Assembly (NCBI GenBank): GCA_030729785.1
Contig: JANQWS010000032.1
Span: 1-64,000 of the forward strand
From: Algoriphagus sp.
GTDB taxonomy: Bacteria > Bacteroidota > Bacteroidia > Cytophagales > Cyclobacteriaceae
Length of the DNA stretch: 64,000 nucleotides
Reading direction: 5' to 3'
Positions 1-64,000 of this stretch are shown in pieces (positions within the stretch are counted from its first letter, which is position 1; each line of letters starts with the position of its first letter). Both the position numbers and the translations under genes were made by a program. The notes below the pieces were generated by a model. It did no database searches. It saw nothing but the letters and a program-made list of their open reading frames with translations, and was not told the origin of the DNA.

Positions 1-399
1 TAGTTATTGAGGGGATTTTTTTGATATAAGGCAGTCCAGGGATTAGTTGGGACTAGGTAATTAATTTTTATGATTATCCCCTTTGTCACCAGTAACCAAA
101 TAAAATAAGGTTTGAGATTCAATTAGGTGAGCTGTGGACCGTTGACTGTGGACTGTCAACGATTATCCGCATGTTTTAAATAGGGGAGCTGAGCTACTGG
201 CATGATTGCGGATAATCCTCTTAATTTTACCACCAAAGAGGAAAAACACTCCCCTTATTAAATTTTAGCTATCGGATTCATTTGGTTTGGATGCTAACAG
301 GCAGTGCAAGTGGACTGCCTTCCAGCTGTACTTTCCTCTAGTATTGATTTTGGCTGTTGATCCTTTCGTTTGGGAGTACTAGTAGAATAATCGACCTAA
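1..399. other. Gene-free leader region of the window
   Basis: No convincing coding sequence is visible here. The stretch holds one interspersed repeat copy (71-218, listed separately) and about 180 bp of AT-rich sequence before the small ORF that begins at 400. I see no RNA gene and no clear terminator. A weak promoter could lie near 380-395, but it does not fit the Bacteroidota consensus well enough to call. Confidence 0.5.
71..218 (+). repeat. Interspersed palindromic element, copy R1
   Basis: About 148 bp bounded by TGATTATCC (71-79) and GCGGATAATC (208-217). Inside it has the conserved left arm (CACCAGTAAC, AAATAAAATAAGGTTTGA, TTCAATTAGGTGAGCTGTGGAC), a short core with the inverted pair GTTGAC/GTCAAC (141-160), and a second box GATTATCCGCA (161-171). 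That box pairs with the right end to form a roughly 57-bp imperfect palindrome. The other copies are at 22526, 41775, 48492, 48931, 51144 and 52662. Confidence 0.85.
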
Positions 400-522
400 A
401 TGAAAAAAGTTATTTTACTAATTCATGTAGTCATTGTGGCGGCTCTTTTCAGATTAGGAGTAGGTCTGAATAGCGATCAAACAATCCTTGTATTTTTAAG
501 GAACCTTGGTACATTTACATGA
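400..522 (+). CDS. Possible 40-aa membrane peptide upstream of a membrane protein
   Basis: A 40-codon reading frame starts MKKVILLIHVVIVAAL and ends in a TGA that overlaps the first candidate ATG of the next gene as ATGA (519-522), an arrangement typical of translational coupling. The N-terminal half is a single hydrophobic helix after two lysines, so it could be a small inner-membrane peptide or a signal-like leader. I recognise no family. The alternative is that it is untranslated leader and the next gene starts at ATG 534. Only the ATGA overlap and the plausible membrane helix support it. Confidence 0.35.
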   Translation: MKKVILLIHVVIVAALFRLGVGLNSDQTILVFLRNLGTFT

Positions 523-1391
523 TTATCAGGTATATGAACTCTCTCCTTTCTTTCCATTTTCGTGCCTTCGATTGGCTAGACCAGCACTGGGAAAGTCCAA
601 GGAGTACGCGCTGGATTAGTAATCTGGTCGTTATTTTTTTTATTCTAGGCTCTGTGGTGCCCCTACTTATTTTCTTAAACATACCTATTCCTTTCCCTTC
701 TCTTTCTCCTTTTTTTGCCGTTGAAATTGCATTCACCATTTTATTAGTTTTTGAGATTTTAGGCCTGATTTTCTTGCTTCCTAAGTCGGTGGCTGACTCC
801 ATCGGCAAACAGTTTGAAATCATATCCCTGCTTCTCCTTCGGGATGCATTTAAGGAGTTTGGCCACTACATGGGGGAGCTCAATTGGGATCCAAAACTCT
901 TACTTGAACTCTTGCCGATGGTGGCAGATGGCTTTGGTGCTGTACTTATTTTTGGAATGACCGCCCTCTTTTACCGGACTCAAAAACATCAAAAAATCAC
1001 GCAGAGCAATGAGGAGCAATCGGAATTCATTGGGGTTAAAAAGATTTTATCTCTTTACCTTGCATTGGTGTTTTTCTTGATAATCCTACTAGACATTACT
1101 CGCGCATGGGAAACTGGCGTGGTCAGTTTTAGTATCCAATCATTTTACACACTGTTGATTTTTACAGATATCTTTATCTTGATATTTTCCTTGCGCTATT
1201 CAAGCAAATACTACAACCTGTTTCGGTATTCTTCCTTTGCCCTAGCAACACTCTTTCTTCGTTTGACCATCTCTGCTCCAGCCTATTACAATGTGCTATT
1301 GGCAGTGATTGCCGGTGGACTTGTGCTGGGCGTGACTGCTATTTATAATGGACTTTTGCTTAAGGATAATTCTACCAAACCCTTGGCTTAA
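519..1391 (+). CDS. Polytopic membrane protein of unknown function
   Basis: A 290-aa protein with about six or seven hydrophobic segments (near residues 32-57, 66-88, 128-150, 172-194, 205-228 and 238-280) and short polar loops, so it is an integral inner-membrane protein. I recognise no catalytic motif or family. Two starts are possible: ATG 519, which overlaps the stop of the 40-aa frame, or ATG 534 (MNSLLSF), which has an AGG about 8 bases upstream. The acidic and basic residues in the segment after residue 105 (RDAFKEFGHYMGE) may face the cytoplasm. No neighbour hints at a role; the next gene is 129 bp downstream and may be expressed separately. Confidence 0.8.
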   Translation: MIIRYMNSLLSFHFRAFDWLDQHWESPRSTRWISNLVVIFFILGSVVPLLIFLNIPIPFPSLSPFFAVEIAFTILLVFEILGLIFLLPKSVADSIGKQFEIISLLLLRDAFKEFGHYMGELNWDPKLLLELLPMVADGFGAVLIFGMTALFYRTQKHQKITQSNEEQSEFIGVKKILSLYLALVFFLIILLDITRAWETGVVSFSIQSFYTLLIFTDIFILIFSLRYSSKYYNLFRYSSFALATLFLRLTISAPAYYNVLLAVIAGGLVLGVTAIYNGLLLKDNSTKPLA

Positions 1392-1519
1392 TCGATTGCT
1401 TCTTTTTTAGCTCAATTCCATGAGCTGAGGTGGTCATTCCCTAGTTTTTTCTTTGTCCTTTTATTTTTACTTCCAGAATTTACTTCCCTATTTTGAGCCA
1501 AAGTTTTTAAAGAAGTTCA

Positions 1520-2665
1520 ATGTCGGAAAACCACAACTGGGAAGTGATTGTAATTGGCTCGGGCCCTGCCGGGGCAATGGCTGCATACGAACTTGCAAAA
1601 GCAGGTAAGAGAGTGGCTATTATTGAAAAAGAAACCTTACCGAGGTACAAAACCTGCGGTGGAGGCTTGGTTTTTCGTGGGAGGGAACTCCTTCCTGTCT
1701 CTGTACAATCAGCAGTCGAGAAAGAGTTTGATTCCTTAGCTGTTTATTTTGACAAGCATCCACAACCTTTTACCGCAAAGCGCAATTTCCCCATACTAAG
1801 CATGGTTATGCGGGACCAATTTGATCATTTACTTATTCAAGAGGCCGTCAAACTTGGGGCAGTACTTCTTGAGGGACAGTCCCTGCAGCATCTTGACTTT
1901 GAATCCGAAATACAAGTCCAAACTCAAGACCATACTTATTCCACTCGGTATGTAGTGGCTGCCGATGGAGTCCTTGGTCCTACCGCCAAACTCGCAGGAT
2001 GGAAAGAAACGCGTAAGTTGATTCCCGCCTTGGAATACGAAGTAGGTGTGGAGCCAACTGTTTTTGAACGCCTCTCCAAAGAAGCACGTTTTGACATTGA
2101 TGCCATCCCACAAGGGTATGGCTGGTGCTTCCCAAAGGCCAATCACTTGTCCATTGGGGTAGGCTTGTTTGCTCCCAAGAAAATTCAACTTCGCGATTAC
2201 TACAAGGCCTACCTCCACAAACTAGGTGTTGAATCAACTACTTTCGAACAAGCTCATGGCTTTCAAATACCTGTTAGTGCTCGAAAGGACGGCTTTGCTA
2301 AAAAAGGAGTGTTCCTTACGGGGGATTCTGCTGGGTTCGCTGATCCCCTTACTGCAGAAGGCTTGACCAATTCTATTTATTCGGGGATTCTTGCCGGACA
2401 AAGCATCGCTCAACAGTTTGAAGACCCTGAGAAAGCGGCTGAGACCTACCATGCAGCCCTAGAAGAGCGCTTACTTCCGGAATTGCGATTTAGCGAAGTG
2501 ATGGCTTCCTTTTTTTATTTTATGCCTTCCGCACGAAATTTATTGATGGGTAAGTACGGTCAGCGGGCTTGTGAGGTACTCACAGATGTATTTACTGGGC
2601 AACTCGTATTGAGTCGGGAGTTGAAGCAGCGCGCTTTGAAAAAATTCGGAATAGGTGGTTTCTAA
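1520..2665 (+). CDS. Geranylgeranyl reductase family FAD-dependent oxidoreductase
   Basis: A 381-aa flavoprotein of the geranylgeranyl reductase/lycopene cyclase-like p-cresol hydroxylase-fold group, which reduces isoprenoid double bonds in lipids or quinones. Residues 9-40 form a Rossmann dinucleotide site (VIVIGSGPAGAMAAYELAKA). Next comes RYKTCGGGLV, with the conserved Cys-Gly-Gly that is typical of this family. The second FAD motif is FLTGDSAGFADPLTAEGL near residues 265-282. Length matches the family. No signal peptide is present, so it should act at the cytoplasmic face of the membrane. The substrate cannot be read from sequence; menaquinone side-chain or archaeal-like lipid reduction are family possibilities only. 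The gene stands alone between a membrane protein and an ICMT-like gene. Confidence 0.85.
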   Translation: MSENHNWEVIVIGSGPAGAMAAYELAKAGKRVAIIEKETLPRYKTCGGGLVFRGRELLPVSVQSAVEKEFDSLAVYFDKHPQPFTAKRNFPILSMVMRDQFDHLLIQEAVKLGAVLLEGQSLQHLDFESEIQVQTQDHTYSTRYVVAADGVLGPTAKLAGWKETRKLIPALEYEVGVEPTVFERLSKEARFDIDAIPQGYGWCFPKANHLSIGVGLFAPKKIQLRDYYKAYLHKLGVESTTFEQAHGFQIPVSARKDGFAKKGVFLTGDSAGFADPLTAEGLTNSIYSGILAGQSIAQQFEDPEKAAETYHAALEERLLPELRFSEVMASFFYFMPSARNLLMGKYGQRACEVLTDVFTGQLVLSRELKQRALKKFGIGGF

Positions 2666-2783
2666 CTAGTTCTGTACTAGCAAACAAATTTTTTGCATCA
2701 ATGCATTAACATTAATTTAATTTTATTTTAATGCTAAATTAATTTAACTAGTATTGGATCGGTGTTTGTAAAAATGCCGAATT

Positions 2784-2805
2784 AATCCAATGGTCCCATT
2801 GGATT
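2784..2805. promoter_or_regulatory. Perfect 9-bp inverted repeat
   Basis: AATCCAATG (2784-2792), four bases, then CATTGGATT (2797-2805): a perfect inverted repeat in the 217-bp gap before the methyltransferase-like gene. It is not followed by a T-run, so an operator or 5' leader hairpin is more likely than a terminator. A looser AT-rich inverted repeat (GCATTAA 2703, TTAATGC 2728) lies just after the flavoprotein gene. Confidence 0.4.
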
Positions 2806-2882
2806 CAATTAGTTTACGTTGATTTGTGCCCAAGTAGTCACCCACTACAATCTTGGGATATTCACCTTCTCAATACTAAAGT

Positions 2883-3638
2883 ATGGCATTACAAGAAGAA
2901 TTTGAATCTCATGGCAATTGGCTATTTCGGTACCGAAGTTACCTGCCCCTAGTTATTATTTTGATCGGCTGGGCTAGGTACTTAAGGCGAATTCTCCATC
3001 CCGAAGAATTCCCTTTGTTTTTTCCCGAGTTTGAGTCAATGTATTTCGCTGTAGGGATTGGGGTTGGTCTTCTAGGTTTGTTAGTTAGGGTATATACGGT
3101 AGGCTATTCTCCTCGCAATACCTCAGGGAGGAATACCAAAGAAGGACAGGTAGCAGATACCTTGAATCAAACAGGGATCTATTCCTTGGTTAGGCATCCC
3201 CTCTATGTGGGTAATTTTTTGATGTGGTTGGGTCCCGCATTGGTCACAGTAGATCTTTGGTTTATCATCTCTTTTTGCCTACTATACTGGGTGTATTACG
3301 AGCGTATCATGTACGCTGAGGAACAGTTTCTTCGCAGAAAATTTGGGAACGAATACTTAGTTTGGAGTGCTAAAGTTCCTGCTTTTTTACCCAATCTCCG
3401 CAAGTTTACTCCCCCTCAAATCTCTTTCAGTTGGAAAAAAGTTTTCAAAAAAGAAAAGAACGGTTTATCGGCTTTATTCTTGATTTTCTTTTTGTTTGAT
3501 GCATCGGTACTCTTTTTGAATCCTGCACACGTGCCGAGTACCACCCTTACCATCCTCTGCGTGGGCTGTGGTTTTTTGTACCTAGTTTTGAAAATCCTAA
3601 AAACAAAAACCTCCCTTTTGGCAGAGGTAGATCGGTGA
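2883..3638 (+). CDS. Isoprenylcysteine carboxyl methyltransferase-like membrane protein
   Basis: A 251-aa integral membrane protein. Residues 95-165 carry the ICMT/PEMT-type signature: a conserved LVRHPLYVGNFLMW block and then a YERIMYAEEQFLRRKFGNEY block ending in VPAFLP. Such proteins methylate lipids or small molecules with S-adenosylmethionine bound at the cytoplasmic side. Hydrophobic segments lie before and inside the signature, and two extra helices (about 195-212 and 222-240) extend the C-terminus beyond a minimal 190-200-aa family member. The substrate is unknown; true prenylated proteins are not expected in bacteria. It sits after a prenyl-reductase-type gene, but 217 bp of spacing argues for separate transcription. 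Confidence 0.75.
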   Translation: MALQEEFESHGNWLFRYRSYLPLVIILIGWARYLRRILHPEEFPLFFPEFESMYFAVGIGVGLLGLLVRVYTVGYSPRNTSGRNTKEGQVADTLNQTGIYSLVRHPLYVGNFLMWLGPALVTVDLWFIISFCLLYWVYYERIMYAEEQFLRRKFGNEYLVWSAKVPAFLPNLRKFTPPQISFSWKKVFKKEKNGLSALFLIFFLFDASVLFLNPAHVPSTTLTILCVGCGFLYLVLKILKTKTSLLAEVDR

Positions 3639-3715
3639 TCTTTTAATAACACTCTGTTAAAAATTAGAGTAACTCAAGCGCGTAAGATTAAAAAATAATC
3701 CCCTTAAATTGGGGT

Positions 3716-4621
3716 ATGAAAACTTACCTCTCACACGTTTTTATTTTCCTTTCGCTGTTTTGTCAAAGTTGTGTAGAAGGAAATACACAAGTTCAAGATG
3801 ACAATGCCCAAGATGCATCCAAAGGGGATTCCATTTTTTTAGCGGGTATTCCTCAGGGTAAATTGACTAACCCCCTTCTCGAAGAGGTGAGTGGGCTAGT
3901 GGTGTCTAGTCAATACCCCAATCGGATGTACGTCCAAACAGATAGTGGGGGAGAAGCAGCCGTCTATGCTTTGGATACACTAGGAAATGAACTCGGAAAG
4001 ATCGCTTTAGCGGGACTAAGTAATCGGGATTGGGAAGACCTGGCAATCGGCCCAGGCCCAAATGGGACTCATTACATCTACCTTGCAGATATTGGGGACA
4101 ATGATGCAAAATACCCAGAAGTGTATTTGTATCGCTTTTTAGAGCCAGCAGGCTTCCAAGAAATTGTGAGTCAGGATATTCAAGCAGCAAAGCTGAACTA
4201 CCAAGGTGGACCAAGGGATGCGGAAACTTTCCTAGTGGATCCGATTTCGGGTGAACTCTTTATTATATCCAAACGGGAGCAAAAAAATGCCTTGTACCGT
4301 GTACCTGCAGATGCTTTTGAAAAAGGAGAAGCATTACTAGAAAAATCACAGGAATTTAATTTTACCAGCTCGGTAGGGGGTGATATTTCAAAAGATGGTA
4401 GACAAATTTTAATCAAAAACTACTTGGAGGTGTTCTATTGGACTAGGTTGCCCAATCAGTCTATCTCTGAAGCCCTACAATCTCTTCCTCGCCGACTGCC
4501 TTACCAGCCAGAGCCTCAAGGAGAGGCTATTGGATTTAATTTAAAAGGGGATGCCTACTTTACGATTAGCGAAAAGCGCAACGGGATTGTTCCTACGCTT
4601 TACCGCTACCCAAAGAAATAA
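3716..4621 (+). CDS. Secreted beta-propeller-like lipoprotein
   Basis: A 301-aa protein with an N-terminal hydrophobic signal and cysteines at 16 and 19 (FCQSC), consistent with a relaxed Bacteroidota lipoprotein site at C19, so it is probably anchored in a membrane and faces the periplasm or the outside. The mature part has repeated strand motifs with DSGGEAAVYALD, DWEDLAIGP, YIYLADIGDND and GGPRDAETF, a pattern of calcium-binding propeller blades (resembling secreted esterase-like/phytase-like propellers). No catalytic residue can be assigned with confidence. It is convergent with purB, with only about 47 bp between the stops and no strong terminator visible. Confidence 0.7.
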   Translation: MKTYLSHVFIFLSLFCQSCVEGNTQVQDDNAQDASKGDSIFLAGIPQGKLTNPLLEEVSGLVVSSQYPNRMYVQTDSGGEAAVYALDTLGNELGKIALAGLSNRDWEDLAIGPGPNGTHYIYLADIGDNDAKYPEVYLYRFLEPAGFQEIVSQDIQAAKLNYQGGPRDAETFLVDPISGELFIISKREQKNALYRVPADAFEKGEALLEKSQEFNFTSSVGGDISKDGRQILIKNYLEVFYWTRLPNQSISEALQSLPRRLPYQPEPQGEAIGFNLKGDAYFTISEKRNGIVPTLYRYPKK

Positions 4622-4668
4622 GTTGGTTTAGAAGTTTAGCCAGGTCTACCTCCATTGATTGAATTTCT

Positions 4669-6012
4669 TCAAATGCCGGTATAGGTGAATGGGGTAATCG
4701 CCTTTAGTTCTTCCTGGAGTGAATTTGAAATAGGCAATCCCTCGATAAACTCTGCCAGCGAAGCCTGCGTAATTTTGGCATGCGTGCGGGTAAGGTCTCG
4801 CAACGCTTCATAAGGCTTCGGGTAGCCTTCTCTTCTCAAAATGGTCTGTATGGCCTCTGCCACTACCGCCCAGTTGTCCTCGAGGTCGGCATCGATTGCA
4901 GCCCGGTTGAGCTCCAACTTGCCCAGCCCTTTTTGCAAGGACTCGAATGAAATCAGCATGTGAGCCAAGGGAACCCCAATAACTCGCAATACGGTGCTGT
5001 CGGTCAGATCTCGCTGCAGCCTAGAAATGGGTAGCTTAGCGGCCAGGTGCTCCAAGAGCGCATTGGCGATACCTAAGTTGCCTTCTGCATTTTCAAAATC
5101 GATGGGATTGACCTTGTGTGGCATGGCGGAGGAACCCACTTCTCCGGCTTTGATTTTTTGCTTGAAGTAATTCATCGCCACGTATTGCCATACATCCTTG
5201 GACAGGTCAAGCAAGATGGTATTGATTCGCTTTAGCCCATCAAAAATAGCAGCCATATGGTCGTAATGCTCGATCTGTGTGGTAGGATAGGAGCGGGTAA
5301 GCCCAAGCGTATGCTCTACAAATTGCTTCGCAAAACCATTCCAATCGATTTGAGGATAGGCTATGTGATGCGCATTTAGATTTCCCGTTGCTCCACCAAA
5401 TTTGGCAGCATAAGGAACTTGTGCAAGAAGGTTCAATTGATTTTGAAGACGAATCACAAAAACCTGAATCTCTTTACCCAATCGAGTAGGGGAAGCCGGT
5501 TGCCCGTGGGTTTTGGCTAGCATCGGGATATGGTCCCATTCGGTAGCAAGGGTAGCCAACTGTGATAGGATTGCATCAATTTGAGGCAGGATTACTTTTT
5601 CCAAGCCCTGCTTTAGCATCAAGGGCGTTGCGGTATTGTTGATGTCCTGTGAGGTGAGTCCAAAGTGGATAAATTCCTTGTATTCTTCTAGTCCCAAGGA
5701 ATCGAATTTCTCCTTCAAGAAGTATTCGACTGCTTTCACGTCGTGGTTGGTGGTGCGCTCTGCGGTTTTGATCCATTCTGCATCTTCCAGCGAAAAGTCA
5801 GTCACCCAGCTTCGAAGTTTTGGAAATAGCGTCTGATCAAAAGTGGAGAGTTGAGGGAGCGGTAGCTCGCAAAGTGAGATAAAATAGTCCACCTCCACTT
5901 GTACCCGATACTTGATCAAGGCAAATTCAGAGAAATACGCACGAAGTGGGGCAGTTTTAGCTGCATAACGTCCATCCACGGAGGATACTGCAGTTAGGGC
6001 ATTTAATTCCAT
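4669..6012 (-). CDS. purB: Adenylosuccinate lyase
   Basis: A 447-aa enzyme of the fumarase/aspartase superfamily. It cleaves SAICAR to AICAR and adenylosuccinate to AMP, each releasing fumarate, so it acts twice in purine synthesis, in the cytosol. The superfamily signature GSSAMPHKVNP sits at residues 293-303. The conserved KTHGQPASPT block (about 167-176) carries a catalytic His, and TTNHDVKAVEYF (88-98) gives the substrate-binding His region. Length and N-terminus (LTAVSSVDGRYA) match bacterial PurB of the E. coli-like clade. The ATG at 6010-6012 lies about 45 nt below a good promoter on this strand (6063-6070). It is divergent from the reductase gene at 6224. Confidence 0.95.
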   Translation of the reverse strand: MELNALTAVSSVDGRYAAKTAPLRAYFSEFALIKYRVQVEVDYFISLCELPLPQLSTFDQTLFPKLRSWVTDFSLEDAEWIKTAERTTNHDVKAVEYFLKEKFDSLGLEEYKEFIHFGLTSQDINNTATPLMLKQGLEKVILPQIDAILSQLATLATEWDHIPMLAKTHGQPASPTRLGKEIQVFVIRLQNQLNLLAQVPYAAKFGGATGNLNAHHIAYPQIDWNGFAKQFVEHTLGLTRSYPTTQIEHYDHMAAIFDGLKRINTILLDLSKDVWQYVAMNYFKQKIKAGEVGSSAMPHKVNPIDFENAEGNLGIANALLEHLAAKLPISRLQRDLTDSTVLRVIGVPLAHMLISFESLQKGLGKLELNRAAIDADLEDNWAVVAEAIQTILRREGYPKPYEALRDLTRTHAKITQASLAEFIEGLPISNSLQEELKAITPFTYTGI

Positions 6013-6062
6013 AAGGTCAACTTTGCAAAGCGAAAAAGAGGAAAAGTCCTATTTTTATAGGC

Positions 6063-6070
6063 CAAAGGTA
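6063..6070 (-). promoter_or_regulatory. Promoter -7 element for purB
   Basis: On the minus strand this reads TACCTTTG, a perfect match to the Bacteroidota -7 consensus TAnnTTTG. No clear TTTG is seen 19 bp upstream. It would give a purB leader of roughly 45 nt, which includes a small CCTAT/ATAGG hairpin (6049-6062). Confidence 0.55.
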
Positions 6071-6195
6071 ATCCATTGCCTCCAAAATTTTGCTTACAGA
6101 CTAGGATTTCTCTTCGCTTCCGAAACTTACCCGCAGTTTTTTGGGTTACCCTAACAAATTTACCCCGCCGACACCCATTTTATTTAACGAGGAAT

Positions 6196-6203
6196 TATTT
6201 TTG
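6196..6203 (+). promoter_or_regulatory. Promoter -7 element for the reductase gene
   Basis: TATTTTTG matches the TAnnTTTG consensus, 20 bp before the ATG at 6224, and would give a very short leader of about 14 nt. The -33 region is weak. Confidence 0.45.
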
Positions 6204-6223
6204 CCCAACCCAAACCCGAGATT

Positions 6224-7327
6224 ATGTTCAATTTCTTCAAGAAAAAGACAGAAGAAGCACCCAGTAACGCCTACCTACCCCTTAAGGTGCGCGAGGTAGT
6301 TAAAGAGACTGCTGATACAGTCACTATTTATTTTGAGCAGCCCGAACCCTACCTAGACTACCAGCCGGGGCAGTTTTTAACCCTAGTGATGGAGTTTGGC
6401 GGTAAGGAAGAGCGTCGTTCCTATTCTCTTTGTACCTCTCCCTACGTGGATCCTTTTCCAGGCATCTCGGTAAAGCGGGTTCCTAAGGGGTTATTCTCCA
6501 ACTTTTTGAACGAACGGGTATTTCCAGGCAAAACCATCAACGTGCTCAAGCCTATGGGCACTTTTACCACGACTTTTCACTCCCAAAACCGCCGCCATTT
6601 CTTTCTCATTGCCGGTGGATCGGGCATCACGCCCATCATGGGTATCCTGAAGTCCGTGCTGGTCAACGAGCCCGCTTCCCGCATCACGCTGCTTTATTGC
6701 AGCCGTAGCGAAGAGGAAATCATCTTTGCTGACCAGCTGAAGCAGTTGGAGGCAGCCCATCCGGAGCGACTTACTGTCATCCACGATTTAAGTCAGCCAT
6801 CTGCCTCCTGGGCAGGACTTCGAGGTAGACTCACTGCAGCCACGTTGAAAGATCTTTTTGGCAAGGCTGAAGTAGAACCGGACTACCAAGAAGAATACTT
6901 TATCTGTGGGCCTGATGGGCTTATGCAGACGGCCCAGGAGGTATTGAAAGAGCTGGCCGTGGCCCCAGAGCGAATCCATAGCGAGAGCTTTTACTCTGCT
7001 GCAGCTGCACAGGCTCAGGCCGATGCCAAAGCAGGAGGTATCGCAGGCATCCTTTCACGAGACGTTAGTATTTCATTGGAAGGTGAAACCCACCTCGTGA
7101 CCGTAGGACCTGGAAAAACCATCCTGGAAGCAGGACTTGCTGCTGGATTAAACATGCCTTATAGCTGTCAAAGTGGGCTTTGTACTGCTTGCCGTGGTCG
7201 ATTGAGTGCCGGCGAGGTCAAAATGGACGAAGATGCTGGCTTGAGCGAAAAGGAGATGGCTGATGGCTACGTGCTATGCTGCGTTTCTAGGCCTACATCG
7301 GAGGGTATTCACGTGACTATTGAATAA
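6224..7327 (+). CDS. Ferredoxin-NADP reductase/2Fe-2S flavoprotein (PaaE/PaaK-like)
   Basis: A 367-aa cytosolic electron-transfer protein. It starts with an FNR-type FAD domain (residues 17-115, RRSYSLCTSP at 64-73), followed by an NAD(P)H domain (IAGGSGITPIMGIL at 129-142, CGPDGLM near 228) and a C-terminal plant-type [2Fe-2S] ferredoxin domain with cysteines at 315, 320, 323 and 352 or 353 (C-x4-C-x2-C...C). This order is that of the reductase component of phenylacetyl-CoA epoxidase and related ring-hydroxylating or desaturase systems. No paa oxygenase genes are nearby, so the partner is unknown and a general desaturase or hydroxylase reductase is as likely. The next gene begins within or just after its stop codon. 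Confidence 0.88.
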   Translation: MFNFFKKKTEEAPSNAYLPLKVREVVKETADTVTIYFEQPEPYLDYQPGQFLTLVMEFGGKEERRSYSLCTSPYVDPFPGISVKRVPKGLFSNFLNERVFPGKTINVLKPMGTFTTTFHSQNRRHFFLIAGGSGITPIMGILKSVLVNEPASRITLLYCSRSEEEIIFADQLKQLEAAHPERLTVIHDLSQPSASWAGLRGRLTAATLKDLFGKAEVEPDYQEEYFICGPDGLMQTAQEVLKELAVAPERIHSESFYSAAAAQAQADAKAGGIAGILSRDVSISLEGETHLVTVGPGKTILEAGLAAGLNMPYSCQSGLCTACRGRLSAGEVKMDEDAGLSEKEMADGYVLCCVSRPTSEGIHVTIE

Positions 7328-7334
7328 TTGTGCC

Positions 7335-7826
7335 ATGAATCTTGAAAAATTACGTGCGTCCTATCGTCGTACGGAACAACTTACCCTGCTTCTGCTTCTG
7401 ATTGCATTGCCGTTGTTTGGGGTCATTTACCTGTACGAGCAATCTGGAACATTAGGGGGAAGTTTGCCACAGCTGTCTTTCTCAGGGCAAGTAACGGTAC
7501 TCGGAGCAGGGGGATTGCTTTTGTTGGTTCATTACTTTCTATTTCATCGTCAGATCAAAATTGCATTGCATCAAGAGGAGCTATCCGAAAAAATAGTTAC
7601 CTACTTAGCAGCAACAAAACAGAGATTTTTTCTTTTGATGGGGGTTTCTGTAGCAAGTAGCTTGGGCCTTCTTTTCAGCTCCAATCCTGGTTTTGTGGTT
7701 TTGTTTGCACTTACACTGGTATTTTTTTCTTTAGGTAAGCCTAGTCCCGATCGGATGATGCGTTTGCTCAAGTTGAAAAAACAAGACCGGGAACTTCTTA
7801 TCGAAATTTCCCGGCCTACTAACTAA
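7335..7826 (+). CDS. Small membrane protein, unknown function
   Basis: A 163-aa protein from ATG 7335 (MNLEKLRASYRRTEQL); an in-frame TTG at 7320 overlapping the reductase stop is less likely. It has four hydrophobic helices in two pairs (about 20-40, 55-75, 100-118, 122-140) separated by a charged coiled segment (RQIKIALHQEELSEKIVTYLAATKQRFF). I do not recognise the family. It begins 7 bp after the reductase gene and is clearly in the same transcript. It may anchor or regulate an electron-transfer partner, but that is inference from position only. Confidence 0.75.
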   Translation: MNLEKLRASYRRTEQLTLLLLLIALPLFGVIYLYEQSGTLGGSLPQLSFSGQVTVLGAGGLLLLVHYFLFHRQIKIALHQEELSEKIVTYLAATKQRFFLLMGVSVASSLGLLFSSNPGFVVLFALTLVFFSLGKPSPDRMMRLLKLKKQDRELLIEISRPTN

Positions 7827-7848
7827 TTTTAGAAACCTTTAATTGCTC

Positions 7849-8775
7849 CTAATTTTCAATGGTAATGTTGCCAGAAGTAATATTTCCTTTAATCCAGGTG
7901 GAGGCATTGTTGTTTAACTCTAACGTCCTGGAGCTGGAAGAATTACCCACGCGAATATTTCCCGAACCTGCTTTTAACGAGTAATTGTATGATCGGAGAT
8001 CTACTTGGGTTTGAACTGTAAAATTTCCTGAGGTGCCTGAAAATTGAGTTGATGGGCCAAAACCTGAATTTATTGCCCGCATATTTCCAGAAGTAAAATA
8101 CAATTGGCCCAACTGCTTGGCATTTTCAATCCGTGCATTGCCGGAAGTTAGTCGCACGTTGAGTTCTCCTTCGATATCCTTGGCATCCAAGGAGCCGCTG
8201 GTGGATTCGTAATTGACTCTTCCGCTGATACGGTCCAAATAAGCATTTCCGGAAGTGAGCCTTGCCTCCACATTGCCGTCAATTTCAGAGGCTCGTAAAG
8301 TGCCAGACGTAGAGTTCAACTTGAGATCTCCTTTGATTTGACTAGCTGTGACCGTGCCTGAAGTAAGCTGCAAGGTGGTGTTTTTACCAACGAGGTTGCT
8401 CAAGCTGATTTTCCCAGAAGATCCTCTTACACTGATTTGCATGGATTTAGGACCTGTGATTTTGAGGTAACCCTTGTTTTTACTATTCCAGTTGTACTTT
8501 TCACCGCTTCTCTTGTAGCTTACTTTGAGTACATCTCCTAGTGTCACAAATACGATGTCTTGATCAGTTACATTTGAAGCCAAATACGCTTCTACGGATA
8601 CTTCCATTTCATCACCACCCTGGTAACTTACCTCTAGCCAGCCGCTTTCTACCTCGATCTGCTTGATGTTGGGGTATTTTTTGGTGGTGTTTACCAGTAC
8701 ATTTTGTGCCGCAACCCAAGTCGTGGAGACCAGTAGGAGCAAGGCAACTAGACCTAAACGTGTGTAATTTTTCAT
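7849..8775 (-). CDS. GIN-domain (DUF4097-type) secreted beta-helix protein
   Basis: A 308-aa secreted protein with a cleavable signal (residues 1-23, ending in WVAAQ). The mature part is a repetitive right-handed beta-solenoid: about ten short rungs carry LTSGN, STSGS or TSGT motifs, each ending in a hydrophobic strand such as ARIENA or TASQIKG. These are the hallmarks of the putative auto-transporter adhesin head GIN/DUF4097 family, common in Bacteroidota. The role is unclear; in other bacteria the family is linked to envelope sensing or adhesion. It is last in the operon sigma (11213) - anti-sigma - barrel-like protein - this gene, and so probably belongs to that sigma factor's envelope response. 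Confidence 0.8.
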   Translation of the reverse strand: MKNYTRLGLVALLLLVSTTWVAAQNVLVNTTKKYPNIKQIEVESGWLEVSYQGGDEMEVSVEAYLASNVTDQDIVFVTLGDVLKVSYKRSGEKYNWNSKNKGYLKITGPKSMQISVRGSSGKISLSNLVGKNTTLQLTSGTVTASQIKGDLKLNSTSGTLRASEIDGNVEARLTSGNAYLDRISGRVNYESTSGSLDAKDIEGELNVRLTSGNARIENAKQLGQLYFTSGNMRAINSGFGPSTQFSGTSGNFTVQTQVDLRSYNYSLKAGSGNIRVGNSSSSRTLELNNNASTWIKGNITSGNITIEN

Positions 8776-8785
8776 AATCTTAGGT

Positions 8786-9832
8786 TTAGTGGTTTAGAAG
8801 TTTGATGCCAAATGTGATCGGATTCAAAGAAGGCCCTTTTCCTTCTTGGAAAAGTTCGTTCAAATCGTAGGTACTGAAAAAGGTAATGTTCTTGCCGACG
8901 CCCACCTCTCCACGGAATCCATACCGGAGGTTTTCCAAATAAAGTCCGGTATTGATTTTTTCTGTTCGATCCATTGCGCGTCCAGATTCTTCGTAAACAA
9001 ATTTGGATCTCCCTCCGAGACGGTAGCCGATGTAAGGTCCTGCTGCCACAGTGAGGCCCTTTTCCTTGTTTTTTCCTAAATTGACTTCCAAAAGTGTCAT
9101 GGCAGTTAGGTAAGATGCGGAAAGCTTGCTCTTTACTCCTGTGACATCTGTACGCTCTACAAAGGAGATTTCGTTTGGACCTCGGACGGCTTGAAAATCT
9201 CGATTTTCAAACTTGAAATTGTACCATTGAAATCCCAATCCAAAATTCCATCTTAGCCCATCGCTTAGGCGCTGAGAACCTACCCAGTTCAATCCCACAT
9301 TCCAGCTCCCCCATCCTTTGGAGGCATAAGGCTGATCAGAGGTTGGAAAACTCCCATCTTTTAGGAAACTATTGATCCCCAGGTCAACCGAGAAATCACT
9401 TGTATAGCGTGAACCTCTTTCTTTTTTTGGGTTTGTCTCAAATTTCACCTTCGTGTCCTGTCCCGATTCATCGACGTAGACGCGCATTCTACCAACGCGA
9501 ACTTCTGTTTCAGCGCCATTTTCAAGCACTCGAACCACTTCTTTGATGGAGCCGTCCTTTTTATGAAGTTCTACTAGGGTCACCTCGCCGGTAGCCTTGT
9601 TCTCTTGGACACCGAGCTCAGCAATGATTTGGTTGATATTCATCCCCTTGAGTTTCTCAAAATCGGGTAGGGATTCGACGAGGATGACAATTCTTCCTGC
9701 CTTACCAAACTCGATGACTACGGAGTCTTTTAAGGTAGGGATGAATGTTTTCAGGGTTGTTTCAGGATTGGTCTTGGCCTGAGCCAGAAAGGTACATCCT
9801 AAAAAAGCGAGTAGAAACACTATTTTTTTCAT
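8786..9832 (-). CDS. Secreted protein with probable outer-membrane barrel domain
   Basis: A 348-aa protein with a signal peptide (MKKIVFLLAFLGCTFLAQA). Residues 30-140 form a soluble region rich in charged strand-like repeats (VVIEFGKAGRIVILV...EVRVGRMRVYVDESG). The rest (about 150-348) alternates aromatic and polar residues in the manner of a small beta-barrel (GLGFQWYNFKFENRDF, GPYIGYRLGG, LRYGFRGEVGVGKNITFFSTYDLNELF) and ends in a hydrophobic strand with LLNH. It sits 10 bp from the GIN gene and 34 bp from the anti-sigma gene, all on one strand. The function is unknown; it is likely an envelope component under the ECF sigma factor. Confidence 0.72.
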   Translation of the reverse strand: MKKIVFLLAFLGCTFLAQAKTNPETTLKTFIPTLKDSVVIEFGKAGRIVILVESLPDFEKLKGMNINQIIAELGVQENKATGEVTLVELHKKDGSIKEVVRVLENGAETEVRVGRMRVYVDESGQDTKVKFETNPKKERGSRYTSDFSVDLGINSFLKDGSFPTSDQPYASKGWGSWNVGLNWVGSQRLSDGLRWNFGLGFQWYNFKFENRDFQAVRGPNEISFVERTDVTGVKSKLSASYLTAMTLLEVNLGKNKEKGLTVAAGPYIGYRLGGRSKFVYEESGRAMDRTEKINTGLYLENLRYGFRGEVGVGKNITFFSTYDLNELFQEGKGPSLNPITFGIKLLNH

Positions 9833-9865
9833 GGATTCTGCTGTTTGTATTTACTTGGTTTAGTT

Positions 9866-10648
9866 TTATTGTTTTTCGGTTGAAGCCGCTCTTCTGCTTG
9901 TTAGAGAAGAAAAGAACCGCTCTTTTTTTTCTTGGATTTCTACAAATCCCACGTCCAGTTTATCGAGAAGCCCTTCCACCTGACCGACCGTTTTTCCTAG
10001 TTCGGTGATCAAGTTTTTGTTAGCAGGTTCTTCTTTCTTCAATCCATCAGAGAAAATTCGAATTCGGTATCCATCTATCTCTTCTGCATCTGCCAAGCTG
10101 GCTTGGGAGCTAGTTACTGTGGTGCTGGTTCTAGTAGGTTCTGAACTAACCCAAATCTTGGAATCGGTTACGGTATTACCTGTTACTTCTACCGCCTCTT
10201 GCGGACTAGGGAAAGTAATGGCCTCAGCCACCATAGATTCCAAATTGGCCTTCGGGGAATTTTCCTGAGGGAGGATTGATTTTTGGGCGAGAGTACTTTT
10301 GCTTGGAGTACTTGTTTCGGCTAGGGCTACCGGTTTTTGATCTACCATGGATACCACCGTTTCGACTTCTGGAGTAGATTCCGGTCCAGGAGTACTAGTT
10401 GTTACCTCTTCACTAGTAGCAATGGGGCTTTCCTTTTTTGATTGGGGGACTTGGGACCAGATCAGGTACCCAAAACCTAGTAGCAAAGGTATTGCTGCGG
10501 CTATTGCCCACCAGTAATTTTCCTTGGGATGCTTCCCTCCATCCAAATGCGCTTCCAGCTTATCCCAGGCTGCTGGGCGAGGGGACTCCTGATGATTTTC
10601 GAGTTTTTCTCTAAAAACCCGATCCAATACTTCGTCTGATTTAGCCAT
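9866..10648 (-). CDS. Putative anti-sigma factor (single-pass membrane protein)
   Basis: A 260-aa protein starting at the ATG complementary to 10646-10648 (MAKSDEVLDRVFREKL). The start overlaps the sigma gene stop by 8 bp, which indicates translational coupling. A frame extension back to 10699 exists but would run deep into the sigma gene. The cytoplasmic N-terminus (1-45) has the F-x2-KL...P-x2-W-x-L pattern often seen next to Bacteroidota ECF genes. One membrane helix (about 47-65, WWAIAAAIPLLLGFGYLIW) is followed by a long Ser/Thr/Pro-rich periplasmic part (70-190) and a C-terminal helical segment. There is no zinc-binding HxxxCxxC motif, so the anti-sigma role rests on position and topology. 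Confidence 0.65.
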   Translation of the reverse strand: MAKSDEVLDRVFREKLENHQESPRPAAWDKLEAHLDGGKHPKENYWWAIAAAIPLLLGFGYLIWSQVPQSKKESPIATSEEVTTSTPGPESTPEVETVVSMVDQKPVALAETSTPSKSTLAQKSILPQENSPKANLESMVAEAITFPSPQEAVEVTGNTVTDSKIWVSSEPTRTSTTVTSSQASLADAEEIDGYRIRIFSDGLKKEEPANKNLITELGKTVGQVEGLLDKLDVGFVEIQEKKERFFSSLTSRRAASTEKQ

Positions 10649-11213
10649 GCGTAATTTTGGTTGTGAGTTGGAGACTCGTAATTTTTTCTTTAAGCACACT
10701 TCGTGCGCGGTTCAGTTGCGATTTGGAGGTACTTTCTGTGATACCAAGTAATTCTCCGATTTCTTGATGCGAATACCCTTCGATCGCAAATAGATTGAAA
10801 ACTGTTCGGTAGCCTAGAGGTAAACTTTGCACCAACTCCATCAGTTCTGCAACTTCCAACTGAGTTAAGTCTTCGGCAGCAGGCTCTTTTACGTGTAGGG
10901 TATCCTCTAAAGGAATTGTCAGGGTAAGAGAGCGGTTGCTTCGAATGGCCATCAATGCTTGTGTGACTACAATGCGCTTCATCCATCCCTCAAAACTCCC
11001 TGTTCCTTGAAATTGAGAAAGCTTTTCAAAGATTTTCATAAAGCTTTGGATCATTACGTCCTCTGCTTGCTCCTGATCCTTGAGGTACCTCAGGCAGATC
11101 GCCATAAATCTCCGGGAGTAAGTCTCGTAGAGCTGTTGCTGGGCTTTCCGCTTCCCGGCGAGACAGCCCAAAATCAGTTCTTCCTCAGTGGAGAATTGGG
11201 TGGATAAATGCAT
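10641..11213 (-). CDS. ECF-type RNA polymerase sigma factor
   Basis: A 190-aa sigma-70 family protein of the extracytoplasmic-function group. Region 2 spans about residues 10-85 (YLKDQEQAEDVMIQSFMKIFEKL and then FEGWMKRIVVTQALM) and recognises the -10 element. Region 4 spans 130-180 (LPLGYRTVFNLFAIEGYSHQEIGELLGI), with the helix-turn-helix that binds -35. It lacks regions 1 and 3, as expected. Its overlap with the anti-sigma gene and the secreted proteins downstream suggest an envelope-stress regulon. A degenerate -7 (TACCTTTT) lies upstream on this strand near 11228-11235. Confidence 0.92.
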   Translation of the reverse strand: MHLSTQFSTEEELILGCLAGKRKAQQQLYETYSRRFMAICLRYLKDQEQAEDVMIQSFMKIFEKLSQFQGTGSFEGWMKRIVVTQALMAIRSNRSLTLTIPLEDTLHVKEPAAEDLTQLEVAELMELVQSLPLGYRTVFNLFAIEGYSHQEIGELLGITESTSKSQLNRARSVLKEKITSLQLTTKITHG

Positions 11214-11337
11214 TTGGTTTAACTTTCAAAAAGGTAGATGCCCTAGTAAGGCAAATGGTTGCACGAGTAGGAAAAGAATTTGAATTAAACGACCACTACC
11301 CTTCAATATAGTGAAAAAAGGCCATTTTTAAAGAAAT

Positions 11338-11625
11338 TTAGAGTGAAAAAATAAAAAACAGAAGGGCAACAGCAAGGATAAGAATCATCAGTTGGGACTT
11401 TTCTTTGTACTCGGTAACTATTTTTTTCTTTCGGAGAACAAGTACCGCTAATCCCAGTCCAAAAAATTGCAAGAAAATACTCGTTCCATTGAGAGGTCCC
11501 ATTGGAGCGTCTAGTAAATGAAGTTTGGTGTTGAGTAAAGAAGCTGTACCGAGTAAAATACCCGTTATACCAAAAAGGAAAGATCGTTGAAGTAATACGG
11601 ATTCGGGTAGCGAGGACCAATTCAT
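11338..11625 (-). CDS. Small three-helix membrane protein, unknown function
   Basis: A 95-aa protein with three hydrophobic stretches (about 13-33, 48-64, 78-95) and a basic loop (RKKKIVTEYKEKSQ) between the second and third. It has no recognisable family. A strong promoter (11643-11671) and a leader of about 10 nt support it as a real gene. It lies between the sigma operon and the PolX gene on the same strand but with gaps of more than 70 bp. Confidence 0.65.
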   Translation of the reverse strand: MNWSSLPESVLLQRSFLFGITGILLGTASLLNTKLHLLDAPMGPLNGTSIFLQFFGLGLAVLVLRKKKIVTEYKEKSQLMILILAVALLFFIFSL

Positions 11626-11642
11626 AGTGAAGGATTAGCTAA

Positions 11643-11671
11643 CAAAGGTAAATAAAGAAGGCAAAGCACAA
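11643..11671 (-). promoter_or_regulatory. Promoter for the 95-aa membrane protein
   Basis: On the minus strand: TTG (complement of 11669-11671), 18 bp, then TACCTTTG (complement of 11643-11650). This is a near-perfect Bacteroidota promoter, and predicted transcription starts about 10 nt before the ATG at 11625. Confidence 0.65.
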
Positions 11672-11698
11672 TTACCTCTCGTGTATTCCTAGTATTTC

Positions 11699-13399
11699 TT
11701 AAATTTTTGCTTTTCTAGTTTCGAAATAGGAAGCGATTTCATTTCCAGAAAGTGCATTGAGGGTCATTTCTTTCGTTAATCCACCCTTTCGGCCGATAAG
11801 TACTCCATACTGCATGTCGGCATAGCCATCCATTTCGTGGGCATCGGGGTTGATAGCAAGTTGCACACCTTGTTCCATTGCATAGCGAATCCATCGCCAA
11901 TCCAGATCCAATCTCCAGGGATTGGCATTGATTTCGATGACCACCTGCTTTATAGCACAAGCATCGATGATGGCCTTGTGGTCAATGGGGTAGCCTTCCC
12001 TACGGAGCAATAGCCTTCCCGTAGGGTGGCCTAAAATTGTGGTGTAGGGATTGTGGATGGCGGTAAGTAAGCGGTCTGTAGCACGCTTGAGATCCATACT
12101 CAGAACCGAATGTACAGAGGAGACAATAAAATCAAAGTTACGGAGCACCTCTGTGGGGTAGTCTAGGTTTCCGTCTGGGAGTATGTCGGATTCGATGCCT
12201 TTAAAGATGCGAAAGGGAGCTAATTCTTGATTGAGTGCATCAATTTCTGCATGTTGCTTGACCACCTTTTCAATTTCCAAGCCCCCTGCATAGCTTGCCG
12301 TGCGGCTGTGGTCTGAAATCCCGAGATATTCGTAACCCAAAGCTTTGCAATGTTCGGCCATCTGCCGCAAGCTGTGTTTTCCGTCGCTGTAGGTGGAGTG
12401 GTTGTGTAAAATACCCTTCAGGTCCTTGTTTTTAATCAATTCTGGAAGTGTGCCTGCTTTGGCAAGCGCTACCTCGCCCATGCCTTCACGCATTTCTCGA
12501 GGGATAAATTGCAGTTGATGTTGTTGAAAAAATTCATCCTCACTTTCAAATTTTGATTTCCGAATCAATTCTCCGACGGTTTCCTCCTCGTTGACCCAAG
12601 TACCGAGATGGGCTTTGGAGGCTACAAAAAGTAGTTCTTTTGCAGCGAGATTTTCTGGACTGCAAAAGTGAACAAGAAGCTGGAGTTCGGGTTCTTCCAA
12701 GGTTCCTCTCCAGGTCATGGGACCAGAAATTACCTTGTTCCAGGAGATACCTGGAAGTTGGGATAAACTGGATTTTACAGCTAGGATGTCGGTAGCTGCT
12801 AGTAAGAATTCTCCTTCGGAAATAATTTCAAGGCGTCGTGCAAAATCTCCAACGATACGTACTTGGGTGCTAGAAAGTAGTTGTTGGAGTTGATTTGCTA
12901 AAGATTCAATCGTTGCTTCGATGTCAGCAAATAACCATTTTCCGGCATTAGAGGCTTTGAATAGGAGGTTTTGAAGGATAGTTTCTTGGGTTTTTTCGCC
13001 GAAACCCTTTGTCTGAGCGATTTGTCCACTTTGACAGGCTTCCATCAATTCGTGTGTGGAGGTAATGTCTAGTTCTCGCCAGATTACACGAACTTTCTTA
13101 GGTCCCAAGCCTTTCACCTGAAGAATTTCCATCACACCGGCAGGGGTCTGCCCAATCAGGGCATCCAAGGAGGGAAATGACCCCGTTTCTTTGAGCGATA
13201 GAATGGCTTCTAGAATGCTTTTTCCGATCCCTGGGATAGCTGCCAGGTCTTGGGAGCTCATGCCCATCAGGTCTTGATCCACCCGTTCCAACGCATTCAA
13301 TCCTCCTTGATAACTCCTGATTTTGAATGGATTTTCATCGTGAAGTTCAAGCAGCTGAATACACAGTTTGAGTCGGTTTAATAGCGTCTTGTGATCCAA
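11699..13399 (-). CDS. PolX-like protein with PHP domain (polymerase site degenerate)
   Basis: A 566-aa protein with the domain order of bacterial family X DNA polymerases: helix-hairpin-helix repeats (50-140; DLAAIPGIGKSIL, ILQVKGLGPKKV, GFGEKT), a pol beta-like nucleotidyltransferase domain (about 150-315) and a C-terminal PHP phosphoesterase (328-560). The PHP metal ligands look intact (HNHSTYSDG at 332-340, then GISDHSRTA, ESDIL, SSVHS, GHPTGR, NPDAH). In the polymerase domain the usual GS...GDxD motif is replaced (GDFARR 184-189, SEGEFLLAA 194-202) and the third Asp position reads ELQ (238-240). It is therefore probably a PHP nuclease or phosphatase without polymerase activity. Length is typical of PolX. 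Confidence 0.88.
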   Translation of the reverse strand: MDHKTLLNRLKLCIQLLELHDENPFKIRSYQGGLNALERVDQDLMGMSSQDLAAIPGIGKSILEAILSLKETGSFPSLDALIGQTPAGVMEILQVKGLGPKKVRVIWRELDITSTHELMEACQSGQIAQTKGFGEKTQETILQNLLFKASNAGKWLFADIEATIESLANQLQQLLSSTQVRIVGDFARRLEIISEGEFLLAATDILAVKSSLSQLPGISWNKVISGPMTWRGTLEEPELQLLVHFCSPENLAAKELLFVASKAHLGTWVNEEETVGELIRKSKFESEDEFFQQHQLQFIPREMREGMGEVALAKAGTLPELIKNKDLKGILHNHSTYSDGKHSLRQMAEHCKALGYEYLGISDHSRTASYAGGLEIEKVVKQHAEIDALNQELAPFRIFKGIESDILPDGNLDYPTEVLRNFDFIVSSVHSVLSMDLKRATDRLLTAIHNPYTTILGHPTGRLLLRREGYPIDHKAIIDACAIKQVVIEINANPWRLDLDWRWIRYAMEQGVQLAINPDAHEMDGYADMQYGVLIGRKGGLTKEMTLNALSGNEIASYFETRKAKI

Positions 13400-13538
13400 A
13401 ATTTAAATTTTAGGTGGGTTTTAACACAAATGTGTTCAAATATAGTTTCATTTTAAACGCTTGGGAACTAACTTCCGTAGAATCGTGAAGGGAATTTATT
13501 AAGTAATCCTGGAGAAATTCAACTTAATCTTGTTTGCT

Positions 13539-13937
13539 ATGATGTATTGGATAGTAAAAACAGAGCCCAATGCGTATTCTTGGATGGATTTGGAAAATGA
13601 AGGGGAAGTTGTTTGGGATGGGGTACGCAATTTTCAAGCAAGGAATTTTCTAAAGCAAATGCAGGTAGGGGATCAAGTCTACTTCTATCATTCAGGTGCT
13701 GAAAAGGCCCTAGTTGGACTTGCTGAAGTGAGAAAGGAAGCTTTTCCTGATGGTCAAGATGGGGCTTGGGTGGCGGTGGTTCTCGCTCCCAGTTACAGGT
13801 TGGCTTCCCCCGTTACGCTGAGGCAGATTCAGGAAGATCCTCGTTTAAGGGAAATTTCCTTGGTGAAGCAATCCCGCCTTTCGGTTCATTCGTTAGACAA
13901 AGAAGCCTTTCTACTCATTTCTAAATTGGCATTATGA
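13539..13937 (+). CDS. EVE domain protein
   Basis: A 132-aa protein that is a single EVE domain (PUA-like fold). The opening YWIVKTEPNAYSWMDL, the central VWDGVRNFQARNFLKQMQVGDQVYFYHSG and the later LVGLAEV are the family hallmarks. EVE domains bind modified bases in DNA or RNA, so a nucleic-acid-binding role in the cytosol is likely. I chose ATG 13539 (MMYWIV; 13542 is equally possible) over 13530, because family members begin right at YWIVK. Its stop overlaps the next start as ATGA (13934-13937). Confidence 0.9.
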   Translation: MMYWIVKTEPNAYSWMDLENEGEVVWDGVRNFQARNFLKQMQVGDQVYFYHSGAEKALVGLAEVRKEAFPDGQDGAWVAVVLAPSYRLASPVTLRQIQEDPRLREISLVKQSRLSVHSLDKEAFLLISKLAL

Positions 13938-15547
13938 AACGCCTTCTAGTCCTTGTTTTTTTAATTTCGAGTACTCCATTTGCCTGGGGACAGCTTCAAT
14001 TTGGGGAGCGATTGGAAATTCCTGCAAAAGGCTATGAGCCTGCTTTTGAACTTATGCGCGTGCCTACTGGAATGCTTGCTTTTCGTTCTTTTCAACCAAG
14101 GAGTTTAGTGGCAGATCGGGTGTTGGAATATTTTACAGTAGACTCTCTATTGAATGCCTCTGAACTAGCCCAATTTAAAATTAGGAATGGTTTTGACTTG
14201 ATTGGGTACGACGGATCGGAAGAATTAACTTATTTTTTATTTGCAAAGGGGACCACTGCTGCCGCTGAGAAATATATTTTAAAGTTAGATCTCCGGACCC
14301 GAGAGGGCCTAGAATTTCCTGCATCTAATTTAGTACCGATGGACTTAATTGAATTTTTGGTGCAAGAGGACCGTGCGCTGTTCTTGGGGTATGCAGATGC
14401 GCGACCGGTGCTTCAAGTAGTGTCTTTAGTGGACAAGAGTGTATTTACTGTCCAAGGTATTTACGGAAACGATACCCAGGTGCTGCAGCTAATAAAGCTT
14501 CCACAAGAGGAAGCTATGGAAGTAGTTTTAAAGAGGAAAGGGCCTTTTAAAACGTGGGATACTAGTTTACTTACGTTTGATCTTGAAGGAAATCTACTTC
14601 AGGAAGTGAAGTTGGATGACCTCGCTAAAGAAGATAAAGACTTGATGGATGGGCTCTTGCTCAATCAGGAGGGGTATCAAACCTTGATAGGAGCATTTGG
14701 TAAGGAGGTTCGGAATAGTTATGAGGGCATGGCTGTGACAATAATAAACCCTTTTGGAGAAACTGAGACCAAGAGCTACACCCTAGAAGATTTCTCAAAT
14801 TTTTATGCCTATCTCCCAGAGAAGCGTCGCGAAAAACAGGAAGCATATTTAACAGGTCAACGCGAAAAAGGGAAAATCCCCACCTTAAGAAATACCTATG
14901 CAGTTCGTAAGGTATGGGAGCTCGAAGACAGCTATGTGATCTATTTCGATCAATTTTCAGTCACAAGTACACGGGGTCCAGGAAGAGTTCCACCTCCACA
15001 AGGTTCGAGTTACCGCTACGATCGGGGCGTACGAATGGGGTATAATCCTGTTTTCATGGATTCCTACAATGGAATTTATGGGTCAATGCCGATGTACACC
15101 CTAATTACAGAGTACACCTATCGATCTGCACATTTCATTTCTTTAGCCAAATCCGGAGAGGTTCTTTGGGACAATGCGGTGAGCTACCAGGATTTGAATA
15201 CTACCTTTCCCGAACCCTTTGGAGAATTCTCAGTACAGGGAGAGGAGGTATTTCACTTGTATTTGGAAAACGATCAGATCAAACTAAATTATTTAAAGGG
15301 GGCTGAAACGGTTGTCACCAATCAATCCTTTTTTTTAGAACTTGATCCAAGCCAAGGGAAAATAAATTACACCGATTTGGGCACCCTTCGCTTGTTGCAT
15401 TGGTATGGTCCCTATTACCTATTAGCTGGACTTCAAAAAGTAAGCCGGAAAGACGATAACGGCCAAGACTTGCTCAGTGAGGTGTTTTTTATCCAGAAAA
15501 TTTTGGTTGATGGGGATTTGTATGTTCCAAATGAAGTAGCTGACTAG
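13934..15547 (+). CDS. Secreted protein of unknown function
   Basis: A 537-aa protein with a signal peptide (residues 1-19, MKRLLVLVFLISSTPFAWG|Q). The rest is strand-rich with no membrane helix and no domain I recognise. A Pro/Gly-rich linker (TSTRGPGRVPPPQGSSYRYDRG) occurs near residues 346-367. The overall rhythm (LLTFDLEGNLLQEVKL, LISLAKSGEVLWDNAV) suggests a beta-propeller or sandwich. It overlaps the EVE gene by 4 bp (ATGA) and so is co-translated with it, although an EVE/secreted-protein pair has no obvious shared job. pyrR follows 32 bp later. Confidence 0.75.
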   Translation: MKRLLVLVFLISSTPFAWGQLQFGERLEIPAKGYEPAFELMRVPTGMLAFRSFQPRSLVADRVLEYFTVDSLLNASELAQFKIRNGFDLIGYDGSEELTYFLFAKGTTAAAEKYILKLDLRTREGLEFPASNLVPMDLIEFLVQEDRALFLGYADARPVLQVVSLVDKSVFTVQGIYGNDTQVLQLIKLPQEEAMEVVLKRKGPFKTWDTSLLTFDLEGNLLQEVKLDDLAKEDKDLMDGLLLNQEGYQTLIGAFGKEVRNSYEGMAVTIINPFGETETKSYTLEDFSNFYAYLPEKRREKQEAYLTGQREKGKIPTLRNTYAVRKVWELEDSYVIYFDQFSVTSTRGPGRVPPPQGSSYRYDRGVRMGYNPVFMDSYNGIYGSMPMYTLITEYTYRSAHFISLAKSGEVLWDNAVSYQDLNTTFPEPFGEFSVQGEEVFHLYLENDQIKLNYLKGAETVVTNQSFFLELDPSQGKINYTDLGTLRLLHWYGPYYLLAGLQKVSRKDDNGQDLLSEVFFIQKILVDGDLYVPNEVAD

Positions 15548-15579
15548 TTTATTTTCTATATTTACCGCAAATTTAACCC

Positions 15580-16131
15580 ATGCAAAAACGGCTCGTCCTC
15601 GATCAACAGCAGATTGAAATCACTTTGAAGCGGTTCTGCTACCAACTCATTGAAAATCATGACGATTTCGAGAACACGGTATTTTTGGGTTTGCAACCTA
15701 GAGGAACCCTGTTGCTGGACAAAATAGTCGCAGTCTTGAAGGAAATTTCTGGGATTGAGGTTCCTAGTGGCTACTTGGATGCCACCTTTCATAGAGATGA
15801 TTTTCGACGTAGGGATTTTCCATTAAAGGCCAACGAAACAAAAATCGATTTTTTGGTAGAAGGTAAAAAGGTGGTGCTCATTGATGATGTACTTTACAAG
15901 GGAAGGTCTGTTCGTGCAGCCATGGATGCAATGATTGCCTTTGGTAGACCTCAAAAGGTAGAATTGATGGTATTGGTAGATCGAAGACTCACTAGAGATT
16001 ATCCGATCTTGCCCGATTACTATGGTATAAAAGTAAATACACTGGATAGCCAGTATGTAGTGGTAGAGTGGGTGGCTCAGGGAAATCCTGCAGATGCCAT
16101 CTGGATTACAGAGAAAGTAACTAGCAAATAA
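15580..16131 (+). CDS. pyrR: Phosphoribosyltransferase, PyrR-like
   Basis: A 183-aa type I phosphoribosyltransferase. The PRPP loop is VVLIDDVLYKGRSVRAAMDA (about 104-123), almost identical to PyrR; YLDATFHRDDFRRRDFP and RRLTRDYPILPDYYG are also PyrR-like. PyrR is a uracil phosphoribosyltransferase and, in Gram-positives, an RNA-binding attenuator of pyr operons. The following pyrB gene overlaps its stop by one base (TAATG at 16128-16132), which supports a pyrimidine role. No anti-terminator leader is apparent in the 32-bp gap upstream. Confidence 0.92.
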   Translation: MQKRLVLDQQQIEITLKRFCYQLIENHDDFENTVFLGLQPRGTLLLDKIVAVLKEISGIEVPSGYLDATFHRDDFRRRDFPLKANETKIDFLVEGKKVVLIDDVLYKGRSVRAAMDAMIAFGRPQKVELMVLVDRRLTRDYPILPDYYGIKVNTLDSQYVVVEWVAQGNPADAIWITEKVTSK

Positions 16132-17057
16132 TGTCTCAACTCAGCACCAGGCACCTTTTAGGGATCAAAGAACTCAGCGAAGCGGACATCCGACTTGTAC
16201 TGGATACAGCAGTCAATTTTAAGGAAATCATCAATCGCCCCATCAAGAAGGTACCTTCTTTGAGAGATATCACGATTGCCAATATTTTCTTCGAAAACTC
16301 TACCAGAACTCGCCTTTCTTTTGAGTTGGCCGAAAAGAGATTGAGTGCCGATGTGGTTAATTTTTCTTCTTCCAACAGTTCGGTTAAAAAAGGAGAAACC
16401 CTGGTGGATACGGTCAATAACATTTTGGCCATGAAGGTGGATATGGTAGTCATGCGTCATGCGAGCCCTGGAGCACCTCATTTTCTATCTAAAAATGTGC
16501 CTGCCAATGTGGTCAATGCTGGAGACGGAACGCATGAGCATCCAACCCAAGCGCTGTTAGATGCCTTTTCCATGCAGGAAAAGTTGGGGGATTTGACTGG
16601 AAAAAAAATAGCAATCATCGGCGACATTCTCCACTCAAGAGTGGCGCTATCCAATATTTTTTGTTTGCAAAAACTGGGGGCGGAGGTACGCGTCTGTGGG
16701 CCTGTCACCTTGATTCCAAAATACATCGAAAGCTTAGGGGTGAAGGTGGAGCTGGACCTTCATAAAATTTTGGACTGGTGTGATGTGGCCAATGTCCTTC
16801 GGATACAGTTGGAGCGCCAGCAAATCAAGTATTTTCCAAGCCTTCGCGAGTACTCCTTGTACTATGGGATCAACAAGAAGATGTTGGATGGGCTAAACAA
16901 AGAAATTGTAATCATGCACCCAGGACCGATCAACAGGGGGGTGGAATTGAGCTCGGATGCAGCTGATTCTGCACATTCGATTATCTTGGATCAGGTAGAA
17001 AATGGGGTTGCCGTCCGCATGGCAGTCTTGTATTTGTTGGCTGGTTCTAAGGGATGA
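16131..17057 (+). CDS. pyrB: Aspartate carbamoyltransferase catalytic subunit
   Basis: A 308-aa enzyme that joins carbamoyl phosphate and aspartate in the second step of pyrimidine synthesis, in the cytosol. Carbamoyl-phosphate motif STRTRLSF is at about residues 56-63. HPTQALLDAF (about 134-143) and the aspartate-binding HPGPINRGVEL (about 262-272) are intact. Length is that of a typical catalytic chain, and no pyrI follows. It is coupled to pyrR by a one-base overlap. An inverted repeat TGACCAAA/TTTGGTCA lies just after the gene at 17067-17096. Confidence 0.96.
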   Translation: MSQLSTRHLLGIKELSEADIRLVLDTAVNFKEIINRPIKKVPSLRDITIANIFFENSTRTRLSFELAEKRLSADVVNFSSSNSSVKKGETLVDTVNNILAMKVDMVVMRHASPGAPHFLSKNVPANVVNAGDGTHEHPTQALLDAFSMQEKLGDLTGKKIAIIGDILHSRVALSNIFCLQKLGAEVRVCGPVTLIPKYIESLGVKVELDLHKILDWCDVANVLRIQLERQQIKYFPSLREYSLYYGINKKMLDGLNKEIVIMHPGPINRGVELSSDAADSAHSIILDQVENGVAVRMAVLYLLAGSKG

Positions 17058-17066
17058 ATTACAAGC

Positions 17067-17096
17067 TGACCAAAAAGACATTTTTTGGTTTGGTCA
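17067..17096 (+). terminator. Possible weak terminator or hairpin after pyrB
   Basis: TGACCAAA (17067-17074) and TTTGGTCA (17089-17096) form an 8-bp stem 10 bp after the pyrB stop. The run that follows is A-rich, not T-rich, so it is not a classic intrinsic terminator; it may protect the mRNA end. Confidence 0.3.
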
Positions 17097-17237
17097 AAAA
17101 TAAATGATTCAGAACCAGTAAGTAGCATTGGGGAATTTGATTTTTGACCCAATCGCGCTGCCCAAGCAGTGATAAGCTCAAAACCAAACGTATAGTGGAT
17201 TGAAAATAACGTTTAGACTCATTGTAACTACTCCGAA

Positions 17238-17954
17238 ATGTTAACCGTCACGCAACTCACCAAAGTATACAACAAGCAAACCGCCGTCAAAGAGGTCAGT
17301 TTCCACCTTGATGGGGGTGAAGTGGTAGGGCTGCTCGGGCCCAATGGGGCTGGAAAAAGCACCACCATGAAGTGTATTGTTGGCTTGATCCGCAAAACAG
17401 CTGGAGAGATAACGATTGGGGGACACGATCACCTTTCGGTGGAGGCTAAGCGCTTATTCTGCTACATCCCTGAGACACCCTATGTCTACGATTTGTTGAC
17501 TATCTGGGAGCACATGCAGTTTATTGCTCAAGCTTATGGGGTGCGGGATTGGAAGGCGAAAGCGCTTGAACTTTTGGAATTGTACGAGTTGGAAGACAAG
17601 CAAAAAAAATTGGGTAGGGATTTATCCAAGGGGATGCGACAAAAGGTATCTATTTGCTGTGGTTTGCTACCAGATCCGCAACTCCTATTTTTTGATGAGC
17701 CGATGATAGGCTTGGATCCCAAAGCGATCAAAAACACCAAGAACTTGTTCAACACATTGAAGGAGCAGGGAAAAACCATTCTCGTTTCTACCCACTTGAT
17801 TGAAGGAATTGAGTCGATTGCGGATCGCATCTTAATCATGAAGGAGGGCCAAATTATTGGCAATGATACAATTGCAAATTTGAGGCTACAAGCAGAAACG
17901 GGAATTGGCCTAAGTTTAGAGGACTTATTTTTAGAATTGACAAAAGATGCATGA
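17238..17954 (+). CDS. ABC transporter ATP-binding protein
   Basis: A 238-aa nucleotide-binding subunit. Walker A GPNGAGKST is at 34-42, the signature LSKGMRQKV near 133-141, Walker B LLFFDEPMIGLD near 150-161, and an H-loop in LVSTHLIEG. This is the CcmA/daunorubicin-type exporter class, with a C-terminal extension after the H-loop (VEISIADRILIMKEGQIIG-type). It couples ATP hydrolysis to the permease that follows with an 8-bp overlap. The substrate is unknown. Confidence 0.92.
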   Translation: MLTVTQLTKVYNKQTAVKEVSFHLDGGEVVGLLGPNGAGKSTTMKCIVGLIRKTAGEITIGGHDHLSVEAKRLFCYIPETPYVYDLLTIWEHMQFIAQAYGVRDWKAKALELLELYELEDKQKKLGRDLSKGMRQKVSICCGLLPDPQLLFFDEPMIGLDPKAIKNTKNLFNTLKEQGKTILVSTHLIEGIESIADRILIMKEGQIIGNDTIANLRLQAETGIGLSLEDLFLELTKDA

Positions 17955-19572
17955 GGTTCGCCTACTCCTAAAAAAGGATTTTTTGATTTTCATCAATAAC
18001 CTTCTTCTAATTTTACGAAACCCACTGCGCTTGATTCCCTATGGAATCGGAGCGGGGTATTTTTTCTTTATGTATTCCAAGGGTATTGTCGGAAGTCAGC
18101 GGATCAGCTCTGAAATGAATTTGGATGCTGCAGCTGGGGCAGATATCACCCAGCAGAACATCATCGGGGGGTTGACGGTGGTGGCATTGGTGTTTTTTAT
18201 TTTTCAGTTGTACCGAGCTACTAAAAACAATATTACTTTCTTCAAGATGGCAGATGTAAACCTGCTTTTTCCTGCGCCAGTGAAGCCCGAAAATATTTTG
18301 ATGTATTACATGGCCCGTTCCATTTTACCTGTATTGGGTGGGTCTTTGATTTTTCTAGTCTACAGTGGAGGTCAGCTTGCCAGTGAATTTGATTTGACTT
18401 TTCTAGGAGGATTATTTTTGTTGTTGGGGTTTGCTCTTTTCTTTTTCCTGATTTCCCCAGTCCGATTTTTAATCTACACGCTCCATACCCGCTTTGGGAT
18501 TTTAGAACACTTGCGCGCGGGCGTTTTGGTGCTAGGAGTGCTCATCAGCGCTCTGGTTTTGATTCCTGGATTTTTAGCCCCTAAATTTTGGGAGGGAATG
18601 TTCGCATGGATTACCTCGCCTTGGTTTGATTTGTTTCCGGTGGTGGGCTGGAGTAGGGGCATGATGTCCTACTTTTTGAACGGGAATTTGATGGTGTCTT
18701 CATCCTATTTACTACTATTTGGGCTTACTTATTATGCCGTAGTAAAACTAGTGATTCAGTATTCCGGACATTACTACGAAGATGTGTTGGATGCAACACA
18801 AAACAATGAGGATCGCCTGGAAAAGGCAAAAGGGACAAAAGAGGTGACCGAAGATGCCTACAGTTTAAACTCAAAAAAGCAATTGGCACTTCCTGAATTT
18901 GGGTTGGGAGCAAAAGCCTTTTATTGGCGGAATTATGTGCAAAGTAGCAGACAGGATATCCATCCGCTGATTGGGCTATATACAGGAGGAATGGCTGTAT
19001 TGGGAATTGTTCTTGCTGGTCTAGGCCACTTTGACTGGTTTTCGCATCAGGTACTTTATTTTTATCTTTTCTTTTTGCTTTTCTTTTATTTCATGGCGGG
19101 CATTGGAAGGGCCACTATTGGAGACCTGAAGAAACCATGGTTTATCTTAATTCCTGCTAGTTGGTCTTTAAAATTTTGGAATATGATCAAGCTGGATCTG
19201 GTACAAACACTACTATTTGCCTTGTTACTGATCCTTCCTTCCGTGGTAATCGGAGATTACAATTATTGGTTGATTGTGCTTTTTCCATTGGGGCTGATTT
19301 TCGCCTATGTGATTGGTCTTGCCGTCAACCTAATTCCTCAAGTGGGCTTGGATGAGGGCTGGGACCGTGTACTGATCAAGCCTTTAATGATTGGGGGCAT
19401 TGTTATTTTTGGACTAGTGCCCACCCTATTTTTTTCTGGCTTACTATTCGGAATTACCGGAAAGTTTATCTTCGGTTTTGGGGCTGCAGTGTTGGGTTTA
19501 GGCTTTTTGGCTGCTATACTGACGCATGTAGCCTTGGATGTTTTGAAGCGATTGGAATTTAAGGAGTTGTGA
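17947..19572 (+). CDS. ABC exporter permease
   Basis: A 541-aa polytopic protein with about 12 hydrophobic segments and a central charged cytoplasmic loop (about 270-315, EDRLEKAKGTKEVTEDAYSLNSKKQ) that separates two six-helix halves. It resembles the large putative ABC exporter permeases found beside CcmA-type ATPases in Bacteroidota and Firmicutes. It starts at ATG 17947 inside the end of the ATPase gene, so the pair is translationally coupled. The exported substrate cannot be told from sequence. Confidence 0.85.
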   Translation: MHEVRLLLKKDFLIFINNLLLILRNPLRLIPYGIGAGYFFFMYSKGIVGSQRISSEMNLDAAAGADITQQNIIGGLTVVALVFFIFQLYRATKNNITFFKMADVNLLFPAPVKPENILMYYMARSILPVLGGSLIFLVYSGGQLASEFDLTFLGGLFLLLGFALFFFLISPVRFLIYTLHTRFGILEHLRAGVLVLGVLISALVLIPGFLAPKFWEGMFAWITSPWFDLFPVVGWSRGMMSYFLNGNLMVSSSYLLLFGLTYYAVVKLVIQYSGHYYEDVLDATQNNEDRLEKAKGTKEVTEDAYSLNSKKQLALPEFGLGAKAFYWRNYVQSSRQDIHPLIGLYTGGMAVLGIVLAGLGHFDWFSHQVLYFYLFFLLFFYFMAGIGRATIGDLKKPWFILIPASWSLKFWNMIKLDLVQTLLFALLLILPSVVIGDYNYWLIVLFPLGLIFAYVIGLAVNLIPQVGLDEGWDRVLIKPLMIGGIVIFGLVPTLFFSGLLFGITGKFIFGFGAAVLGLGFLAAILTHVALDVLKRLEFKEL

Positions 19573-19674
19573 TTTTTTGTGGGGATTCAAAAAATTTAAA
19601 GGCTAGAATTGAAGATTTGGTAGATTTTTTCTTCAGAGGATTGATTATTCCAAGTAAGACCCGAGAATTTCATT

Positions 19675-19682
19675 TATTTTTG
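19675..19682 (+). promoter_or_regulatory. Promoter -7 element for the cysteine synthase gene
   Basis: TATTTTTG matches TAnnTTTG, 21 bp before the ATG at 19704. No matching TTG lies 19 bp upstream. Confidence 0.4.
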
Positions 19683-19703
19683 ATCATCCAAATATAACAT
19701 CCC

Positions 19704-21071
19704 ATGATTTACAACTCGATCATTGAAACAATTGGGAACACCCCAATGATTCGTCTCAATAAACTTTCGCAAGGCATAAAGGGGGAGGTATTGGTTAAAG
19801 TGGAGTACTTCAATCCAGGTAATTCCATGAAAGACCGGATGGCAATCAAGATGGTAGAAGATGCTGAGAAGGCGGGGATTTTGAAGCCAGGGGGAACTTT
19901 AATTGAGGGGACATCTGGGAATACAGGCATGGGCTTGGCTTTAGCAGCAGTGGCTAAAGGGTACAAGTGTATTTTTACTATGGCGGATAAGCAATCCCAG
20001 GAAAAAATAGATATTCTTCGGGCAGTAGGTGCAGAGGTGGTGGTTTGTCCTACCAATGTCAGTCCTGAGGACCCAAGGTCGTATTATTCGGTAGCAAGAA
20101 AATTGAATAAAGAAATTCCAAATTCATTTTATCCCAATCAGTACGATAATTTGTCGAATTCACAGGCGCATTACGAAACTACGGGACCAGAGATCTGGAA
20201 AGATACGGAAGGGCGGATTACGCATTATGCTGCAGGAGTAGGTACTGGAGGTTCCATGTGTGGTACTGCTAAGTATTTAAAGGAGCAAAATCCGAACCTG
20301 GTGACCATCGGTTTAGATACCTATGGCTCTGTATTTAAGAAATATAAGGAAACGGGTATTTTTGATGAGAAGGAAATTTACCCTTACCTAACCGAAGGTA
20401 TTGGAGAGGATATTTTGCCCAAGAATGTGGACTTTTCTTTGATTGACCACTTCGTCAAGGTGACCGACAAGGATGCTGCGGTGATGACCCGTCGCTTGGC
20501 TCGAGAAGAGGGTCTTTTTATTGGATGGTCATGTGGATCAGCGGTGCATGGGGCATTGGAATATGCCAAAGAGCACCTCCAGGAGGGAGATGTACTCGTA
20601 ATCATTCTTCCAGATCACGGTACCCGTTATTTAGGGAAAGTTTACAATGACGAATGGATGCGTAACCATGGGTTTTTGGAAGATAAATCGTATGCTACTG
20701 CTCGAGATATCATTACTGAGCGTAGCAGTACGTACCAGTTGCTTTCGGTTAAGAAAAGTGATTCTGTCAAAGAAGCTATCAGTTTGATGAATGGCAGAAG
20801 CATCTCACAGATTCCTGTCTTGGATGGGGAAGAGGTAGTGGGTTGCTTGACAGACAATAAACTACTTGCGAGAATGATTGACAATCCGCTATTGAAGGAC
20901 GCTCCTGTTTCTGAGGTTATGGAAGGGTCTATGAAGTTTGTCGCTTTGGATTCTACTTTGGACGTACTTTCTTCTATGATTGAAAAAGATAAGGCTGTTT
21001 TGGTGCGTGATTCTGAAGACAAAATCCACATCATTACCAAGCACGATATTTTGGAGGCTTTTAGTAAATAA
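19704..21071 (+). CDS. PLP-dependent cystathionine beta-synthase/cysteine synthase with CBS pair
   Basis: A 455-aa enzyme. Residues 1-325 are a type II PLP domain: the PLP lysine is K43 in NPGNSMKDRMA, SGNTGMGLA (about 72-80) binds the substrate carboxylate, and GVGTGGSMCGTAKYL is the phosphate loop. Residues 335-455 form two CBS motifs (regulatory, usually nucleotide- or SAM-binding), which the simpler CysK/CysM enzymes lack. It therefore condenses serine or O-acetylserine with homocysteine or sulfide in sulfur amino acid metabolism. No heme-binding N-terminal domain is present, unlike human CBS. The next gene starts directly after its TAA. Confidence 0.92.
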   Translation: MIYNSIIETIGNTPMIRLNKLSQGIKGEVLVKVEYFNPGNSMKDRMAIKMVEDAEKAGILKPGGTLIEGTSGNTGMGLALAAVAKGYKCIFTMADKQSQEKIDILRAVGAEVVVCPTNVSPEDPRSYYSVARKLNKEIPNSFYPNQYDNLSNSQAHYETTGPEIWKDTEGRITHYAAGVGTGGSMCGTAKYLKEQNPNLVTIGLDTYGSVFKKYKETGIFDEKEIYPYLTEGIGEDILPKNVDFSLIDHFVKVTDKDAAVMTRRLAREEGLFIGWSCGSAVHGALEYAKEHLQEGDVLVIILPDHGTRYLGKVYNDEWMRNHGFLEDKSYATARDIITERSSTYQLLSVKKSDSVKEAISLMNGRSISQIPVLDGEEVVGCLTDNKLLARMIDNPLLKDAPVSEVMEGSMKFVALDSTLDVLSSMIEKDKAVLVRDSEDKIHIITKHDILEAFSK

Positions 21072-21716
21072 ATGAAAGTAGATCGCCTGCTTACGGTACC
21101 TGTTCAGATTGACATCAAGGCGTCATTTGTACGTGCTTGGGAGCTCTATCGGCTTCAGCCCTTTTATTTTTCTCTGTACATGCTTTTCATCTTTTCTATT
21201 CAAGGGATGGTAGTCCTGTATGTGCAATCTTATCTACTTATTTACAGCGCGCTATTGGCTCCAGCATTGTATGCGGGATTTTATTTGGTAGCTAATAAAA
21301 TCAGTCGAGGGGAAGCAGTCATTTATCCAGATTTTTTTGCAGGCTTTCGATTTTGGACTTCTGCTACTGTAATTTCCTTGCTTACCCAAGCATTTATTGC
21401 TTTTGGGTTGCTAGCCTTTATTGTACCGGGGATTTACTTGGGGGTAGGCTACCTTTTTGCGATGTTGATGGGAATTTTTGGAGGGATGGAACCTTGGTCA
21501 GCAATGGAATGGAGTAGGAAATTAATTACCCGCAATTGGTGGCAATTCTTTGCCTTGCTCTTGGTGCTACTCGTGTTTAATTTACTGGGATTGTTGCTTG
21601 TTGGGGTCGGGCTTTTGCTAACTATGCCACTTACTTTTTTGGTTCTTTATGTGGTATTTGAAGACTTGACCAGAGAGGTTTTTTCAGAAGATGAGTTAGG
21701 CGCTACTCATGGGTAA
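21072..21716 (+). CDS. Polytopic membrane protein, unknown function
   Basis: A 214-aa protein with about five membrane helices (around 28-50, 55-75, 95-120, 122-145, 155-195), preceded by an amphipathic N-terminus (RLLTVPVQIDIKASFVRAWELYRLQP). It resembles the broad group of small Bacteroidota membrane proteins with internal helix pairs and GI/GV-rich hairpins, without a defined function. Its ATG follows the cysteine synthase stop with no gap, so they are cotranscribed. Its last 14 bp overlap plsC on the other strand (21703-21716). Confidence 0.8.
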   Translation: MKVDRLLTVPVQIDIKASFVRAWELYRLQPFYFSLYMLFIFSIQGMVVLYVQSYLLIYSALLAPALYAGFYLVANKISRGEAVIYPDFFAGFRFWTSATVISLLTQAFIAFGLLAFIVPGIYLGVGYLFAMLMGIFGGMEPWSAMEWSRKLITRNWWQFFALLLVLLVFNLLGLLLVGVGLLLTMPLTFLVLYVVFEDLTREVFSEDELGATHG

Positions 21717-22434
21717 GTAGCATTGCCTCCAAACGATTCCTACATTTTTCTGTGAATTCTTCCACTTCATTCTTGGATGAGGCAGCAGGGGGAATCATGG
21801 GCTTGGAATAGTATACCCTTATTTTCCCGGGTTTGAGTAGCCAAGAACCCCTCTTCATCAACTGGTCTGCACCAATGACTGCCATCATGAGGATGGGTGT
21901 TTGAGTTTCTATAGCCAATCGAAAGGCGCCCTTTTGAAAGGGAAGAAGCGTTTGATCCGTATTGTTTCGTGTGCCTTCTGGAGCCACCACTACAGATATA
22001 CCTTTTTGTAGTAAGAGGTTTAGTTTTTCCAAACTTTTATGTCTTGAAAGGGGATTAGTTCTGTCTACCCATACGGCCAGTTTGCCCACTACAGTTGCAA
22101 AGATGGGTATTTTAGCCAGCTCTTTTTTTCCGATGGCACGAACACGATGTGGAACAACCATCGGGATTAATGGTGCGTCAAGATTGGAGCGGTGATTGAA
22201 AATGTAGATGTAGGCTTGGTTGAGATTGATAGACTCTCTACCGTGTACTTCGTACCGAATCCCTGTCAAAAATGACCAGGCGCCAACCCAGAAACGAATG
22301 AATACAAAGGATATGACATCTCCACGTGGATGAATGAGGAGAGGGATCAAAACAAAAAGGCCCACGAGGAGCATCAGCACAAAAAAAAGAAGTGCAGCAT
22401 AGGCGGTATAGATCCATTGAAAAAACTTGAACAT
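21703..22434 (-). CDS. plsC: 1-acyl-sn-glycerol-3-phosphate acyltransferase
   Basis: A 243-aa membrane acyltransferase that makes phosphatidic acid, the precursor of all phospholipids. Hydrophobic helices are at about 8-35 and 43-58. The catalytic HX4D motif is HRSNLD (81-86), and the second motif PEGTRN lies at 152-157. FPFQKGAFRLAIETQTPILMMAVI holds motif IV-type residues. Length is typical. Its 3' end overlaps the convergent gene by 14 bp. No good promoter stands out in the first 60 bp upstream; a plus-strand terminator lies there instead (22491). Confidence 0.92.
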   Translation of the reverse strand: MFKFFQWIYTAYAALLFFVLMLLVGLFVLIPLLIHPRGDVISFVFIRFWVGAWSFLTGIRYEVHGRESINLNQAYIYIFNHRSNLDAPLIPMVVPHRVRAIGKKELAKIPIFATVVGKLAVWVDRTNPLSRHKSLEKLNLLLQKGISVVVAPEGTRNNTDQTLLPFQKGAFRLAIETQTPILMMAVIGADQLMKRGSWLLKPGKIRVYYSKPMIPPAASSKNEVEEFTEKCRNRLEAMLLTHE

Positions 22435-22490
22435 TGAAATTTCCTTAGTAGATTTGGGTTCGTAAAAAATCTTTCACTCTTTGCTTGCAG

Positions 22491-22521
22491 GCCCCGATTT
22501 CGTATCGGGGCTTATTTTTTT
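22491..22521 (+). terminator. Intrinsic terminator, plus strand
   Basis: GCCCCGAT (22491-22498), loop TTCGT, ATCGGGGC (22504-22511), then TTATTTTTTT. It is a strong hairpin with a T-run only on the plus side. No plus-strand gene ends nearby: the region to the left is plsC on the minus strand. It may end read-through from the 21072 gene or an unannotated transcript. Confidence 0.75.
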
Positions 22522-22525
22522 AAAG

Positions 22526-22656
22526 GATTAGCCGCACTTTCACTACCAACGGAATAAAATAAGTTTTGTAGTTCATTTGATTGGGTGGTGCTTTGTTAGC
22601 GATTATCCGCAACACATAAAACTTCCCGTATCTATTGTGTGAGATTGCGGAGGTCA
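22526..22656 (+). repeat. Degenerate interspersed element, copy R7
   Basis: A decayed copy of the TGATTATCCGC element. The left box is GATTAGCCGC (22526-22535), followed by TTTCACTACCAACGGAATAAAATAAG and a TTCATTTGATTGGG arm. The internal box is a perfect GATTATCCGC (22601-22610), and the right end has lost part of its sequence (GATTGCGGAGGTC, 22643-22655). The 22435-22882 gap also holds the terminator at 22491 and the rpsA promoter at 22766; nothing else is seen in it. Confidence 0.7.
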
Positions 22657-22765
22657 ACTATTTTGAATTCAATTTTAGGATGAATCGCACACACTAACAA
22701 GTTAGAAACGATTGGAAGTATATGCTAATTTTCCCTTTGATATATTTTCGATTCAATAAATTTTT

Positions 22766-22773
22766 TACCTTTG
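22766..22773 (+). promoter_or_regulatory. rpsA promoter -7 element
   Basis: TACCTTTG, a perfect TAnnTTTG match, about 117 bp before the rpsA ATG. The -33 TTTG is imperfectly placed (22737-22740). It implies a leader of about 100 nt. Confidence 0.65.
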
Positions 22774-22835
22774 CAATCCGTTCGAGTGAATGGGGCGATT
22801 TTGGACTTTCCAAGCGCTAAGTATTAACCCAAAAG

Positions 22836-22863
22836 CCGCTTCCTCATGACTCTAGGGAGGCGG
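22836..22863 (+). promoter_or_regulatory. Hairpin in the rpsA 5' leader
   Basis: CCGCTTCC (22836-22843) pairs with GGAGGCGG (22856-22863), with one G-T wobble and a 12-nt loop. It sits in the predicted rpsA leader and includes purine-rich GGGAGG. A leader hairpin at this place would suit autoregulation by protein S1, as known for rpsA in E. coli, but that is inference. Confidence 0.45.
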
Positions 22864-22882
22864 GTCAATAGAGTTGTATTTT

Positions 22883-24652
22883 ATGTCTAGTACAAAAGAT
22901 TTTAATTGGGATGACTTCGATACCAAAGGTTTTGGAGAAGGTTATTCCAAAGAGCAGCGCGCTCAAATGGAAGCGATGTATGCCGGAACTTTAAGTGAGA
23001 TCACAGAAAAAGAAGTGATCAAAGGTGTGGTCGTGGGAATAAATGACAAGGATGTCATCATCAATATTGGATTTAAATCCGATGGCTTAGTTCCTCTTTC
23101 TGAATTCCGTGACATTGCTGACATTAAGGTAGGCGATGAGGTGGATGTATTTATCGAAGAGCAAGAAAATGCATTGGGTCAATTGATCCTTTCTCGTAAG
23201 AAAGCAAAAATTGTTCGTGCATGGCATGACATTGAGGCTGCCTTGGAAAACGATAGCGTGATTGAAGGTCTTGTAAAAAGAAGAACTAAGGGTGGTTTGA
23301 TCGTAGATATCTATGGGGTAGAAGCTTTCTTGCCAGGTTCTCAAATTGATGTAAAACCTATTCGAGATTTTGATATCTATGTAGGTAAGAAAATGGAAGT
23401 GAAAGTGGTTAAAATCAACCACGCCAATGATAACGTAGTTGTTTCTCACAAAGTATTGATTGAGAAAGATCTAGAGAAGCAAAAAGCAGAGATCCTCAAC
23501 AACCTAGAAAAAGGACAGGTTTTGGAAGGGGTGATCAAAAACATGACCAACTTCGGTGTATTCATCGATTTGGGAGGTGTAGATGGTCTACTTCACATTA
23601 CCGATATCTCTTGGGGTCGTATCAATCATCCAGAGGAAGTATTGCAGCTTGACCAGAAGGTTCAGATTGTGGTACTTGACTTTGATGATGAGAAGCGTAG
23701 AATTTCATTGGGTATGAAGCAGTTGAGCGCTCACCCTTGGGATTCTTTGGCTTCAAGCCTAGAGGTGGGTTCTCGCGTTAAAGGTAAGATTGTAAACGTT
23801 GCAGATTACGGTGCATTCTTGGAGCTGGCTCCAGGAGTAGAAGGATTGATCCACGTATCTGAAATGAGTTGGTCTCAGCACCTAAGAAATCCTGCAGATT
23901 TTGTAAAAGTAGGTGTGGAAATCGAAGCCGTGGTACTGACATTAGATAAAGACGAGCGCAAAATGTCTTTGGGCATCAAGCAATTGACTGAAGATCCATG
24001 GACTAAAGGCGACATGTCTTCTAAATATGCAGTTGGAACGAAGCACAAAGGTGTGGTCCGTAACTTAACTAATTTCGGTTTATTCCTTGAATTGGAAGAG
24101 GGAATCGATGGGTTGGTACACGTATCTGATTTGTCTTGGACTAAAAAGATCAAACATCCGTCTGAATTCGTGAAAGTGGGAGACGAGCTTGATGTAGCTG
24201 TACTTGAACTTGACGTAGATAACAGAAGATTGGCTTTGGGCCACAAGCAGTTGGAAGAGAATCCATGGGATACCTTCGAAACCTTGTTCCCAATCGGGTC
24301 TGTACACAAGTGTATTGTAAACTCCAAGAACGATAAGGGAGCAGTGCTTGAACTTCCTTATGGATTGGAAGGCTTTGCGACCATCAAAAACTTAGAGAAA
24401 GAAGACGGTTCTCAAGTAGAAGTTGGGGAGTCATTCGACTTCAAAGTAGCTGAGTTTTCTAAGGACGACAAGCGAATTGTACTTTCACATACCGCGATGT
24501 TCAAGGAAGAGGTGAAGGCTCCTAAGAAAGCTGCTACTCCTGCCAAGAAAAAAGAAGAAGCTGCTGAGCTTCCTGCACAAGGTGAGAAGTCTACCTTTGG
24601 TGACATTGATGCCCTTGCAGAATTAAAGGAAAAGATGGAGGGCAAGAAGTAA
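22883..24652 (+). CDS. rpsA: 30S ribosomal protein S1
   Basis: A 589-aa protein from ATG 22883 (MSSTKDFNWDDF); a TTG at 22874 is in frame but unlikely. It has six S1 (OB-fold) repeats, seen as repeating units such as GVFIDLGGVDGLLHITDISW, GAFLELAPGVEGLIHVSEMSW and GLFLELEEGIDGLVHVSDLSW, each ending in GMKQL or GIKQL before the next. S1 binds mRNA leaders and helps start translation. The C-terminus adds a Lys/Glu/Ala-rich tail (APKKAATPAKKKEEAAE). It is followed by a strong terminator. Confidence 0.97.
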   Translation: MSSTKDFNWDDFDTKGFGEGYSKEQRAQMEAMYAGTLSEITEKEVIKGVVVGINDKDVIINIGFKSDGLVPLSEFRDIADIKVGDEVDVFIEEQENALGQLILSRKKAKIVRAWHDIEAALENDSVIEGLVKRRTKGGLIVDIYGVEAFLPGSQIDVKPIRDFDIYVGKKMEVKVVKINHANDNVVVSHKVLIEKDLEKQKAEILNNLEKGQVLEGVIKNMTNFGVFIDLGGVDGLLHITDISWGRINHPEEVLQLDQKVQIVVLDFDDEKRRISLGMKQLSAHPWDSLASSLEVGSRVKGKIVNVADYGAFLELAPGVEGLIHVSEMSWSQHLRNPADFVKVGVEIEAVVLTLDKDERKMSLGIKQLTEDPWTKGDMSSKYAVGTKHKGVVRNLTNFGLFLELEEGIDGLVHVSDLSWTKKIKHPSEFVKVGDELDVAVLELDVDNRRLALGHKQLEENPWDTFETLFPIGSVHKCIVNSKNDKGAVLELPYGLEGFATIKNLEKEDGSQVEVGESFDFKVAEFSKDDKRIVLSHTAMFKEEVKAPKKAATPAKKKEEAAELPAQGEKSTFGDIDALAELKEKMEGKK

Positions 24653-24678
24653 ACTAGCCTGAAATTGAACAAAAAAAA

Positions 24679-24706
24679 CGCCAGCAAAAGCTGGCGTTTT
24701 TTTTTT
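24679..24706 (+). terminator. rpsA terminator
   Basis: CGCCAGC (24679-24685), AAAA, GCTGGCG (24690-24696), then ten T. An A-run precedes it, so it could work on both strands; it lies 26 bp after the rpsA stop. Confidence 0.9.
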
Positions 24707-24760
24707 GCCTTTATTAGACGTAAGCAAAGGATTTGCTACTTCGATAAAAGGTTGAAACAC

Positions 24761-24789
24761 AAAAAAAAACACCCAACTGGGTGTTTTTT
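24761..24789 (-). terminator. tRNA-Cys terminator
   Basis: On the minus strand, an AACACCCA/TGGGTGTT-type stem with a very short loop is followed by a run of nine T (complement of 24761-24769). It is placed directly after the tRNA gene. Confidence 0.75.
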
Positions 24790-24791
24790 GA

Positions 24792-24861
24792 GGTCGCGAG
24801 CGGATTCGAACCGCTGTACGAGGTTTTGCAGACCTCTGCCTAGCCACTCGGCCACGCGACC
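24792..24861 (-). tRNA. tRNA-Cys (anticodon GCA)
   Basis: A 70-nt cloverleaf on the minus strand. The acceptor stem is GGTCGCG/CGCGACC, the D-arm GCC...GGC, the anticodon stem GAGGT/ACCTC with loop CTGCAAA (anticodon GCA), the variable loop GTAC, and the T-arm AGCGG-TTCGAAT-CCGCT. All stems pair. CCA is not encoded, as usual for this phylum. Confidence 0.97.
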
Positions 24862-25143
24862 AATATTTTGGAATGCAAATTTACAGATAATCTTTGCGAC
24901 TACAAAACTGCTAGAGGAGATTTCCTGGCAAATTTTAGTATCGACCGAACTTTCAAAAAATGTGGAAATCAGGACTTCAAAATAAAAAGAATTCAAAAGA
25001 TTAAATCCGTTTAGAAATTTCCATTATTTATATTAATTCTAAATAAAATTATCTTTCTATTATCCCCTGTAATTCACTGAAAAACAGCTAGCTAGTTTCT
25101 CTTTACTTGATTCCTTATCTCCTTGTTTATTCCTACATTCTTG

Positions 25144-25174
25144 TTTGAAAAATTAAGCCTCGATAGTACCTTTG
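25144..25174 (+). promoter_or_regulatory. Promoter of the act/cox respiratory operon
   Basis: TTTG (25144-25147), exactly 19 bp, TACCTTTG (25167-25174): an ideal Bacteroidota housekeeping promoter. The leader would be about 37 nt. The rest of the 24862-25217 gap is AT-rich with no further feature seen. Confidence 0.85.
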
Positions 25175-25217
25175 CGGGGGTTACTGAGATCCGTTTAAAT
25201 TATTTAATAGCAACACT

Positions 25218-26483
25218 ATGTTATCCAACCGCTCGTTAGTAGGGATTCGATTGAGTTTCCAGACACTGGCAGTGCTGTTTTTCATGGCAATGGGAGTTTC
25301 AGCCTATGCTGCAGATCCCTCCGTAGTCAACAGCGACGAAGCAATTGCAGCAGGTAAGGCCGTCTTCAACGCCAATTGCAAGACCTGTCACAAGCTTGAT
25401 CAAAAGTATATTGGTCCTGCCCTTCGAGGTGCTACAGACAGAAACTCCGCCGCATGGGTAAAAACCTGGATCGCCAATTCACAGGCAGTTATCGCTTCAG
25501 GTGATGCGTATGCTGTTGCACTCTACAAAGAATACAACAATTCTGTCATGCCTTCCTACGCTTTTTTAAGCGATGCGGAATTGGATGGCTTGTTGTCTTA
25601 TATAGAATACGGAGACAAAGTAGATCCAGCTGCTGCTTCTGCAGCTTTAGCTTCTGGTGGTGACGGGGTAGGGTCTGCTACTTCCGGAATCCCAAGTGAG
25701 TATTTGACCATCATCATTGGGGTGTTGGTTTTTATTTTGATTCTCATCCTGATTGTTTTGGGTCTAATCGTGAATGTCTTGACCAAGTACATTTACAAGC
25801 AAGACATGGATGCGGATGACAAAGAATATATCTCCCAAAAAATTGACTTTGGTAAGTTATTGAAAAGTGATGCAGTGGTGATTATTGTAACCACCTTGGT
25901 GGTTGCTTTTGTAGCTAAAACTGCAATCGATGGTTTGTATTCCATAGGGGTTCAGCAGGGATATGCTCCTGCACAACCCATTGCATTCTCCCATGCACTT
26001 CACGCTGGTCAATACGAAATCGCTTGTCAATATTGCCATACTGGAGTTGAGATTGGTAAGTCTGCCAATATTCCATCGGCAAACATTTGTATGAATTGCC
26101 ATACACATATTCAAAATGTAGGTGGAAAAGAAGGGATATCTCCAGAGATTCAAAAAATCTACAATGCAGTAGATACAAATCAGCCAATTGAATGGGTAAG
26201 AGTTCACAATTTACCTGATTTGGCCTATTTCAACCATGCGCAGCACGTAGCTGTTGGAGGTGTTGAGTGCCAGACTTGCCACGGACCAATTCAAGAAATG
26301 GAAGTGGTAGGACAGCACAGTACCTTGACGATGGGCTGGTGTATTGATTGCCACAGACAAACTGAGATTGCTACCGAAGGCAATGTGTATTACGATAAAT
26401 TGGTTCAACTTCACGCTACTTCAAAAGATGCGCTTAAAGTGAAGGACATCGGTGGTCTAGAGTGTGCTAAGTGCCACTATTAA
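25218..26483 (+). CDS. actA: Alternative complex III multiheme cytochrome ActA, with extra cytochrome domain
   Basis: A 421-aa membrane-bound cytochrome c. Its signal peptide ends at AYA (about residue 31). An N-terminal monoheme domain (CKTCH at 54-58, GPALRGATDR, a VMPSYAF methionine) is followed by a first membrane helix (about 155-178) and a second (about 218-240). The C-terminal pentaheme part has CQYCH, CMNCH, CQTCH, CIDCH and CAKCH. The five-heme part is the core ActA, which carries electrons from the ActB iron-sulfur clusters. The N-terminal domain adds a sixth heme compared with the pentaheme Rhodothermus protein. It is first in the operon, under the 25144 promoter. Confidence 0.92.
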   Translation: MLSNRSLVGIRLSFQTLAVLFFMAMGVSAYAADPSVVNSDEAIAAGKAVFNANCKTCHKLDQKYIGPALRGATDRNSAAWVKTWIANSQAVIASGDAYAVALYKEYNNSVMPSYAFLSDAELDGLLSYIEYGDKVDPAAASAALASGGDGVGSATSGIPSEYLTIIIGVLVFILILILIVLGLIVNVLTKYIYKQDMDADDKEYISQKIDFGKLLKSDAVVIIVTTLVVAFVAKTAIDGLYSIGVQQGYAPAQPIAFSHALHAGQYEIACQYCHTGVEIGKSANIPSANICMNCHTHIQNVGGKEGISPEIQKIYNAVDTNQPIEWVRVHNLPDLAYFNHAQHVAVGGVECQTCHGPIQEMEVVGQHSTLTMGWCIDCHRQTEIATEGNVYYDKLVQLHATSKDALKVKDIGGLECAKCHY

Positions 26484-26520
26484 TTCCTTATCCTTTTGAA
26501 AATTCATTCCTAGAAATAAA

Positions 26521-29500
26521 ATGAAGGAAACTAAAAAAACCTACTGGAAAGGGCTCGAGCAACTAAGCAACGATCCGGAGTTTGTAAAAAATGCAGATCT
26601 TGAATTTGCGGAATTGCCAAGCACCTTGAATGAGGATGGCAATGCATCTCGACGAGATTTCCTTAAGTTGATGGGATTCAGCGTCGCCGCTGCATCGCTT
26701 GCAGCGTGTGAAGCTCCAGTTAGAAAGGCTATTCCTTATGTGAACAAGCCTATCGACATCAATCCATCTATCCCAAATTATTATGCTTCTACCTTCTCTT
26801 CTGGAGGAGACTATGCGGCTATTGTAGTCAAGACAAGAGAAGGACGTCCTATTAAAATTGATGGCAACGAATTGTCTCCAATCACAAAAGGGAAAGTAAA
26901 TGCGTTAGTAGAAGCTTCTGTTCTTTCTCTTTATGACAAGCAGCGAATTGCCAGCCCAATGCTTGCTGGAGCCGCTACTGACTGGGAAAAACTTGATAAA
27001 GAAGTAAAGTCAAAGTTGGCAGCAGCTGGAACTGTTAAGATTGTAACCAATACCTTGCTTTCTCCTTCTACTGAAAAGGTGCTTCAAGAATTTAGTGCTG
27101 CCTATGGCAATGCAGAAGTAGTGGTATACGATTCGATCTCAAATTACGGGATAACAAAAGCTTCTGAACTTTTTTACGGAAAAGCAACCCTTCCTTCTTA
27201 CCACTTCGATAAGGCAAAAACTATTGTTTCATTTGGAGCCGATTTCCTAGGAACATGGATATCCCCAATTGAATTTGCGGGAGCTTATGCTAAAACTCGA
27301 AAAATCGCAAAGGACAAGACAGAAATGTCTCGTCACTTCCAGTTTGAATCCAACCTTTCTTTAACTGGTGCCAATGCGGATTACCGCACACCGATCAAAG
27401 CATCCCAGTCTGGGCTAGCAGTATTGGCTTTGTACAATGCAATCGCAGCCAAAGCAGGTTTGGCTTCAGCAGGAGGATCCAAAGTAGAAGTGGCACACTT
27501 GGACAAAGCTGCCAATGAATTATGGGCATCTAAAGGAGCCTCCTTGGTAGTTTCTGGTTCCAACGATCCAAACGTTCAGGTAATCATTCATGCCATCAAC
27601 GAATTGTTAGGCAACAATGGAATTACTGTAGATTTTTCTACTCCTGTTTACTTTAGAAAAGGAAATGATGCACGCATGAATCAGTTCATCACCGATTTGA
27701 AAGGTGGTTCTGTGGGCGCAGTAATCTTCTACAATTGTAATCCAGTGTACGACCACCCTCGTGGTGCTGAAGTTGCTGCTGGAATTGCAAAAGCAAAATT
27801 GAGTATTGCAACTAATGGAACCCTAGATGAAACAGCATCTTTGGTACAAGTGGTAGCTCCTGATCACCATTTCTTGGAATCTTGGAATGATTTCCACCCT
27901 AAGAAAGGGCAGTATTCTTTGGCACAGCCAACAATTTCGCCTCTTTTCAAGACTCGTCAAGCTCAAGACTCATTTTTGACTTGGGCTGGATCTACAGTTT
28001 CCTACTACGATTACATTCAAGCAAATTGGACCACTACTTTGTATCCTTCCTTGGGTGCAGGTGTTACCTTCCAAGAGTTCTGGGATAGATCACTTTTCAA
28101 TGGGGTAGTCAGTGAATCCACTGTACCTGCTGTCCTAGCACCTGTTGGTCAAGTAACAGCAGCTGCTACTGAAGTAGCTAAATCGTATTCTTCAGCGAAT
28201 GCAGGGGATGAGTTGGTGGTTTATAGCAAAATAGGTATCGGATCAGGTACTTTTGCTAACAACCCTTGGTTGCAAGAAATGGCAGATCCAATTACTAAGG
28301 CTACTTGGGACAACTACGTAACAGTTTCTCAAAAATGGGCTACGGAAAACGGCGTTTCTATGGTAGAAGAAAATACCAAGAAGGCTAAATTGACCGTAAA
28401 TGGTAAGTCTATACTCGTTCCAATTCTTATTCAACCGGGTCAAGCATATGGCACCTTTGGTCTTGCGCTTGGCTATGGTCGTACAAAAGCAGGGCGTGTA
28501 GCCGACGGAGTAGGAGTCAATGCCTATGACTTGTTAGATACAGCCAAAGGTTTTGTGAATTTTGACCTGACGTCTAAGGTGGAAGTTGTGGTTACGGAAG
28601 AGACCTATAAAATTGCACGTACGCAAACACACCAAACCTTCATGGGGCGAGAGAATGTCATCCAAGAAGCAACTTTGGCGGAATACCAAAAAGATGCCTC
28701 TGCTGGAAGATACAAGCCTGAAATTTATAAGGATGGGGAGTTTGTAAAACCTTCTAAAATTTCACTTTGGAGTGGACATAAATACAGCCAGCACCACTGG
28801 GGTCTTGCCATTGACATGAACTCTTGTATTGGTTGTGGAGCATGTACGATAGCTTGCCAGGTAGAAAATAATGTGGCAGTAGTCGGAAAGCAGGAAGTGT
28901 TGAATAGAAGAGAAATGGCTTGGATCCGTATTGATCGCTATTATTCTTCGGATGCACCAGCAGATGATTTGAGAGGAATGGAAGTAGCTGCAGAAAATCC
29001 TGAAGTAACCTTCCAACCGATGATGTGTCAGCAGTGTAACAATGCACCTTGTGAGACGGTATGCCCAGTAGCTGCTACTACGCACTCTTCAGAAGGACTG
29101 AATCAGATGACTTACAACAGATGTATCGGTACGAGATATTGTGCGAACAACTGCCCGTATAAGGTTCGTCGATTTAACTGGTTTAAGTACCACGATAACA
29201 AGGACTTCGCAGGCGTAAACGTTGCTCAGAATGATGATTTAGGTAAAATGGTCTTGAATCCTGATGTGACTGTTCGTGTGCGTGGAGTCATGGAAAAATG
29301 TTCTATGTGTGTACAGCGTATTCAGGCTGGTAAACTTACAGCCAAGCGTGAGAAGCGTGCCTTAGTAGATGGAGAAATCAATGTAGCCTGTGCGGTGGCT
29401 TGTCCTACAGATGCCCTTGTATTTGGTGATATGAACGATCCGTCTAGCAAGGTATCCAAGCTTTTGAAGATTGAGGAATCGGATAATGCCATCAAAGAAG

Positions 29501-29601
29501 TGGGAGAGGAGAGAGCTTACCATGTATTGGAAGAGATCAATGTAAGTCCAAATGTTTGGTACTTTACCAAGATCAGAAATAAAGAGAAAAACGAAGCGTA
29601 A
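26521..29601 (+). CDS. actB: Alternative complex III subunit ActB (molybdopterin-like/FeS fusion)
   Basis: A 1026-aa periplasmic subunit. Residues 43-63 (SRRDFLKLMGFSVAAASLAAC) read as a Tat-type signal with a lipobox, so C63 may be lipidated. Residues 70-740 are a molybdopterin-oxidoreductase-like fold without visible cofactor ligands. The C-terminal domain (about 755-1000) carries ferredoxin-like cluster motifs: CIGCGACTIACQ, CQQCNNAPCETVCP, CIGTRYCANNCP, CSMCV and CAVACP, enough for three 4Fe-4S and one 3Fe-4S cluster. Clusters pass electrons from quinol, oxidised near ActC, to ActA. Members of this family fuse ActB1 and ActB2 as here. Confidence 0.95.
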   Translation: MKETKKTYWKGLEQLSNDPEFVKNADLEFAELPSTLNEDGNASRRDFLKLMGFSVAAASLAACEAPVRKAIPYVNKPIDINPSIPNYYASTFSSGGDYAAIVVKTREGRPIKIDGNELSPITKGKVNALVEASVLSLYDKQRIASPMLAGAATDWEKLDKEVKSKLAAAGTVKIVTNTLLSPSTEKVLQEFSAAYGNAEVVVYDSISNYGITKASELFYGKATLPSYHFDKAKTIVSFGADFLGTWISPIEFAGAYAKTRKIAKDKTEMSRHFQFESNLSLTGANADYRTPIKASQSGLAVLALYNAIAAKAGLASAGGSKVEVAHLDKAANELWASKGASLVVSGSNDPNVQVIIHAINELLGNNGITVDFSTPVYFRKGNDARMNQFITDLKGGSVGAVIFYNCNPVYDHPRGAEVAAGIAKAKLSIATNGTLDETASLVQVVAPDHHFLESWNDFHPKKGQYSLAQPTISPLFKTRQAQDSFLTWAGSTVSYYDYIQANWTTTLYPSLGAGVTFQEFWDRSLFNGVVSESTVPAVLAPVGQVTAAATEVAKSYSSANAGDELVVYSKIGIGSGTFANNPWLQEMADPITKATWDNYVTVSQKWATENGVSMVEENTKKAKLTVNGKSILVPILIQPGQAYGTFGLALGYGRTKAGRVADGVGVNAYDLLDTAKGFVNFDLTSKVEVVVTEETYKIARTQTHQTFMGRENVIQEATLAEYQKDASAGRYKPEIYKDGEFVKPSKISLWSGHKYSQHHWGLAIDMNSCIGCGACTIACQVENNVAVVGKQEVLNRREMAWIRIDRYYSSDAPADDLRGMEVAAENPEVTFQPMMCQQCNNAPCETVCPVAATTHSSEGLNQMTYNRCIGTRYCANNCPYKVRRFNWFKYHDNKDFAGVNVAQNDDLGKMVLNPDVTVRVRGVMEKCSMCVQRIQAGKLTAKREKRALVDGEINVACAVACPTDALVFGDMNDPSSKVSKLLKIEESDNAIKEVGEERAYHVLEEINVSPNVWYFTKIRNKEKNEA

Positions 29602-29619
29602 TCATAATTAAAACAAACT

Positions 29620-30984
29620 ATGCAGGTTACTTCATCCGTACGCCAGCCCTTAGTTACCGGAGGTAAAACCTACCACGATGTGACACACGATGTATCGCGT
29701 CAGGTAGAAGGTAAGCCAACCAAATTGTGGTTTATGGCATTCCTTACAGCTGTCGGAGTATTGGCTTTAGGATCAACAGCTCTTTTGGCTACTCTCTGGG
29801 AAGGGATTGGCATGTGGGGCCTCAACAAGACCGTAGGTTGGGCTTGGGACATCACCAACTTTGTATGGTGGGTTGGTATTGGTCACGCGGGAACTCTTAT
29901 TTCCGCTGTATTGCTACTATTTAGACAAAAGTGGAGAACATCCATCAACCGTGCTGCAGAAGCGATGACCATTTTCGCGGTAATTTGTGCAGCCATGTTT
30001 CCGGTTATTCACATGGGTAGACCTTGGTTGGGTGCTTACTGGGCGCTTCCTTTACCGAATACCTACGGTTCGCTATGGGTAAACTTTAACTCTCCCTTGT
30101 TGTGGGACGTATTTGCAATTTCAACCTACTTCTCAGTATCGTTGGTTTTCTGGTACATTGGCTTGATACCTGATTTTGCAACCATTCGCGATCGGGCTAC
30201 AGGACTTCGAAAAATTATTTACGGTGCGCTTTCCTTTGGATGGGATGGAGCTGCAAAGACATGGATGCGATACGAGTCAGTATCCCTTATTCTTGCAGGT
30301 CTAGCAACGCCTCTTGTACTTTCAGTACATACTATTGTATCCTTTGATTTTGCTACTTCTGTGATTCCAGGATGGCATACCACAATTTTCCCTCCTTATT
30401 TCGTTGCAGGAGCGATTTTTTCTGGTTTTGCGATGGTTTTGACTTTGATGATCATCACCAGAAAAGTATTTAAGCTGGAAGATTACATCACTTTGGGACA
30501 TATTGAATTGATGAATATTGTCATCATTATTACGGGTTCCATTGTAGGTATTGCATATATCACAGAATTTTTCATTGCTTGGTATTCTGGAGTGGAAGCT
30601 GAACAATATGCTTTTATCAATAGAGCGACAGGTCCTTACTGGTGGGCATATTGGTCCATGATGACGTGCAATGTAATTTCTCCACAGCTATTCTGGTTCA
30701 AAAAAATTAGAACATCCATTGTGGCAACTTTCATTTTGTCTTTGGTGGTAAATATTGGTATGTGGTTTGAACGATTTGTAATTATCGTAACCTCCTTGCA
30801 CCGAGATTACCTTCCTTCATCTTGGGCGATGTTTTACCCGACCTGGGCGGATGTAGGGGTTTACTTATTCACTTTTGGTTTGTTCTTTACGCTATTCTTC
30901 TTGTTTGCCAAGTTTTTCCCTGTGATCAACATGGCTGAGGTGAAGTCTGTATTGAAGTCATCCTCTGAAAAAGCACACAAATAA
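29620..30984 (+). CDS. actC: Alternative complex III subunit ActC (NrfD/PsrC-like)
   Basis: A 454-aa integral membrane subunit of the NrfD/PsrC family, with about 10 helices. In ACIII this subunit holds the quinol-binding site close to the 3Fe-4S cluster of ActB and is proposed to take part in proton movement. [18 protein letters not shown] and [21 protein letters not shown] are typical conserved blocks, as is the late [21 protein letters not shown]. The start lies 18 bp after actB. Confidence 0.94.
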
Positions 30985-30986
30985 TC

Positions 30987-31517
30987 ATGGAAAGAGATAC
31001 TCATTTTATTTTAGGAGTCTACGACGATGAGGACGTATTGCTCCATGCGGTTGAGAAAGTTAGAGGAAGTGGGGTAAAGATTCATGAAGTTTATTCTCCT
31101 TATCCAGTTCACGGATTGGAGCATGTATTGGGATACAAGCGGAGTAAGCTTCCCATTGCCGCCTTCTTATTTGGTATGCTAGGCACTAGTTTGGCTTTGA
31201 CCATGCAGTTTTACATGATGAAGTTTGACTGGCCGATGATTATTGGTGGTAAGGATTACGCTGCTTTTCCTGACTTTATTCCTGTTTCTTTTGAAATGAC
31301 AGTTTTGTTAGCGGCGTTTGGAATGGTTGGTGTCTTTTTGATCACTTCCAACTTAAAACCATGGGCACAACCTCGGATTTTTGATTTGAGAAGTACAGAT
31401 GACAAGCACATCTTAGCCATTGATTTGGCAAATAACAGCAGCTTGGAATTGGAAAAAATTAAAAAGATTTTGACGGATTCCGGAGCTACTGAAGTGAATA
31501 AGAAAAGTTTTGACTAG
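30987..31517 (+). CDS. actD: Alternative complex III subunit ActD (DUF3341)
   Basis: A 176-aa subunit with two central membrane helices (about 56-76 and 104-124). The N-terminal part (FILGVYDDEDVLLHAVEKVRGSGVKIHEVYSPYPVHGL) is the DUF3341 signature, and the second half has the usual FPDFIPVSFEMTVLLAAFGMV. It ties ActC to the complex core. It starts 3 bp after actC; its stop lies 13 bp before the actE start. Confidence 0.94.
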   Translation: MERDTHFILGVYDDEDVLLHAVEKVRGSGVKIHEVYSPYPVHGLEHVLGYKRSKLPIAAFLFGMLGTSLALTMQFYMMKFDWPMIIGGKDYAAFPDFIPVSFEMTVLLAAFGMVGVFLITSNLKPWAQPRIFDLRSTDDKHILAIDLANNSSLELEKIKKILTDSGATEVNKKSFD

Positions 31518-31530
31518 AATAACTGGAGAT

Positions 31531-32211
31531 ATGAAAATTGCTAACGCATCCTTATTTGCATGTTCTGCACTCGCCTTCTCGTTGATGGTTGGTTGCAAAG
31601 CGGGAGGTGAAAATCAGGGGCTTGAATATGCTCCACAGATGTATCACTCTGTTGCTTACGAACCATTGACTCAAATTAAAGACGAGGCACAAGGTTCCTG
31701 GCTTTCTACTAGAGAAGATGGGAAAGGTGAGTTTTTCAATTCCAATGTATACAATCCTCATGGCATGAACATGAGAGAGCCGGTATCAAATACGGTTCCT
31801 AGAAATAAGCAGGGGTATTTGCCTCACCGTTTACTTCAGTTTGAATTGGAAAAAGCTGCTTTAATTCCCAATCCAGTTACCAGTTCAGAGGAAATTTTAA
31901 AAGATGGTGAAAAACTATACCTACAGTACTGCAATGCCTGTCATGGAAAAGGTGGGGAAGGGGATGGTAAAGCTGGTGAGGTTATTGGTGGAGTTGCCAA
32001 TTTGAAGGGTGGCGCATATGTCAATCTTCCTGAAGGCCACATATTCCATGTCATCACCAAAGGGAAAGGTAGAATGGGGGCACATGGATCTCAAATTCCT
32101 GCTGAAAGCAGATGGAAAATTGTTCACTATGTTAAACAAGTTATCCAAGGTCAAGCTGCAGCAACAGTAGCAGAATCTACCGCGGTAGCAACAGAAAATC
32201 CAGCAAAGTAA
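31531..32211 (+). CDS. actE: Alternative complex III monoheme cytochrome c ActE
   Basis: A 226-aa lipoprotein cytochrome c. I start at ATG 31531 (MKIANASLFACSALAFSLMVGC), where LMVGC is a textbook lipobox; a TTG at 31510 within actD is unlikely. One heme site CNACH (about residue 131) has a downstream GRMGAHGSQIP with a likely methionine ligand. ActE accepts electrons in ACIII and passes them on to the oxidase or to soluble carriers. The C-terminal tail is Ala/Thr-rich. Confidence 0.92.
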   Translation: MKIANASLFACSALAFSLMVGCKAGGENQGLEYAPQMYHSVAYEPLTQIKDEAQGSWLSTREDGKGEFFNSNVYNPHGMNMREPVSNTVPRNKQGYLPHRLLQFELEKAALIPNPVTSSEEILKDGEKLYLQYCNACHGKGGEGDGKAGEVIGGVANLKGGAYVNLPEGHIFHVITKGKGRMGAHGSQIPAESRWKIVHYVKQVIQGQAAATVAESTAVATENPAK

Positions 32212-32213
32212 TC

Positions 32214-33509
32214 ATGGCTCATCACGGCGAACATCACTATAATTTGGATCAGCGATTTGATTTCACTGCGTCCATTAAAAAATCCATCTTGACTGTATTG
32301 GTCATTGGTGCTATTATTTTAGGAATCGGGATTGTACTGGCTATGACAGGGGGGCACCACGAGGAAGGCGCTTCCGCTGGAGAGCATGCTTTCCATTGGT
32401 ACGAGCGTTTGTATGCCAGTTTGTGGGTCAACAATGTGTTTTTCACAGGTATAGCCATCATTGGGGTATTTTTCTTTGCTATCCAATTTGCAGCACAAGC
32501 TGGTTGGTCTGCTCCAATTTTGCGTGTCATGCTTTCATTGGGCAACTGGCTACCAATCGCCGGAGTGTTAATGATAGCCACCTTTTTTGTGGCAAATCAT
32601 GATCTCTTTCACTGGACCCATGCCTACTTATTTGATCAGAATGATCCGCAATACGATAAGATCATTGATGGAAAAGGAGCCTTTTTTTACTGGCCTATGG
32701 AGAAGGGAACTTTCCCACTATTCTACATTGCCCGTATGGTGCTCTTCTTTGGTTTTTGGGTATTCTTTTTTAACAAGTTCAAACAAATATCAGCTCAAGA
32801 AGATCAGTTGGGTGGTTCATCCTATTGGTATAAAATGAGAAGTTGGTCTGCATACTTCTTGGTTTTCTTCGCGGTATCCTCTTCAGTTTCTGCTTGGGAT
32901 TGGGTGATGTCCATTGATACCCACTGGTTCTCGACTTTGTTTGGTTGGTATGTTTTTGCATCTTGGTTTGTATCTGGACTTTCTGCGATTACCTTGATTG
33001 TTCTTTTCTTGAAGGGCAAAGGGTATCTAGAAATGGTCAATGAAAACCACGTGCATGACTTGGGTAAATTTGTGTTTGGGTTCTCTATTTTCTGGACCTA
33101 TTTGTGGTTCTCTCAGTTCTTATTGATTTACTATGCCAACATCCCGGAAGAGACTGTTTACTTCATTGAGCGCCTTTCGAGCGATGTTTATGGCCCCTTT
33201 ATATTTGTCAATTTAGGGTTGAACTTCTTTTTACCATTTTTCGTTTTGATGACTAGAGATTCAAAAAGACATGGAGTGTTCTTGAAGTTGGTGTGTACGA
33301 TTTTGTTGGTAGGACATTGGATTGATTTTACCTTGATGGTGCAGCCGGGTACCTTAGGCCACAATGGAGGTCTGGGTTTGTTGGAAGTAGGGATGTTCTT
33401 GGTATACGGGTCTTTGGTGGCTTATGTAGTATTAGGAGCGTTGGCAAAGAAAAATCTAATAGCAAAGAATCACCCGATGCTAGAGGAAAGTTACAATCAC
33501 CACATTTAA
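32214..33509 (+). CDS. actF: Alternative complex III subunit ActF
   Basis: A 431-aa integral membrane protein, related to ActC and the NrfD family, with about 10 helices. It begins with a histidine-rich MAHHGEHHYNLDQRFDF; the blocks WLPIAGVLMIATFFVANHDLFHWTH, SVSAWDWVMSIDTHWFSTLFGWY and VGHWIDFTLMVQPG are typical ActF. It pairs with ActC in the membrane arm. The start follows actE directly (3 bp). Confidence 0.93.
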   Translation: MAHHGEHHYNLDQRFDFTASIKKSILTVLVIGAIILGIGIVLAMTGGHHEEGASAGEHAFHWYERLYASLWVNNVFFTGIAIIGVFFFAIQFAAQAGWSAPILRVMLSLGNWLPIAGVLMIATFFVANHDLFHWTHAYLFDQNDPQYDKIIDGKGAFFYWPMEKGTFPLFYIARMVLFFGFWVFFFNKFKQISAQEDQLGGSSYWYKMRSWSAYFLVFFAVSSSVSAWDWVMSIDTHWFSTLFGWYVFASWFVSGLSAITLIVLFLKGKGYLEMVNENHVHDLGKFVFGFSIFWTYLWFSQFLLIYYANIPEETVYFIERLSSDVYGPFIFVNLGLNFFLPFFVLMTRDSKRHGVFLKLVCTILLVGHWIDFTLMVQPGTLGHNGGLGLLEVGMFLVYGSLVAYVVLGALAKKNLIAKNHPMLEESYNHHI

Positions 33510-33530
33510 TCATTATCCGAAAAAAAAGCT

Positions 33531-34550
33531 ATGTACGGATTTCTAATTGCAGTTGGAGCCCTCTTGTTACTGTCCGTGATTTGGATGGTATACAGAATTC
33601 AAACTTTGGTTTCTGTAGTCAAAGGGTCAGATAAAAAAATCGCAACAGGTAGTAATAAGGTAAATGCATTCTTGTTCCTTGTTTTTTTGGTTGGTTCAGG
33701 AGCATTGATGTTTTGGTACTCTATAAAGGAGTTTGATAATTACCAGTTACCGGTTGCGTCGGAACACGGGGTAATTACAGATGAATTGTTTTGGATTACC
33801 ATGGCGGTCACTGGGATAGTATTCTTGATTACGCATATTTTACTTTTCGTATTTCCCTACAAGTACCAATACAAAGAGGGAAGAAAAGCTTCTTTTTATC
33901 CAGAAAACCACAAGCTTGAGATTCTTTGGACAGCTGTTCCAGGAGTGGTTATGGCTGGTTTGGTAATTTCTGGATGGATGGCTTGGTCTGATATCACAGC
34001 CCCAGCTCCTGAAAAAGCCCATGTGGTTGAAATTATGGGGTATCAATTTGCATGGGATGTACGTTACCCAGGTAAGGATAATGTTCTAGGAGACTATGAC
34101 TACCGATTGATCAATGCATCTAATTCTCACGGAATTGATTTTACGGATAAAAATTCTATAGATGATTTTCCATCTCCGAAAGTCGTGATTCCAAAAGGTG
34201 AGCCTGTATTATTTAAGATTCGGGCAAGAGATGTTCTACACTCTGTATTTGCACCACATATGCGCCTGAAAATGGATGCAGTACCAGGTATGCCTACTCG
34301 TTTTTGGTTTGTACCAACCAAAACGACGGAAGAGATGAGGGCAGAATTAAAAAATCCAGAGTTTGAATACGAAATTGCGTGTACTGAAATTTGTGGAAGA
34401 GGTCATTTTTCCATGAAAAAAGTAATCGAGGTAGTGGAACCAGCTGCTTACCAAAAGTGGTTATCTGAACAAAAAACGTTTATTCAACAAAACCCTTCTT
34501 TGGCAGAAGGGTTAAAGAGTGAAACAAAAGAATTAGCAGGGATTAATTAA
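33531..34550 (+). CDS. coxB: Cytochrome c oxidase subunit II
   Basis: A 339-aa subunit. An N-terminal helix, then two further membrane helices (about 40-60 and 85-108, with a third near 140-158), come before the periplasmic cupredoxin domain. The CuA site is complete: H in DVLHSVFAPH, then C284, E286, C288, H292 and M295 in CTEICGRGHFSM. There is no fused cytochrome c domain (no CxxCH), so electrons must arrive from ActE/ActA, as in ACIII-aa3 supercomplexes. It starts 21 bp after actF. Confidence 0.96.
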   Translation: MYGFLIAVGALLLLSVIWMVYRIQTLVSVVKGSDKKIATGSNKVNAFLFLVFLVGSGALMFWYSIKEFDNYQLPVASEHGVITDELFWITMAVTGIVFLITHILLFVFPYKYQYKEGRKASFYPENHKLEILWTAVPGVVMAGLVISGWMAWSDITAPAPEKAHVVEIMGYQFAWDVRYPGKDNVLGDYDYRLINASNSHGIDFTDKNSIDDFPSPKVVIPKGEPVLFKIRARDVLHSVFAPHMRLKMDAVPGMPTRFWFVPTKTTEEMRAELKNPEFEYEIACTEICGRGHFSMKKVIEVVEPAAYQKWLSEQKTFIQQNPSLAEGLKSETKELAGIN

Positions 34551-34578
34551 CGGGGAGAATTAAAAAATAAAGGAAGTT

Positions 34579-36471
34579 ATGGCTACAGCGACAGTTGCAT
34601 CTCAAAACACAGTAGTTCACGAGCACCAAGATCATCATGAGCACGAGCATCATGATAATTTCATCACCAAATATCTTTTTACCACAGATCATAAAATGAT
34701 CGCCAAGCAGTTTTTGGTAACTGGTATGTTTTGGGCACTTATTGGTGGATTTCTTTCTACATTATTCCGTCTTCAACTTGGATTTCCAGACATGAATTTG
34801 GAATTCCTGCGCCCACTTTTAGGGGGATGGATTGATGAAGCAGGTAAATTAGATCCTACCTTCTACCTGGCTTTAGTAACTATGCACGGAACCATCATGG
34901 TATTCTTTGTATTGACTGCCGGTTTGAGTGGTACTTTCTCTAATTTCTTGATTCCACTTCAGATTGGAGCTCGAGACATGGCTTCAGGATTTATGAACAT
35001 GCTCTCCTACTGGTTCTTCTTTGTATCAGGTGTGATCATGTTTATTTCCCTTTTCCTTAAAACTGGCCCTGCTGGTGGGGGATGGGTGGTTTATCCGCCA
35101 TTGTCCGCCTTGGAACAAGCAATTCCTGGTTCCGGAATGGGAATGACACTTTGGTTGATTGCAATGGTGTTTTTTATCGCATCTTCTTTACTAGGAGGGA
35201 TCAATTACATCACCACAGTAATCAACCTGCGAACCAAAGGAATGTCTTTCTCTAGACTTCCATTGACGATTTGGGCATTCTTTCTAACTGCTGTTATTGG
35301 ACTTTTATCCTTTCCAGTTCTTTTTGCTGCAGCACTTTTATTGGTATTTGATCGTAGTTTTGGTACTTCATTTTACCTCTCTGATATTTATGTAGCGGGT
35401 GAAGCTTTGCCAAATACGGGTGGTAGCCCAGTCTTGTACCAGCACTTATTCTGGTTTTTGGGGCACCCTGAAGTGTATATCGTATTACTTCCTGCATTAG
35501 GAATCACCTCTGAGGTAATTGCTACCAATGCACGCAAACCTATTTTCGGATACAAGGCAATGATCATTTCCATGTTAGGAATTACAATTCTTTCCTTCAT
35601 CGTATGGGCTCACCATATGTTCGTATCAGGAATGAATCCCTTCCTTGGATCGATCTTCATGTTCTTGACTCTGATTATTGCCGTTCCATCGGCAGTAAAG
35701 GTATTTAACTACTTAACTACTCTTTGGAGAGGGAATTTGATATTCACTCCTGGAATGTTGTTTTCCATTGGATTGGTATCTTTCTTTATTTCTGGAGGGT
35801 TGACTGGTATTTTCTTGGGTAATTCCGCCATTGATATTCAATTGCATGATACTTATTTCGTAGTTGCCCACTTTCACTTAGTAATGGGATCTGCCTCTTT
35901 CTTTGGTTTGATGGCAGGGGTATACCATTGGTTCCCTAAGATGTTTGGCCGTATGATGGATGCCAAATTGGGTTATATCCACTTTTGGTTGACTTTCGTA
36001 GGGGTCTATATGATTTTCTTTCCTATGCATTACATTGGTATCGCAGGTTTCCCAAGACGCTATTATTCGTGGACTAATTTTGAGTTTACCAATTCCTATA
36101 CGGATTTGAATATGTTTGTATCCATAGCAGCGATTATTACGTTTGCAGCTCAAGCAATTTTCTTATTCAACTTCTTCTACAGTATGTATAGAGGAAGAAA
36201 GGCCTCGCTTAATCCTTGGAATTCGACTACCTTGGAATGGACAACTCCAATCAATCCAGGGCATGGTAACTGGCCTGGAGAGATTCCTACGGTATACAGA
36301 TGGCCTTACGATTATTCTAAGCCAGGTGCTGCTGAAGACTTCATTCCTCAGCATATTCCTCTGTCTCAGACTCCAGAATCCAACTTGCCACATGAGCAAG
36401 AGTTAGTCAAGGTAGAGCTAGAGATTATGAGAGAGGAAGCGGATTTGGTAGCAAATGAGTCTAAACACTAA
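34579..36471 (+). CDS. coxA: Cytochrome c oxidase subunit I
   Basis: A 630-aa heme-copper oxidase subunit with about 12 helices. TMHGTIMVFF holds a low-spin heme ligand. WFLGHPEVYIVLLPALG has CuB His, the D-channel Glu (GHPEV marks the A1 class) and the cross-linked Tyr; AHHMFVSGMNP gives two CuB His; and the heme ligands are in FVVAHFHLVMGS. A His-rich N-terminus (VVHEHQDHHEHEHHDN) precedes helix 1 and could bind metal. Reduces O2 to water and pumps protons. Its last 17 bp overlap ctaA. Confidence 0.97.
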   Translation: MATATVASQNTVVHEHQDHHEHEHHDNFITKYLFTTDHKMIAKQFLVTGMFWALIGGFLSTLFRLQLGFPDMNLEFLRPLLGGWIDEAGKLDPTFYLALVTMHGTIMVFFVLTAGLSGTFSNFLIPLQIGARDMASGFMNMLSYWFFFVSGVIMFISLFLKTGPAGGGWVVYPPLSALEQAIPGSGMGMTLWLIAMVFFIASSLLGGINYITTVINLRTKGMSFSRLPLTIWAFFLTAVIGLLSFPVLFAAALLLVFDRSFGTSFYLSDIYVAGEALPNTGGSPVLYQHLFWFLGHPEVYIVLLPALGITSEVIATNARKPIFGYKAMIISMLGITILSFIVWAHHMFVSGMNPFLGSIFMFLTLIIAVPSAVKVFNYLTTLWRGNLIFTPGMLFSIGLVSFFISGGLTGIFLGNSAIDIQLHDTYFVVAHFHLVMGSASFFGLMAGVYHWFPKMFGRMMDAKLGYIHFWLTFVGVYMIFFPMHYIGIAGFPRRYYSWTNFEFTNSYTDLNMFVSIAAIITFAAQAIFLFNFFYSMYRGRKASLNPWNSTTLEWTTPINPGHGNWPGEIPTVYRWPYDYSKPGAAEDFIPQHIPLSQTPESNLPHEQELVKVELEIMREEADLVANESKH

Positions 36472-37534
36472 AAGTAAGATAAACAGCTACCTACGCCTTT
36501 CAGGAGTTACTGTCGTAGCTGTTTATTTTCTAATTCTGGTGGGTGGAATTGTACGAAGTACCGGTTCAGGTATGGGCTGTCCTGATTGGCCAAAATGCTT
36601 TGGATCTATTGTGCCTCCTACTCGAGTAGACCAACTTCCGGATAATTACCAACAGATCTACCTAGAAAAACGTCTGGCAAAAAACGATCGATTTATAGCC
36701 ACTCTTTCGAGTCTTGGATTTACCCAAACGGCTGATCAATTGGCCAGTGATAAATCGATCTTGATCGAAGAGGAGTTTAATGCTACAAAAACGTGGATTG
36801 AGTACATCAATCGCCTGATAGGCGTGGTCATTGGACTATTAATATTTGCAACATTGATTAAATCCTTCTCCTTGTGGTCTCAAGACAAGTGGATTTCAAT
36901 AACTGCTTTGATTGCTTTTTTTCTAGTAGGGTTTACAGGTTGGATTGGTTCAATCGTTGTGTCAACCAACCTATTGGCCTGGATGATTACCTTCCACATG
37001 CTACTTGCGTTGGCTCTGGTAGCTGTGCTTCTTTACAGTAACCGTAGGGCAGCTCGGCTAATATTGATGAAAAACGCAGTTCATCCCATGCCCAGGAAAA
37101 TAGTATGGGTTTTAATTAGTGCGATGCTGTTGATGCTCATTCAAGTAATCTTGGGTACTCAGGTAAGAGAAGCTATTGATCAAGTATCTTTTGCAATGGG
37201 CAACCTCCTTCGAGAGGAATGGATTGAAAATTCGGGTCTTGTCTTTTTGATTCATCGTTCATTTTCAATCTCGTTGGTGACTATACATGTGCTTTATTTT
37301 TGGTGGGTGATGAAGTATTCTTCTCGTACTAGTCCTTTTGCTATCTGGAATCAAGCACTTTTTGTTCTTCTGATTTTAGAAATTGCGTCTGGAATGGGGA
37401 TGGCGTATTTTGGGATACCTGCTTTTTTGCAACCAGTTCATTTATTAGTGGGATCCGTCCTTTTGGGAGTACAATTTATATTGACGCTTCGTTTGAATGA
37501 AGCGGCACAATTAAAAACTGAAAGTTACCTATGA
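36455..37534 (+). CDS. ctaA: Heme A synthase (COX15/CtaA)
   Basis: A 359-aa membrane enzyme that oxidises heme O to heme A for the oxidase. About eight helices are present. The first conserved block is GGIVRSTGSGMGCPDWPKC, with the cysteine pair seen in many CtaA proteins. His ligands are in WIEYINRL, TFHMLLA, LIHRSFS and PVHLLVGS. It starts within coxA and overlaps ctaB by 4 bp, so cofactor assembly is coupled to subunit synthesis. Confidence 0.94.
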   Translation: MSLNTKSKINSYLRLSGVTVVAVYFLILVGGIVRSTGSGMGCPDWPKCFGSIVPPTRVDQLPDNYQQIYLEKRLAKNDRFIATLSSLGFTQTADQLASDKSILIEEEFNATKTWIEYINRLIGVVIGLLIFATLIKSFSLWSQDKWISITALIAFFLVGFTGWIGSIVVSTNLLAWMITFHMLLALALVAVLLYSNRRAARLILMKNAVHPMPRKIVWVLISAMLLMLIQVILGTQVREAIDQVSFAMGNLLREEWIENSGLVFLIHRSFSISLVTIHVLYFWWVMKYSSRTSPFAIWNQALFVLLILEIASGMGMAYFGIPAFLQPVHLLVGSVLLGVQFILTLRLNEAAQLKTESYL

Positions 37535-38436
37535 GTACTGTAGAGATGAATTCGGACAGTTTTGCAGGCCTACTAAAAAGCAGGTTAGTTGCTTATTCTG
37601 ATTTAATTAAATTCCGGTTGTCTGCATTGGTTACCTTTTCAGCTGTTTTTGGATACATCCTTGGTGATCGGGGAATAGATTTTGGATGGTCAGGATTTTT
37701 TGGTTTGGTGCTGGGAGGTTTTTTTATTTCGGGTGCATCGGGTGCAGCCAACGAGATTATGGAGCGGGATCTGGATAAGTTGATGAAGCGAACTCAGAAT
37801 CGCCCTTTGCCCTTACAGTTAATATCTTTACAGGAAGCGTATTGGTTTACAGGGTTTATCGCATTTTTGGGGATAGGCTTACTTTGGTTTTTTACCAATC
37901 CGTTGACTACTGCCTTGGGCGTATTGAGTATGCTGCTTTACGTTTTTGCTTATACCCCGCTCAAACGTGTGGGGCCTATTGCCGTTTTTGTAGGCGCAAT
38001 TCCTGGTGCGATGCCACCCTTATTGGGATGGACTGCCGCTACTGGCGCGATTACATACGAGGCGTTAATTATTTTCGGGATTCAATTTATTTGGCAGTTT
38101 CCTCATTTTTGGGCGATAGCATGGGTAAGTGATGAGGATTACAAGCGTGCTGGATTTAAATTACTTCCAAGTGGTGGGGGACAAGATTTGAATACTGCTA
38201 TTCAAATTATGATTTATACCCTCTTTCTATTGCCATTGGGTCTGTTGCCTAGTTATTTTGGGTTAGTGGGTTTGAATTCAGGCATTGTTGCGACGGTATG
38301 TGGGGTCTTGTTCTTGGCACAGACATTTTCATTGATGCGGGATTGTTCTCGAAAGTCAGCTTTGAAAATCATGTTTGGGTCTTTTCTTTATTTGCCGGTG
38401 GTTCAGATTGCGTATTTATTAGACAAAATGCCTTAA
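37531..38436 (+). CDS. ctaB: Protoheme IX farnesyltransferase
   Basis: A 301-aa UbiA-family prenyltransferase (CyoE/CtaB) that converts heme B to heme O. The allylic diphosphate motif is NEIMERDLDKLMKRTQNRPLP (around 75-95), with the second Asp-rich region in FWAIAWVSDEDYKRAGFKLLP. It has about nine helices. It overlaps ctaA by four bases (ATGA) and continues the heme A branch. Confidence 0.95.
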   Translation: MSTVEMNSDSFAGLLKSRLVAYSDLIKFRLSALVTFSAVFGYILGDRGIDFGWSGFFGLVLGGFFISGASGAANEIMERDLDKLMKRTQNRPLPLQLISLQEAYWFTGFIAFLGIGLLWFFTNPLTTALGVLSMLLYVFAYTPLKRVGPIAVFVGAIPGAMPPLLGWTAATGAITYEALIIFGIQFIWQFPHFWAIAWVSDEDYKRAGFKLLPSGGGQDLNTAIQIMIYTLFLLPLGLLPSYFGLVGLNSGIVATVCGVLFLAQTFSLMRDCSRKSALKIMFGSFLYLPVVQIAYLLDKMP

Positions 38437-38439
38437 GTC

Positions 38440-39021
38440 ATGGAAAGTGAATTGAAATATATCGATATCGTCGAGCAGCCGATTAGCATGCATCCAAAAA
38501 AGTTTGCGCTTTGGTTGTTTTTAGTTACCGTGGTGATGATTTTCGCAGCCTTGACAAGTGCGTACATTGTACGTCAGGCAGAAGGCAATTGGCTGGAGTA
38601 TGAATTGCCTGAGATATTTTGGTATACCTCAGGAATAGTAATTCTCAGCTCTATTGCATTGCAAGTGGCCTACTATTCTGCAAAGAAGGATAATTTTATT
38701 GGGTTAAGGCTGGGGATGGTGCTTACGGTCCTACTTGGAATAGGCTTTCTAATAGGACAATGGTACAGTTGGGTAGCTTTGGTAGACCGCGAAGTTTTTT
38801 TTGTAGGGAATCCTGCAGGATCTTTTTTGTACGTTTTCACTGGATTACATGCGGTTCACCTAATCAGCGGTGTGATATTTCTGATTATTGTATTAATTTC
38901 GACCTTTAGATACAAAGTGCATTCACAAGCATTGAATACCTTGGATATGGCCGCAACGTATTGGCATTTCCTTGGAGGATTGTGGTTGTATTTGTTTTTA
39001 TTTCTGCTTTTGAATCATTAA
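38440..39021 (+). CDS. Heme-copper oxidase subunit III-like protein (first copy)
   Basis: A 193-aa membrane protein with five helices and the short cytochrome oxidase subunit III pattern (KFALWLFLVTVVMIFAALTSAYIV, FTGLHAVHLISGVIFLI, TYWHFLGGLWLYLFLFLL). It lacks the first two helices of the seven-helix form. Bacteroidota act/cox clusters often carry two tandem subunit III genes; the next one is longer. It starts 3 bp after ctaB. Confidence 0.9.
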   Translation: MESELKYIDIVEQPISMHPKKFALWLFLVTVVMIFAALTSAYIVRQAEGNWLEYELPEIFWYTSGIVILSSIALQVAYYSAKKDNFIGLRLGMVLTVLLGIGFLIGQWYSWVALVDREVFFVGNPAGSFLYVFTGLHAVHLISGVIFLIIVLISTFRYKVHSQALNTLDMAATYWHFLGGLWLYLFLFLLLNH

Positions 39022-39047
39022 AAATTAACCCAGTACACTATTCATCT

Positions 39048-39824
39048 ATGTCTGCGCATTCTACCGTTATCGAAGCAAGCACGAAAAGAGGCGTTTGGGG
39101 AGGAGGAAACGAACCCCTAAAAGCTAGCTATGGAAAACTCATGATGTGGTTTTTCCTACTTTCTGACATCTTTACTTTTGCTGCTTTTCTAATCAGCTAT
39201 TTGGCCATTCGTGTCAGCTATCCTGCCTATGCAGGTGCTGCTGAAACCTTCACAGGTTCCAATGAGTACTGGCCGGTGCCAGAATTGGTATTTGAGGCGC
39301 TTCCATTCTTACATGGAGTACATGCTCCACTAATATTTGTAGGAATTATGACCTTTATCTTGATTGCTAGTTCGGTAACCATGGTATTGGCTGTTGAAGC
39401 TGGACATCGGAACGACCGAAATGATGTAGTAAAATGGATGCTTTGGACACTGCTTGGAGGGATTACTTTCTTAAGTTGTCAAGCTTGGGAGTGGTCACAC
39501 TTTATCCATGGAACAGATGGTGGCTCTTTGCTTACCTATGTAAATGGACTTGGGCAGACTGTATCCGAAACCGTCTTTGGTGCCAATTTGATGGTCAATG
39601 AATATGGACCAGCGTCTTTTGCGCAATTATTTTTCTTTATTACTGGCTTCCATGGATTCCACGTGACCATTGGAGTTTTCTTGTTGTTCCTTTGTTTTTA
39701 TCAAGCTGCAGTAGGGATTTACGACAAGCGTGGTCATTATGAAATGGTAGAGAAAATTGGCCTCTATTGGCACTTTGTAGATTTGGTTTGGGTATTTGTA
39801 TTTACCTTATTTTATTTGATCTAA
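39048..39824 (+). CDS. coxC: Cytochrome c oxidase subunit III (second copy)
   Basis: A 258-aa protein from ATG 39048 (MSAHSTVIEAS). A longer frame starting at 38961 overlaps the previous gene and lacks support. It has seven helices; typical blocks are GKLMMWFFLLSDIFTFAAFLISY, the conserved FFITGFHGFHVTIGVFLLF and LYWHFVDLVWVFVFTLFYLI. The long loop with HFIHGTDGGSLLTYVNGLG is an insertion between helices. It stabilises subunit I. Confidence 0.93.
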   Translation: MSAHSTVIEASTKRGVWGGGNEPLKASYGKLMMWFFLLSDIFTFAAFLISYLAIRVSYPAYAGAAETFTGSNEYWPVPELVFEALPFLHGVHAPLIFVGIMTFILIASSVTMVLAVEAGHRNDRNDVVKWMLWTLLGGITFLSCQAWEWSHFIHGTDGGSLLTYVNGLGQTVSETVFGANLMVNEYGPASFAQLFFFITGFHGFHVTIGVFLLFLCFYQAAVGIYDKRGHYEMVEKIGLYWHFVDLVWVFVFTLFYLI

Positions 39825-39843
39825 GTATTTCAATTCGCATATT

Positions 39844-40173
39844 ATGGAAGTTCAAGACACTAAATCGACGCTTCAGGTAACGCCTCGAAACGAAGAAAAA
39901 ATCAAAAAAATCTGGAAGACTGCTTTTATTCTCCTAGCAATAACGGTAGGGGAGTTTATCATGGCCTTTACCATGGATAGAGGTATCTTACTTTACTCAC
40001 TGTTCATCTTGTTGACAATTTGGAAAGCCAAATACATCATGATGGAGTTTATGCACTTAGGTGACGAAGCTAAGCCACTCTTTTATTCCATTATTGTCCC
40101 GCTTATTTTCCTAGTTTGGCTAGTCATAGCATTGGTTAAGGAAGGATCAGACATCTTTTTGATGCGCTGGTAA
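39844..40173 (+). CDS. Cytochrome c oxidase subunit IV family protein
   Basis: A 109-aa protein with three helices (about 25-42, 45-62, 79-98) of the bacterial cytochrome c oxidase subunit IV type. KAKYIMMEFMHLGDEAKPL between helices 2 and 3 is the conserved family block. It is the last gene before the internal terminator at 40199. Confidence 0.88.
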   Translation: MEVQDTKSTLQVTPRNEEKIKKIWKTAFILLAITVGEFIMAFTMDRGILLYSLFILLTIWKAKYIMMEFMHLGDEAKPLFYSIIVPLIFLVWLVIALVKEGSDIFLMRW

Positions 40174-40198
40174 AATGAATAATAATTAAAAAAAAGTT

Positions 40199-40231
40199 AG
40201 GTTGAAGTGAATCACTTCAACCTTCTTTTTT
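40199..40231 (+). terminator. Terminator inside the respiratory cluster
   Basis: AGGTTGAAGTG (40199-40209), AAT, CACTTCAACCT (40213-40223), then a T-run (40226-40231). It is a strong 11-bp stem between the subunit IV and sco genes. It would divide the cluster into a structural part and an assembly part, with partial read-through or a new promoter just before 40244. Confidence 0.88.
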
Positions 40232-40243
40232 GTTATAACCTAT

Positions 40244-40912
40244 ATGCGAAGTATTCGAATTCTTCAGGGCTTGGTCCTTGTTTGTATCTTACTGATTCCC
40301 ATCTTAATCTTTCTGTTTTTGAAGGGGTTTGGAAAAAATGAGTACGATTTACCCATTTTTTTTCAAACAGGAGTGGATAATCCATTTCAAGAATGCCCTA
40401 TTTCCGATAGTTTGCAGCATTTTATTCCTGATTTTACGTTTACCAACCAGGATGGGCAGCCTTTCGGTAGGGCCCAAATGGAAGGAAAAATCACTATTGT
40501 GGATTTCTTTTTTACTTCTTGTCCCAGTATTTGTCCTGTGATGTCTAAGGAAATGGAGCGAGTGAATGATCACTTTCAAGATGAACCTAGTGTTCAAATT
40601 TTTTCTATCAGCATTGACCCCACCTACGACACGCCTCAAGTTTTAAAAGCTTACGCAGAAGAACACCATGCGATTCAAGGCAAGTGGCAATTCCTTTCCG
40701 GATCAAAGGAAGAGACTTTTCAATTGGCTCGCTGTGGCTTTGTTCTTCCTGCTCTGGATGGGAATGGGGTGCCTGATGATTTTGTACACAGTGATAAATT
40801 TATCTTAATCGATGACCAAGGACGTATCCGGGGTTATTACAGTGGAACTACCCGTGAAGAGGTGGATCTGTTACTATTAGAAACAAAAATTTTACTTTAT
40901 GGCAACAAATAA
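40244..40912 (+). CDS. SCO family copper-delivery protein
   Basis: A 222-aa membrane-anchored thioredoxin-fold protein that helps load CuA of the oxidase. There is one N-terminal helix (about 8-27). The copper site is complete: SCPSICPVM with C93 and C97, and H182 in VHSDKFILIDD. Length is typical. It begins 12 bp after the strong terminator, and its stop overlaps the DUF420 gene by 14 bp. Confidence 0.94.
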   Translation: MRSIRILQGLVLVCILLIPILIFLFLKGFGKNEYDLPIFFQTGVDNPFQECPISDSLQHFIPDFTFTNQDGQPFGRAQMEGKITIVDFFFTSCPSICPVMSKEMERVNDHFQDEPSVQIFSISIDPTYDTPQVLKAYAEEHHAIQGKWQFLSGSKEETFQLARCGFVLPALDGNGVPDDFVHSDKFILIDDQGRIRGYYSGTTREEVDLLLLETKILLYGNK

Positions 40913-41462
40913 TACTGTACAACAAGGTTCTCAAGAAGCAAAGGTTAAAAATTGGATTGTTGGTATTTCTATAGCCATACCCTTGGCAGTTGCGGTGCTG
41001 TTGTTTATGCCAGCTAAACTCACGTCTTTGGGTGGTTGGGTGTATTTTCTTCCACACCTCAATGCAGTCATTAATTCTGCCGCTTCACTTGCATTGGTTT
41101 TAGCCTTGGTATTTATAAAACAAAAGAAATACGCGTTGCATGGGGCTACTATGACGGTTGCTTTTATTCTTGGAGCGATATTTTTGGTTTCATATGTCAT
41201 CTACCACAGTGCTGCTGAAAGCACTCCTTTTGGAGGAGAGGGGGCTATTCGAACCGTCTATTATTTCTTGTTGATTACCCATATTTTGTTTGCAGCAATA
41301 GCACTATTTCCGATTCTATTTGCCTACTACTACGGCTACACGAATCAGCGTGAAAAACACCGTAAAGTAGTAAAGTACGCTTATCCAATTTGGTTGTACG
41401 TGTCTGTTACTGGTGTAATCGTATACTTAATGATTTCACCGTATTATACTCCTAATTTTTAA
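40899..41462 (+). CDS. DUF420 family membrane protein
   Basis: A 187-aa protein with five or six helices of the DUF420 family. Conserved histidines occur in YFLPHLNAVINS, KYALHGATM, SYVIYHSAAESTPFGG, FLLITHILFA and REKHRKVVKYAYPIWLYVSVTGVIVYLM. The family is consistently found in cytochrome oxidase clusters and is thought to aid assembly, perhaps handling heme or copper; no reaction is known to me. It overlaps sco by 14 bp. Confidence 0.92.
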   Translation: MATNNTVQQGSQEAKVKNWIVGISIAIPLAVAVLLFMPAKLTSLGGWVYFLPHLNAVINSAASLALVLALVFIKQKKYALHGATMTVAFILGAIFLVSYVIYHSAAESTPFGGEGAIRTVYYFLLITHILFAAIALFPILFAYYYGYTNQREKHRKVVKYAYPIWLYVSVTGVIVYLMISPYYTPNF

Positions 41463-41481
41463 AGGTAATTGAAGAAAAAAG

Positions 41482-41727
41482 ATGAAATCTAAGTCGCTTT
41501 TCCTGCTTATTATAACTTTCTTTATTCACTTAGGTGCCATGGGGCAGTGTGCTATGTGCCGTGCTTCGGTGGAGAATAATGTTAGCAATGGGGACGCTTC
41601 AATAGGTGCAGGTTTAAATAATGGGATCTTGTATTTGGTAGTGATGCCCTATTTGATGGTTGGTATCATCGGCTTCTTCTGGTACAGGGCATCAAAAAAG
41701 AGGAAAGCTAAACTCCAACCACGCTAA
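41482..41727 (+). CDS. Small membrane protein with CxxC motif, last in the cox cluster
   Basis: An 81-aa protein with a signal-like helix (residues 4-20), an exported CAMC motif (23-26, in GQCAMCRASVENN) and a second helix (about 50-68), ending in a basic tail RASKKRKAKLQPR. The CxxC faces the periplasm, so a thiol-redox or copper-handling role in oxidase assembly is plausible from position only. It begins 19 bp after DUF420 and ends at the operon terminator. Confidence 0.8.
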   Translation: MKSKSLFLLIITFFIHLGAMGQCAMCRASVENNVSNGDASIGAGLNNGILYLVVMPYLMVGIIGFFWYRASKKRKAKLQPR

Positions 41728-41736
41728 TACTATTCG

Positions 41737-41772
41737 GCAAGGTTTGATACCAGACTTTGCTTTTTTATTTTT
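41737..41772 (+). terminator. Terminator of the act/cox/sco cluster
   Basis: GCAAGGTTTG (41737-41746), ATAC, CAGACTTTGC (41751-41760) with two wobble pairs, then TTTTTTATTTTT. It is the final terminator of the respiratory cluster and lies immediately before repeat R2. Confidence 0.8.
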
Positions 41773-41774
41773 GT

Positions 41775-41919
41775 GATTATCCGTTTTCAGGTTACTATCC
41801 AAAGAAAATTAGGTTTGAAGTTCAATTAGGTGAGCCGTGAGCCGTTGACGGTGGTCTTTGAATAATTATCCGCACTGGAGAATTGGCATGTTTAGTCACT
41901 AGTATAATTGCGGATAATT
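41775..41919 (+). repeat. Interspersed palindromic element, copy R2
   Basis: A 145-bp copy from GATTATCCG (41775) to GCGGATAATT (41910-41919). It has the arm AGGTTTGAAGTTCAATTAGGTGAGC, a short core (GTGAGCCGTTGACGGTGG), the internal box ATTATCCGC and the TCACTAGTATAATTGCGG right arm. It ends 19 bp before the histidine kinase ATG, so it forms most of that gene's upstream region. Confidence 0.85.
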
Positions 41920-41938
41920 ACAATTATTTTTAGTCTTC

Positions 41939-44900
41939 ATGAAGCTTTCATTTCGTAGACTGCTATTCCTAGGAGCAGGATTTCTTCTGCCAGTTGTGCT
42001 TATTTTGAATTTTTTTGTTTATCAAAAAAATCAGGAGGAAGAGTATGTTCGGGCAATAGAAAAAAAGATTCAAGGAGTAGAAGTAGCATGGAATCTCGAT
42101 TTTGAAGTATTTACAGCTCAAAGTATTCAGGCAGATTCTTTGAGTTTTGAGCGAATTCAGGCAAACGCCTTTGCGCACCCTTTTTTTATAATTGATCAGG
42201 AAAAGAACTTACTTTTTTGGTCTTCCAATGATTTTGTAGTAGACTTTTCTTCGCTAGACTTTGAAAAGGAAGTTCAGCTTCTGATCTCCCCATCTGGCAC
42301 TTTTTTGGTCAAGCAGCAAAGAATCCAATCTACCTCTCGTACAAGTTATTTTGTACAAGCCTTTCGCCTAGTTTGGCCAGGTACTCTAAAAAATGAGTAT
42401 GTGGTTATGGGGCCAAATCAAGCGGTATTTGGCAATTCTCTTTTTAAAGTATTTCCAAATCCTGAGGAAGGCTCCTTTTCAGTAAATTCAAGTCTTGGAC
42501 AGCCCCTATTTGGCATAGAATTTCAGCCAGGTTTTGTTTCAGTGGGTAAGACTTGGAATACTCCCTTACTTGTATTTAGTAGTTCCATATTTCTATTATA
42601 TGCCTTTCTCAGCTTTATTTTTTTGAAAAAGAAATGGAGAAAGGGCCAAGTTTGGCAAGCAATAGGATACGGATCCTTAATTCTGTTTGTAGTACGGCTA
42701 GTCATGCTTGTATTCGATTTTCCGCAATCTTTTATTGATATCCCCCTTTTTGAATCCAGTTATTATGCTTCATCAAACTGGATTCCTAGCTTAGGAGATC
42801 TCTTGTTGCACAGCAGTTGTTTGGTACTAATTGTTGGTCTTTTGGTCTATCAGTTTTCTACCAAATCTGTTTTGGATAAATTTTCAATTTGGCGAAAGGG
42901 AATCTCAGAGAAAGTAGTGGTGGGGGCTACTTTTCTTACTTCTACTTTTTTCTTCTTTGTTTTATGGGGAATCACCCGTGATTTGGTTTTGAATGCGAGT
43001 TGGAATATAGATATTTCATCGGTGCCTAATTTTGACCTATGGGTAGGAACTAGTTTTTTAATTTTGTTTTTGGTTGCTTCGGCCTATGTGTTTTTGAGCC
43101 TTAGTGTGGTTCAATTAGTTTCTAAAGGAGGAGTTGGAGGAAATGTAGTTTACCGGAAACTTTATTTGGTAGCGAGTTGTTGCTTGGTAGGGTTTTTTAT
43201 TTGGGAATTTTGGTTGGGTATTGCAGGAGTGATTCATTTCTTGTTCCTGCTTTCTATTCTTAGGTTTGACTTGTTTTCAAATATTTACCGATTGGGTTTG
43301 GAAACCTTCTTAACCTTATTTTATGCAAGTTTGGTAGCTGCTTCAATTGTATCAGCAAGTAGCTATCAAGCAAAAAAAGAACGCGTAATCCAAGCTAAAG
43401 TTACCTTTACTAAGCAGCAGTTAGTGGTTGCAGATAGTCAAACAACTTCATTTTTAGCGGATATTTTTTCAAGACTAAAAAACGACTTGTTTATTCAAAA
43501 TCGACTGGCAGACCCCTTGCTATCCAAGGATCCAGTAGTCAGTAAAATTCGGAAAATTTATTTAGACAACTACTTTGACCAATTTGAAGTGGTCATCCGT
43601 ATTTTTTCTCCTTTAGGGGTTCAACTTGCAGGTACAGTTGAGGGAAAGTCGTTTCAGGAATTGCAGGAAACCTATATTAAAAGTGATTTTGCAACTCGGG
43701 TACCTAATCTGTACCAAATTCAAGGGGGAGAACAACGTAAAGGCAGTACCTATGTAGCTTTTGTTCCGATGGTCAAAGGAAGCCTATCGTTAGGAACACT
43801 GTTTATAGAATTGAATCAACTCCGCATACAGCCAGGAAATGCGTATCCACGCTTGCTGTTGGGTGCTCAGTATGCTGAAAAATTACAGGAAGATCGTTTT
43901 GATTTAGGAGTTTTTAAGGATGGCGAATTAGTTCGTAGTGCAGGTAGATTTAATTACTTGCAGGATCAGATTAGTAGACATTTGCAAAACCCAGGTTTGA
44001 TGGAGGAAGGGGTTGAGCTTTTTGGGTACCATCATTTGGGTATAAAAAACGGAGAAGAGTTGTGGGTATTATCCTCGCCTTCAATTACACTCAAACAATT
44101 TTTTGGAACAGTATCCTTATTTTTTGTAGTCTTTGTTTTGCTCACCTTCTTATCCATTTTGGGATCTGTTTTTATAAAGGGATACCGAAGTTTTGAGTTT
44201 AACTATGCTACAAAACTTCAGCTCTACCTTAATTTTGCGTTTTTCTTTCCGATTTTGATTATTTCTTTAATCACGGTTGGATTATTAACGCAGAGCTATC
44301 AAGAAGATTTGAATGAGCAATACCTGCAAAAAGCTTCCCTTATTAAAGGAAATCTAGTTCGGTTTTTTGGAAACCAATCTGCGGGAAGCATTGAGCGGGA
44401 TGCGCTGACAGAGGAAATCAATACGCTAGCCACTACGGTAGGAACGGACATCCACTTGTACAATCAAGAGGGCTTGTTAGTGACTTCCAGTAGAGCTGCC
44501 ATTTTTGATAAAAAACTGCTGTCCAATTTGGTGCATCCTGGAGCAATGGCTGCATTGGTAGAGAAAAAAGGGGTAGAGGTGCTTTTAGATGAGCAGATTG
44601 GAAGGCTTCGTTATCAATCGGTTTACATGTTGATTCCTTCCTTAGCGAATAATTCTGGAGATGTTATTTTAGCCGTTCCCTTTTTTGAATCTGAAGATGA
44701 ATTAAATGCTTTGATTTCAGATGTTTTAGGGAATGTATTTAATGCCTTTGTGGTCATTTTCATTGTCTTTTTGATTATTTCATTTCTGGTGACAAAAAAC
44801 CTTACCCTCCCTTTTCGTATCCTTACTCAAAAATTAAAGGCTACAAATTTGGAGGATAACGAGCCCATGTACTGGGCTTCAAAGGATGAGATTGGGCTAC

Positions 44901-45649
44901 TGGTCAATGAATACAACCAGATGCTCTATAAACTAGCAGCAAGTAAGAAAGTACTTGCTTCTACAGAAAAAGAGTCTGCATGGCGAGAGATGGCCAAACA
45001 AGTAGCTCATGAGATAAAGAACCCACTTACCCCAATGAAACTTACCCTACAGCACTTATTGCGGTTGGAACGGGAGGGAAAATTGGAAGATGCGGAGAAA
45101 TTGAAAAAATCTTTAGAAACCCTAATTCATCAAGTCGATGCTTTAAATGGGATTGCTTCTTCTTTTTCCACTTTTGCAAAGATGCCTCTTCCACACAATG
45201 AGCCAATGAATTTTAAGGAAGTTCTCGCCAAAGTATTGGAACTTTTCAAAACCGATCAGCGAATGGAATTGAAGTTCCAGGATGATTCGTATACCGAACA
45301 AATCCCGATTTTGGGAGATGATAAACTTTTTGGACGCGTGATCTCCAATCTGATCATCAATGGTATGCAGGCGGTGGAGCCTGGGCAAAAACCGCAAATT
45401 CGTATTTGGCTTTGGCTGTCGGATCAAGCTGTATTTTTAGAAATTTCTGATAATGGAAAAGGGATTCCCATGGAGCTTCGTGATAAAATCTTTGTCCCTA
45501 ATTTTAGTACCAAAAGTCAAGGCTCTGGGCTTGGGTTGGCTATCGCCAAAAGTGGAGTAGAAGCCGCTGGCGGAAAAATCTGGTTTGAAACTGAAGTGGG
45601 TATAGGTAGTACTTTTTTTCTGACATTTCCCTTGCTTGTCGATCACTAA
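41939..45649 (+). CDS. Very large NtrY-like sensor histidine kinase
   Basis: A 1236-aa membrane sensor. One helix (about 8-25) and a periplasmic segment (about 30-205) come first. Then follow a bundle of about eight helices (210-475), a second extracytoplasmic region (480-725) and a helix (about 730-752). A third extracytoplasmic domain (about 790-920), a further helix (920-945) and a HAMP domain (about 945-1000) lead to the kinase core. The phospho-acceptor is H1024 in MAKQVAHEIKNPLTPMKL. HATPase boxes are NLIINGMQA, EISDNGKGIP and GSGLGLAIAKSG. No response regulator is adjacent. It starts right after repeat R2, with no clear promoter of its own outside the repeat. Confidence 0.9.
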   Translation: MKLSFRRLLFLGAGFLLPVVLILNFFVYQKNQEEEYVRAIEKKIQGVEVAWNLDFEVFTAQSIQADSLSFERIQANAFAHPFFIIDQEKNLLFWSSNDFVVDFSSLDFEKEVQLLISPSGTFLVKQQRIQSTSRTSYFVQAFRLVWPGTLKNEYVVMGPNQAVFGNSLFKVFPNPEEGSFSVNSSLGQPLFGIEFQPGFVSVGKTWNTPLLVFSSSIFLLYAFLSFIFLKKKWRKGQVWQAIGYGSLILFVVRLVMLVFDFPQSFIDIPLFESSYYASSNWIPSLGDLLLHSSCLVLIVGLLVYQFSTKSVLDKFSIWRKGISEKVVVGATFLTSTFFFFVLWGITRDLVLNASWNIDISSVPNFDLWVGTSFLILFLVASAYVFLSLSVVQLVSKGGVGGNVVYRKLYLVASCCLVGFFIWEFWLGIAGVIHFLFLLSILRFDLFSNIYRLGLETFLTLFYASLVAASIVSASSYQAKKERVIQAKVTFTKQQLVVADSQTTSFLADIFSRLKNDLFIQNRLADPLLSKDPVVSKIRKIYLDNYFDQFEVVIRIFSPLGVQLAGTVEGKSFQELQETYIKSDFATRVPNLYQIQGGEQRKGSTYVAFVPMVKGSLSLGTLFIELNQLRIQPGNAYPRLLLGAQYAEKLQEDRFDLGVFKDGELVRSAGRFNYLQDQISRHLQNPGLMEEGVELFGYHHLGIKNGEELWVLSSPSITLKQFFGTVSLFFVVFVLLTFLSILGSVFIKGYRSFEFNYATKLQLYLNFAFFFPILIISLITVGLLTQSYQEDLNEQYLQKASLIKGNLVRFFGNQSAGSIERDALTEEINTLATTVGTDIHLYNQEGLLVTSSRAAIFDKKLLSNLVHPGAMAALVEKKGVEVLLDEQIGRLRYQSVYMLIPSLANNSGDVILAVPFFESEDELNALISDVLGNVFNAFVVIFIVFLIISFLVTKNLTLPFRILTQKLKATNLEDNEPMYWASKDEIGLLVNEYNQMLYKLAASKKVLASTEKESAWREMAKQVAHEIKNPLTPMKLTLQHLLRLEREGKLEDAEKLKKSLETLIHQVDALNGIASSFSTFAKMPLPHNEPMNFKEVLAKVLELFKTDQRMELKFQDDSYTEQIPILGDDKLFGRVISNLIINGMQAVEPGQKPQIRIWLWLSDQAVFLEISDNGKGIPMELRDKIFVPNFSTKSQGSGLGLAIAKSGVEAAGGKIWFETEVGIGSTFFLTFPLLVDH

Positions 45650-45744
45650 TAAGTGTTTTCCAGGAGTTTTTTTTAGAAAAAATTTATTAAATACCTTTAA
45701 AAACGCTCTGCAATAACGCCTTCCAATCAATTCATAAAAAAATG

Positions 45745-45752
45745 TAACTTTG
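45745..45752 (+). promoter_or_regulatory. Promoter -7 element for the SDR-ispG operon
   Basis: TAACTTTG fits TAnnTTTG, 46 bp before the SDR start. No TTG is seen at the ideal -33 spacing. Confidence 0.5.
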
Positions 45753-45761
45753 TTCAAGTTA

Positions 45762-45783
45762 AATAGTTGTTACACTAACTATT
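45762..45783. promoter_or_regulatory. Possible operator between promoter and SDR gene
   Basis: AATAGTT (45762-45768), 8 bp, AACTATT (45777-45783). It is a perfect 7-bp inverted repeat with half-sites 15 bp apart, placed just after the predicted start of transcription. That suits a dimeric repressor site, although no regulator gene is nearby. Confidence 0.4.
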
Positions 45784-45797
45784 AAGCAACGAAACAA

Positions 45798-46502
45798 ATG
45801 AATAAAAGTATTCTTGTCAGTGGAGGTACTAAGGGAATTGGTCGTGCGGTGATCGAAAGATTCGCCCAGGAAGGCTTTGACATCTTCACCTGCTCTAGGA
45901 ATGAAGGAGATTTGGCCGCCTTACGGACCACCCTTACTTCCAAGTTTCCATCCTGTACCATTCATACCTTTGTCGCAGACCTTTCCAAAAAGGAGGAGGT
46001 GATTGCATTTGCTACAGGAGTAAAGGCCAAGACGATTCCTGATGTAATTGTCCACAATACGGGTATTTTCCTTCCAGGTTCCTTGCATGAGGAGCCAGAG
46101 GGGAATTTAGAATTTTTGATGGAAACCAATTTGTATTCAGCATATTACTTGACTCGTGCCTTTGCTACAGCACTAATTGCACGAAAGTCTGGACATATCT
46201 TTAGTATAGGCTCGATCGCAGGCATTACTGCCTATCCCAATGGAGGAAGCTATTCGGTGTCTAAATGGGCGATGTTGGGTATGACCAAATGTTTTCGTGA
46301 AGAATTCAAACCGCATCAAATCAAAGTGACTTCCATACTACCAGGTGCCACCTTGACTGATGCTTGGGCAGGAGTTGATTTGCCAGCCTCTCGATTTGTG
46401 AGTGCCAAAGATGTAGCAGATTCGGTATGGGGAGCTTACAACCTTTCCCCAGGTGCGGTAGTTGAAGAACTAATTATTCGTCCACAATTAGGAGATATTT
46501 AA
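45798..46502 (+). CDS. Short-chain dehydrogenase/reductase
   Basis: A 234-aa cytosolic NAD(P)-dependent oxidoreductase. The cofactor motif SGGTKGIGRAVIE (8-20) and the catalytic set S139 (IFSIGSIAG), Y152 and K156 (YSVSK) are intact. NTGIF replaces the usual NNAG core motif. The substrate is unknown. It is 3 bp ahead of ispG, a regular arrangement that may simply reflect cotranscription. Confidence 0.92.
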   Translation: MNKSILVSGGTKGIGRAVIERFAQEGFDIFTCSRNEGDLAALRTTLTSKFPSCTIHTFVADLSKKEEVIAFATGVKAKTIPDVIVHNTGIFLPGSLHEEPEGNLEFLMETNLYSAYYLTRAFATALIARKSGHIFSIGSIAGITAYPNGGSYSVSKWAMLGMTKCFREEFKPHQIKVTSILPGATLTDAWAGVDLPASRFVSAKDVADSVWGAYNLSPGAVVEELIIRPQLGDI

Positions 46503-46505
46503 CCT

Positions 46506-48488
46506 ATGAACGCTCAAATCATGCCCCTTGAAGGTGGTTATTGCAATAATTTGACCCAGTATTCCCGAAGAGTTACTATTCCGGTACGGGTAGGTGATGT
46601 GGTTATTGGAGGAGACCATCCCATCGTGGTGCAATCCATGACTACCGTAGATACGATGGATACCCAAGGCTCTGTGGAGCAATGTATCCGGATGATTGAT
46701 TCGGGATGTCAGCTGATTCGAATCACAGCGCCTTCAATCAAAGAGGCAGAGAACTTGCGTAACATCAAGGAGGAATTGCGAAAGCGTGGGTATCACACGC
46801 CTTTGGTAGCAGACATTCACTTCACGCCGAATGCAGCCGAACTGGCTGCCAAAATTGTGGAGAAGGTCCGTATTAACCCGGGCAACTATGCCGACAAAAA
46901 GAAGTTTGAGGTTATCGACTACACCGATGCTTCCTACGCGGAAGAGTTGGAGCGGATCCGCGAGCGATTTTTACCTCTAGTGAAAATCTGCAAGCAGCAT
47001 GGTACAGCCATGCGCATCGGAACCAACCACGGTTCCCTTTCCGATCGGATCATGAGCCGCTATGGGGATACCCCACTCGGCATGGTAGAGTCTGCCTTAG
47101 AGTTTTTGAGAATTTGTGAAGACGAACAGTTTTTTGACATCGTCATCTCCATGAAATCTTCCAATACGCAGGTCATGGTGCAGGCCTATCGCTTGCTTGT
47201 CCAGAAACTCAATGAAGGAGGCTTCAAGCCCTATCCTTTGCACCTGGGTGTCACCGAAGCGGGTGAGGCTGAAGATGGTCGAATCAAATCTGCAGTGGGC
47301 ATTGGAACACTTTTAGAAGATGGTTTGGGGGATACGGTGCGCGTTTCGTTGACTGAAGACCCCGAGTTTGAAGCACCCGTAGCACGTGCCTTGATTGACA
47401 GATACACATCAAGAACTTCACATGCGCCGATTGCGCCCTTAGCTTCCTATCCCATCCATCCTTTTGAATATACCAAGCGTCAAGTTACTGAAGTATACAA
47501 TTTTGGTGGGCAAAATGTACCCCGCGTGATTGCGGATATTTCTGCGCTATCCCAAGTTACAGATCGTGAAATGAAGGCTGTGGGACACTTTTACTTGCCG
47601 GAATTGGACAAGTGGAAGATGAATGATCTAGGATGTGACTTTATTTATTCCGGTGCAAACCCCATTCCCTTTATGCTTCCCAATGGGATGAAGGAAATCC
47701 AGAACTTTTCCGTTTGGAAAGCCATGGGGGATCGATTGAATAAATTTCCCTTATTCCAAATTCATGAATATCAAAATGCAGCGGAAGTTCACCAAGAACT
47801 CAATTTCCTAGCAGTTCCTACAAATGCTATCGATCAAGCCATTACTTTGGTCGGTACTAGAAAAGATACGGTACTACTTTTGTCAAGTAGCAATGCGCAT
47901 GGCATGCCCGACTTACGCAGGGCATTTGTGGCCTTGTTGGAGGCAAATTGTACCGCTCCAGTGGTGGTGCAGGTGAGTTACCCTGCCCATACGGCAGATC
48001 AAACCATGCTGTACGCCGCCACTGACGTAGGGGGCTTGTTGGTCGATGGGCTAGGTGATGGGATTGTCATATCCTTGAATCCAGAGACATCTCAAGATCG
48101 GAAGCAAGTTTTGGAGCAGATCAAACTTCACAACTCTGTTAGCTTTGGTGTACTGCAAGCCGCACGTACCCGCATGTCCAAGACAGAATACATTTCTTGT
48201 CCCTCGTGTGGTCGAACCCTTTTTGATCTGCAGGAGACCACTGCCATGATCCGAAAGCGTACGGATCATTTGAAAGGGGTGAAGATTGGTATCATGGGTT
48301 GCATCGTCAATGGTCCAGGAGAGATGGCCGATGCAGATTACGGTTATGTAGGGTCGGGTAAAGGAAAAATCACCTTGTACAAAGGCAAAGAGGTAGTCAA
48401 ACGGGCTGTAGCCTCCGAAAAAGCGGTGGACGAATTGATCAACATCATCCGTGAAGACGGCAAGTGGCTAGAGCCAGAAACTATCTAA
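46506..48488 (+). CDS. ispG: 4-hydroxy-3-methylbut-2-en-1-yl diphosphate synthase, long form
   Basis: A 660-aa iron-sulfur enzyme that makes HMBPP from methylerythritol cyclodiphosphate in isoprenoid synthesis. The N-terminal TIM barrel (about 20-290) opens with VRVGDVVIGGDHPIVVQSMTTVDTMD. A large insert domain (about 320-540) separates it from the C-terminal cluster domain with C565, C568, C599 and E606 (CPSC, GCIVNGPGE). The insert makes this the long type seen in Bacteroidota, Chlamydiae and plants, against about 370 aa in E. coli. Repeat R3 begins 3 bp after the stop region. Confidence 0.96.
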   Translation: MNAQIMPLEGGYCNNLTQYSRRVTIPVRVGDVVIGGDHPIVVQSMTTVDTMDTQGSVEQCIRMIDSGCQLIRITAPSIKEAENLRNIKEELRKRGYHTPLVADIHFTPNAAELAAKIVEKVRINPGNYADKKKFEVIDYTDASYAEELERIRERFLPLVKICKQHGTAMRIGTNHGSLSDRIMSRYGDTPLGMVESALEFLRICEDEQFFDIVISMKSSNTQVMVQAYRLLVQKLNEGGFKPYPLHLGVTEAGEAEDGRIKSAVGIGTLLEDGLGDTVRVSLTEDPEFEAPVARALIDRYTSRTSHAPIAPLASYPIHPFEYTKRQVTEVYNFGGQNVPRVIADISALSQVTDREMKAVGHFYLPELDKWKMNDLGCDFIYSGANPIPFMLPNGMKEIQNFSVWKAMGDRLNKFPLFQIHEYQNAAEVHQELNFLAVPTNAIDQAITLVGTRKDTVLLLSSSNAHGMPDLRRAFVALLEANCTAPVVVQVSYPAHTADQTMLYAATDVGGLLVDGLGDGIVISLNPETSQDRKQVLEQIKLHNSVSFGVLQAARTRMSKTEYISCPSCGRTLFDLQETTAMIRKRTDHLKGVKIGIMGCIVNGPGEMADADYGYVGSGKGKITLYKGKEVVKRAVASEKAVDELINIIREDGKWLEPETI

Positions 48489-48491
48489 TTT

Positions 48492-48653
48492 GATTATCCG
48501 CAATTATACTAGTAGGTCAAAAAGAATGTTTACCACTGCGGATACACGTTCACAGTTGATAGGCCACGGCCTACAGGTTGTCAACGGTCTACAGCTCACC
48601 TAATTGCTCCTCAAATCTTATTGTCTATGTGTGGTGGTGAAAAACGGATAATC
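48492..48653 (-). repeat. Interspersed palindromic element, copy R3
   Basis: A 162-bp copy in reverse orientation, bounded by GATTATCCGC (48492-48501) and CGGATAATC (48645-48653). The core holds the perfect hairpin TAGGCC-AC-GGCCTA (48560-48573) inside a longer GTTGA/TCAAC pair. The internal box is damaged (TGCGGATACACG). It starts a few bases after the ispG stop, between ispG and the small membrane gene. Confidence 0.85.
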
Positions 48654-48738
48654 ATTCAAACTAAAATACAATGCTTCCAGTTGAGAAGGATTAAACTTAA
48701 TTTCGTTTGCGAGGGTTACCTTATAAATTGAATTTCTC

Positions 48739-48933
48739 ATGTCTGAAAAAAATCACGTAAAAGAGTTTTTTAAGTTGGGTGAGGTCGGAAATTATTTTCT
48801 CCGTGTATTCCGAAAGCCTGACCCCAATGCACCCAGTAACATCAACTTACGGATGATGCATGGCATCAACAAGATTTCTATACTAGTCTTCTTGTTTGCA
48901 TTGATCTTTTGGATCATTAAAAGATTTATATGA
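48739..48933 (+). CDS. Small membrane protein, DUF6728-like
   Basis: A 64-aa protein with a soluble N-terminus (EFFKLGEVGNYFLRVFRKPDP), a central INLRMMHGINKISI block and a C-terminal helix (about 46-63, ISILVFLFALIFWIIKRFI). I believe it belongs to the small DUF6728 family of Bacteroidota; function unknown. Its TGA stop (48931-48933) is formed by the first bases of repeat R4. Repeats R3 and R4, in the same orientation, flank the gene. Confidence 0.75.
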   Translation: MSEKNHVKEFFKLGEVGNYFLRVFRKPDPNAPSNINLRMMHGINKISILVFLFALIFWIIKRFI

Positions 48934-49076
48934 TTATCCGCAATCATGCCAGTATTCCCAGCGGAGTACTAAAACCTGCGGATAATCGTCCATAGGCGAC
49001 GGCCCACAGACCACAGTTCTCCTGATTGAACTATAACCTTATTTTATTCCGTAACTGGTGAAAAAGCGGATAATCA
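48931..49076 (-). repeat. Interspersed palindromic element, copy R4
   Basis: A 146-bp copy in reverse orientation with perfect ends TGATTATCCGC (48931-48941) and GCGGATAATCA (49066-49076). Three boxes are intact: left, internal (GCGGATAATCG, 48978-48988) and right. The core has GTCCATAGGCGACGGCCC. The first three bases are the stop codon of the 64-aa gene. Confidence 0.88.
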
Positions 49077-49135
49077 TAATATTGATTTAAAATCCACTCT
49101 ATTTTGAGGACTTCTGCTTCTTGAAATAGGTAAAG

Positions 49136-49777
49136 CTAGAATTGAACACCAACCTGAAAGCTCAAACTTTGAAAAAGAGTGCTGACTTTGTTGAGGGAAC
49201 TAAATCCTTCAGGAAGTAGGTCTCTTGTCCAAAATGGGTGGATTTTTGGGCGGCTCTCTGGTTGACTGTGGGTTCCTTCGAAAAAATTGCTGGGTTGCCA
49301 TTTGTATCCTGCAGCAGCGGTTAGCGCCCATTTCCCTTTTTTTGCGGGTAGGTAAACACCCAGAAACGGGTGGAAGAATCCCCCTCCCTCTTGCCAAGTG
49401 CTTGACCAGTCTGTCCGTTCTCGTTTTTCTAGAAAGGTGGCTCCAAACCCTGCATTGAGTCCTACCACCCACTTTGAGCCGATATCGTCGCCAATAAAAC
49501 CTCTGTACCCCAACCCTATGGGAAGGAGTTGGACGTTGGTGTAGTGGTCATATCCCAGATGAATTCCAAGGTAGTGATTGGGTCTGAACTCTTTTCCGTG
49601 AAAGGCAGAAAAGGAAAAATTGAGTCGATTTAAAGTTCCTTCTTCCCATAGGGCCTTTGTTTTTCCCCTGAGTAGGCCCAATTCAAGTTGGGTAATCCTT
49701 GCTTGCTCTTGGGAAGCGGCGAGTGGTATACTTCCCCAATAAAGTAGGCCTAATAAAATCCAATTTTTGTAGTTCAT
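49136..49777 (-). CDS. Secreted barrel-like protein, unknown function
   Basis: A 213-aa protein with a signal peptide (ending near LAAS, residue 22). The mature part has a porin-like rhythm of aromatic strands (YLGIHLGYDHYTNVQLLPIGLGYRGF, KWVVGLNAGFGATFLE, WALTAAAGYKWQPSNF) and closes with LFQSLSFQVGVQF, whose final Phe suits an outer-membrane barrel. It follows the LVIVD lipoprotein by one base, so the two form an operon. Confidence 0.72.
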   Translation of the reverse strand: MNYKNWILLGLLYWGSIPLAASQEQARITQLELGLLRGKTKALWEEGTLNRLNFSFSAFHGKEFRPNHYLGIHLGYDHYTNVQLLPIGLGYRGFIGDDIGSKWVVGLNAGFGATFLEKRERTDWSSTWQEGGGFFHPFLGVYLPAKKGKWALTAAAGYKWQPSNFFEGTHSQPESRPKIHPFWTRDLLPEGFSSLNKVSTLFQSLSFQVGVQF

Positions 49778-49778
49778 C

Positions 49779-51026
49779 TTAGCTTACTTCAATGGGGTCA
49801 TTTACCTGAATGCAACTTAGTTTTTTTAGTTTGGCTGGATTGGAATAGTCGTATTGACAGACCCCGTCTGGACCGATAACGATTAGGGATTTAGGTCCAG
49901 GAATTAAGTCTACGGACTTCATGGATTGAATAAACTCCAATTGATTTTTATCGATAGCAAGGACATCAGAAGCGTTGAAACTTTTAAGTCCATGCTTGCC
50001 TTCTGCTACATAGAGGTAGTTTTTTGCCAAGCCCAATCCATGCGGGTTGAGTAGGGGGTATGCTTTTGTTAGTTTGGGCTGGTAAGGATCTCGAATGTCA
50101 ATTATTTGGAGTTCATTTACTCCATTCACACAAAAATTCCCACTGCGAAGGGTAACAAAAGCATAGTCTTCGTTGACCACGACTGGGTCGCAGGCCAGTA
50201 CGTGTTCGTACACAGCCATGCGGGTAGGATTCTGCGGTTTGCTGGCATCGTAAATGTGCATACCTCTATTTGATCCTATAAATAATTTTTGATCAAAAGG
50301 AAAGATGGTTTCAATACCCCAGCCCAATTCAATCGGCTTGATGAATTTGGGTTCAGCAGGACTAAGCACATCAAAAACGCGAAGCGTGCTTTCATCTACG
50401 GCAAATAGGTGACCATCCATGAGGGTAAATCGAGCCATGGATCCACCGGTGCCGTAGCTTTGTGAAGCTTTGGCCATGTTGGAAAGAAGGCTCATGCCAG
50501 GACGCACGGTCCACATGTCATTGTATTCCCAGCGTGGAGAATCGCTAGTGAGCACGGTGTCTTTAAAGGTGATGATTTTTCCTGTGCTGTGCTGGTAGAG
50601 GTGAGTGAATACGTCTTCGATTCGCTTGACCATACGAACTGCGCGGATATTGCTGATGTCAAAGGCGAGTAAATCGACGTAATTGTCTGCATAGAGGATG
50701 TCGCTATTGATTGCCAAGTCCACATTCCCTTCGATGGGAATAAAACTTAGGTTGATTGGATTGGCTGGGTTTTTATTGTCGAAAATGTGGATCCCCTTGC
50801 TCGGCTCATTGATGAGTAAATAATCCTTGTAAATGTAAATTTTCCCAGGACTTTCAATTTTTTGGGCAGGAATTGGAGCTAAAGACTTGGCGCGAACATC
50901 CTTCATTTCAAGATAGATGGGCATCATTGTACGAAAAGAATAGCTTGACTTGACCTGATCAATGCAAGAAAATGTCAAGGTGCTTACTAGTAAAAAAAGC
51001 GCGGTTTTGAGATGGAAAAATTTCAT
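49779..51026 (-). CDS. LVIVD-repeat beta-propeller lipoprotein
   Basis: A 415-aa lipoprotein (lipobox LTFSC, C21). The mature part is a series of LVIVD-type propeller blades, each with a hydrophobic strand plus ...DIRDPYQPKLTKAYP, FDVLSPAEPKFIKPIEL or IYDASKPQNPTRMAVYEH. Family members are surface proteins of unknown role. It is divergent from the NHL-repeat gene at 51436, with repeat R5 between them. The downstream gene is a barrel-like protein, so a two-part envelope complex is possible. Confidence 0.85.
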   Translation of the reverse strand: MKFFHLKTALFLLVSTLTFSCIDQVKSSYSFRTMMPIYLEMKDVRAKSLAPIPAQKIESPGKIYIYKDYLLINEPSKGIHIFDNKNPANPINLSFIPIEGNVDLAINSDILYADNYVDLLAFDISNIRAVRMVKRIEDVFTHLYQHSTGKIITFKDTVLTSDSPRWEYNDMWTVRPGMSLLSNMAKASQSYGTGGSMARFTLMDGHLFAVDESTLRVFDVLSPAEPKFIKPIELGWGIETIFPFDQKLFIGSNRGMHIYDASKPQNPTRMAVYEHVLACDPVVVNEDYAFVTLRSGNFCVNGVNELQIIDIRDPYQPKLTKAYPLLNPHGLGLAKNYLYVAEGKHGLKSFNASDVLAIDKNQLEFIQSMKSVDLIPGPKSLIVIGPDGVCQYDYSNPAKLKKLSCIQVNDPIEVS

Positions 51027-51143
51027 GGCTTGGTTGAATTAGGTGAAATAAAGTTACGTATTTCTAGACGTGCATCTTTGATCATTCGCTACAGGGATTG
51101 GTTGGAATTCTTAAAATTAGTTACTGGTCTTTTGCTTTTTTTT

Positions 51144-51325
51144 TGATAATCCGCTTTGTCATCAGTAACCAAAAAAATAAGGTTTGAAGTTCATTTTAAT
51201 GAGCTGTGGTCTGTGGACTGCCTGTAGGCCGTGGCCTATCGTCTGCTTGCAGACTGCGGTCTGTCGACGATTATCCGCAGTAATTCAAACAATTTTTTAG
51301 CGACTGGTAAGATTGCGGATAATCA
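51144..51325 (+). repeat. Interspersed palindromic element, copy R5 (longest)
   Basis: The longest copy, 182 bp, with ends TGATAATCCGC and GCGGATAATCA. Its core is expanded (about 51204-51268) and contains perfect mini-hairpins TAGGCC-GT-GGCCTA (51225-51238) and GTCTGC-TT-GCAGAC (51241-51254). The internal box GATTATCCGC is intact. It fills most of the intergenic space between divergent genes; the rest of 51027-51435 shows only weak promoter-like sequence near 51045. Confidence 0.88.
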
Positions 51326-51435
51326 AATTATTTTTTTTAGCTTCCTACAAGGATATGCAGGAATTGGAATTTTCTTTTTTGGATAAGGGAAGGTATTCGA
51401 TTCAAAATTACTACTTTGATTTAGCTTTCTATACG

Positions 51436-52473
51436 ATGAATTCACGAAGAAGATTTATACAAAATACGAGCATTATAGGATTGGCTATGACTGTACAACC
51501 CAATTTACCTGTTTACGCCTCTCAGAGAAAAGTACTGGGACATGGCGATTTCACCTATACGATAGATCCGAGTTGGGGAAATTTAGATCCTGCCAAGGTA
51601 CCGGTGGTCAACTGCCACGAAATGGTGATGGATCGAAAAGGAAGAATGATTCTGTTGACAGACGAACCCAAAAACAATGTCATTATTTACAGTCAATCGG
51701 GCAAGTTGCTGACTACTTGGACACTGGGGCTTCCCGCAGCTCATGGCTTGACTTTAGTAGATGAAGGGGATGCAGAATACCTTTGGGTGGTGGACAATGG
51801 TGGAAGGGTGCTCAAAACCACTCTTGACGGCAAGGTAGTTGCTGAACTAGCCTCACCCATAGCAGAAGGTATCTATTCGGAAAAAATGCGTTGGGTGCCT
51901 ACAGAAACGACTGTAGCGCCCAATGGGGACTTGTATGTAGCAGATGGTTACGGCTCCCAATTTTTTCTCCAGTACGATAGTCGAGGAAATTTTATCCGAA
52001 AATTTGGAGGAGCGGGAAATGAAGATGGGCAGTTCAGTACTGCGCATGGGATTGCAGTAGATCAGCGTGGGGGCGAACCTACCTTGATTTGTACGTCAAG
52101 GGGACATAATTCATTTAAGCGATTTACGCTGGATGGTACCTACCTCGAAACGATTTTTCTTCCTGGGGCTTTCGTATGTCGGCCCGTGATTCATGGAGAT
52201 AATCTGTATGCAGGGGTGTGCTGGTCTAGGCTTCGGTATTTAGAGCAAACGGATAACTCTGGGTTTGTGACTATTCTGAACAAAGAAAACCGAGTAGTTT
52301 CCAATCCTGGAGGTACAGAACCCTACTATCGAGACGGAAATTTGCAGGTCATGCTTCAAGAGGAGGCTGTATTTAAGCATTGTCACGATGTGTGCATTGA
52401 CCAAGATGAAAACATCTATGTGTGCCAGTGGAATGCTGGAAAGTCTTATCCGATTAAATTAACGCGGATTTGA
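51436..52473 (+). CDS. NHL-repeat six-bladed propeller protein, exported
   Basis: A 345-aa protein from ATG 51436 (MNSRRRFIQNTSIIGLAMTV). A longer frame would begin with TTG inside repeat R5 and is rejected. The N-terminus is a Tat-like export signal (SRRRF then a weak hydrophobic stretch ending PVYA). The body is made of NHL/propeller blades, for example VAPNGDLYVADGYGSQF, GNFIRKFGGAGNEDGQF, GIAVDQRGGEPTLICTS and CIDQDENIYVCQW. It resembles the peptidyl-alpha-hydroxyglycine-lyase-like NHL family; activity is not certain. It is flanked by R5 and R6 in the same orientation. Confidence 0.8.
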   Translation: MNSRRRFIQNTSIIGLAMTVQPNLPVYASQRKVLGHGDFTYTIDPSWGNLDPAKVPVVNCHEMVMDRKGRMILLTDEPKNNVIIYSQSGKLLTTWTLGLPAAHGLTLVDEGDAEYLWVVDNGGRVLKTTLDGKVVAELASPIAEGIYSEKMRWVPTETTVAPNGDLYVADGYGSQFFLQYDSRGNFIRKFGGAGNEDGQFSTAHGIAVDQRGGEPTLICTSRGHNSFKRFTLDGTYLETIFLPGAFVCRPVIHGDNLYAGVCWSRLRYLEQTDNSGFVTILNKENRVVSNPGGTEPYYRDGNLQVMLQEEAVFKHCHDVCIDQDENIYVCQWNAGKSYPIKLTRI

Positions 52474-52661
52474 GTGATCTAGGTTTCATTTAGATTTAGG
52501 CTGGAATTGAGTATGCTTTCTAGGATTGATTTTTTTGATTACCCCCGGTTTTCTCTGGGAGTCTTTAATTTTGCTGTTTGGAAGGGGTATAGCTGGTTGC
52601 TTTAATTTTAAGTTCTATTTTCTTTGGGCTTTGCTTACAGTCTGGGCTAATAAATTTTTTT
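52474..52661. other. AT-rich spacer before repeat R6
   Basis: This 188-bp stretch between the NHL gene and repeat R6 has no gene, RNA or terminator that I can support. Two T-rich tracts are present but are not preceded by a hairpin. Confidence 0.4.
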
Positions 52662-52805
52662 TGATGATCCGCTTTGTCTCCAGTAACGAAAGAAGATAAG
52701 GATTGAAGTTCATGTAGGTTAGCTGTGGACTGTGGGCAGTGGACTTTCGTCGAACCGCAGTAAGTCAAACAAATCTTAAGCTACTAGCATGATTGCGGAT
52801 AATCA
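52662..52805 (+). repeat. Interspersed palindromic element, copy R6
   Basis: A 144-bp copy with ends TGATGATCCGC (52662-52672) and GCGGATAATCA (52795-52805). The left arm is well conserved (CCAGTAAC, GATAAGGATTGAAGTTCAT), and the core is short (TGTGGACTGTGGGCAGTGGAC). The internal box is reduced to CGAACCGCAG. It is in the same orientation as R5 on the other side of the NHL gene. Confidence 0.85.
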
Positions 52806-52844
52806 TATAAAATTTTATGAAAGAGGCTGTATGTAAAATAAACC

Positions 52845-52917
52845 AGTGGATATCTATAAATTAATAGTGGATAACCTGTTCTTTTACACCTATTTACAGG
52901 GTAAAAATTGTGGAGAA
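52845..52917 (-). other. Cluster of three DnaA-box-like 9-mers
   Basis: Compared with TGTGGATAA, AGTGGATAT (52845-52853) matches 7 of 9, AGTGGATAA (52866-52874) 8 of 9, and TGTGGAGAA (52909-52917) 8 of 9. All lie in the same orientation, spaced 21 and 43 bp, about whole helical turns. A very AT-rich tract follows (52920-52960). It could be a replication-control or DnaA-titration site, or chance in AT-rich DNA; no dnaA or dnaN gene is near. Confidence 0.3.
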
Positions 52918-52989
52918 GTTTTTGTAAAAATAATTGGAATAATTTTTTTTATACACCAACTTTAATTCATCAAGTAAGAGAAAAAAAGA

Positions 52990-53590
52990 CCGAAAGTAAG
53001 ATTTCGGAATGTAGATTGAAAGTTTGAGATCGGGCACAAAGGGGGACCTACTTTAGGGGAAGTCTCTGAGACAGGAAACTGCAGAAATGCCAAAAAACGA
53101 TGGGCTTGAATTTGGGAATTTCTTCGGAAAGAATCAAAGTTCCATGCAAGAAGGATTGGGAAAGAAATTTCTTGATTGAGAGGGGTAACCCCAGAATTGT
53201 GCAAAGTGGATTAATCGGCACAGCTGAACCTTCGGGGAAGGTTGTACAAACATCGGGCACAAAGGAATTGCTCCTTAATTGGGGTGGTTTGCAACGGGCA
53301 GCCGCAGAAGTGCTACAACTGATCGGCCTGGGAGTCTATCTTTAGGATAGCTTCGGGAGTTCCACCATGAAGGAGCACTTGCTTGCACGTGTTTGAAAGG
53401 GGCAACCACAGAAATGGAAAGGAATCTCTACAAAAACAGGACTAGTCCGTATGGGCGGCATCAATTTTCATTTTGGACCTGGGCAACTAGGAAAAGTCTT
53501 TACCTGTAGCTTGAGGGAGGCAGTGAACCACGGGAATCTGTCGACCAAACGGGAAGCTTTCGCAAGAAATGCTTCCCGTTTCTGTTTTTT
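52990..53590 (+). ncRNA. Candidate large structured non-coding RNA (family not recognised)
   Basis: About 600 bp with no credible protein but dense hairpins on the plus strand: CCGAAA/TTTCGG (52990-53007); a CAG-GAAA-CTG loop (53072-53081); TTTC-TTCG-GAAA (53119-53130, an extra-stable UUCG loop); GGGG-TAA-CCCC (53182-53192); AACCTTC-GGG-GAAGGTT (53227-53243); CTATC/GATAG (53336-53350); and the terminal hairpin (53547-53581). The 14-mer ATCGGGCACAAAGG occurs at 53029 and 53252, and both copies are followed 52 nt later by GCAGAAnTGC. A related CACAGAAATGG occurs near 53408. GC content is higher than in the flanking spacer. The 5' end is uncertain (52960-53030). I do not see tmRNA, RNase P, 6S or SRP landmarks. 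Confidence 0.7.
53547..53590 (+). terminator. Intrinsic terminator of the candidate RNA
   Basis: AAACGGGAAGC and GCTTCCCGTTT pair over 11 bp; the inner TTTC-GCAA-GAAA adds four pairs and a GNRA loop, with one bulged T (53570). A TCTGTTTTTT tail follows. The T-run is on the plus side only, so transcription is rightward. Confidence 0.9.
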
Positions 53591-53614
53591 GACCATTTTT
53601 AGTAGCTTGGAGCA

Positions 53615-55063
53615 ATGAAAAATCTAGTTGCTAGTGTCGTTTATGTTGGCTTAGTCTGCGGACTAATGTCCTTTCAGGTGAATTCACCCGATTTGCCAGT
53701 TCCCAATAAACCCAACGTAATTTTTATTTTAGCGGATGACCTAGGCTATGGTGATTTGGGCTTTCTAGGGCAAAAACACATTGAAACACCTAATTTAGAC
53801 TTGCTAGCGGCTAGGGGGATGCTATTTTCCAATCACTATGCTGGTGCTCCTGTATGTGCCCCTTCACGCTCAGCGCTGCTTACAGGTTTGCATACCGGCC
53901 ATACCCCCATACGGGGAAATTTTGAGGTTCAGCCTGAAGGGCAGTATCCCATGCCAGATACCTTGCTCACCTTGGGAAAAATTTTTCAGCAAGCTGGTTA
54001 CCGCACCGCTGCCTTTGGTAAATGGGGATTGGGCTTTGTAGGGACCACGGGAGATCCTTCAAATCAAGGTTTCGATCATTTTTTTGGTTACAACTGCCAA
54101 CGCTATGCGCATCGCTACTATCCTGCTTATCTCTGGGAAAATCAAGAGCAGGTTCCGCTACTTGGAAATGACTGGACTACAAAAACCACTTTTGCACCAG
54201 ACCTCATCCATCAGAAGAGTTTGGAATTTATGGAGGCCAACCGGCACCAGCCCTTTTTCTTATTTCTGCCTCTAGTGATGCCCCACGCAGAATTGGCAGT
54301 GCCTGAAGACGAGGTCTTTCAATACTATCGTACAAAATTTGGGGAGGAGTTCCCACACATTGCTCCTCCGGGAGGGGATTATGGCCCAGAAATGGTTATT
54401 CCCGGTTACCAGTCTCAACCCTATCCACGGGCAACATTTGCAGCCATGGTGGCTCGAATCGATCGCTATGTAGGCGACATCATGAATAAATTGGAAGCCT
54501 TAGGCATTTCCGAAAACACGCTCCTGGTTTTTACTTCAGACAATGGTGCGCATCGTGAAGGAGGGGCAGACCCGGAGTTTTTTGATTCGAATGGGCCATT
54601 TAGAGGGTATAAAAGAGATGTATATGAGGGAGGGATTCATGTGCCTCTCGTGGTTTCTTGGCCGTCCAAAATTCCAGCAGGAAGCCATTCCACACAGATT
54701 TCGGCTTTTTGGGATTGGCTGCCTACCCTCACGGAATTATTAGTTCAATCAACGACCACCGAGATAGATGGAGTGTCTTTCTTGCCGACGCTATTGGGAA
54801 CTGGAACTCAAAAACAAGCCGATTACCTGTATTGGGAATTTCACGAATCAGGAGGGCGACAGGCACTGCTGCAGGGAGAATGGAAATTGGTTAAGTATCA
54901 GGTGAAAGATCCAAGCAAAACAAAAGTGGAATTGTTTCACCTTACCACTGATCCTGAGGAACGGACTAATGTAGCCCTAGATCATCCCAAACGTCTGGCA
55001 GAACTCGAAATACTGATGCAAAAAGCCCATCGTCCCAATCCGGTCTTTCGCCAATTGGACTAA
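53615..55063 (+). CDS. Type I (formylglycine) sulfatase, exported
   Basis: A 482-aa arylsulfatase A-type enzyme with a signal peptide (1-22). It removes sulfate esters, probably from algal or host polysaccharides. The active-site motif is CAPSRSALLTG with C81, to be converted to formylglycine; metal ligands are DD (41-42) and DNGAH (about 309-313). FGKWGLGF and HRE-type residues follow the family. The C-terminus ends in VFRQLD, and that tail sequence reappears 843 bp downstream (see repeats). It starts 25 bp after the RNA terminator, so it likely has its own promoter. No sulfatase-maturation gene is nearby. Confidence 0.92.
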   Translation: MKNLVASVVYVGLVCGLMSFQVNSPDLPVPNKPNVIFILADDLGYGDLGFLGQKHIETPNLDLLAARGMLFSNHYAGAPVCAPSRSALLTGLHTGHTPIRGNFEVQPEGQYPMPDTLLTLGKIFQQAGYRTAAFGKWGLGFVGTTGDPSNQGFDHFFGYNCQRYAHRYYPAYLWENQEQVPLLGNDWTTKTTFAPDLIHQKSLEFMEANRHQPFFLFLPLVMPHAELAVPEDEVFQYYRTKFGEEFPHIAPPGGDYGPEMVIPGYQSQPYPRATFAAMVARIDRYVGDIMNKLEALGISENTLLVFTSDNGAHREGGADPEFFDSNGPFRGYKRDVYEGGIHVPLVVSWPSKIPAGSHSTQISAFWDWLPTLTELLVQSTTTEIDGVSFLPTLLGTGTQKQADYLYWEFHESGGRQALLQGEWKLVKYQVKDPSKTKVELFHLTTDPEERTNVALDHPKRLAELEILMQKAHRPNPVFRQLD

Positions 55064-55083
55064 CTACCGTTTCACTTCCTACT
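55044..55083 (+). repeat. Direct duplication of the sulfatase 3' end, copy 1
   Basis: Contains the exact blocks TCTTTCGCCAATTGGACT (55044-55061) and GTTTCACTTCCTACT (55069-55083). It includes the last six codons and stop of the sulfatase gene. The second copy lies exactly 843 bp to the right, with no indel between the two blocks. Confidence 0.88.
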
Positions 55084-55148
55084 GCTTGAATCCAACTAAG
55101 AACTAGGATCCTATATAAAAGGATTGCTTCTATTTTCTCTAGCAGCAT

Positions 55149-55184
55149 AAAAAAAGGGGCCTCTATTAGTGGACCCATTTTTTT
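55149..55184. terminator. Bidirectional terminator between sulfatase and lipoprotein genes
   Basis: An A-run (55149-55155), GGGGCC...GGACCC imperfect hairpin (55156-55176) and a T-run (55178-55184). It could serve the convergent sulfatase and lipoprotein genes; the stem has mismatches. Confidence 0.55.
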
Positions 55185-55221
55185 ACTATTTAGAATGTCA
55201 ACTAATAAATTAATTCCCATT

Positions 55222-55746
55222 CTATTCTCCAGCGGAAAGCTTCCTTTCAGCAATGATAACTTTTCTTAATTTGCCATCAACCACCAGGGCATCATAATAT
55301 TGATTCACTTTTTCATCCTGTCCATCAATTGAAAGTGTAACGACGGCCGCACCAGTTACCCATTGTTGAACCTCTCCATTTTTTCCTTTAAAACTACTTG
55401 CTATGATAAATTTAATATCCCATCTCGGATTAACAGTGGCAAACATTGGGAGTAAAACCTTAAAATGATTATCCGTTCCCTCTGCAACATTCCCATCGGA
55501 CATTAAAAGTTGAAACAATTTTGGATCCTGTAGGCTACGAATGGTAGCAGTATCTCTTTCATTGTGTGCGATAAGTATTTTCTCTAAGATTTTTACCGAA
55601 GACGAATCGCCAGCATAAACAGCGGTCTTCGTACCGTCTTCTGTAGTATCATAGCCAAGGACTTCTTTTTCAATAGTAGTAGATTTTTGCTCGGCACAAG
55701 CAAATAAAGTACTTGCAGTGACTGCAATCAAAATTAATTTTTTCAT
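55222..55746 (-). CDS. Lipoprotein with ketosteroid-isomerase-like (NTF2) domain
   Basis: A 174-aa lipoprotein (lipobox LFACA, C17). Residues 52-170 look like an NTF2/SnoaL-type domain: KILEKILIAHNERDTATIRSLQ, FKVLLPMFATVNPRWDIKFIIAS, and NQYYDALVVDGKLRKVIIAERK. No catalytic pair is certain. It lies inside an 843-bp segment flanked by copies of the sulfatase 3' end, so it may be a mobile or inserted gene. It is on the opposite strand to the sulfatase. Confidence 0.7.
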   Translation of the reverse strand: MKKLILIAVTASTLFACAEQKSTTIEKEVLGYDTTEDGTKTAVYAGDSSSVKILEKILIAHNERDTATIRSLQDPKLFQLLMSDGNVAEGTDNHFKVLLPMFATVNPRWDIKFIIASSFKGKNGEVQQWVTGAAVVTLSIDGQDEKVNQYYDALVVDGKLRKVIIAERKLSAGE

Positions 55747-55886
55747 AGTTTTTTTGGGTTGAATTTTGTTGGTACTAATCGTTCCGTTTTTTAGTGTGGG
55801 CTCTGGACTCCACCAACAAACAATGTATCATTTAAAAAATGATAACTACTATTTTGAAAATTTCATTTCAAATTGAACAAATCCCA

Positions 55887-55926
55887 TCTTTCGCCAATTG
55901 GACTGAGTAGGGTTTCACTTCCTACT
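55887..55926 (+). repeat. Direct duplication of the sulfatase 3' end, copy 2
   Basis: TCTTTCGCCAATTGGACT (55887-55904) and GTTTCACTTCCTACT (55912-55926), spaced as in copy 1. Translated in the sulfatase frame it still reads FRQLD and then TGA, though no gene continues upstream. It is a remnant, placed between the lipoprotein gene and the acetyltransferase. Confidence 0.88.
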
Positions 55927-55951
55927 TCTTAAACTCAAAAGGATTAACCTA

Positions 55952-56524
55952 TTAAGTCTGCTGGGGGAATTTGGAATTCCAATCCCAATACACAATTGCC
56001 CAGGGATTCAAGCTGTCTTGAAAGGTATGGAGGATTTTAAATCCTACCCGTTGATGCGCTGCCAAGGAACGGTAGTTGCTTAAAGCAACGGAGGTAATCG
56101 CAAAGTCATAGGTTGAAGCATACTGCTCCCGATAAGCTGCACATAGTTTGTCAAATAGGCCTGTTCCTCGTTGGGACTTTCCTACACAGACCTGTCCCAC
56201 GACCATGAGATTGTAGTCGGTTATTTTTTTTCCCCCAATTTCTGATTGGTCAAAATTTTCAAAAAGCGGAACCATCAAAGGAACTACTTCTCTGGAATCT
56301 ATCGTCATTGCCAGTACATAGCCTACCACCTGGTCATTCTCCTTCGCAAGCACATGGGGAGCAATCTTATGCATGGTTTCCAATTGTGCGAGGTTGTGCT
56401 GAATCGTGACAAATCCTTGCTCATCTTTCTCTTCCTGTGAAAGTGTGGTCGATAGATTTTCGCGCTGTAGGGATAAAATCCCCTCGAGATCAGTGGTGGA
56501 TTGGGATGGACAAAGGTAAACCAT
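55952..56524 (-). CDS. GNAT-family N-acetyltransferase
   Basis: A 190-aa acetyltransferase. The core has VGQVCVGKSQRGTGLFDKLCAAYREQY (about 116-142), the acetyl-CoA loop motif Q/RxxGxG/A modified to QRGTG, and a typical ending AHQRVGFKILHTFQ. It transfers acetyl to an amine in the cytosol; substrate unknown. It stands alone on the minus strand. Confidence 0.85.
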   Translation of the reverse strand: MVYLCPSQSTTDLEGILSLQRENLSTTLSQEEKDEQGFVTIQHNLAQLETMHKIAPHVLAKENDQVVGYVLAMTIDSREVVPLMVPLFENFDQSEIGGKKITDYNLMVVGQVCVGKSQRGTGLFDKLCAAYREQYASTYDFAITSVALSNYRSLAAHQRVGFKILHTFQDSLNPWAIVYWDWNSKFPQQT

Positions 56525-56660
56525 GAGTATTCGGGAAATAATTTTCCAAATAAGTGGAATAAATCTTTGTGAAAAAATAGGTAGGAGATCACTAAAATAA
56601 GTAAAGATGGAATAGTCTTAGATTTTCTTTAAATTTCAGTCTACTTGAATTGCGCTTCCT

Positions 56661-57026
56661 ATGAAACCTATTTCTTATTTCTACGGACTTTGGGTGTTTC
56701 TCTTTGCACTTTTTGCTTATTGGCAAATCAACGATCCCGACCCAGAAGTTTGGGTGAGCATCTATGCAGTAGCAATCATTTTCTCTTTATTTGCTATTCG
56801 AGGGATTTTTCCAAAAATCCCATTGACCCTAGTGGTGATTTTATGTCTTTTGGGAGCAGCTTACTTTTTTCCAGGTGGGGTAGGAGACTGGATTGCTGCC
56901 GAATGGGCACAAAAAGATCTCACCATGAAAACTCCTCAGATGGAAGAAAACCGAGAAACCTTCGGTTTGCTCACCATTGCACTTGTTTTGAGTCCAGCGC
57001 TATTCAGAGCCTGGAAAAAAAACTGA
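56661..57026 (+). CDS. TMEM220-like four-helix membrane protein
   Basis: A 121-aa protein with four helices (about 7-22, 32-48, 55-70, 101-116). The WQINDPDPEVWVSIY block near residue 21 is the hallmark of the transmembrane 220 family. Function unknown. An overlapping frame (56645-57040, same strand) is out of frame with this and is not a gene. It is about 40 bp before the NIPSNAP gene, in a likely operon. Confidence 0.85.
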   Translation: MKPISYFYGLWVFLFALFAYWQINDPDPEVWVSIYAVAIIFSLFAIRGIFPKIPLTLVVILCLLGAAYFFPGGVGDWIAAEWAQKDLTMKTPQMEENRETFGLLTIALVLSPALFRAWKKN

Positions 57027-57066
57027 TTTCCATCCAATAAATCTCATACAACTAACTTTAAAATCC

Positions 57067-57807
57067 ATGCGTATTCTAATTGTTCTTTTCTTCTTTATGA
57101 GTTCACTTTTCGCTTCAGCTCAGCAAACCATCAAAAGCGCTTATTTTGAAATGCGTACTTACACGGCACATGATGGGAAAATGCCCGACCTTATTCAGCG
57201 TTTTCAAAATCATACACAAACCTTATTTACCAAACATGGAATTGAAAATATTGCTTATTTCCTTTCTGAGGAGGCTCCAGAAAAGCAGCTCACCTTCATT
57301 CTAGGCTATCCCACCGATTCAGAGCGAGATATTCGCTGGGCCAATTTTGCAAACGACCCCGAATGGAAGGCAGTGGCCAAGGCTTCTGAAGCGAATGGTC
57401 CTCTTGTTCAAAAAGTAGATCAAGTATTTATGGTATGGGCTAAAGATCTCAATTCTAGGGAAGTCTCTCGTCCAAGTGGTATTTTTCAATTACGAACGTA
57501 TCATTTATTCCCGGGAAAGGTAGATGCGATTCAAACCCGTTTCCGAGACCATACCCAAGCCTTGTTTGAAAAGCAGGGCCTCTCCAATTATCCCTATTGG
57601 ATTACGGTTGAAAAAGAAGGGGTGCAGTCCAAATTGGTTTACCTCTTGGGGCATCAAGGAAAAGTAGAGTTTAATGCAGCATTCGATCGATTTAGAGTAG
57701 ATCCCGACTGGATTCGAGCTAGAGACGCCTCAGAAATGCCTGGGAAAATTGTAGAGAAGGTAGATACCAAGTTTTATCTAGCACTCCCTTTCTCTCGGAT
57801 GAAGTAG
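57067..57807 (+). CDS. Exported NIPSNAP-family protein with two domains
   Basis: A 246-aa protein with a signal peptide (1-18, ending FASAQ). It has two tandem NIPSNAP (ferredoxin-like) domains: YFEMRTYTAHDGKMPDLIQRF (about 26-46) and FQLRTYHLFPGKVDAIQTRF (about 141-160), each followed by a matching DPEWK or DPDWI segment. The family is found in many bacteria and mitochondria; no enzymatic role is established. Confidence 0.9.
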   Translation: MRILIVLFFFMSSLFASAQQTIKSAYFEMRTYTAHDGKMPDLIQRFQNHTQTLFTKHGIENIAYFLSEEAPEKQLTFILGYPTDSERDIRWANFANDPEWKAVAKASEANGPLVQKVDQVFMVWAKDLNSREVSRPSGIFQLRTYHLFPGKVDAIQTRFRDHTQALFEKQGLSNYPYWITVEKEGVQSKLVYLLGHQGKVEFNAAFDRFRVDPDWIRARDASEMPGKIVEKVDTKFYLALPFSRMK

Positions 57808-57959
57808 CATTCTCTGCAAGAAAAATGATTCGTCTGGGGCAATTAGTCCTTTATATTTAATTAAAAGAGGAACCAGATTGCTTCCACTTTTTACTTTCAA
57901 CTTGATGTAGCGTTTAGGCTAAAAAAATCGTTAGAATGGTGTAATTCACTAAACTTTCC

Positions 57960-58301
57960 ATGCGAATCTCCTTTATTCTGGTAGCGCTAGCCATTGCGGT
58001 GTTTTCTTGTCAACCACAAGAGAAACCACAAATTTGCAATGTAGATGATCCACTTACAGAATTGGTTTGGCTCAAGGACTTGCTTGCCACGGCTGATGCT
58101 TCTGATCTATCAATTTATTCCTATTTAATTCAAGGTTCCTTTCAAGAGGAGCCGGTATTTATCCTTGGGAATTGCTGTCCCTTTTGTAATTGGATGCCTG
58201 TGGTATTGGATTGTCAAGGGAATCCTATTCCACAGGCAACTCTGTTTGAGGTGGTGGATCAAAAGGTGATTTGGCGAGCAGAAGGATCAGTATGTGCTTA
58301 A
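57960..58301 (+). CDS. Cys-rich lipoprotein, DUF6970-like
   Basis: A 113-aa lipoprotein (AVFSC, C17) with a compact mature domain carrying conserved cysteines: ICNVDDPLTELVWLK, GNCCPFCNWMPVVLDCQGN and a C-terminal CA. The ELVWLKDLL opening and CCPFCNW motif are, as I recall, typical of the DUF6970 domain. Function unknown; the cysteines may form disulfides or bind metal. It ends before a strong bidirectional terminator. Confidence 0.75.
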   Translation: MRISFILVALAIAVFSCQPQEKPQICNVDDPLTELVWLKDLLATADASDLSIYSYLIQGSFQEEPVFILGNCCPFCNWMPVVLDCQGNPIPQATLFEVVDQKVIWRAEGSVCA

Positions 58302-58438
58302 TTGGTGGAACTAGATTAAACGAGGCTTATCGCCATTTCCACTCGATGAGTAAGGGTTTCGAATCAACTAGATCCTCCTTTAATGAGTAGTAGGTTCAAG
58401 AAAAAATAGTTGTAAGTCCATAAATTTTACTGATATGG

Positions 58439-58482
58439 ATCAACAAAAAGCCACTCCTAGAAAGGAGTGGCTTTTTGTTGAT
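58439..58482. terminator. Strong bidirectional terminator
   Basis: A perfect 20-bp stem (58439-58458 and 58463-58482) with an AGAA loop. Its AAAAAGCCACTCCT arm gives an A-run on one side and a T-run on the other, which suits both the 57960 gene (+) and the ThuA fusion gene (-). Confidence 0.93.
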
Positions 58483-58499
58483 GTGGGTAAATAGGTTGC

Positions 58500-61400
58500 T
58501 TATTTTGCGTTGAAGGTAATACCCATTAAGATAAAGGTGCCTAAATCCACCCCTTTTGCATCACTGACAAGGTAGAGTGTGTGTTTTTTGCCGTCACTGG
58601 CAGCGTTAATAGCTACATTTGCTTGGTGCATTAGTATAGACATGTTTGGCATCTTCATTCCTGCACTTGGAGCATGAGTTCCACTACCCAGCACTTCACC
58701 GGTTGGGCTATCCAAACGGATTTCAAAATCAATTGGGTGGTTAATTGGTTCTTGCGAAGCAGTCATCAAGGTGACTGATCCTACTCCGGTGAGATCAATT
58801 CCTTGTAAAGCAAAGGATCCTTGTGTATTTGGAATGGTCAATAAAGTTCTTCCATCAAATACCATTTTGGCATATCCTGTGAAACTACCTGCTTGTGCTA
58901 AATCCACATTATTGGGTTGAAGTACGAAGGAACTAGAACCGGTTAGTGGCTTGATGTTTTCACCTCCTTTATCGGTAAAGGATGCAGAAATCACCAAGGA
59001 TCCAGTAGGAGAAGCGGGCTTACCCAAGGTAGGGTCTAGGCTTCCTGAAGCAGCCAAACTTGGTTTGGTTTCCTGTCTCAAAGAAAGAATGTAAGTTACC
59101 AAGGCGTTTACCTCAGAGTTTTTCAAGTCAGGGTTTGCAGGCATGGCTGTTTCTCCCCATACTCCTCCACCACCATTCTTGATTTTATTTACCAAGTAAT
59201 CCCGATTTCGCTCACGGTATTTTTTGGCTACATCTGCGTAAGCTGGACCTATTGATTTTTCATTTTCGTTGTGACAGGTCTTGCAAGTAAGTGACTGTAC
59301 CAAGGACTTTCCTGTCATTGCCTCACTCATTATTTTGTGCCCTTGGTCTGCCTCTGCTTGGTCAATTCCTTGAAGGTAGTCCGCAGCCACGTACAAGTTG
59401 GAAAGATCCTTGGCTGATTCTGGATCGTCTTCATCGGAAACAGAAACGGTATAACTTACTTTTTTGCCAGGGAAGTAGAAAGATTGATTGCCTTGTACGG
59501 CAATGCTTACGACAGGGGCAACGTTACCAGAATAAACAGCAACCAATGGACCCTTACCTGACATGCCAGCAGGATCTGCCGCAGTGACTTGAACTTCAAA
59601 TTCTCCTACACCGGTAAAGGTGTGCGTTAAGGTAGGTTCAGTCGTGGTTTTAGTCACCCCTGCACCAAGGTCCCAAGTGTAGGATAATGCATCGTTTTCT
59701 GGATCAGCGGCGGTGGCTGTAAACGTAACTTCAAGCGGGCTTTTTCCAGTAGTTTTATCCACTGTGACAGCAGAAACTACAGGTGGTCTGTTGCCTCCAT
59801 TAAAGTCGATACGGAACAACCCTGCATCTGGGTTTTTGGAAAACCAACCATTTCCATACTCAAGGATATAAATTTTTCCGTCAGGGCCCATTTCCATGTC
59901 CATCATGGCGTTGAATTTGGTGCCAGGCATAAATGGTTCCATCTTATCGAAATCACCATTTTCCTCCATGCTTACTACCTTGATCCAACCTCTAATCCAA
60001 TCGTAGATGAAAAGCTTACCGTTGTAATAATCTGGCATGCGCGTTTCTGAAGGATACATATCTGAATAGTATACTGGGCCAGCCATGGCATTTCGTCCAC
60101 CTGTACCCAGTTGAGGGAAGTCAGGTGAAGCTGCATAAGGATACCAGATGAATGCAGGCTCCACTGCAGGAAGGTTATTTAAACCCGTATTGTTTGGGGA
60201 ATTATTGGTTGGACCAGCCGGGTCAAAGGAAGGGCCTGTTTCTCCTGTTTCGTAATTAAATTCGGTGTACGCATAGTTATTACCAATGAGGTAAGGCCAT
60301 CCAAAATGTCCTGCTTTTCGTGCTTGATTGACTTCATCATAACCTCTAGGTCCTTTTACGGCCAAAGAGTCATTGTTGGCATCTGGACCCACCTCACCCC
60401 AATACAGGAAGTTGTTTTTTTGGTCTACAGAGATTCGGTACGGGTTCCGAAGTCCTTGGGCATAGATTTCTGGACGAGTACTTTCAGTTCCTTCTGGATA
60501 CAAGTTCCCTTCAGGAATTGTGTAGGTGCCGTCTTCTGCCACTTTGATACGGAGGATTTTTCCTCTCAAGTCGTTTGAATTGCCAGAGCTTCTTCGAGCA
60601 TCCCATTGTTTTCTACCCTCACGTCCATCTACTGGTGCGTATCCATTTAGTCTGTAAGTCGATTCTGGCTGATTGAAAGGGGTAGAGTTGTCACCTGTAG
60701 AAAGGAATAGGTTGCCATCTTTGTCAAATGCAATGGATCCACCGGTGTGGCAACAAATGTTGCGCTGAGAATAGAGCTCCAAAATAATCTGTTCAGAATC
60801 CATGTCCCAATTTCCATCCTGGTATTTGAATCGTGAAAGGCGGTTGATTTCTTGGTCACCAGTGGGTGCATAAAAGGCATAGACCCAGTTGTTGGTGGCG
60901 TAGTTTGGATCTTTCTGAATACCCATCAAACCCTCTTCTGCATTGACCCCTTTAACATCTGTTTTCCAGTAGACGTCTAGCTTTATAATTTCCTTAAGTT
61001 CACCTGTAGCTTGGTTGTACTGAAGGATTTCACCTCTTCGTTGGGCAACTAGGATGTCTAGATTGGGAAGAATGGTCATTTCCGTAGGTTCGGTAAACTG
61101 ACCCATTGAAAGGGTGGTTTTAGAGAATCTATTTTCCTCAGGCGTACGCTTGGATTTTGCTTTTTTGTAATTAAGCATCAGATTTTCACCAATCGTGTAT
61201 TGAATACCAGCCAACAGGTGTTTCAAAAAATCAGCTTCTTCGAAGGACTCGTTGGTATGACCACCTCCGGTGTAAAAGGCTCTACCTCCATCGTAATCGT
61301 GGTACCATGCGATTGGGTGCTCGCCCATATCCAATCCTCCTTGGTAGGAGGATTCGTCCAAGAGTAATAATTTATTGGTAGCTGGATTGATTTTCTTGTA

Positions 61401-61943
61401 GCTATACCATTCATCTGTACGCGTCCAATTTTCAGGTAGAGAGTCTGTAGAGGGGTGTTTTTCCCCAGTTTTAGTCACTTTTCCTGGTTGCACATTGGGG
61501 TGTGGATCGTTGATTCCTGGATGATCTGCGAAGTATCCCCCGACAAGTCGGCCATACCAGCCCCAATCGTATTCAGAATCTGCAGCAGCATGGATACCTA
61601 CAAATCCTCCACCAGACTGGATATACCGCTCAAAGTCCGCTTCTTGATATGAATTTAAAACATCACCCGTGGTGCTCAAAAAGATGACTGTAGCATATTG
61701 TGCTAAGTTTTCTTCATTGATAAGTTCTGCATTTTTGGTGGTATCTACTTCAAAACCATTTTCAGCTCCTAATTTTTGGATCGCTGTAATTCCTTTTGCA
61801 ATGGATTCATGGTGATAACCTGCTGTTTTGCTGAAAACAAGCACTTTTGGATCTCCTTCTCGCTTCTTGGAACAAGAAGTTACAACTGCTCCCAAAAAGA
61901 GAAACAGAATTAAAAGACTACGTAGGTTTTTTGGGTACTTCAT
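58500..61943 (-). CDS. ThuA - PQQ-type sugar dehydrogenase - PKD - cytochrome c fusion lipoprotein
   Basis: An 1147-aa lipoprotein (lipobox VVTSC, C24). Domain order: ThuA trehalose-utilisation-type domain (about 32-255, HHESIAKGI, GFVGIHAAADSEYDW, GGHTNESFEE); glucose/sorbosone dehydrogenase-type propeller (about 275-735, GLMGIQKDPNYATNNWVY, NICCHTGGSIAFDKDGNLFLSTGD, GPDGKIYILEYGNGW); PKD domain (about 740-825); monoheme cytochrome c (C887-x2-C890-H891, methionine near 934); and a C-terminal carbohydrate-module-like domain (about 1010-1147). It likely oxidises a sugar on the cell surface and hands electrons to its own heme. Such fusions are common in Bacteroidota and Planctomycetes. No frameshift seen. 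Confidence 0.9.
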   Translation of the reverse strand: MKYPKNLRSLLILFLFLGAVVTSCSKKREGDPKVLVFSKTAGYHHESIAKGITAIQKLGAENGFEVDTTKNAELINEENLAQYATVIFLSTTGDVLNSYQEADFERYIQSGGGFVGIHAAADSEYDWGWYGRLVGGYFADHPGINDPHPNVQPGKVTKTGEKHPSTDSLPENWTRTDEWYSYKKINPATNKLLLLDESSYQGGLDMGEHPIAWYHDYDGGRAFYTGGGHTNESFEEADFLKHLLAGIQYTIGENLMLNYKKAKSKRTPEENRFSKTTLSMGQFTEPTEMTILPNLDILVAQRRGEILQYNQATGELKEIIKLDVYWKTDVKGVNAEEGLMGIQKDPNYATNNWVYAFYAPTGDQEINRLSRFKYQDGNWDMDSEQIILELYSQRNICCHTGGSIAFDKDGNLFLSTGDNSTPFNQPESTYRLNGYAPVDGREGRKQWDARRSSGNSNDLRGKILRIKVAEDGTYTIPEGNLYPEGTESTRPEIYAQGLRNPYRISVDQKNNFLYWGEVGPDANNDSLAVKGPRGYDEVNQARKAGHFGWPYLIGNNYAYTEFNYETGETGPSFDPAGPTNNSPNNTGLNNLPAVEPAFIWYPYAASPDFPQLGTGGRNAMAGPVYYSDMYPSETRMPDYYNGKLFIYDWIRGWIKVVSMEENGDFDKMEPFMPGTKFNAMMDMEMGPDGKIYILEYGNGWFSKNPDAGLFRIDFNGGNRPPVVSAVTVDKTTGKSPLEVTFTATAADPENDALSYTWDLGAGVTKTTTEPTLTHTFTGVGEFEVQVTAADPAGMSGKGPLVAVYSGNVAPVVSIAVQGNQSFYFPGKKVSYTVSVSDEDDPESAKDLSNLYVAADYLQGIDQAEADQGHKIMSEAMTGKSLVQSLTCKTCHNENEKSIGPAYADVAKKYRERNRDYLVNKIKNGGGGVWGETAMPANPDLKNSEVNALVTYILSLRQETKPSLAASGSLDPTLGKPASPTGSLVISASFTDKGGENIKPLTGSSSFVLQPNNVDLAQAGSFTGYAKMVFDGRTLLTIPNTQGSFALQGIDLTGVGSVTLMTASQEPINHPIDFEIRLDSPTGEVLGSGTHAPSAGMKMPNMSILMHQANVAINAASDGKKHTLYLVSDAKGVDLGTFILMGITFNAK

Positions 61944-62059
61944 AGGTGTGAATTTAATTTTTCGAAAATAATAAAAAAGAAGCAGTTCTTATGCTAACGC
62001 ACTCATTTCCTCCTAGATAATGGATCAAGCGGTAGATTTTGTCGATGAATGAGGTGATT

Positions 62060-63205
62060 TTATACTTGTCTTGCACCATCACCCAAGGCTACTTCTATAA
62101 AATCTGGTAACAATTGGAATTTATTTTGGTATACCTCTTGTATTCTAGCTTTAAAAATGGAGACTTCAGTATCTTTTAACAAGGTCAGTAGGCAGCCTCC
62201 AAATCCCCCTCCCATCATTCTAGCACCCAAAACCCCTTCTATTGATCCAGCTTGAATTGCTAAAAAATCGAGTTCGGGGCAACTCACCTCAAAATCGTCA
62301 CGCAGACTTTCATGGGATGCATTTAGTAAATTTCCTACTTCGAAAAGATTCTTGTTTTGAAGCGCTTTGGTTGCTTGATGTACTCGACCGCATTCGGTAA
62401 TTACATGTTTGGCTTTTGGAAAAAGCGATTCTGGCAAAAGTTGTTGGATGCTAGATAAATCACCCGCTTGCAGATCTCGAAGGGTGCGGACCTCTGGAAA
62501 GAATTTTTGTAAAATAGCCACGCTCTCCTCACAAGCAGCACGACGTTGGTTGTAAGCGGAGCTGGCTAAAGCGTGTGAGACCTTTGAATTAACAAGTAAA
62601 AAACAGTATTCGCCGAGGGGTATCTCAACTTCCTGATGAGTTACGGACCTACAATCCAGAAGCAAAGCATGATTTTCAACTCCAAAAAGAGAAGCATAGG
62701 GATCCATAATTCCGCAGTTCACCCCAGCAAAGAGCTGTTCTGCTTTTTGGGCATAGAGTGCCAGATTTTTTTTGGGGATATGAAAGGAAAATAGGGTGGA
62801 TATACCTAGCCCCACTGCAACCGAAAGAGCTGCTGAAGAGGAAAGTCCTGAGCCAACAGGGATATCCCCTCCAAGGACGAGGTCAAAATTCCTTAGTGGA
62901 TATCCTGCTTGATTCAATAAGGCGCACATACCCATTACGTACGAGGCCCAGTGCCCTTTTTTGGGTGACATGCTTCCAAGTTCAAAGCTGAACTCTTGGT
63001 CAAAGTTTAGCGCATAAACCCTACAGAAATTCAGGTTATTTTTTGCTATGGCCACATGGATTCCATGGGTAATTGCTGCAGGAAAAACAAAGCCCTCCTG
63101 GTAATCGGTATGTTCTCCAATCAAGTTGATTCGACCTGGAGCAAATACTAGCAGTGGCTCCGATTCAAAATGGTGTAGAAATGACTGTGTTACCTGAGAT
63201 TTCAT
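62060..63205 (-). CDS. galK: Galactokinase
   Basis: A 381-aa GHMP kinase that phosphorylates galactose at C1 (Leloir pathway) in the cytosol. The galactokinase signature GRINLIGEHTDY is at 24-35, the ATP loop VGSGLSSSAALS at 117-128, and the third motif MMGGGFGG at 330-337. Length is typical. galT and galE are not in the window. A LacI-family gene lies 46 bp upstream on the same strand and probably controls or shares this operon. Confidence 0.95.
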   Translation of the reverse strand: MKSQVTQSFLHHFESEPLLVFAPGRINLIGEHTDYQEGFVFPAAITHGIHVAIAKNNLNFCRVYALNFDQEFSFELGSMSPKKGHWASYVMGMCALLNQAGYPLRNFDLVLGGDIPVGSGLSSSAALSVAVGLGISTLFSFHIPKKNLALYAQKAEQLFAGVNCGIMDPYASLFGVENHALLLDCRSVTHQEVEIPLGEYCFLLVNSKVSHALASSAYNQRRAACEESVAILQKFFPEVRTLRDLQAGDLSSIQQLLPESLFPKAKHVITECGRVHQATKALQNKNLFEVGNLLNASHESLRDDFEVSCPELDFLAIQAGSIEGVLGARMMGGGFGGCLLTLLKDTEVSIFKARIQEVYQNKFQLLPDFIEVALGDGARQV

Positions 63206-63251
63206 GGATAAGAGGAAGGGATACTGTTGAAGCTCAGCAAAAATGGGCTGC

Positions 63252-64000
63252 CTAATTTTTAACGGGAAAATGCAAGGAGGATTTCCGAACCAATAAGGTC
63301 GTGTCTAGCACGATAGAGATGGGGTCTTCCGATGCCATTCCATCCAATTGATCGAGCAAATGGCTCACGGCCAGTTTCCCCATTTCATAGCCAGGTTGGG
63401 CAACAGTAGTCAAGGGCGGTTCGACCACTGCTGCAGTAGGGTTATTCGTAAATCCAGCTAATGCAATATCTTCTGGGATTCGAATGCCAGACTTTTTCCA
63501 TTCGGTCAGTACGTCTACGGCTACAGGGTCAATCATGCAAAAAACTGCTTCAGGACGCGGATCCATCCGAAGAATATGTTGAGCTACCTGAAGATTGCCT
63601 TGTAGGGTGAGGTCAGATTTTACTATTAGGGAGGGATCTTCGTTCACACCAAATTCTGCAAGGGCGCGAAGATAGCCTTCTTTTCTTTTTTTGGAGATGT
63701 AGAGATCTTCAGGTCCAGATACGTAGACGATTCTGCGGGAGCCGTTTTCCAATAGGTGCTTGACGACCTGATAGGCACCGCTCACATCATTAAAAGTAAC
63801 TTTAGAGACGGGAATATCTTCCTGTACGCGGTCAAACAAAAGGAAGTTTATTTCCCGGTCATAGAGTTCGTACAGGTGTTCGTAAGTGTTGGTTTCGCGA
63901 CTTAATGAAATCAAAAGACCATCCACTTGACTTGAAACTAAGGTTTGAATATTGGCTTTTTCTTGAGCAATTGACTCATTGCTTTGGCAGATCATCACGT
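63252..64000 (-). CDS. LacI-family transcriptional regulator (partial, cut by window end)
   Basis: The C-terminal 248 residues or so of a LacI/GalR-type repressor. The visible part is the periplasmic-binding-protein-like effector domain: CQSNESIAQEKANIQTLVSSQVDGLLISL, YQVVKHLLENGSRRIVYVSGP, EAVFCMIDPVAVDVLTEWKK, DIALAGFTNNPTAAVVEPPLTTV. The frame stays open to the window edge, so the helix-turn-helix lies beyond 64000. It probably senses a sugar and regulates genes such as galK, which starts 46 bp downstream. Confidence 0.9.
   Translation of the reverse strand, partial: VMICQSNESIAQEKANIQTLVSSQVDGLLISLSRETNTYEHLYELYDREINFLLFDRVQEDIPVSKVTFNDVSGAYQVVKHLLENGSRRIVYVSGPEDLYISKKRKEGYLRALAEFGVNEDPSLIVKSDLTLQGNLQVAQHILRMDPRPEAVFCMIDPVAVDVLTEWKKSGIRIPEDIALAGFTNNPTAAVVEPPLTTVAQPGYEMGKLAVSHLLDQLDGMASEDPISIVLDTTLLVRKSSLHFPVKN

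Follow-up and report, generated by a model that had tools for sequence, protein, structure and literature searches.

Between a gene for an NHL/6-bladed-propeller protein (ending at 52473) and a sulfatase gene (starting at 53615), the Algoriphagus contig analyzed here over 64,000 nucleotides (the window) carries a stretch rich in short hairpins, and the question is whether this stretch encodes an RNA and, if so, of what kind. The initial annotation had read it as a stand-alone, ornate non-coding RNA, possibly a new one, and that reading is supported by the lack of an Rfam match over cut-off, strong covariation, a conserved promoter and terminator, and neighboring genes that shift from locus to locus. 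Although no transcript data are at hand, it is well supported by sequence comparison that 52970–53590 of the forward strand, about 620 nt from promoter to terminator with an inferred start, codes for an RNA. It seems to be a bacterial RNA of a new type, with a function yet to be identified.

Comparative evidence for a structured RNA

Covariation, proposed beforehand as a check on the RNA reading, is present in an alignment of 27 sequences from loci of the genus, in which 176 pairs in 35 helices were scored. Changes on both sides affect 98 of the 176 pairs (60.7 in shuffles), doubly changed cells number 567 (175 in shuffles), and 93.4% of the cells are paired (82.8% in shuffles); none of 500 shuffles matched the observed value of any of these three measures, and sliding the partner by 1–3 columns lowers the pairing to 33–49%. 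The tested structure was the RNAalifold output on the same 27-sequence alignment, which favours that structure, and the reverse strand also scores with RNAalifold, but worse (−199 vs −272). Since the single-sequence folding energy is ordinary (z −1.48, with one of 20 shuffles folding as well), the hairpins alone are no proof of an RNA; the proof lies in the covariation.

A conserved protein frame, which would have refuted the RNA reading, is not found among the four open reading frames that were followed: they are open in only 3, 6, 4, and 4 of the 27 sequences (the window included), and the longest stop-free run per sequence varies from 60 to 185 codons (185 in L014) with changing strands and frames. 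A protein-coding gene is thus ruled out for these four frames by their lack of conservation, in line with the earlier impression that no credible gene exists here.

The RNA is closed by a terminal helix, in which its first 11 nt pair with a strand of the 3′ domain (Table 1); besides the 5′ hairpin, four modules, and the 3′ domain, linking hairpins are also present inside this helix. The terminal hexamer was compared in 33 diverse members, in which the terminal helix spans 153 to 545 nt: standard pairs make up 191 of the 198, and five of the six positions show at least two standard pair types (forms include UCAAGU/GCUUGA, CUGAAC/GUUCAG, and CCAAUC/GAUUGG). Because the hexamer anchors were picked by eye, this count is supportive and not a test. 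In the 3′ hairpin (helix 33), all nine outer pairs have changed on both sides. The terminator, described initially as a 15-bp stem with a GCAA loop and a U-run, was found exactly so (53547–53561 paired with 53566–53581) and is kept in relatives; the sulfatase gene starts about 25 nt past its T-run.

Table 1 Features of the RNA gene and its upstream region (positions in the window)
Feature	Position	Strand	Remarks
Upstream region with DnaA-box-like sites	52845–52917	+	AGTGGATAT at 52845, AGTGGATAA at 52866, TGTGGAGAA at 52909
Inferred promoter, TTG (−33) and CAACTTTA (−7)	52934–52964	+	From sequence; compare Bacteroidota TAnnTTTG
RNA gene	52970–53590	+	5′ strand of terminal helix (inferred start) to terminator T-run
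Terminal helix, 5′ strand, UCAAGUAAGAG	52970–52980	+	Pairs with 53504–53514; helix 1
5′ hairpin	52991–53006	+	Helix 3; 3 of 5 pairs changed on both sides, 100% of cells paired
Module M1 (three-way junction)	53033–53091	+	R2 68.3 bits; helices 7–9
Module M2	53146–53200	+	R2 56.8 bits; helices 14–17
Module M3	53257–53313	+	R2 63.5 bits; helices 20–22
Module M4	53365–53417	+	R2 57.7 bits; helices 27–30
3′ domain	53478–53546	+	CCUGGGCAACUAGG hairpin, terminal-helix 3′ strand 53504–53514, 3′ hairpin 53515–53546; model R3; helices 1, 32, 33
Intrinsic terminator, C-GCAA-G loop, T-run	53547–53590	+	Helix 35; 97.3% of cells paired

A repeated three-way junction

The repeat noticed initially, ATCGGGCACAAAGG at 53029 and 53252 followed exactly 52 nt on by GCAGAANTGC (53081 and 53304), is real: a search for the combined pattern that tolerates up to three mismatches returns just these two places, and 100 dinucleotide shuffles yield no match. 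The element that follows is likewise present, as GATGGGCTTG (53099) after the first copy and GATCGGCCTG (53321) after the second, but the form shared by the two is GATnGGnYTG and not GATnGGnCTG, and the third copy suspected near 53408 corresponds to CACAGAAATGG at 53407. The idea of a duplicated module with a trace of a third nevertheless understated the repetition, as the repeat unit is a three-way junction of 53–59 nt that occurs in four copies. Matches of the module model (R2), whose training set includes the four window modules, start at 53030, 53142, 53253, and 53361, each with E 1.6e-13 or better, and the next-best place in the window has E 0.62.

In each module, P1 is short (GCAY/RUGC), P2 differs in length and opens with an invariant G.U (43 of 43 modules), and P3 has three pairs and is usually capped by a GNRA loop, which is found in 20, 25, 12, and 26 of the 27 sequences for M1 to M4, respectively; the P3 loop of M3 is ACCA in eight sequences, and P3 of this module (helix 22) is invariant in the 27-sequence alignment. 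The module helices covary, with double changes at 11 of 12 pairs (43 modules from 12 loci), and the junction strands RAAG, UGARA, and CAGAA mostly hardly vary, ten of the 13 junction columns having 93–100% identity and the remaining three 84, 58, and 51%. The UGARA/CAGAA strands might recall a k-turn, but this reading was dropped since one of the G.A positions is often C or U in M3. Mean identity is 67% between modules that occupy the same position in different loci (210 comparisons) and 52% between different modules within one RNA (60 comparisons), and therefore the four copies are old and each has been maintained. A decayed M2 is seen in one locus (L032).

Distribution, size classes, and genomic setting

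Seventy-two genomes of the window's genus, its own included, were sampled. By DNA search, 50 of them contain the element in whole or in part (E ≤ 0.001), and models of the 5′ domain plus M1 (R1) and of the 3′ domain (R3) match 55 and 57, respectively, at E ≤ 0.01, so that 59 genomes are matched by one or the other, one of them (G072) marginally. Neither model matches the other 13, among them the single-contig genomes G009, G021, and G073; unless the models overlooked diverged copies, not every member of the genus requires the RNA. Among 291 genomes of the order, R1 matches 19 and R3 matches 56 at E ≤ 0.01; at E ≤ 1e-4, R3 matches 31, all in the window's family or in a second family, f8, where the nine R3-matched genomes measure 1.2–1.6 Mb and eight of them have two R3 matches. 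Judged from these matches, the RNA is also present in other Cyclobacteriaceae and in f8. In a sample of the phylum, R3 matches 21 of 395 genomes at E ≤ 0.01 and six at E ≤ 1e-4, five of the six in the window's family; no membership is claimed for the weak R3 matches in other orders.

Named records with the conserved 5′ pattern are mostly Algoriphagus, with others in Cyclobacterium, Rhodonellum, Pleomorphovibrio, Mariniradius, Cecembia, Aquiflexum, and Pararhodonellum, and 17 of the 20 pattern-scan loci not labelled Algoriphagus match R3 at E < 1e-4. Three R3-matching metagenome-assembled genomes, labelled Bacteroidales (L185), Bacteroidetes (L199), and Flavobacteriales (L202), with labels unchecked, have a weak R1 match or none and contain the same ends around quite different interiors; among members with different interiors outside Algoriphagus, the terminal helix spans about 150 to 490 nt. 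The otherwise different interiors of L185 (~560 nt) and L199 (~510 nt) have a CAGATCGTAAGACCTGG element in common. An RNA-like stretch in family f10 (L098 of G114) is matched by R1 and contains a module-like AAAGG ... CUGAAACGGUUAGCCGCAAAAA (R2 18.7 bits, E 0.02); its ends do not fit the family, and its membership is doubtful. A phage or plasmid element was ruled out, as plasmid and phage collections yielded nothing but one 30-nt match (E 0.7), and two pattern hits in viral contigs both lie inside open reading frames.

Both ends could be located in 53 loci of the genus, which fall into discrete lengths of about 612, 395, and 293 nt, with 33 loci at 604–619 nt (one of these long loci, in G020, measures 576 nt, being truncated by the contig end), three at 393–397 nt, and 17 at 289–306 nt. 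Module numbers, obtained with R2 for part of these loci and for relatives, are four in the window, L085, and L086; three above threshold in L087; two in L034, L089, and L091; and one in L029, L030, L031, L033, L094–L097, L101, and L247–L249. No module at E ≤ 1 was recognized by R2 in L099, L100, L107, and L230–L234, among others, and binding by the module therefore cannot be the function of the whole family.

Module number differs at the orthologous locus, too. A one-module RNA precedes the same sulfatase gene in G015 (L033/L191) and in G024 (L247), and in the latter it lies directly 5′ of that gene, followed by the GNAT, TMEM220, and NIPSNAP genes as in the window. At other loci, the next gene encodes TMEM220, an opposing GNAT protein, or, as judged by eye, a GMC-type oxidoreductase, and at some the sulfatase gene lies upstream of the RNA; neighbors thus switch side or identity, and no constant downstream gene, as would be expected for a riboswitch or cis-acting leader, is found among the Algoriphagus loci compared. 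The finding of the same neighbors on other sides of the RNA, or of other genes next to it, argues that the gene acts on its own. Two genomes with the ~615-nt RNA also contain paralogues (L230 at G086:C83 and L231 at G025:C29) that have the same ends with another interior, in G086 as two tandem copies. In other genomes of the genus, three members ~520 nt long and with a different interior (L232, L233, and L234) are each found some 2 kb downstream from a propeller gene homologous to that of the window; they may occupy the orthologous place with the interior exchanged.

The inferred promoter was compared with the Bacteroidota consensus TAnnTTTG, as given in PMC9723704. Of 57 dereplicated loci that were selected with a single 5′ pattern and exclude f8, 52 have the TTG element and 56 a TTTG/TTTA-like box, loosely defined. 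Farther upstream, sites like TGTGGATAA, counted as TGTKGRWAA with at most one mismatch within −140 to −30, number 3.4 per locus on average, compared with 0.26 in mononucleotide shuffles, and at least two such DnaA-box-like sites are present in 53 of the 57 loci, with preferred offsets of −126, −105, −73, and −61, that is, about two, three, and one helical turns apart. The upstream consensus had been read by eye from loci of both families and was then counted in those loci. Of the ten f8 copies, eight to nine have a pair at −72/−61 or −73/−62 and otherwise one site (−72 only in L154), and the paralogues L230 and L231 as well as L247, the one-module copy beside the sulfatase gene, have no DnaA-box-like site. 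The window's own upstream region contains two sites by the TGTKGRWAA criterion, and in the window alone such sites are no denser upstream of the RNA than at some other places. Upstream of RNase P RNA (six of six genomes) and of the tRNA-Cys of the window, no site was found on the strand of the RNA and zero to two on the other strand, so the sites are not general to stable-RNA promoters. That DnaA binds these phased sites is a guess from their sequence, and binding is unproven. The distance to dnaA is 37 kb in G010 and G034, 61 and 86 kb in G024, 0.7 Mb in G315, 1.2 Mb in G083, and ~2 Mb in G033, and an origin element was ruled out because dnaA is not consistently nearby.

Known RNA families and the possible function

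A high-scoring Rfam hit would have refuted the suspected novelty; none was obtained. At gathering scores, no Rfam 15 family matches the window RNA, and with E up to 10 the only overlapping match is RefA9 on the other strand (21.7 bits, cut-off 49). The same search of 15 relatives' loci gave no match over cut-off within the RNA, the only one being a tRNA outside it in L101; below threshold, L20_leader overlaps the 3′ end of the RNA in L095 (26.3 bits, cut-off 58.7) and PrrB_RsmZ falls in the doubtful locus L098 (17.4 bits, cut-off 44). The landmarks of RNase P, tmRNA, and 6S RNA had not been recognized in the initial annotation either, and the searches agree: RF00010 has one match over cut-off, located elsewhere, in each of six genomes (the window genome included), ARAGORN finds only tRNA-Cys in the window, and the 6S models RF00013 and RF01685 give no match over cut-off in ten and eight genomes, respectively, the single match of RF01685 in G277 (E 0.6) being below cut-off. 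The 6S searches were made without a Bacteroidota positive control, and RF01685 responded only in Methanocaldococcus, below cut-off; hence absence of a 6S RNA from these genomes is not shown.

Two further features of the window were noted outside the RNA gene. At 55764–55818 (−), the DUF805 RNA motif (RF03081) gives a weak match (30.5 bits against a cut-off of 51.1; E 0.017). It lies just upstream of a gene at 55222–55746 (−) whose start looks lipoprotein-like by eye and which lacks a Pfam match, and it may be a cis-regulatory element. REP-like imperfect palindromes, GATTATCCGCA ... TGCGGATAATC with arms ~43 nt apart, are found at 155–215, 41866–41917, 48934–48985, and 51271–51322, with half sites near 22603, 48494, and 52794.

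Rfam 15 includes the families of OLE, ROOL, and GOLLD, which the Algoriphagus RNA resembles in being large, non-coding, intricately structured, and strongly covarying, and from which it differs in having no Rfam 15 match and a repeated junction module of variable number. CsrB and RsmZ are protein-sequestering RNAs with repeated GGA in hairpin loops; the present RNA would work alike in that one molecule carries several copies of a binding element and copy number sets the capacity, whereas the element is a three-way junction here and a GGA hairpin loop there. From Bacteroidota, Bacteroidales-1, Flavo-1, and 6S-Flavo of Rfam share the phylum with it and have no match in the window region or in the 15 relatives' loci at E up to 10. 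In Weinberg 2010 (PMC2864571), other Bacteroidetes motifs are described, as are STAXI and further tandem-repeat motifs in which one structural motif is likewise found two to three times per RNA; STAXI, often located near genes for DNA-handling proteins, is a pseudoknot repeat, unlike the three-way junctions enclosed here by paired ends. The main texts of two recent surveys, PMC11109978 and PMC8632094, contain no mention of Bacteroid-, Algoriphagus, Cyclobacter-, Flavobacter-, or Cytophag-, and searches restricted to openly licensed papers turned up no description of this RNA. In kind, it is a stand-alone structured RNA; new are the family itself and the way in which the number of junction modules varies while the frame stays constant.

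As to function, near-invariant junction strands set in covarying helices suggest that the junctions are read by something, and their repetition in steps of one, two, and four suggests that the number matters. Taken together with the paired ends, the RNA's own promoter and terminator, and the lack of a constant target gene, these features are explained most economically by a multivalent scaffold or decoy for one partner. We tentatively favor, while regarding it as somewhat short of an even bet, a stand-alone chromosomal RNA of this type, of which transcript, partner, and phenotype are unseen. In the predicted mechanism, the RNA, produced from its own promoter and terminator, would act in trans; the terminal helix, joining the 5′ and 3′ ends, may protect it, and each of the modules inside that frame would bind one copy of the same partner, so that capacity would be set by module number. 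The partner is assumed to be a protein more likely than a metabolite, without binding data, and the step from junction to partner to function remains an inference. Transcription may be activated from the helically phased DnaA-box-like sites, and activation driven by these boxes would couple the level of the RNA to replication or growth.

The chief rival is an RNA-only scaffold, which would self-assemble into a defined oligomer like OLE, ROOL, and GOLLD, with the modules and their GNRA loops as tertiary contacts. The large, ornate, and stand-alone nature of the RNA, the frequent GNRA loops on P3, and the precedent of those RNAs (PMC12286853) would fit such an assembly; however, M3 has the loop in fewer than half of the sequences, so that contact is not needed, and members with one to four modules would have to form very different particles. 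With multimer formation here only inferred by analogy, we consider this unlikely, though it deserves to be kept in mind. Somewhat less plausible still are free-standing tandem ligand aptamers acting as a metabolite sponge, or a trans-acting small RNA that works by base pairing: a small-molecule aptamer would also show near-invariant junction strands, and the RNA has its own terminator, but no downstream gene is kept for regulation in cis, and metabolite sponges that stand free in this manner are not known to us.

An analogue of 6S RNA in this clade, which would bind RNA polymerase, deserves mention because no 6S model gave a match over cut-off in these genomes and the post may thus be vacant; paired ends and a low copy number per genome, commonly one or two, are shared with 6S RNA. 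A 6S RNA is, however, a rod with a large central bubble, whereas the consensus folds of the Algoriphagus RNA are multibranched with four junction modules and no rod, the f8 members of 229–235 nt also fold into several branches (11 sequences), and member lengths range from ~230 to ~620 nt, all of which makes this analogy improbable to a marked degree. A cis-regulatory leader of the sulfatase gene at 53615 can draw on the short distance to the gene start and on the one-module homologues before the same gene in G015 and G024; in view of the RNA's own terminator and of the loci with a different next gene or with the sulfatase upstream, it has very little to recommend it. That the locus has no function and is merely a decayed gene, or hairpins strung together by chance, would agree with the ordinary folding energy and with the unmatched genomes of the genus, and is close to untenable given the covariation, the matches in 59 of 72 genomes, and the conserved promoter and terminator.

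Beyond the scaffold or decoy favored for the four-module RNA, a bolder proposal, which we regard as speculative and rather doubtful, is that these RNAs constitute a Bacteroidota-wide class in which a constant frame (terminal helix, 3′ hairpin, and terminator) holds interchangeable interiors and phased DnaA-type boxes provide replication-linked dosage, each RNA serving as a programmable scaffold that would recruit a dedicated RNA-binding protein. To our knowledge, few global RNA chaperones are known in Bacteroidota. Only a few large structured bacterial RNAs lack a known function, and several of these proved to form complexes that had not been expected (PMC12286853). Natural variants that have one or four junctions, yet share the locus and the adjoining sulfatase gene, make the stoichiometry and function of a repeated RNA module directly comparable, and variants are found in named strains such as Algoriphagus mannitolivorans DSM 15301 and Algoriphagus sp. 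CAU 1675. For the Cytophagales, where no 6S match over cut-off was obtained, the conserved RNA together with its conserved phased promoter array offers an entry to RNA regulation.
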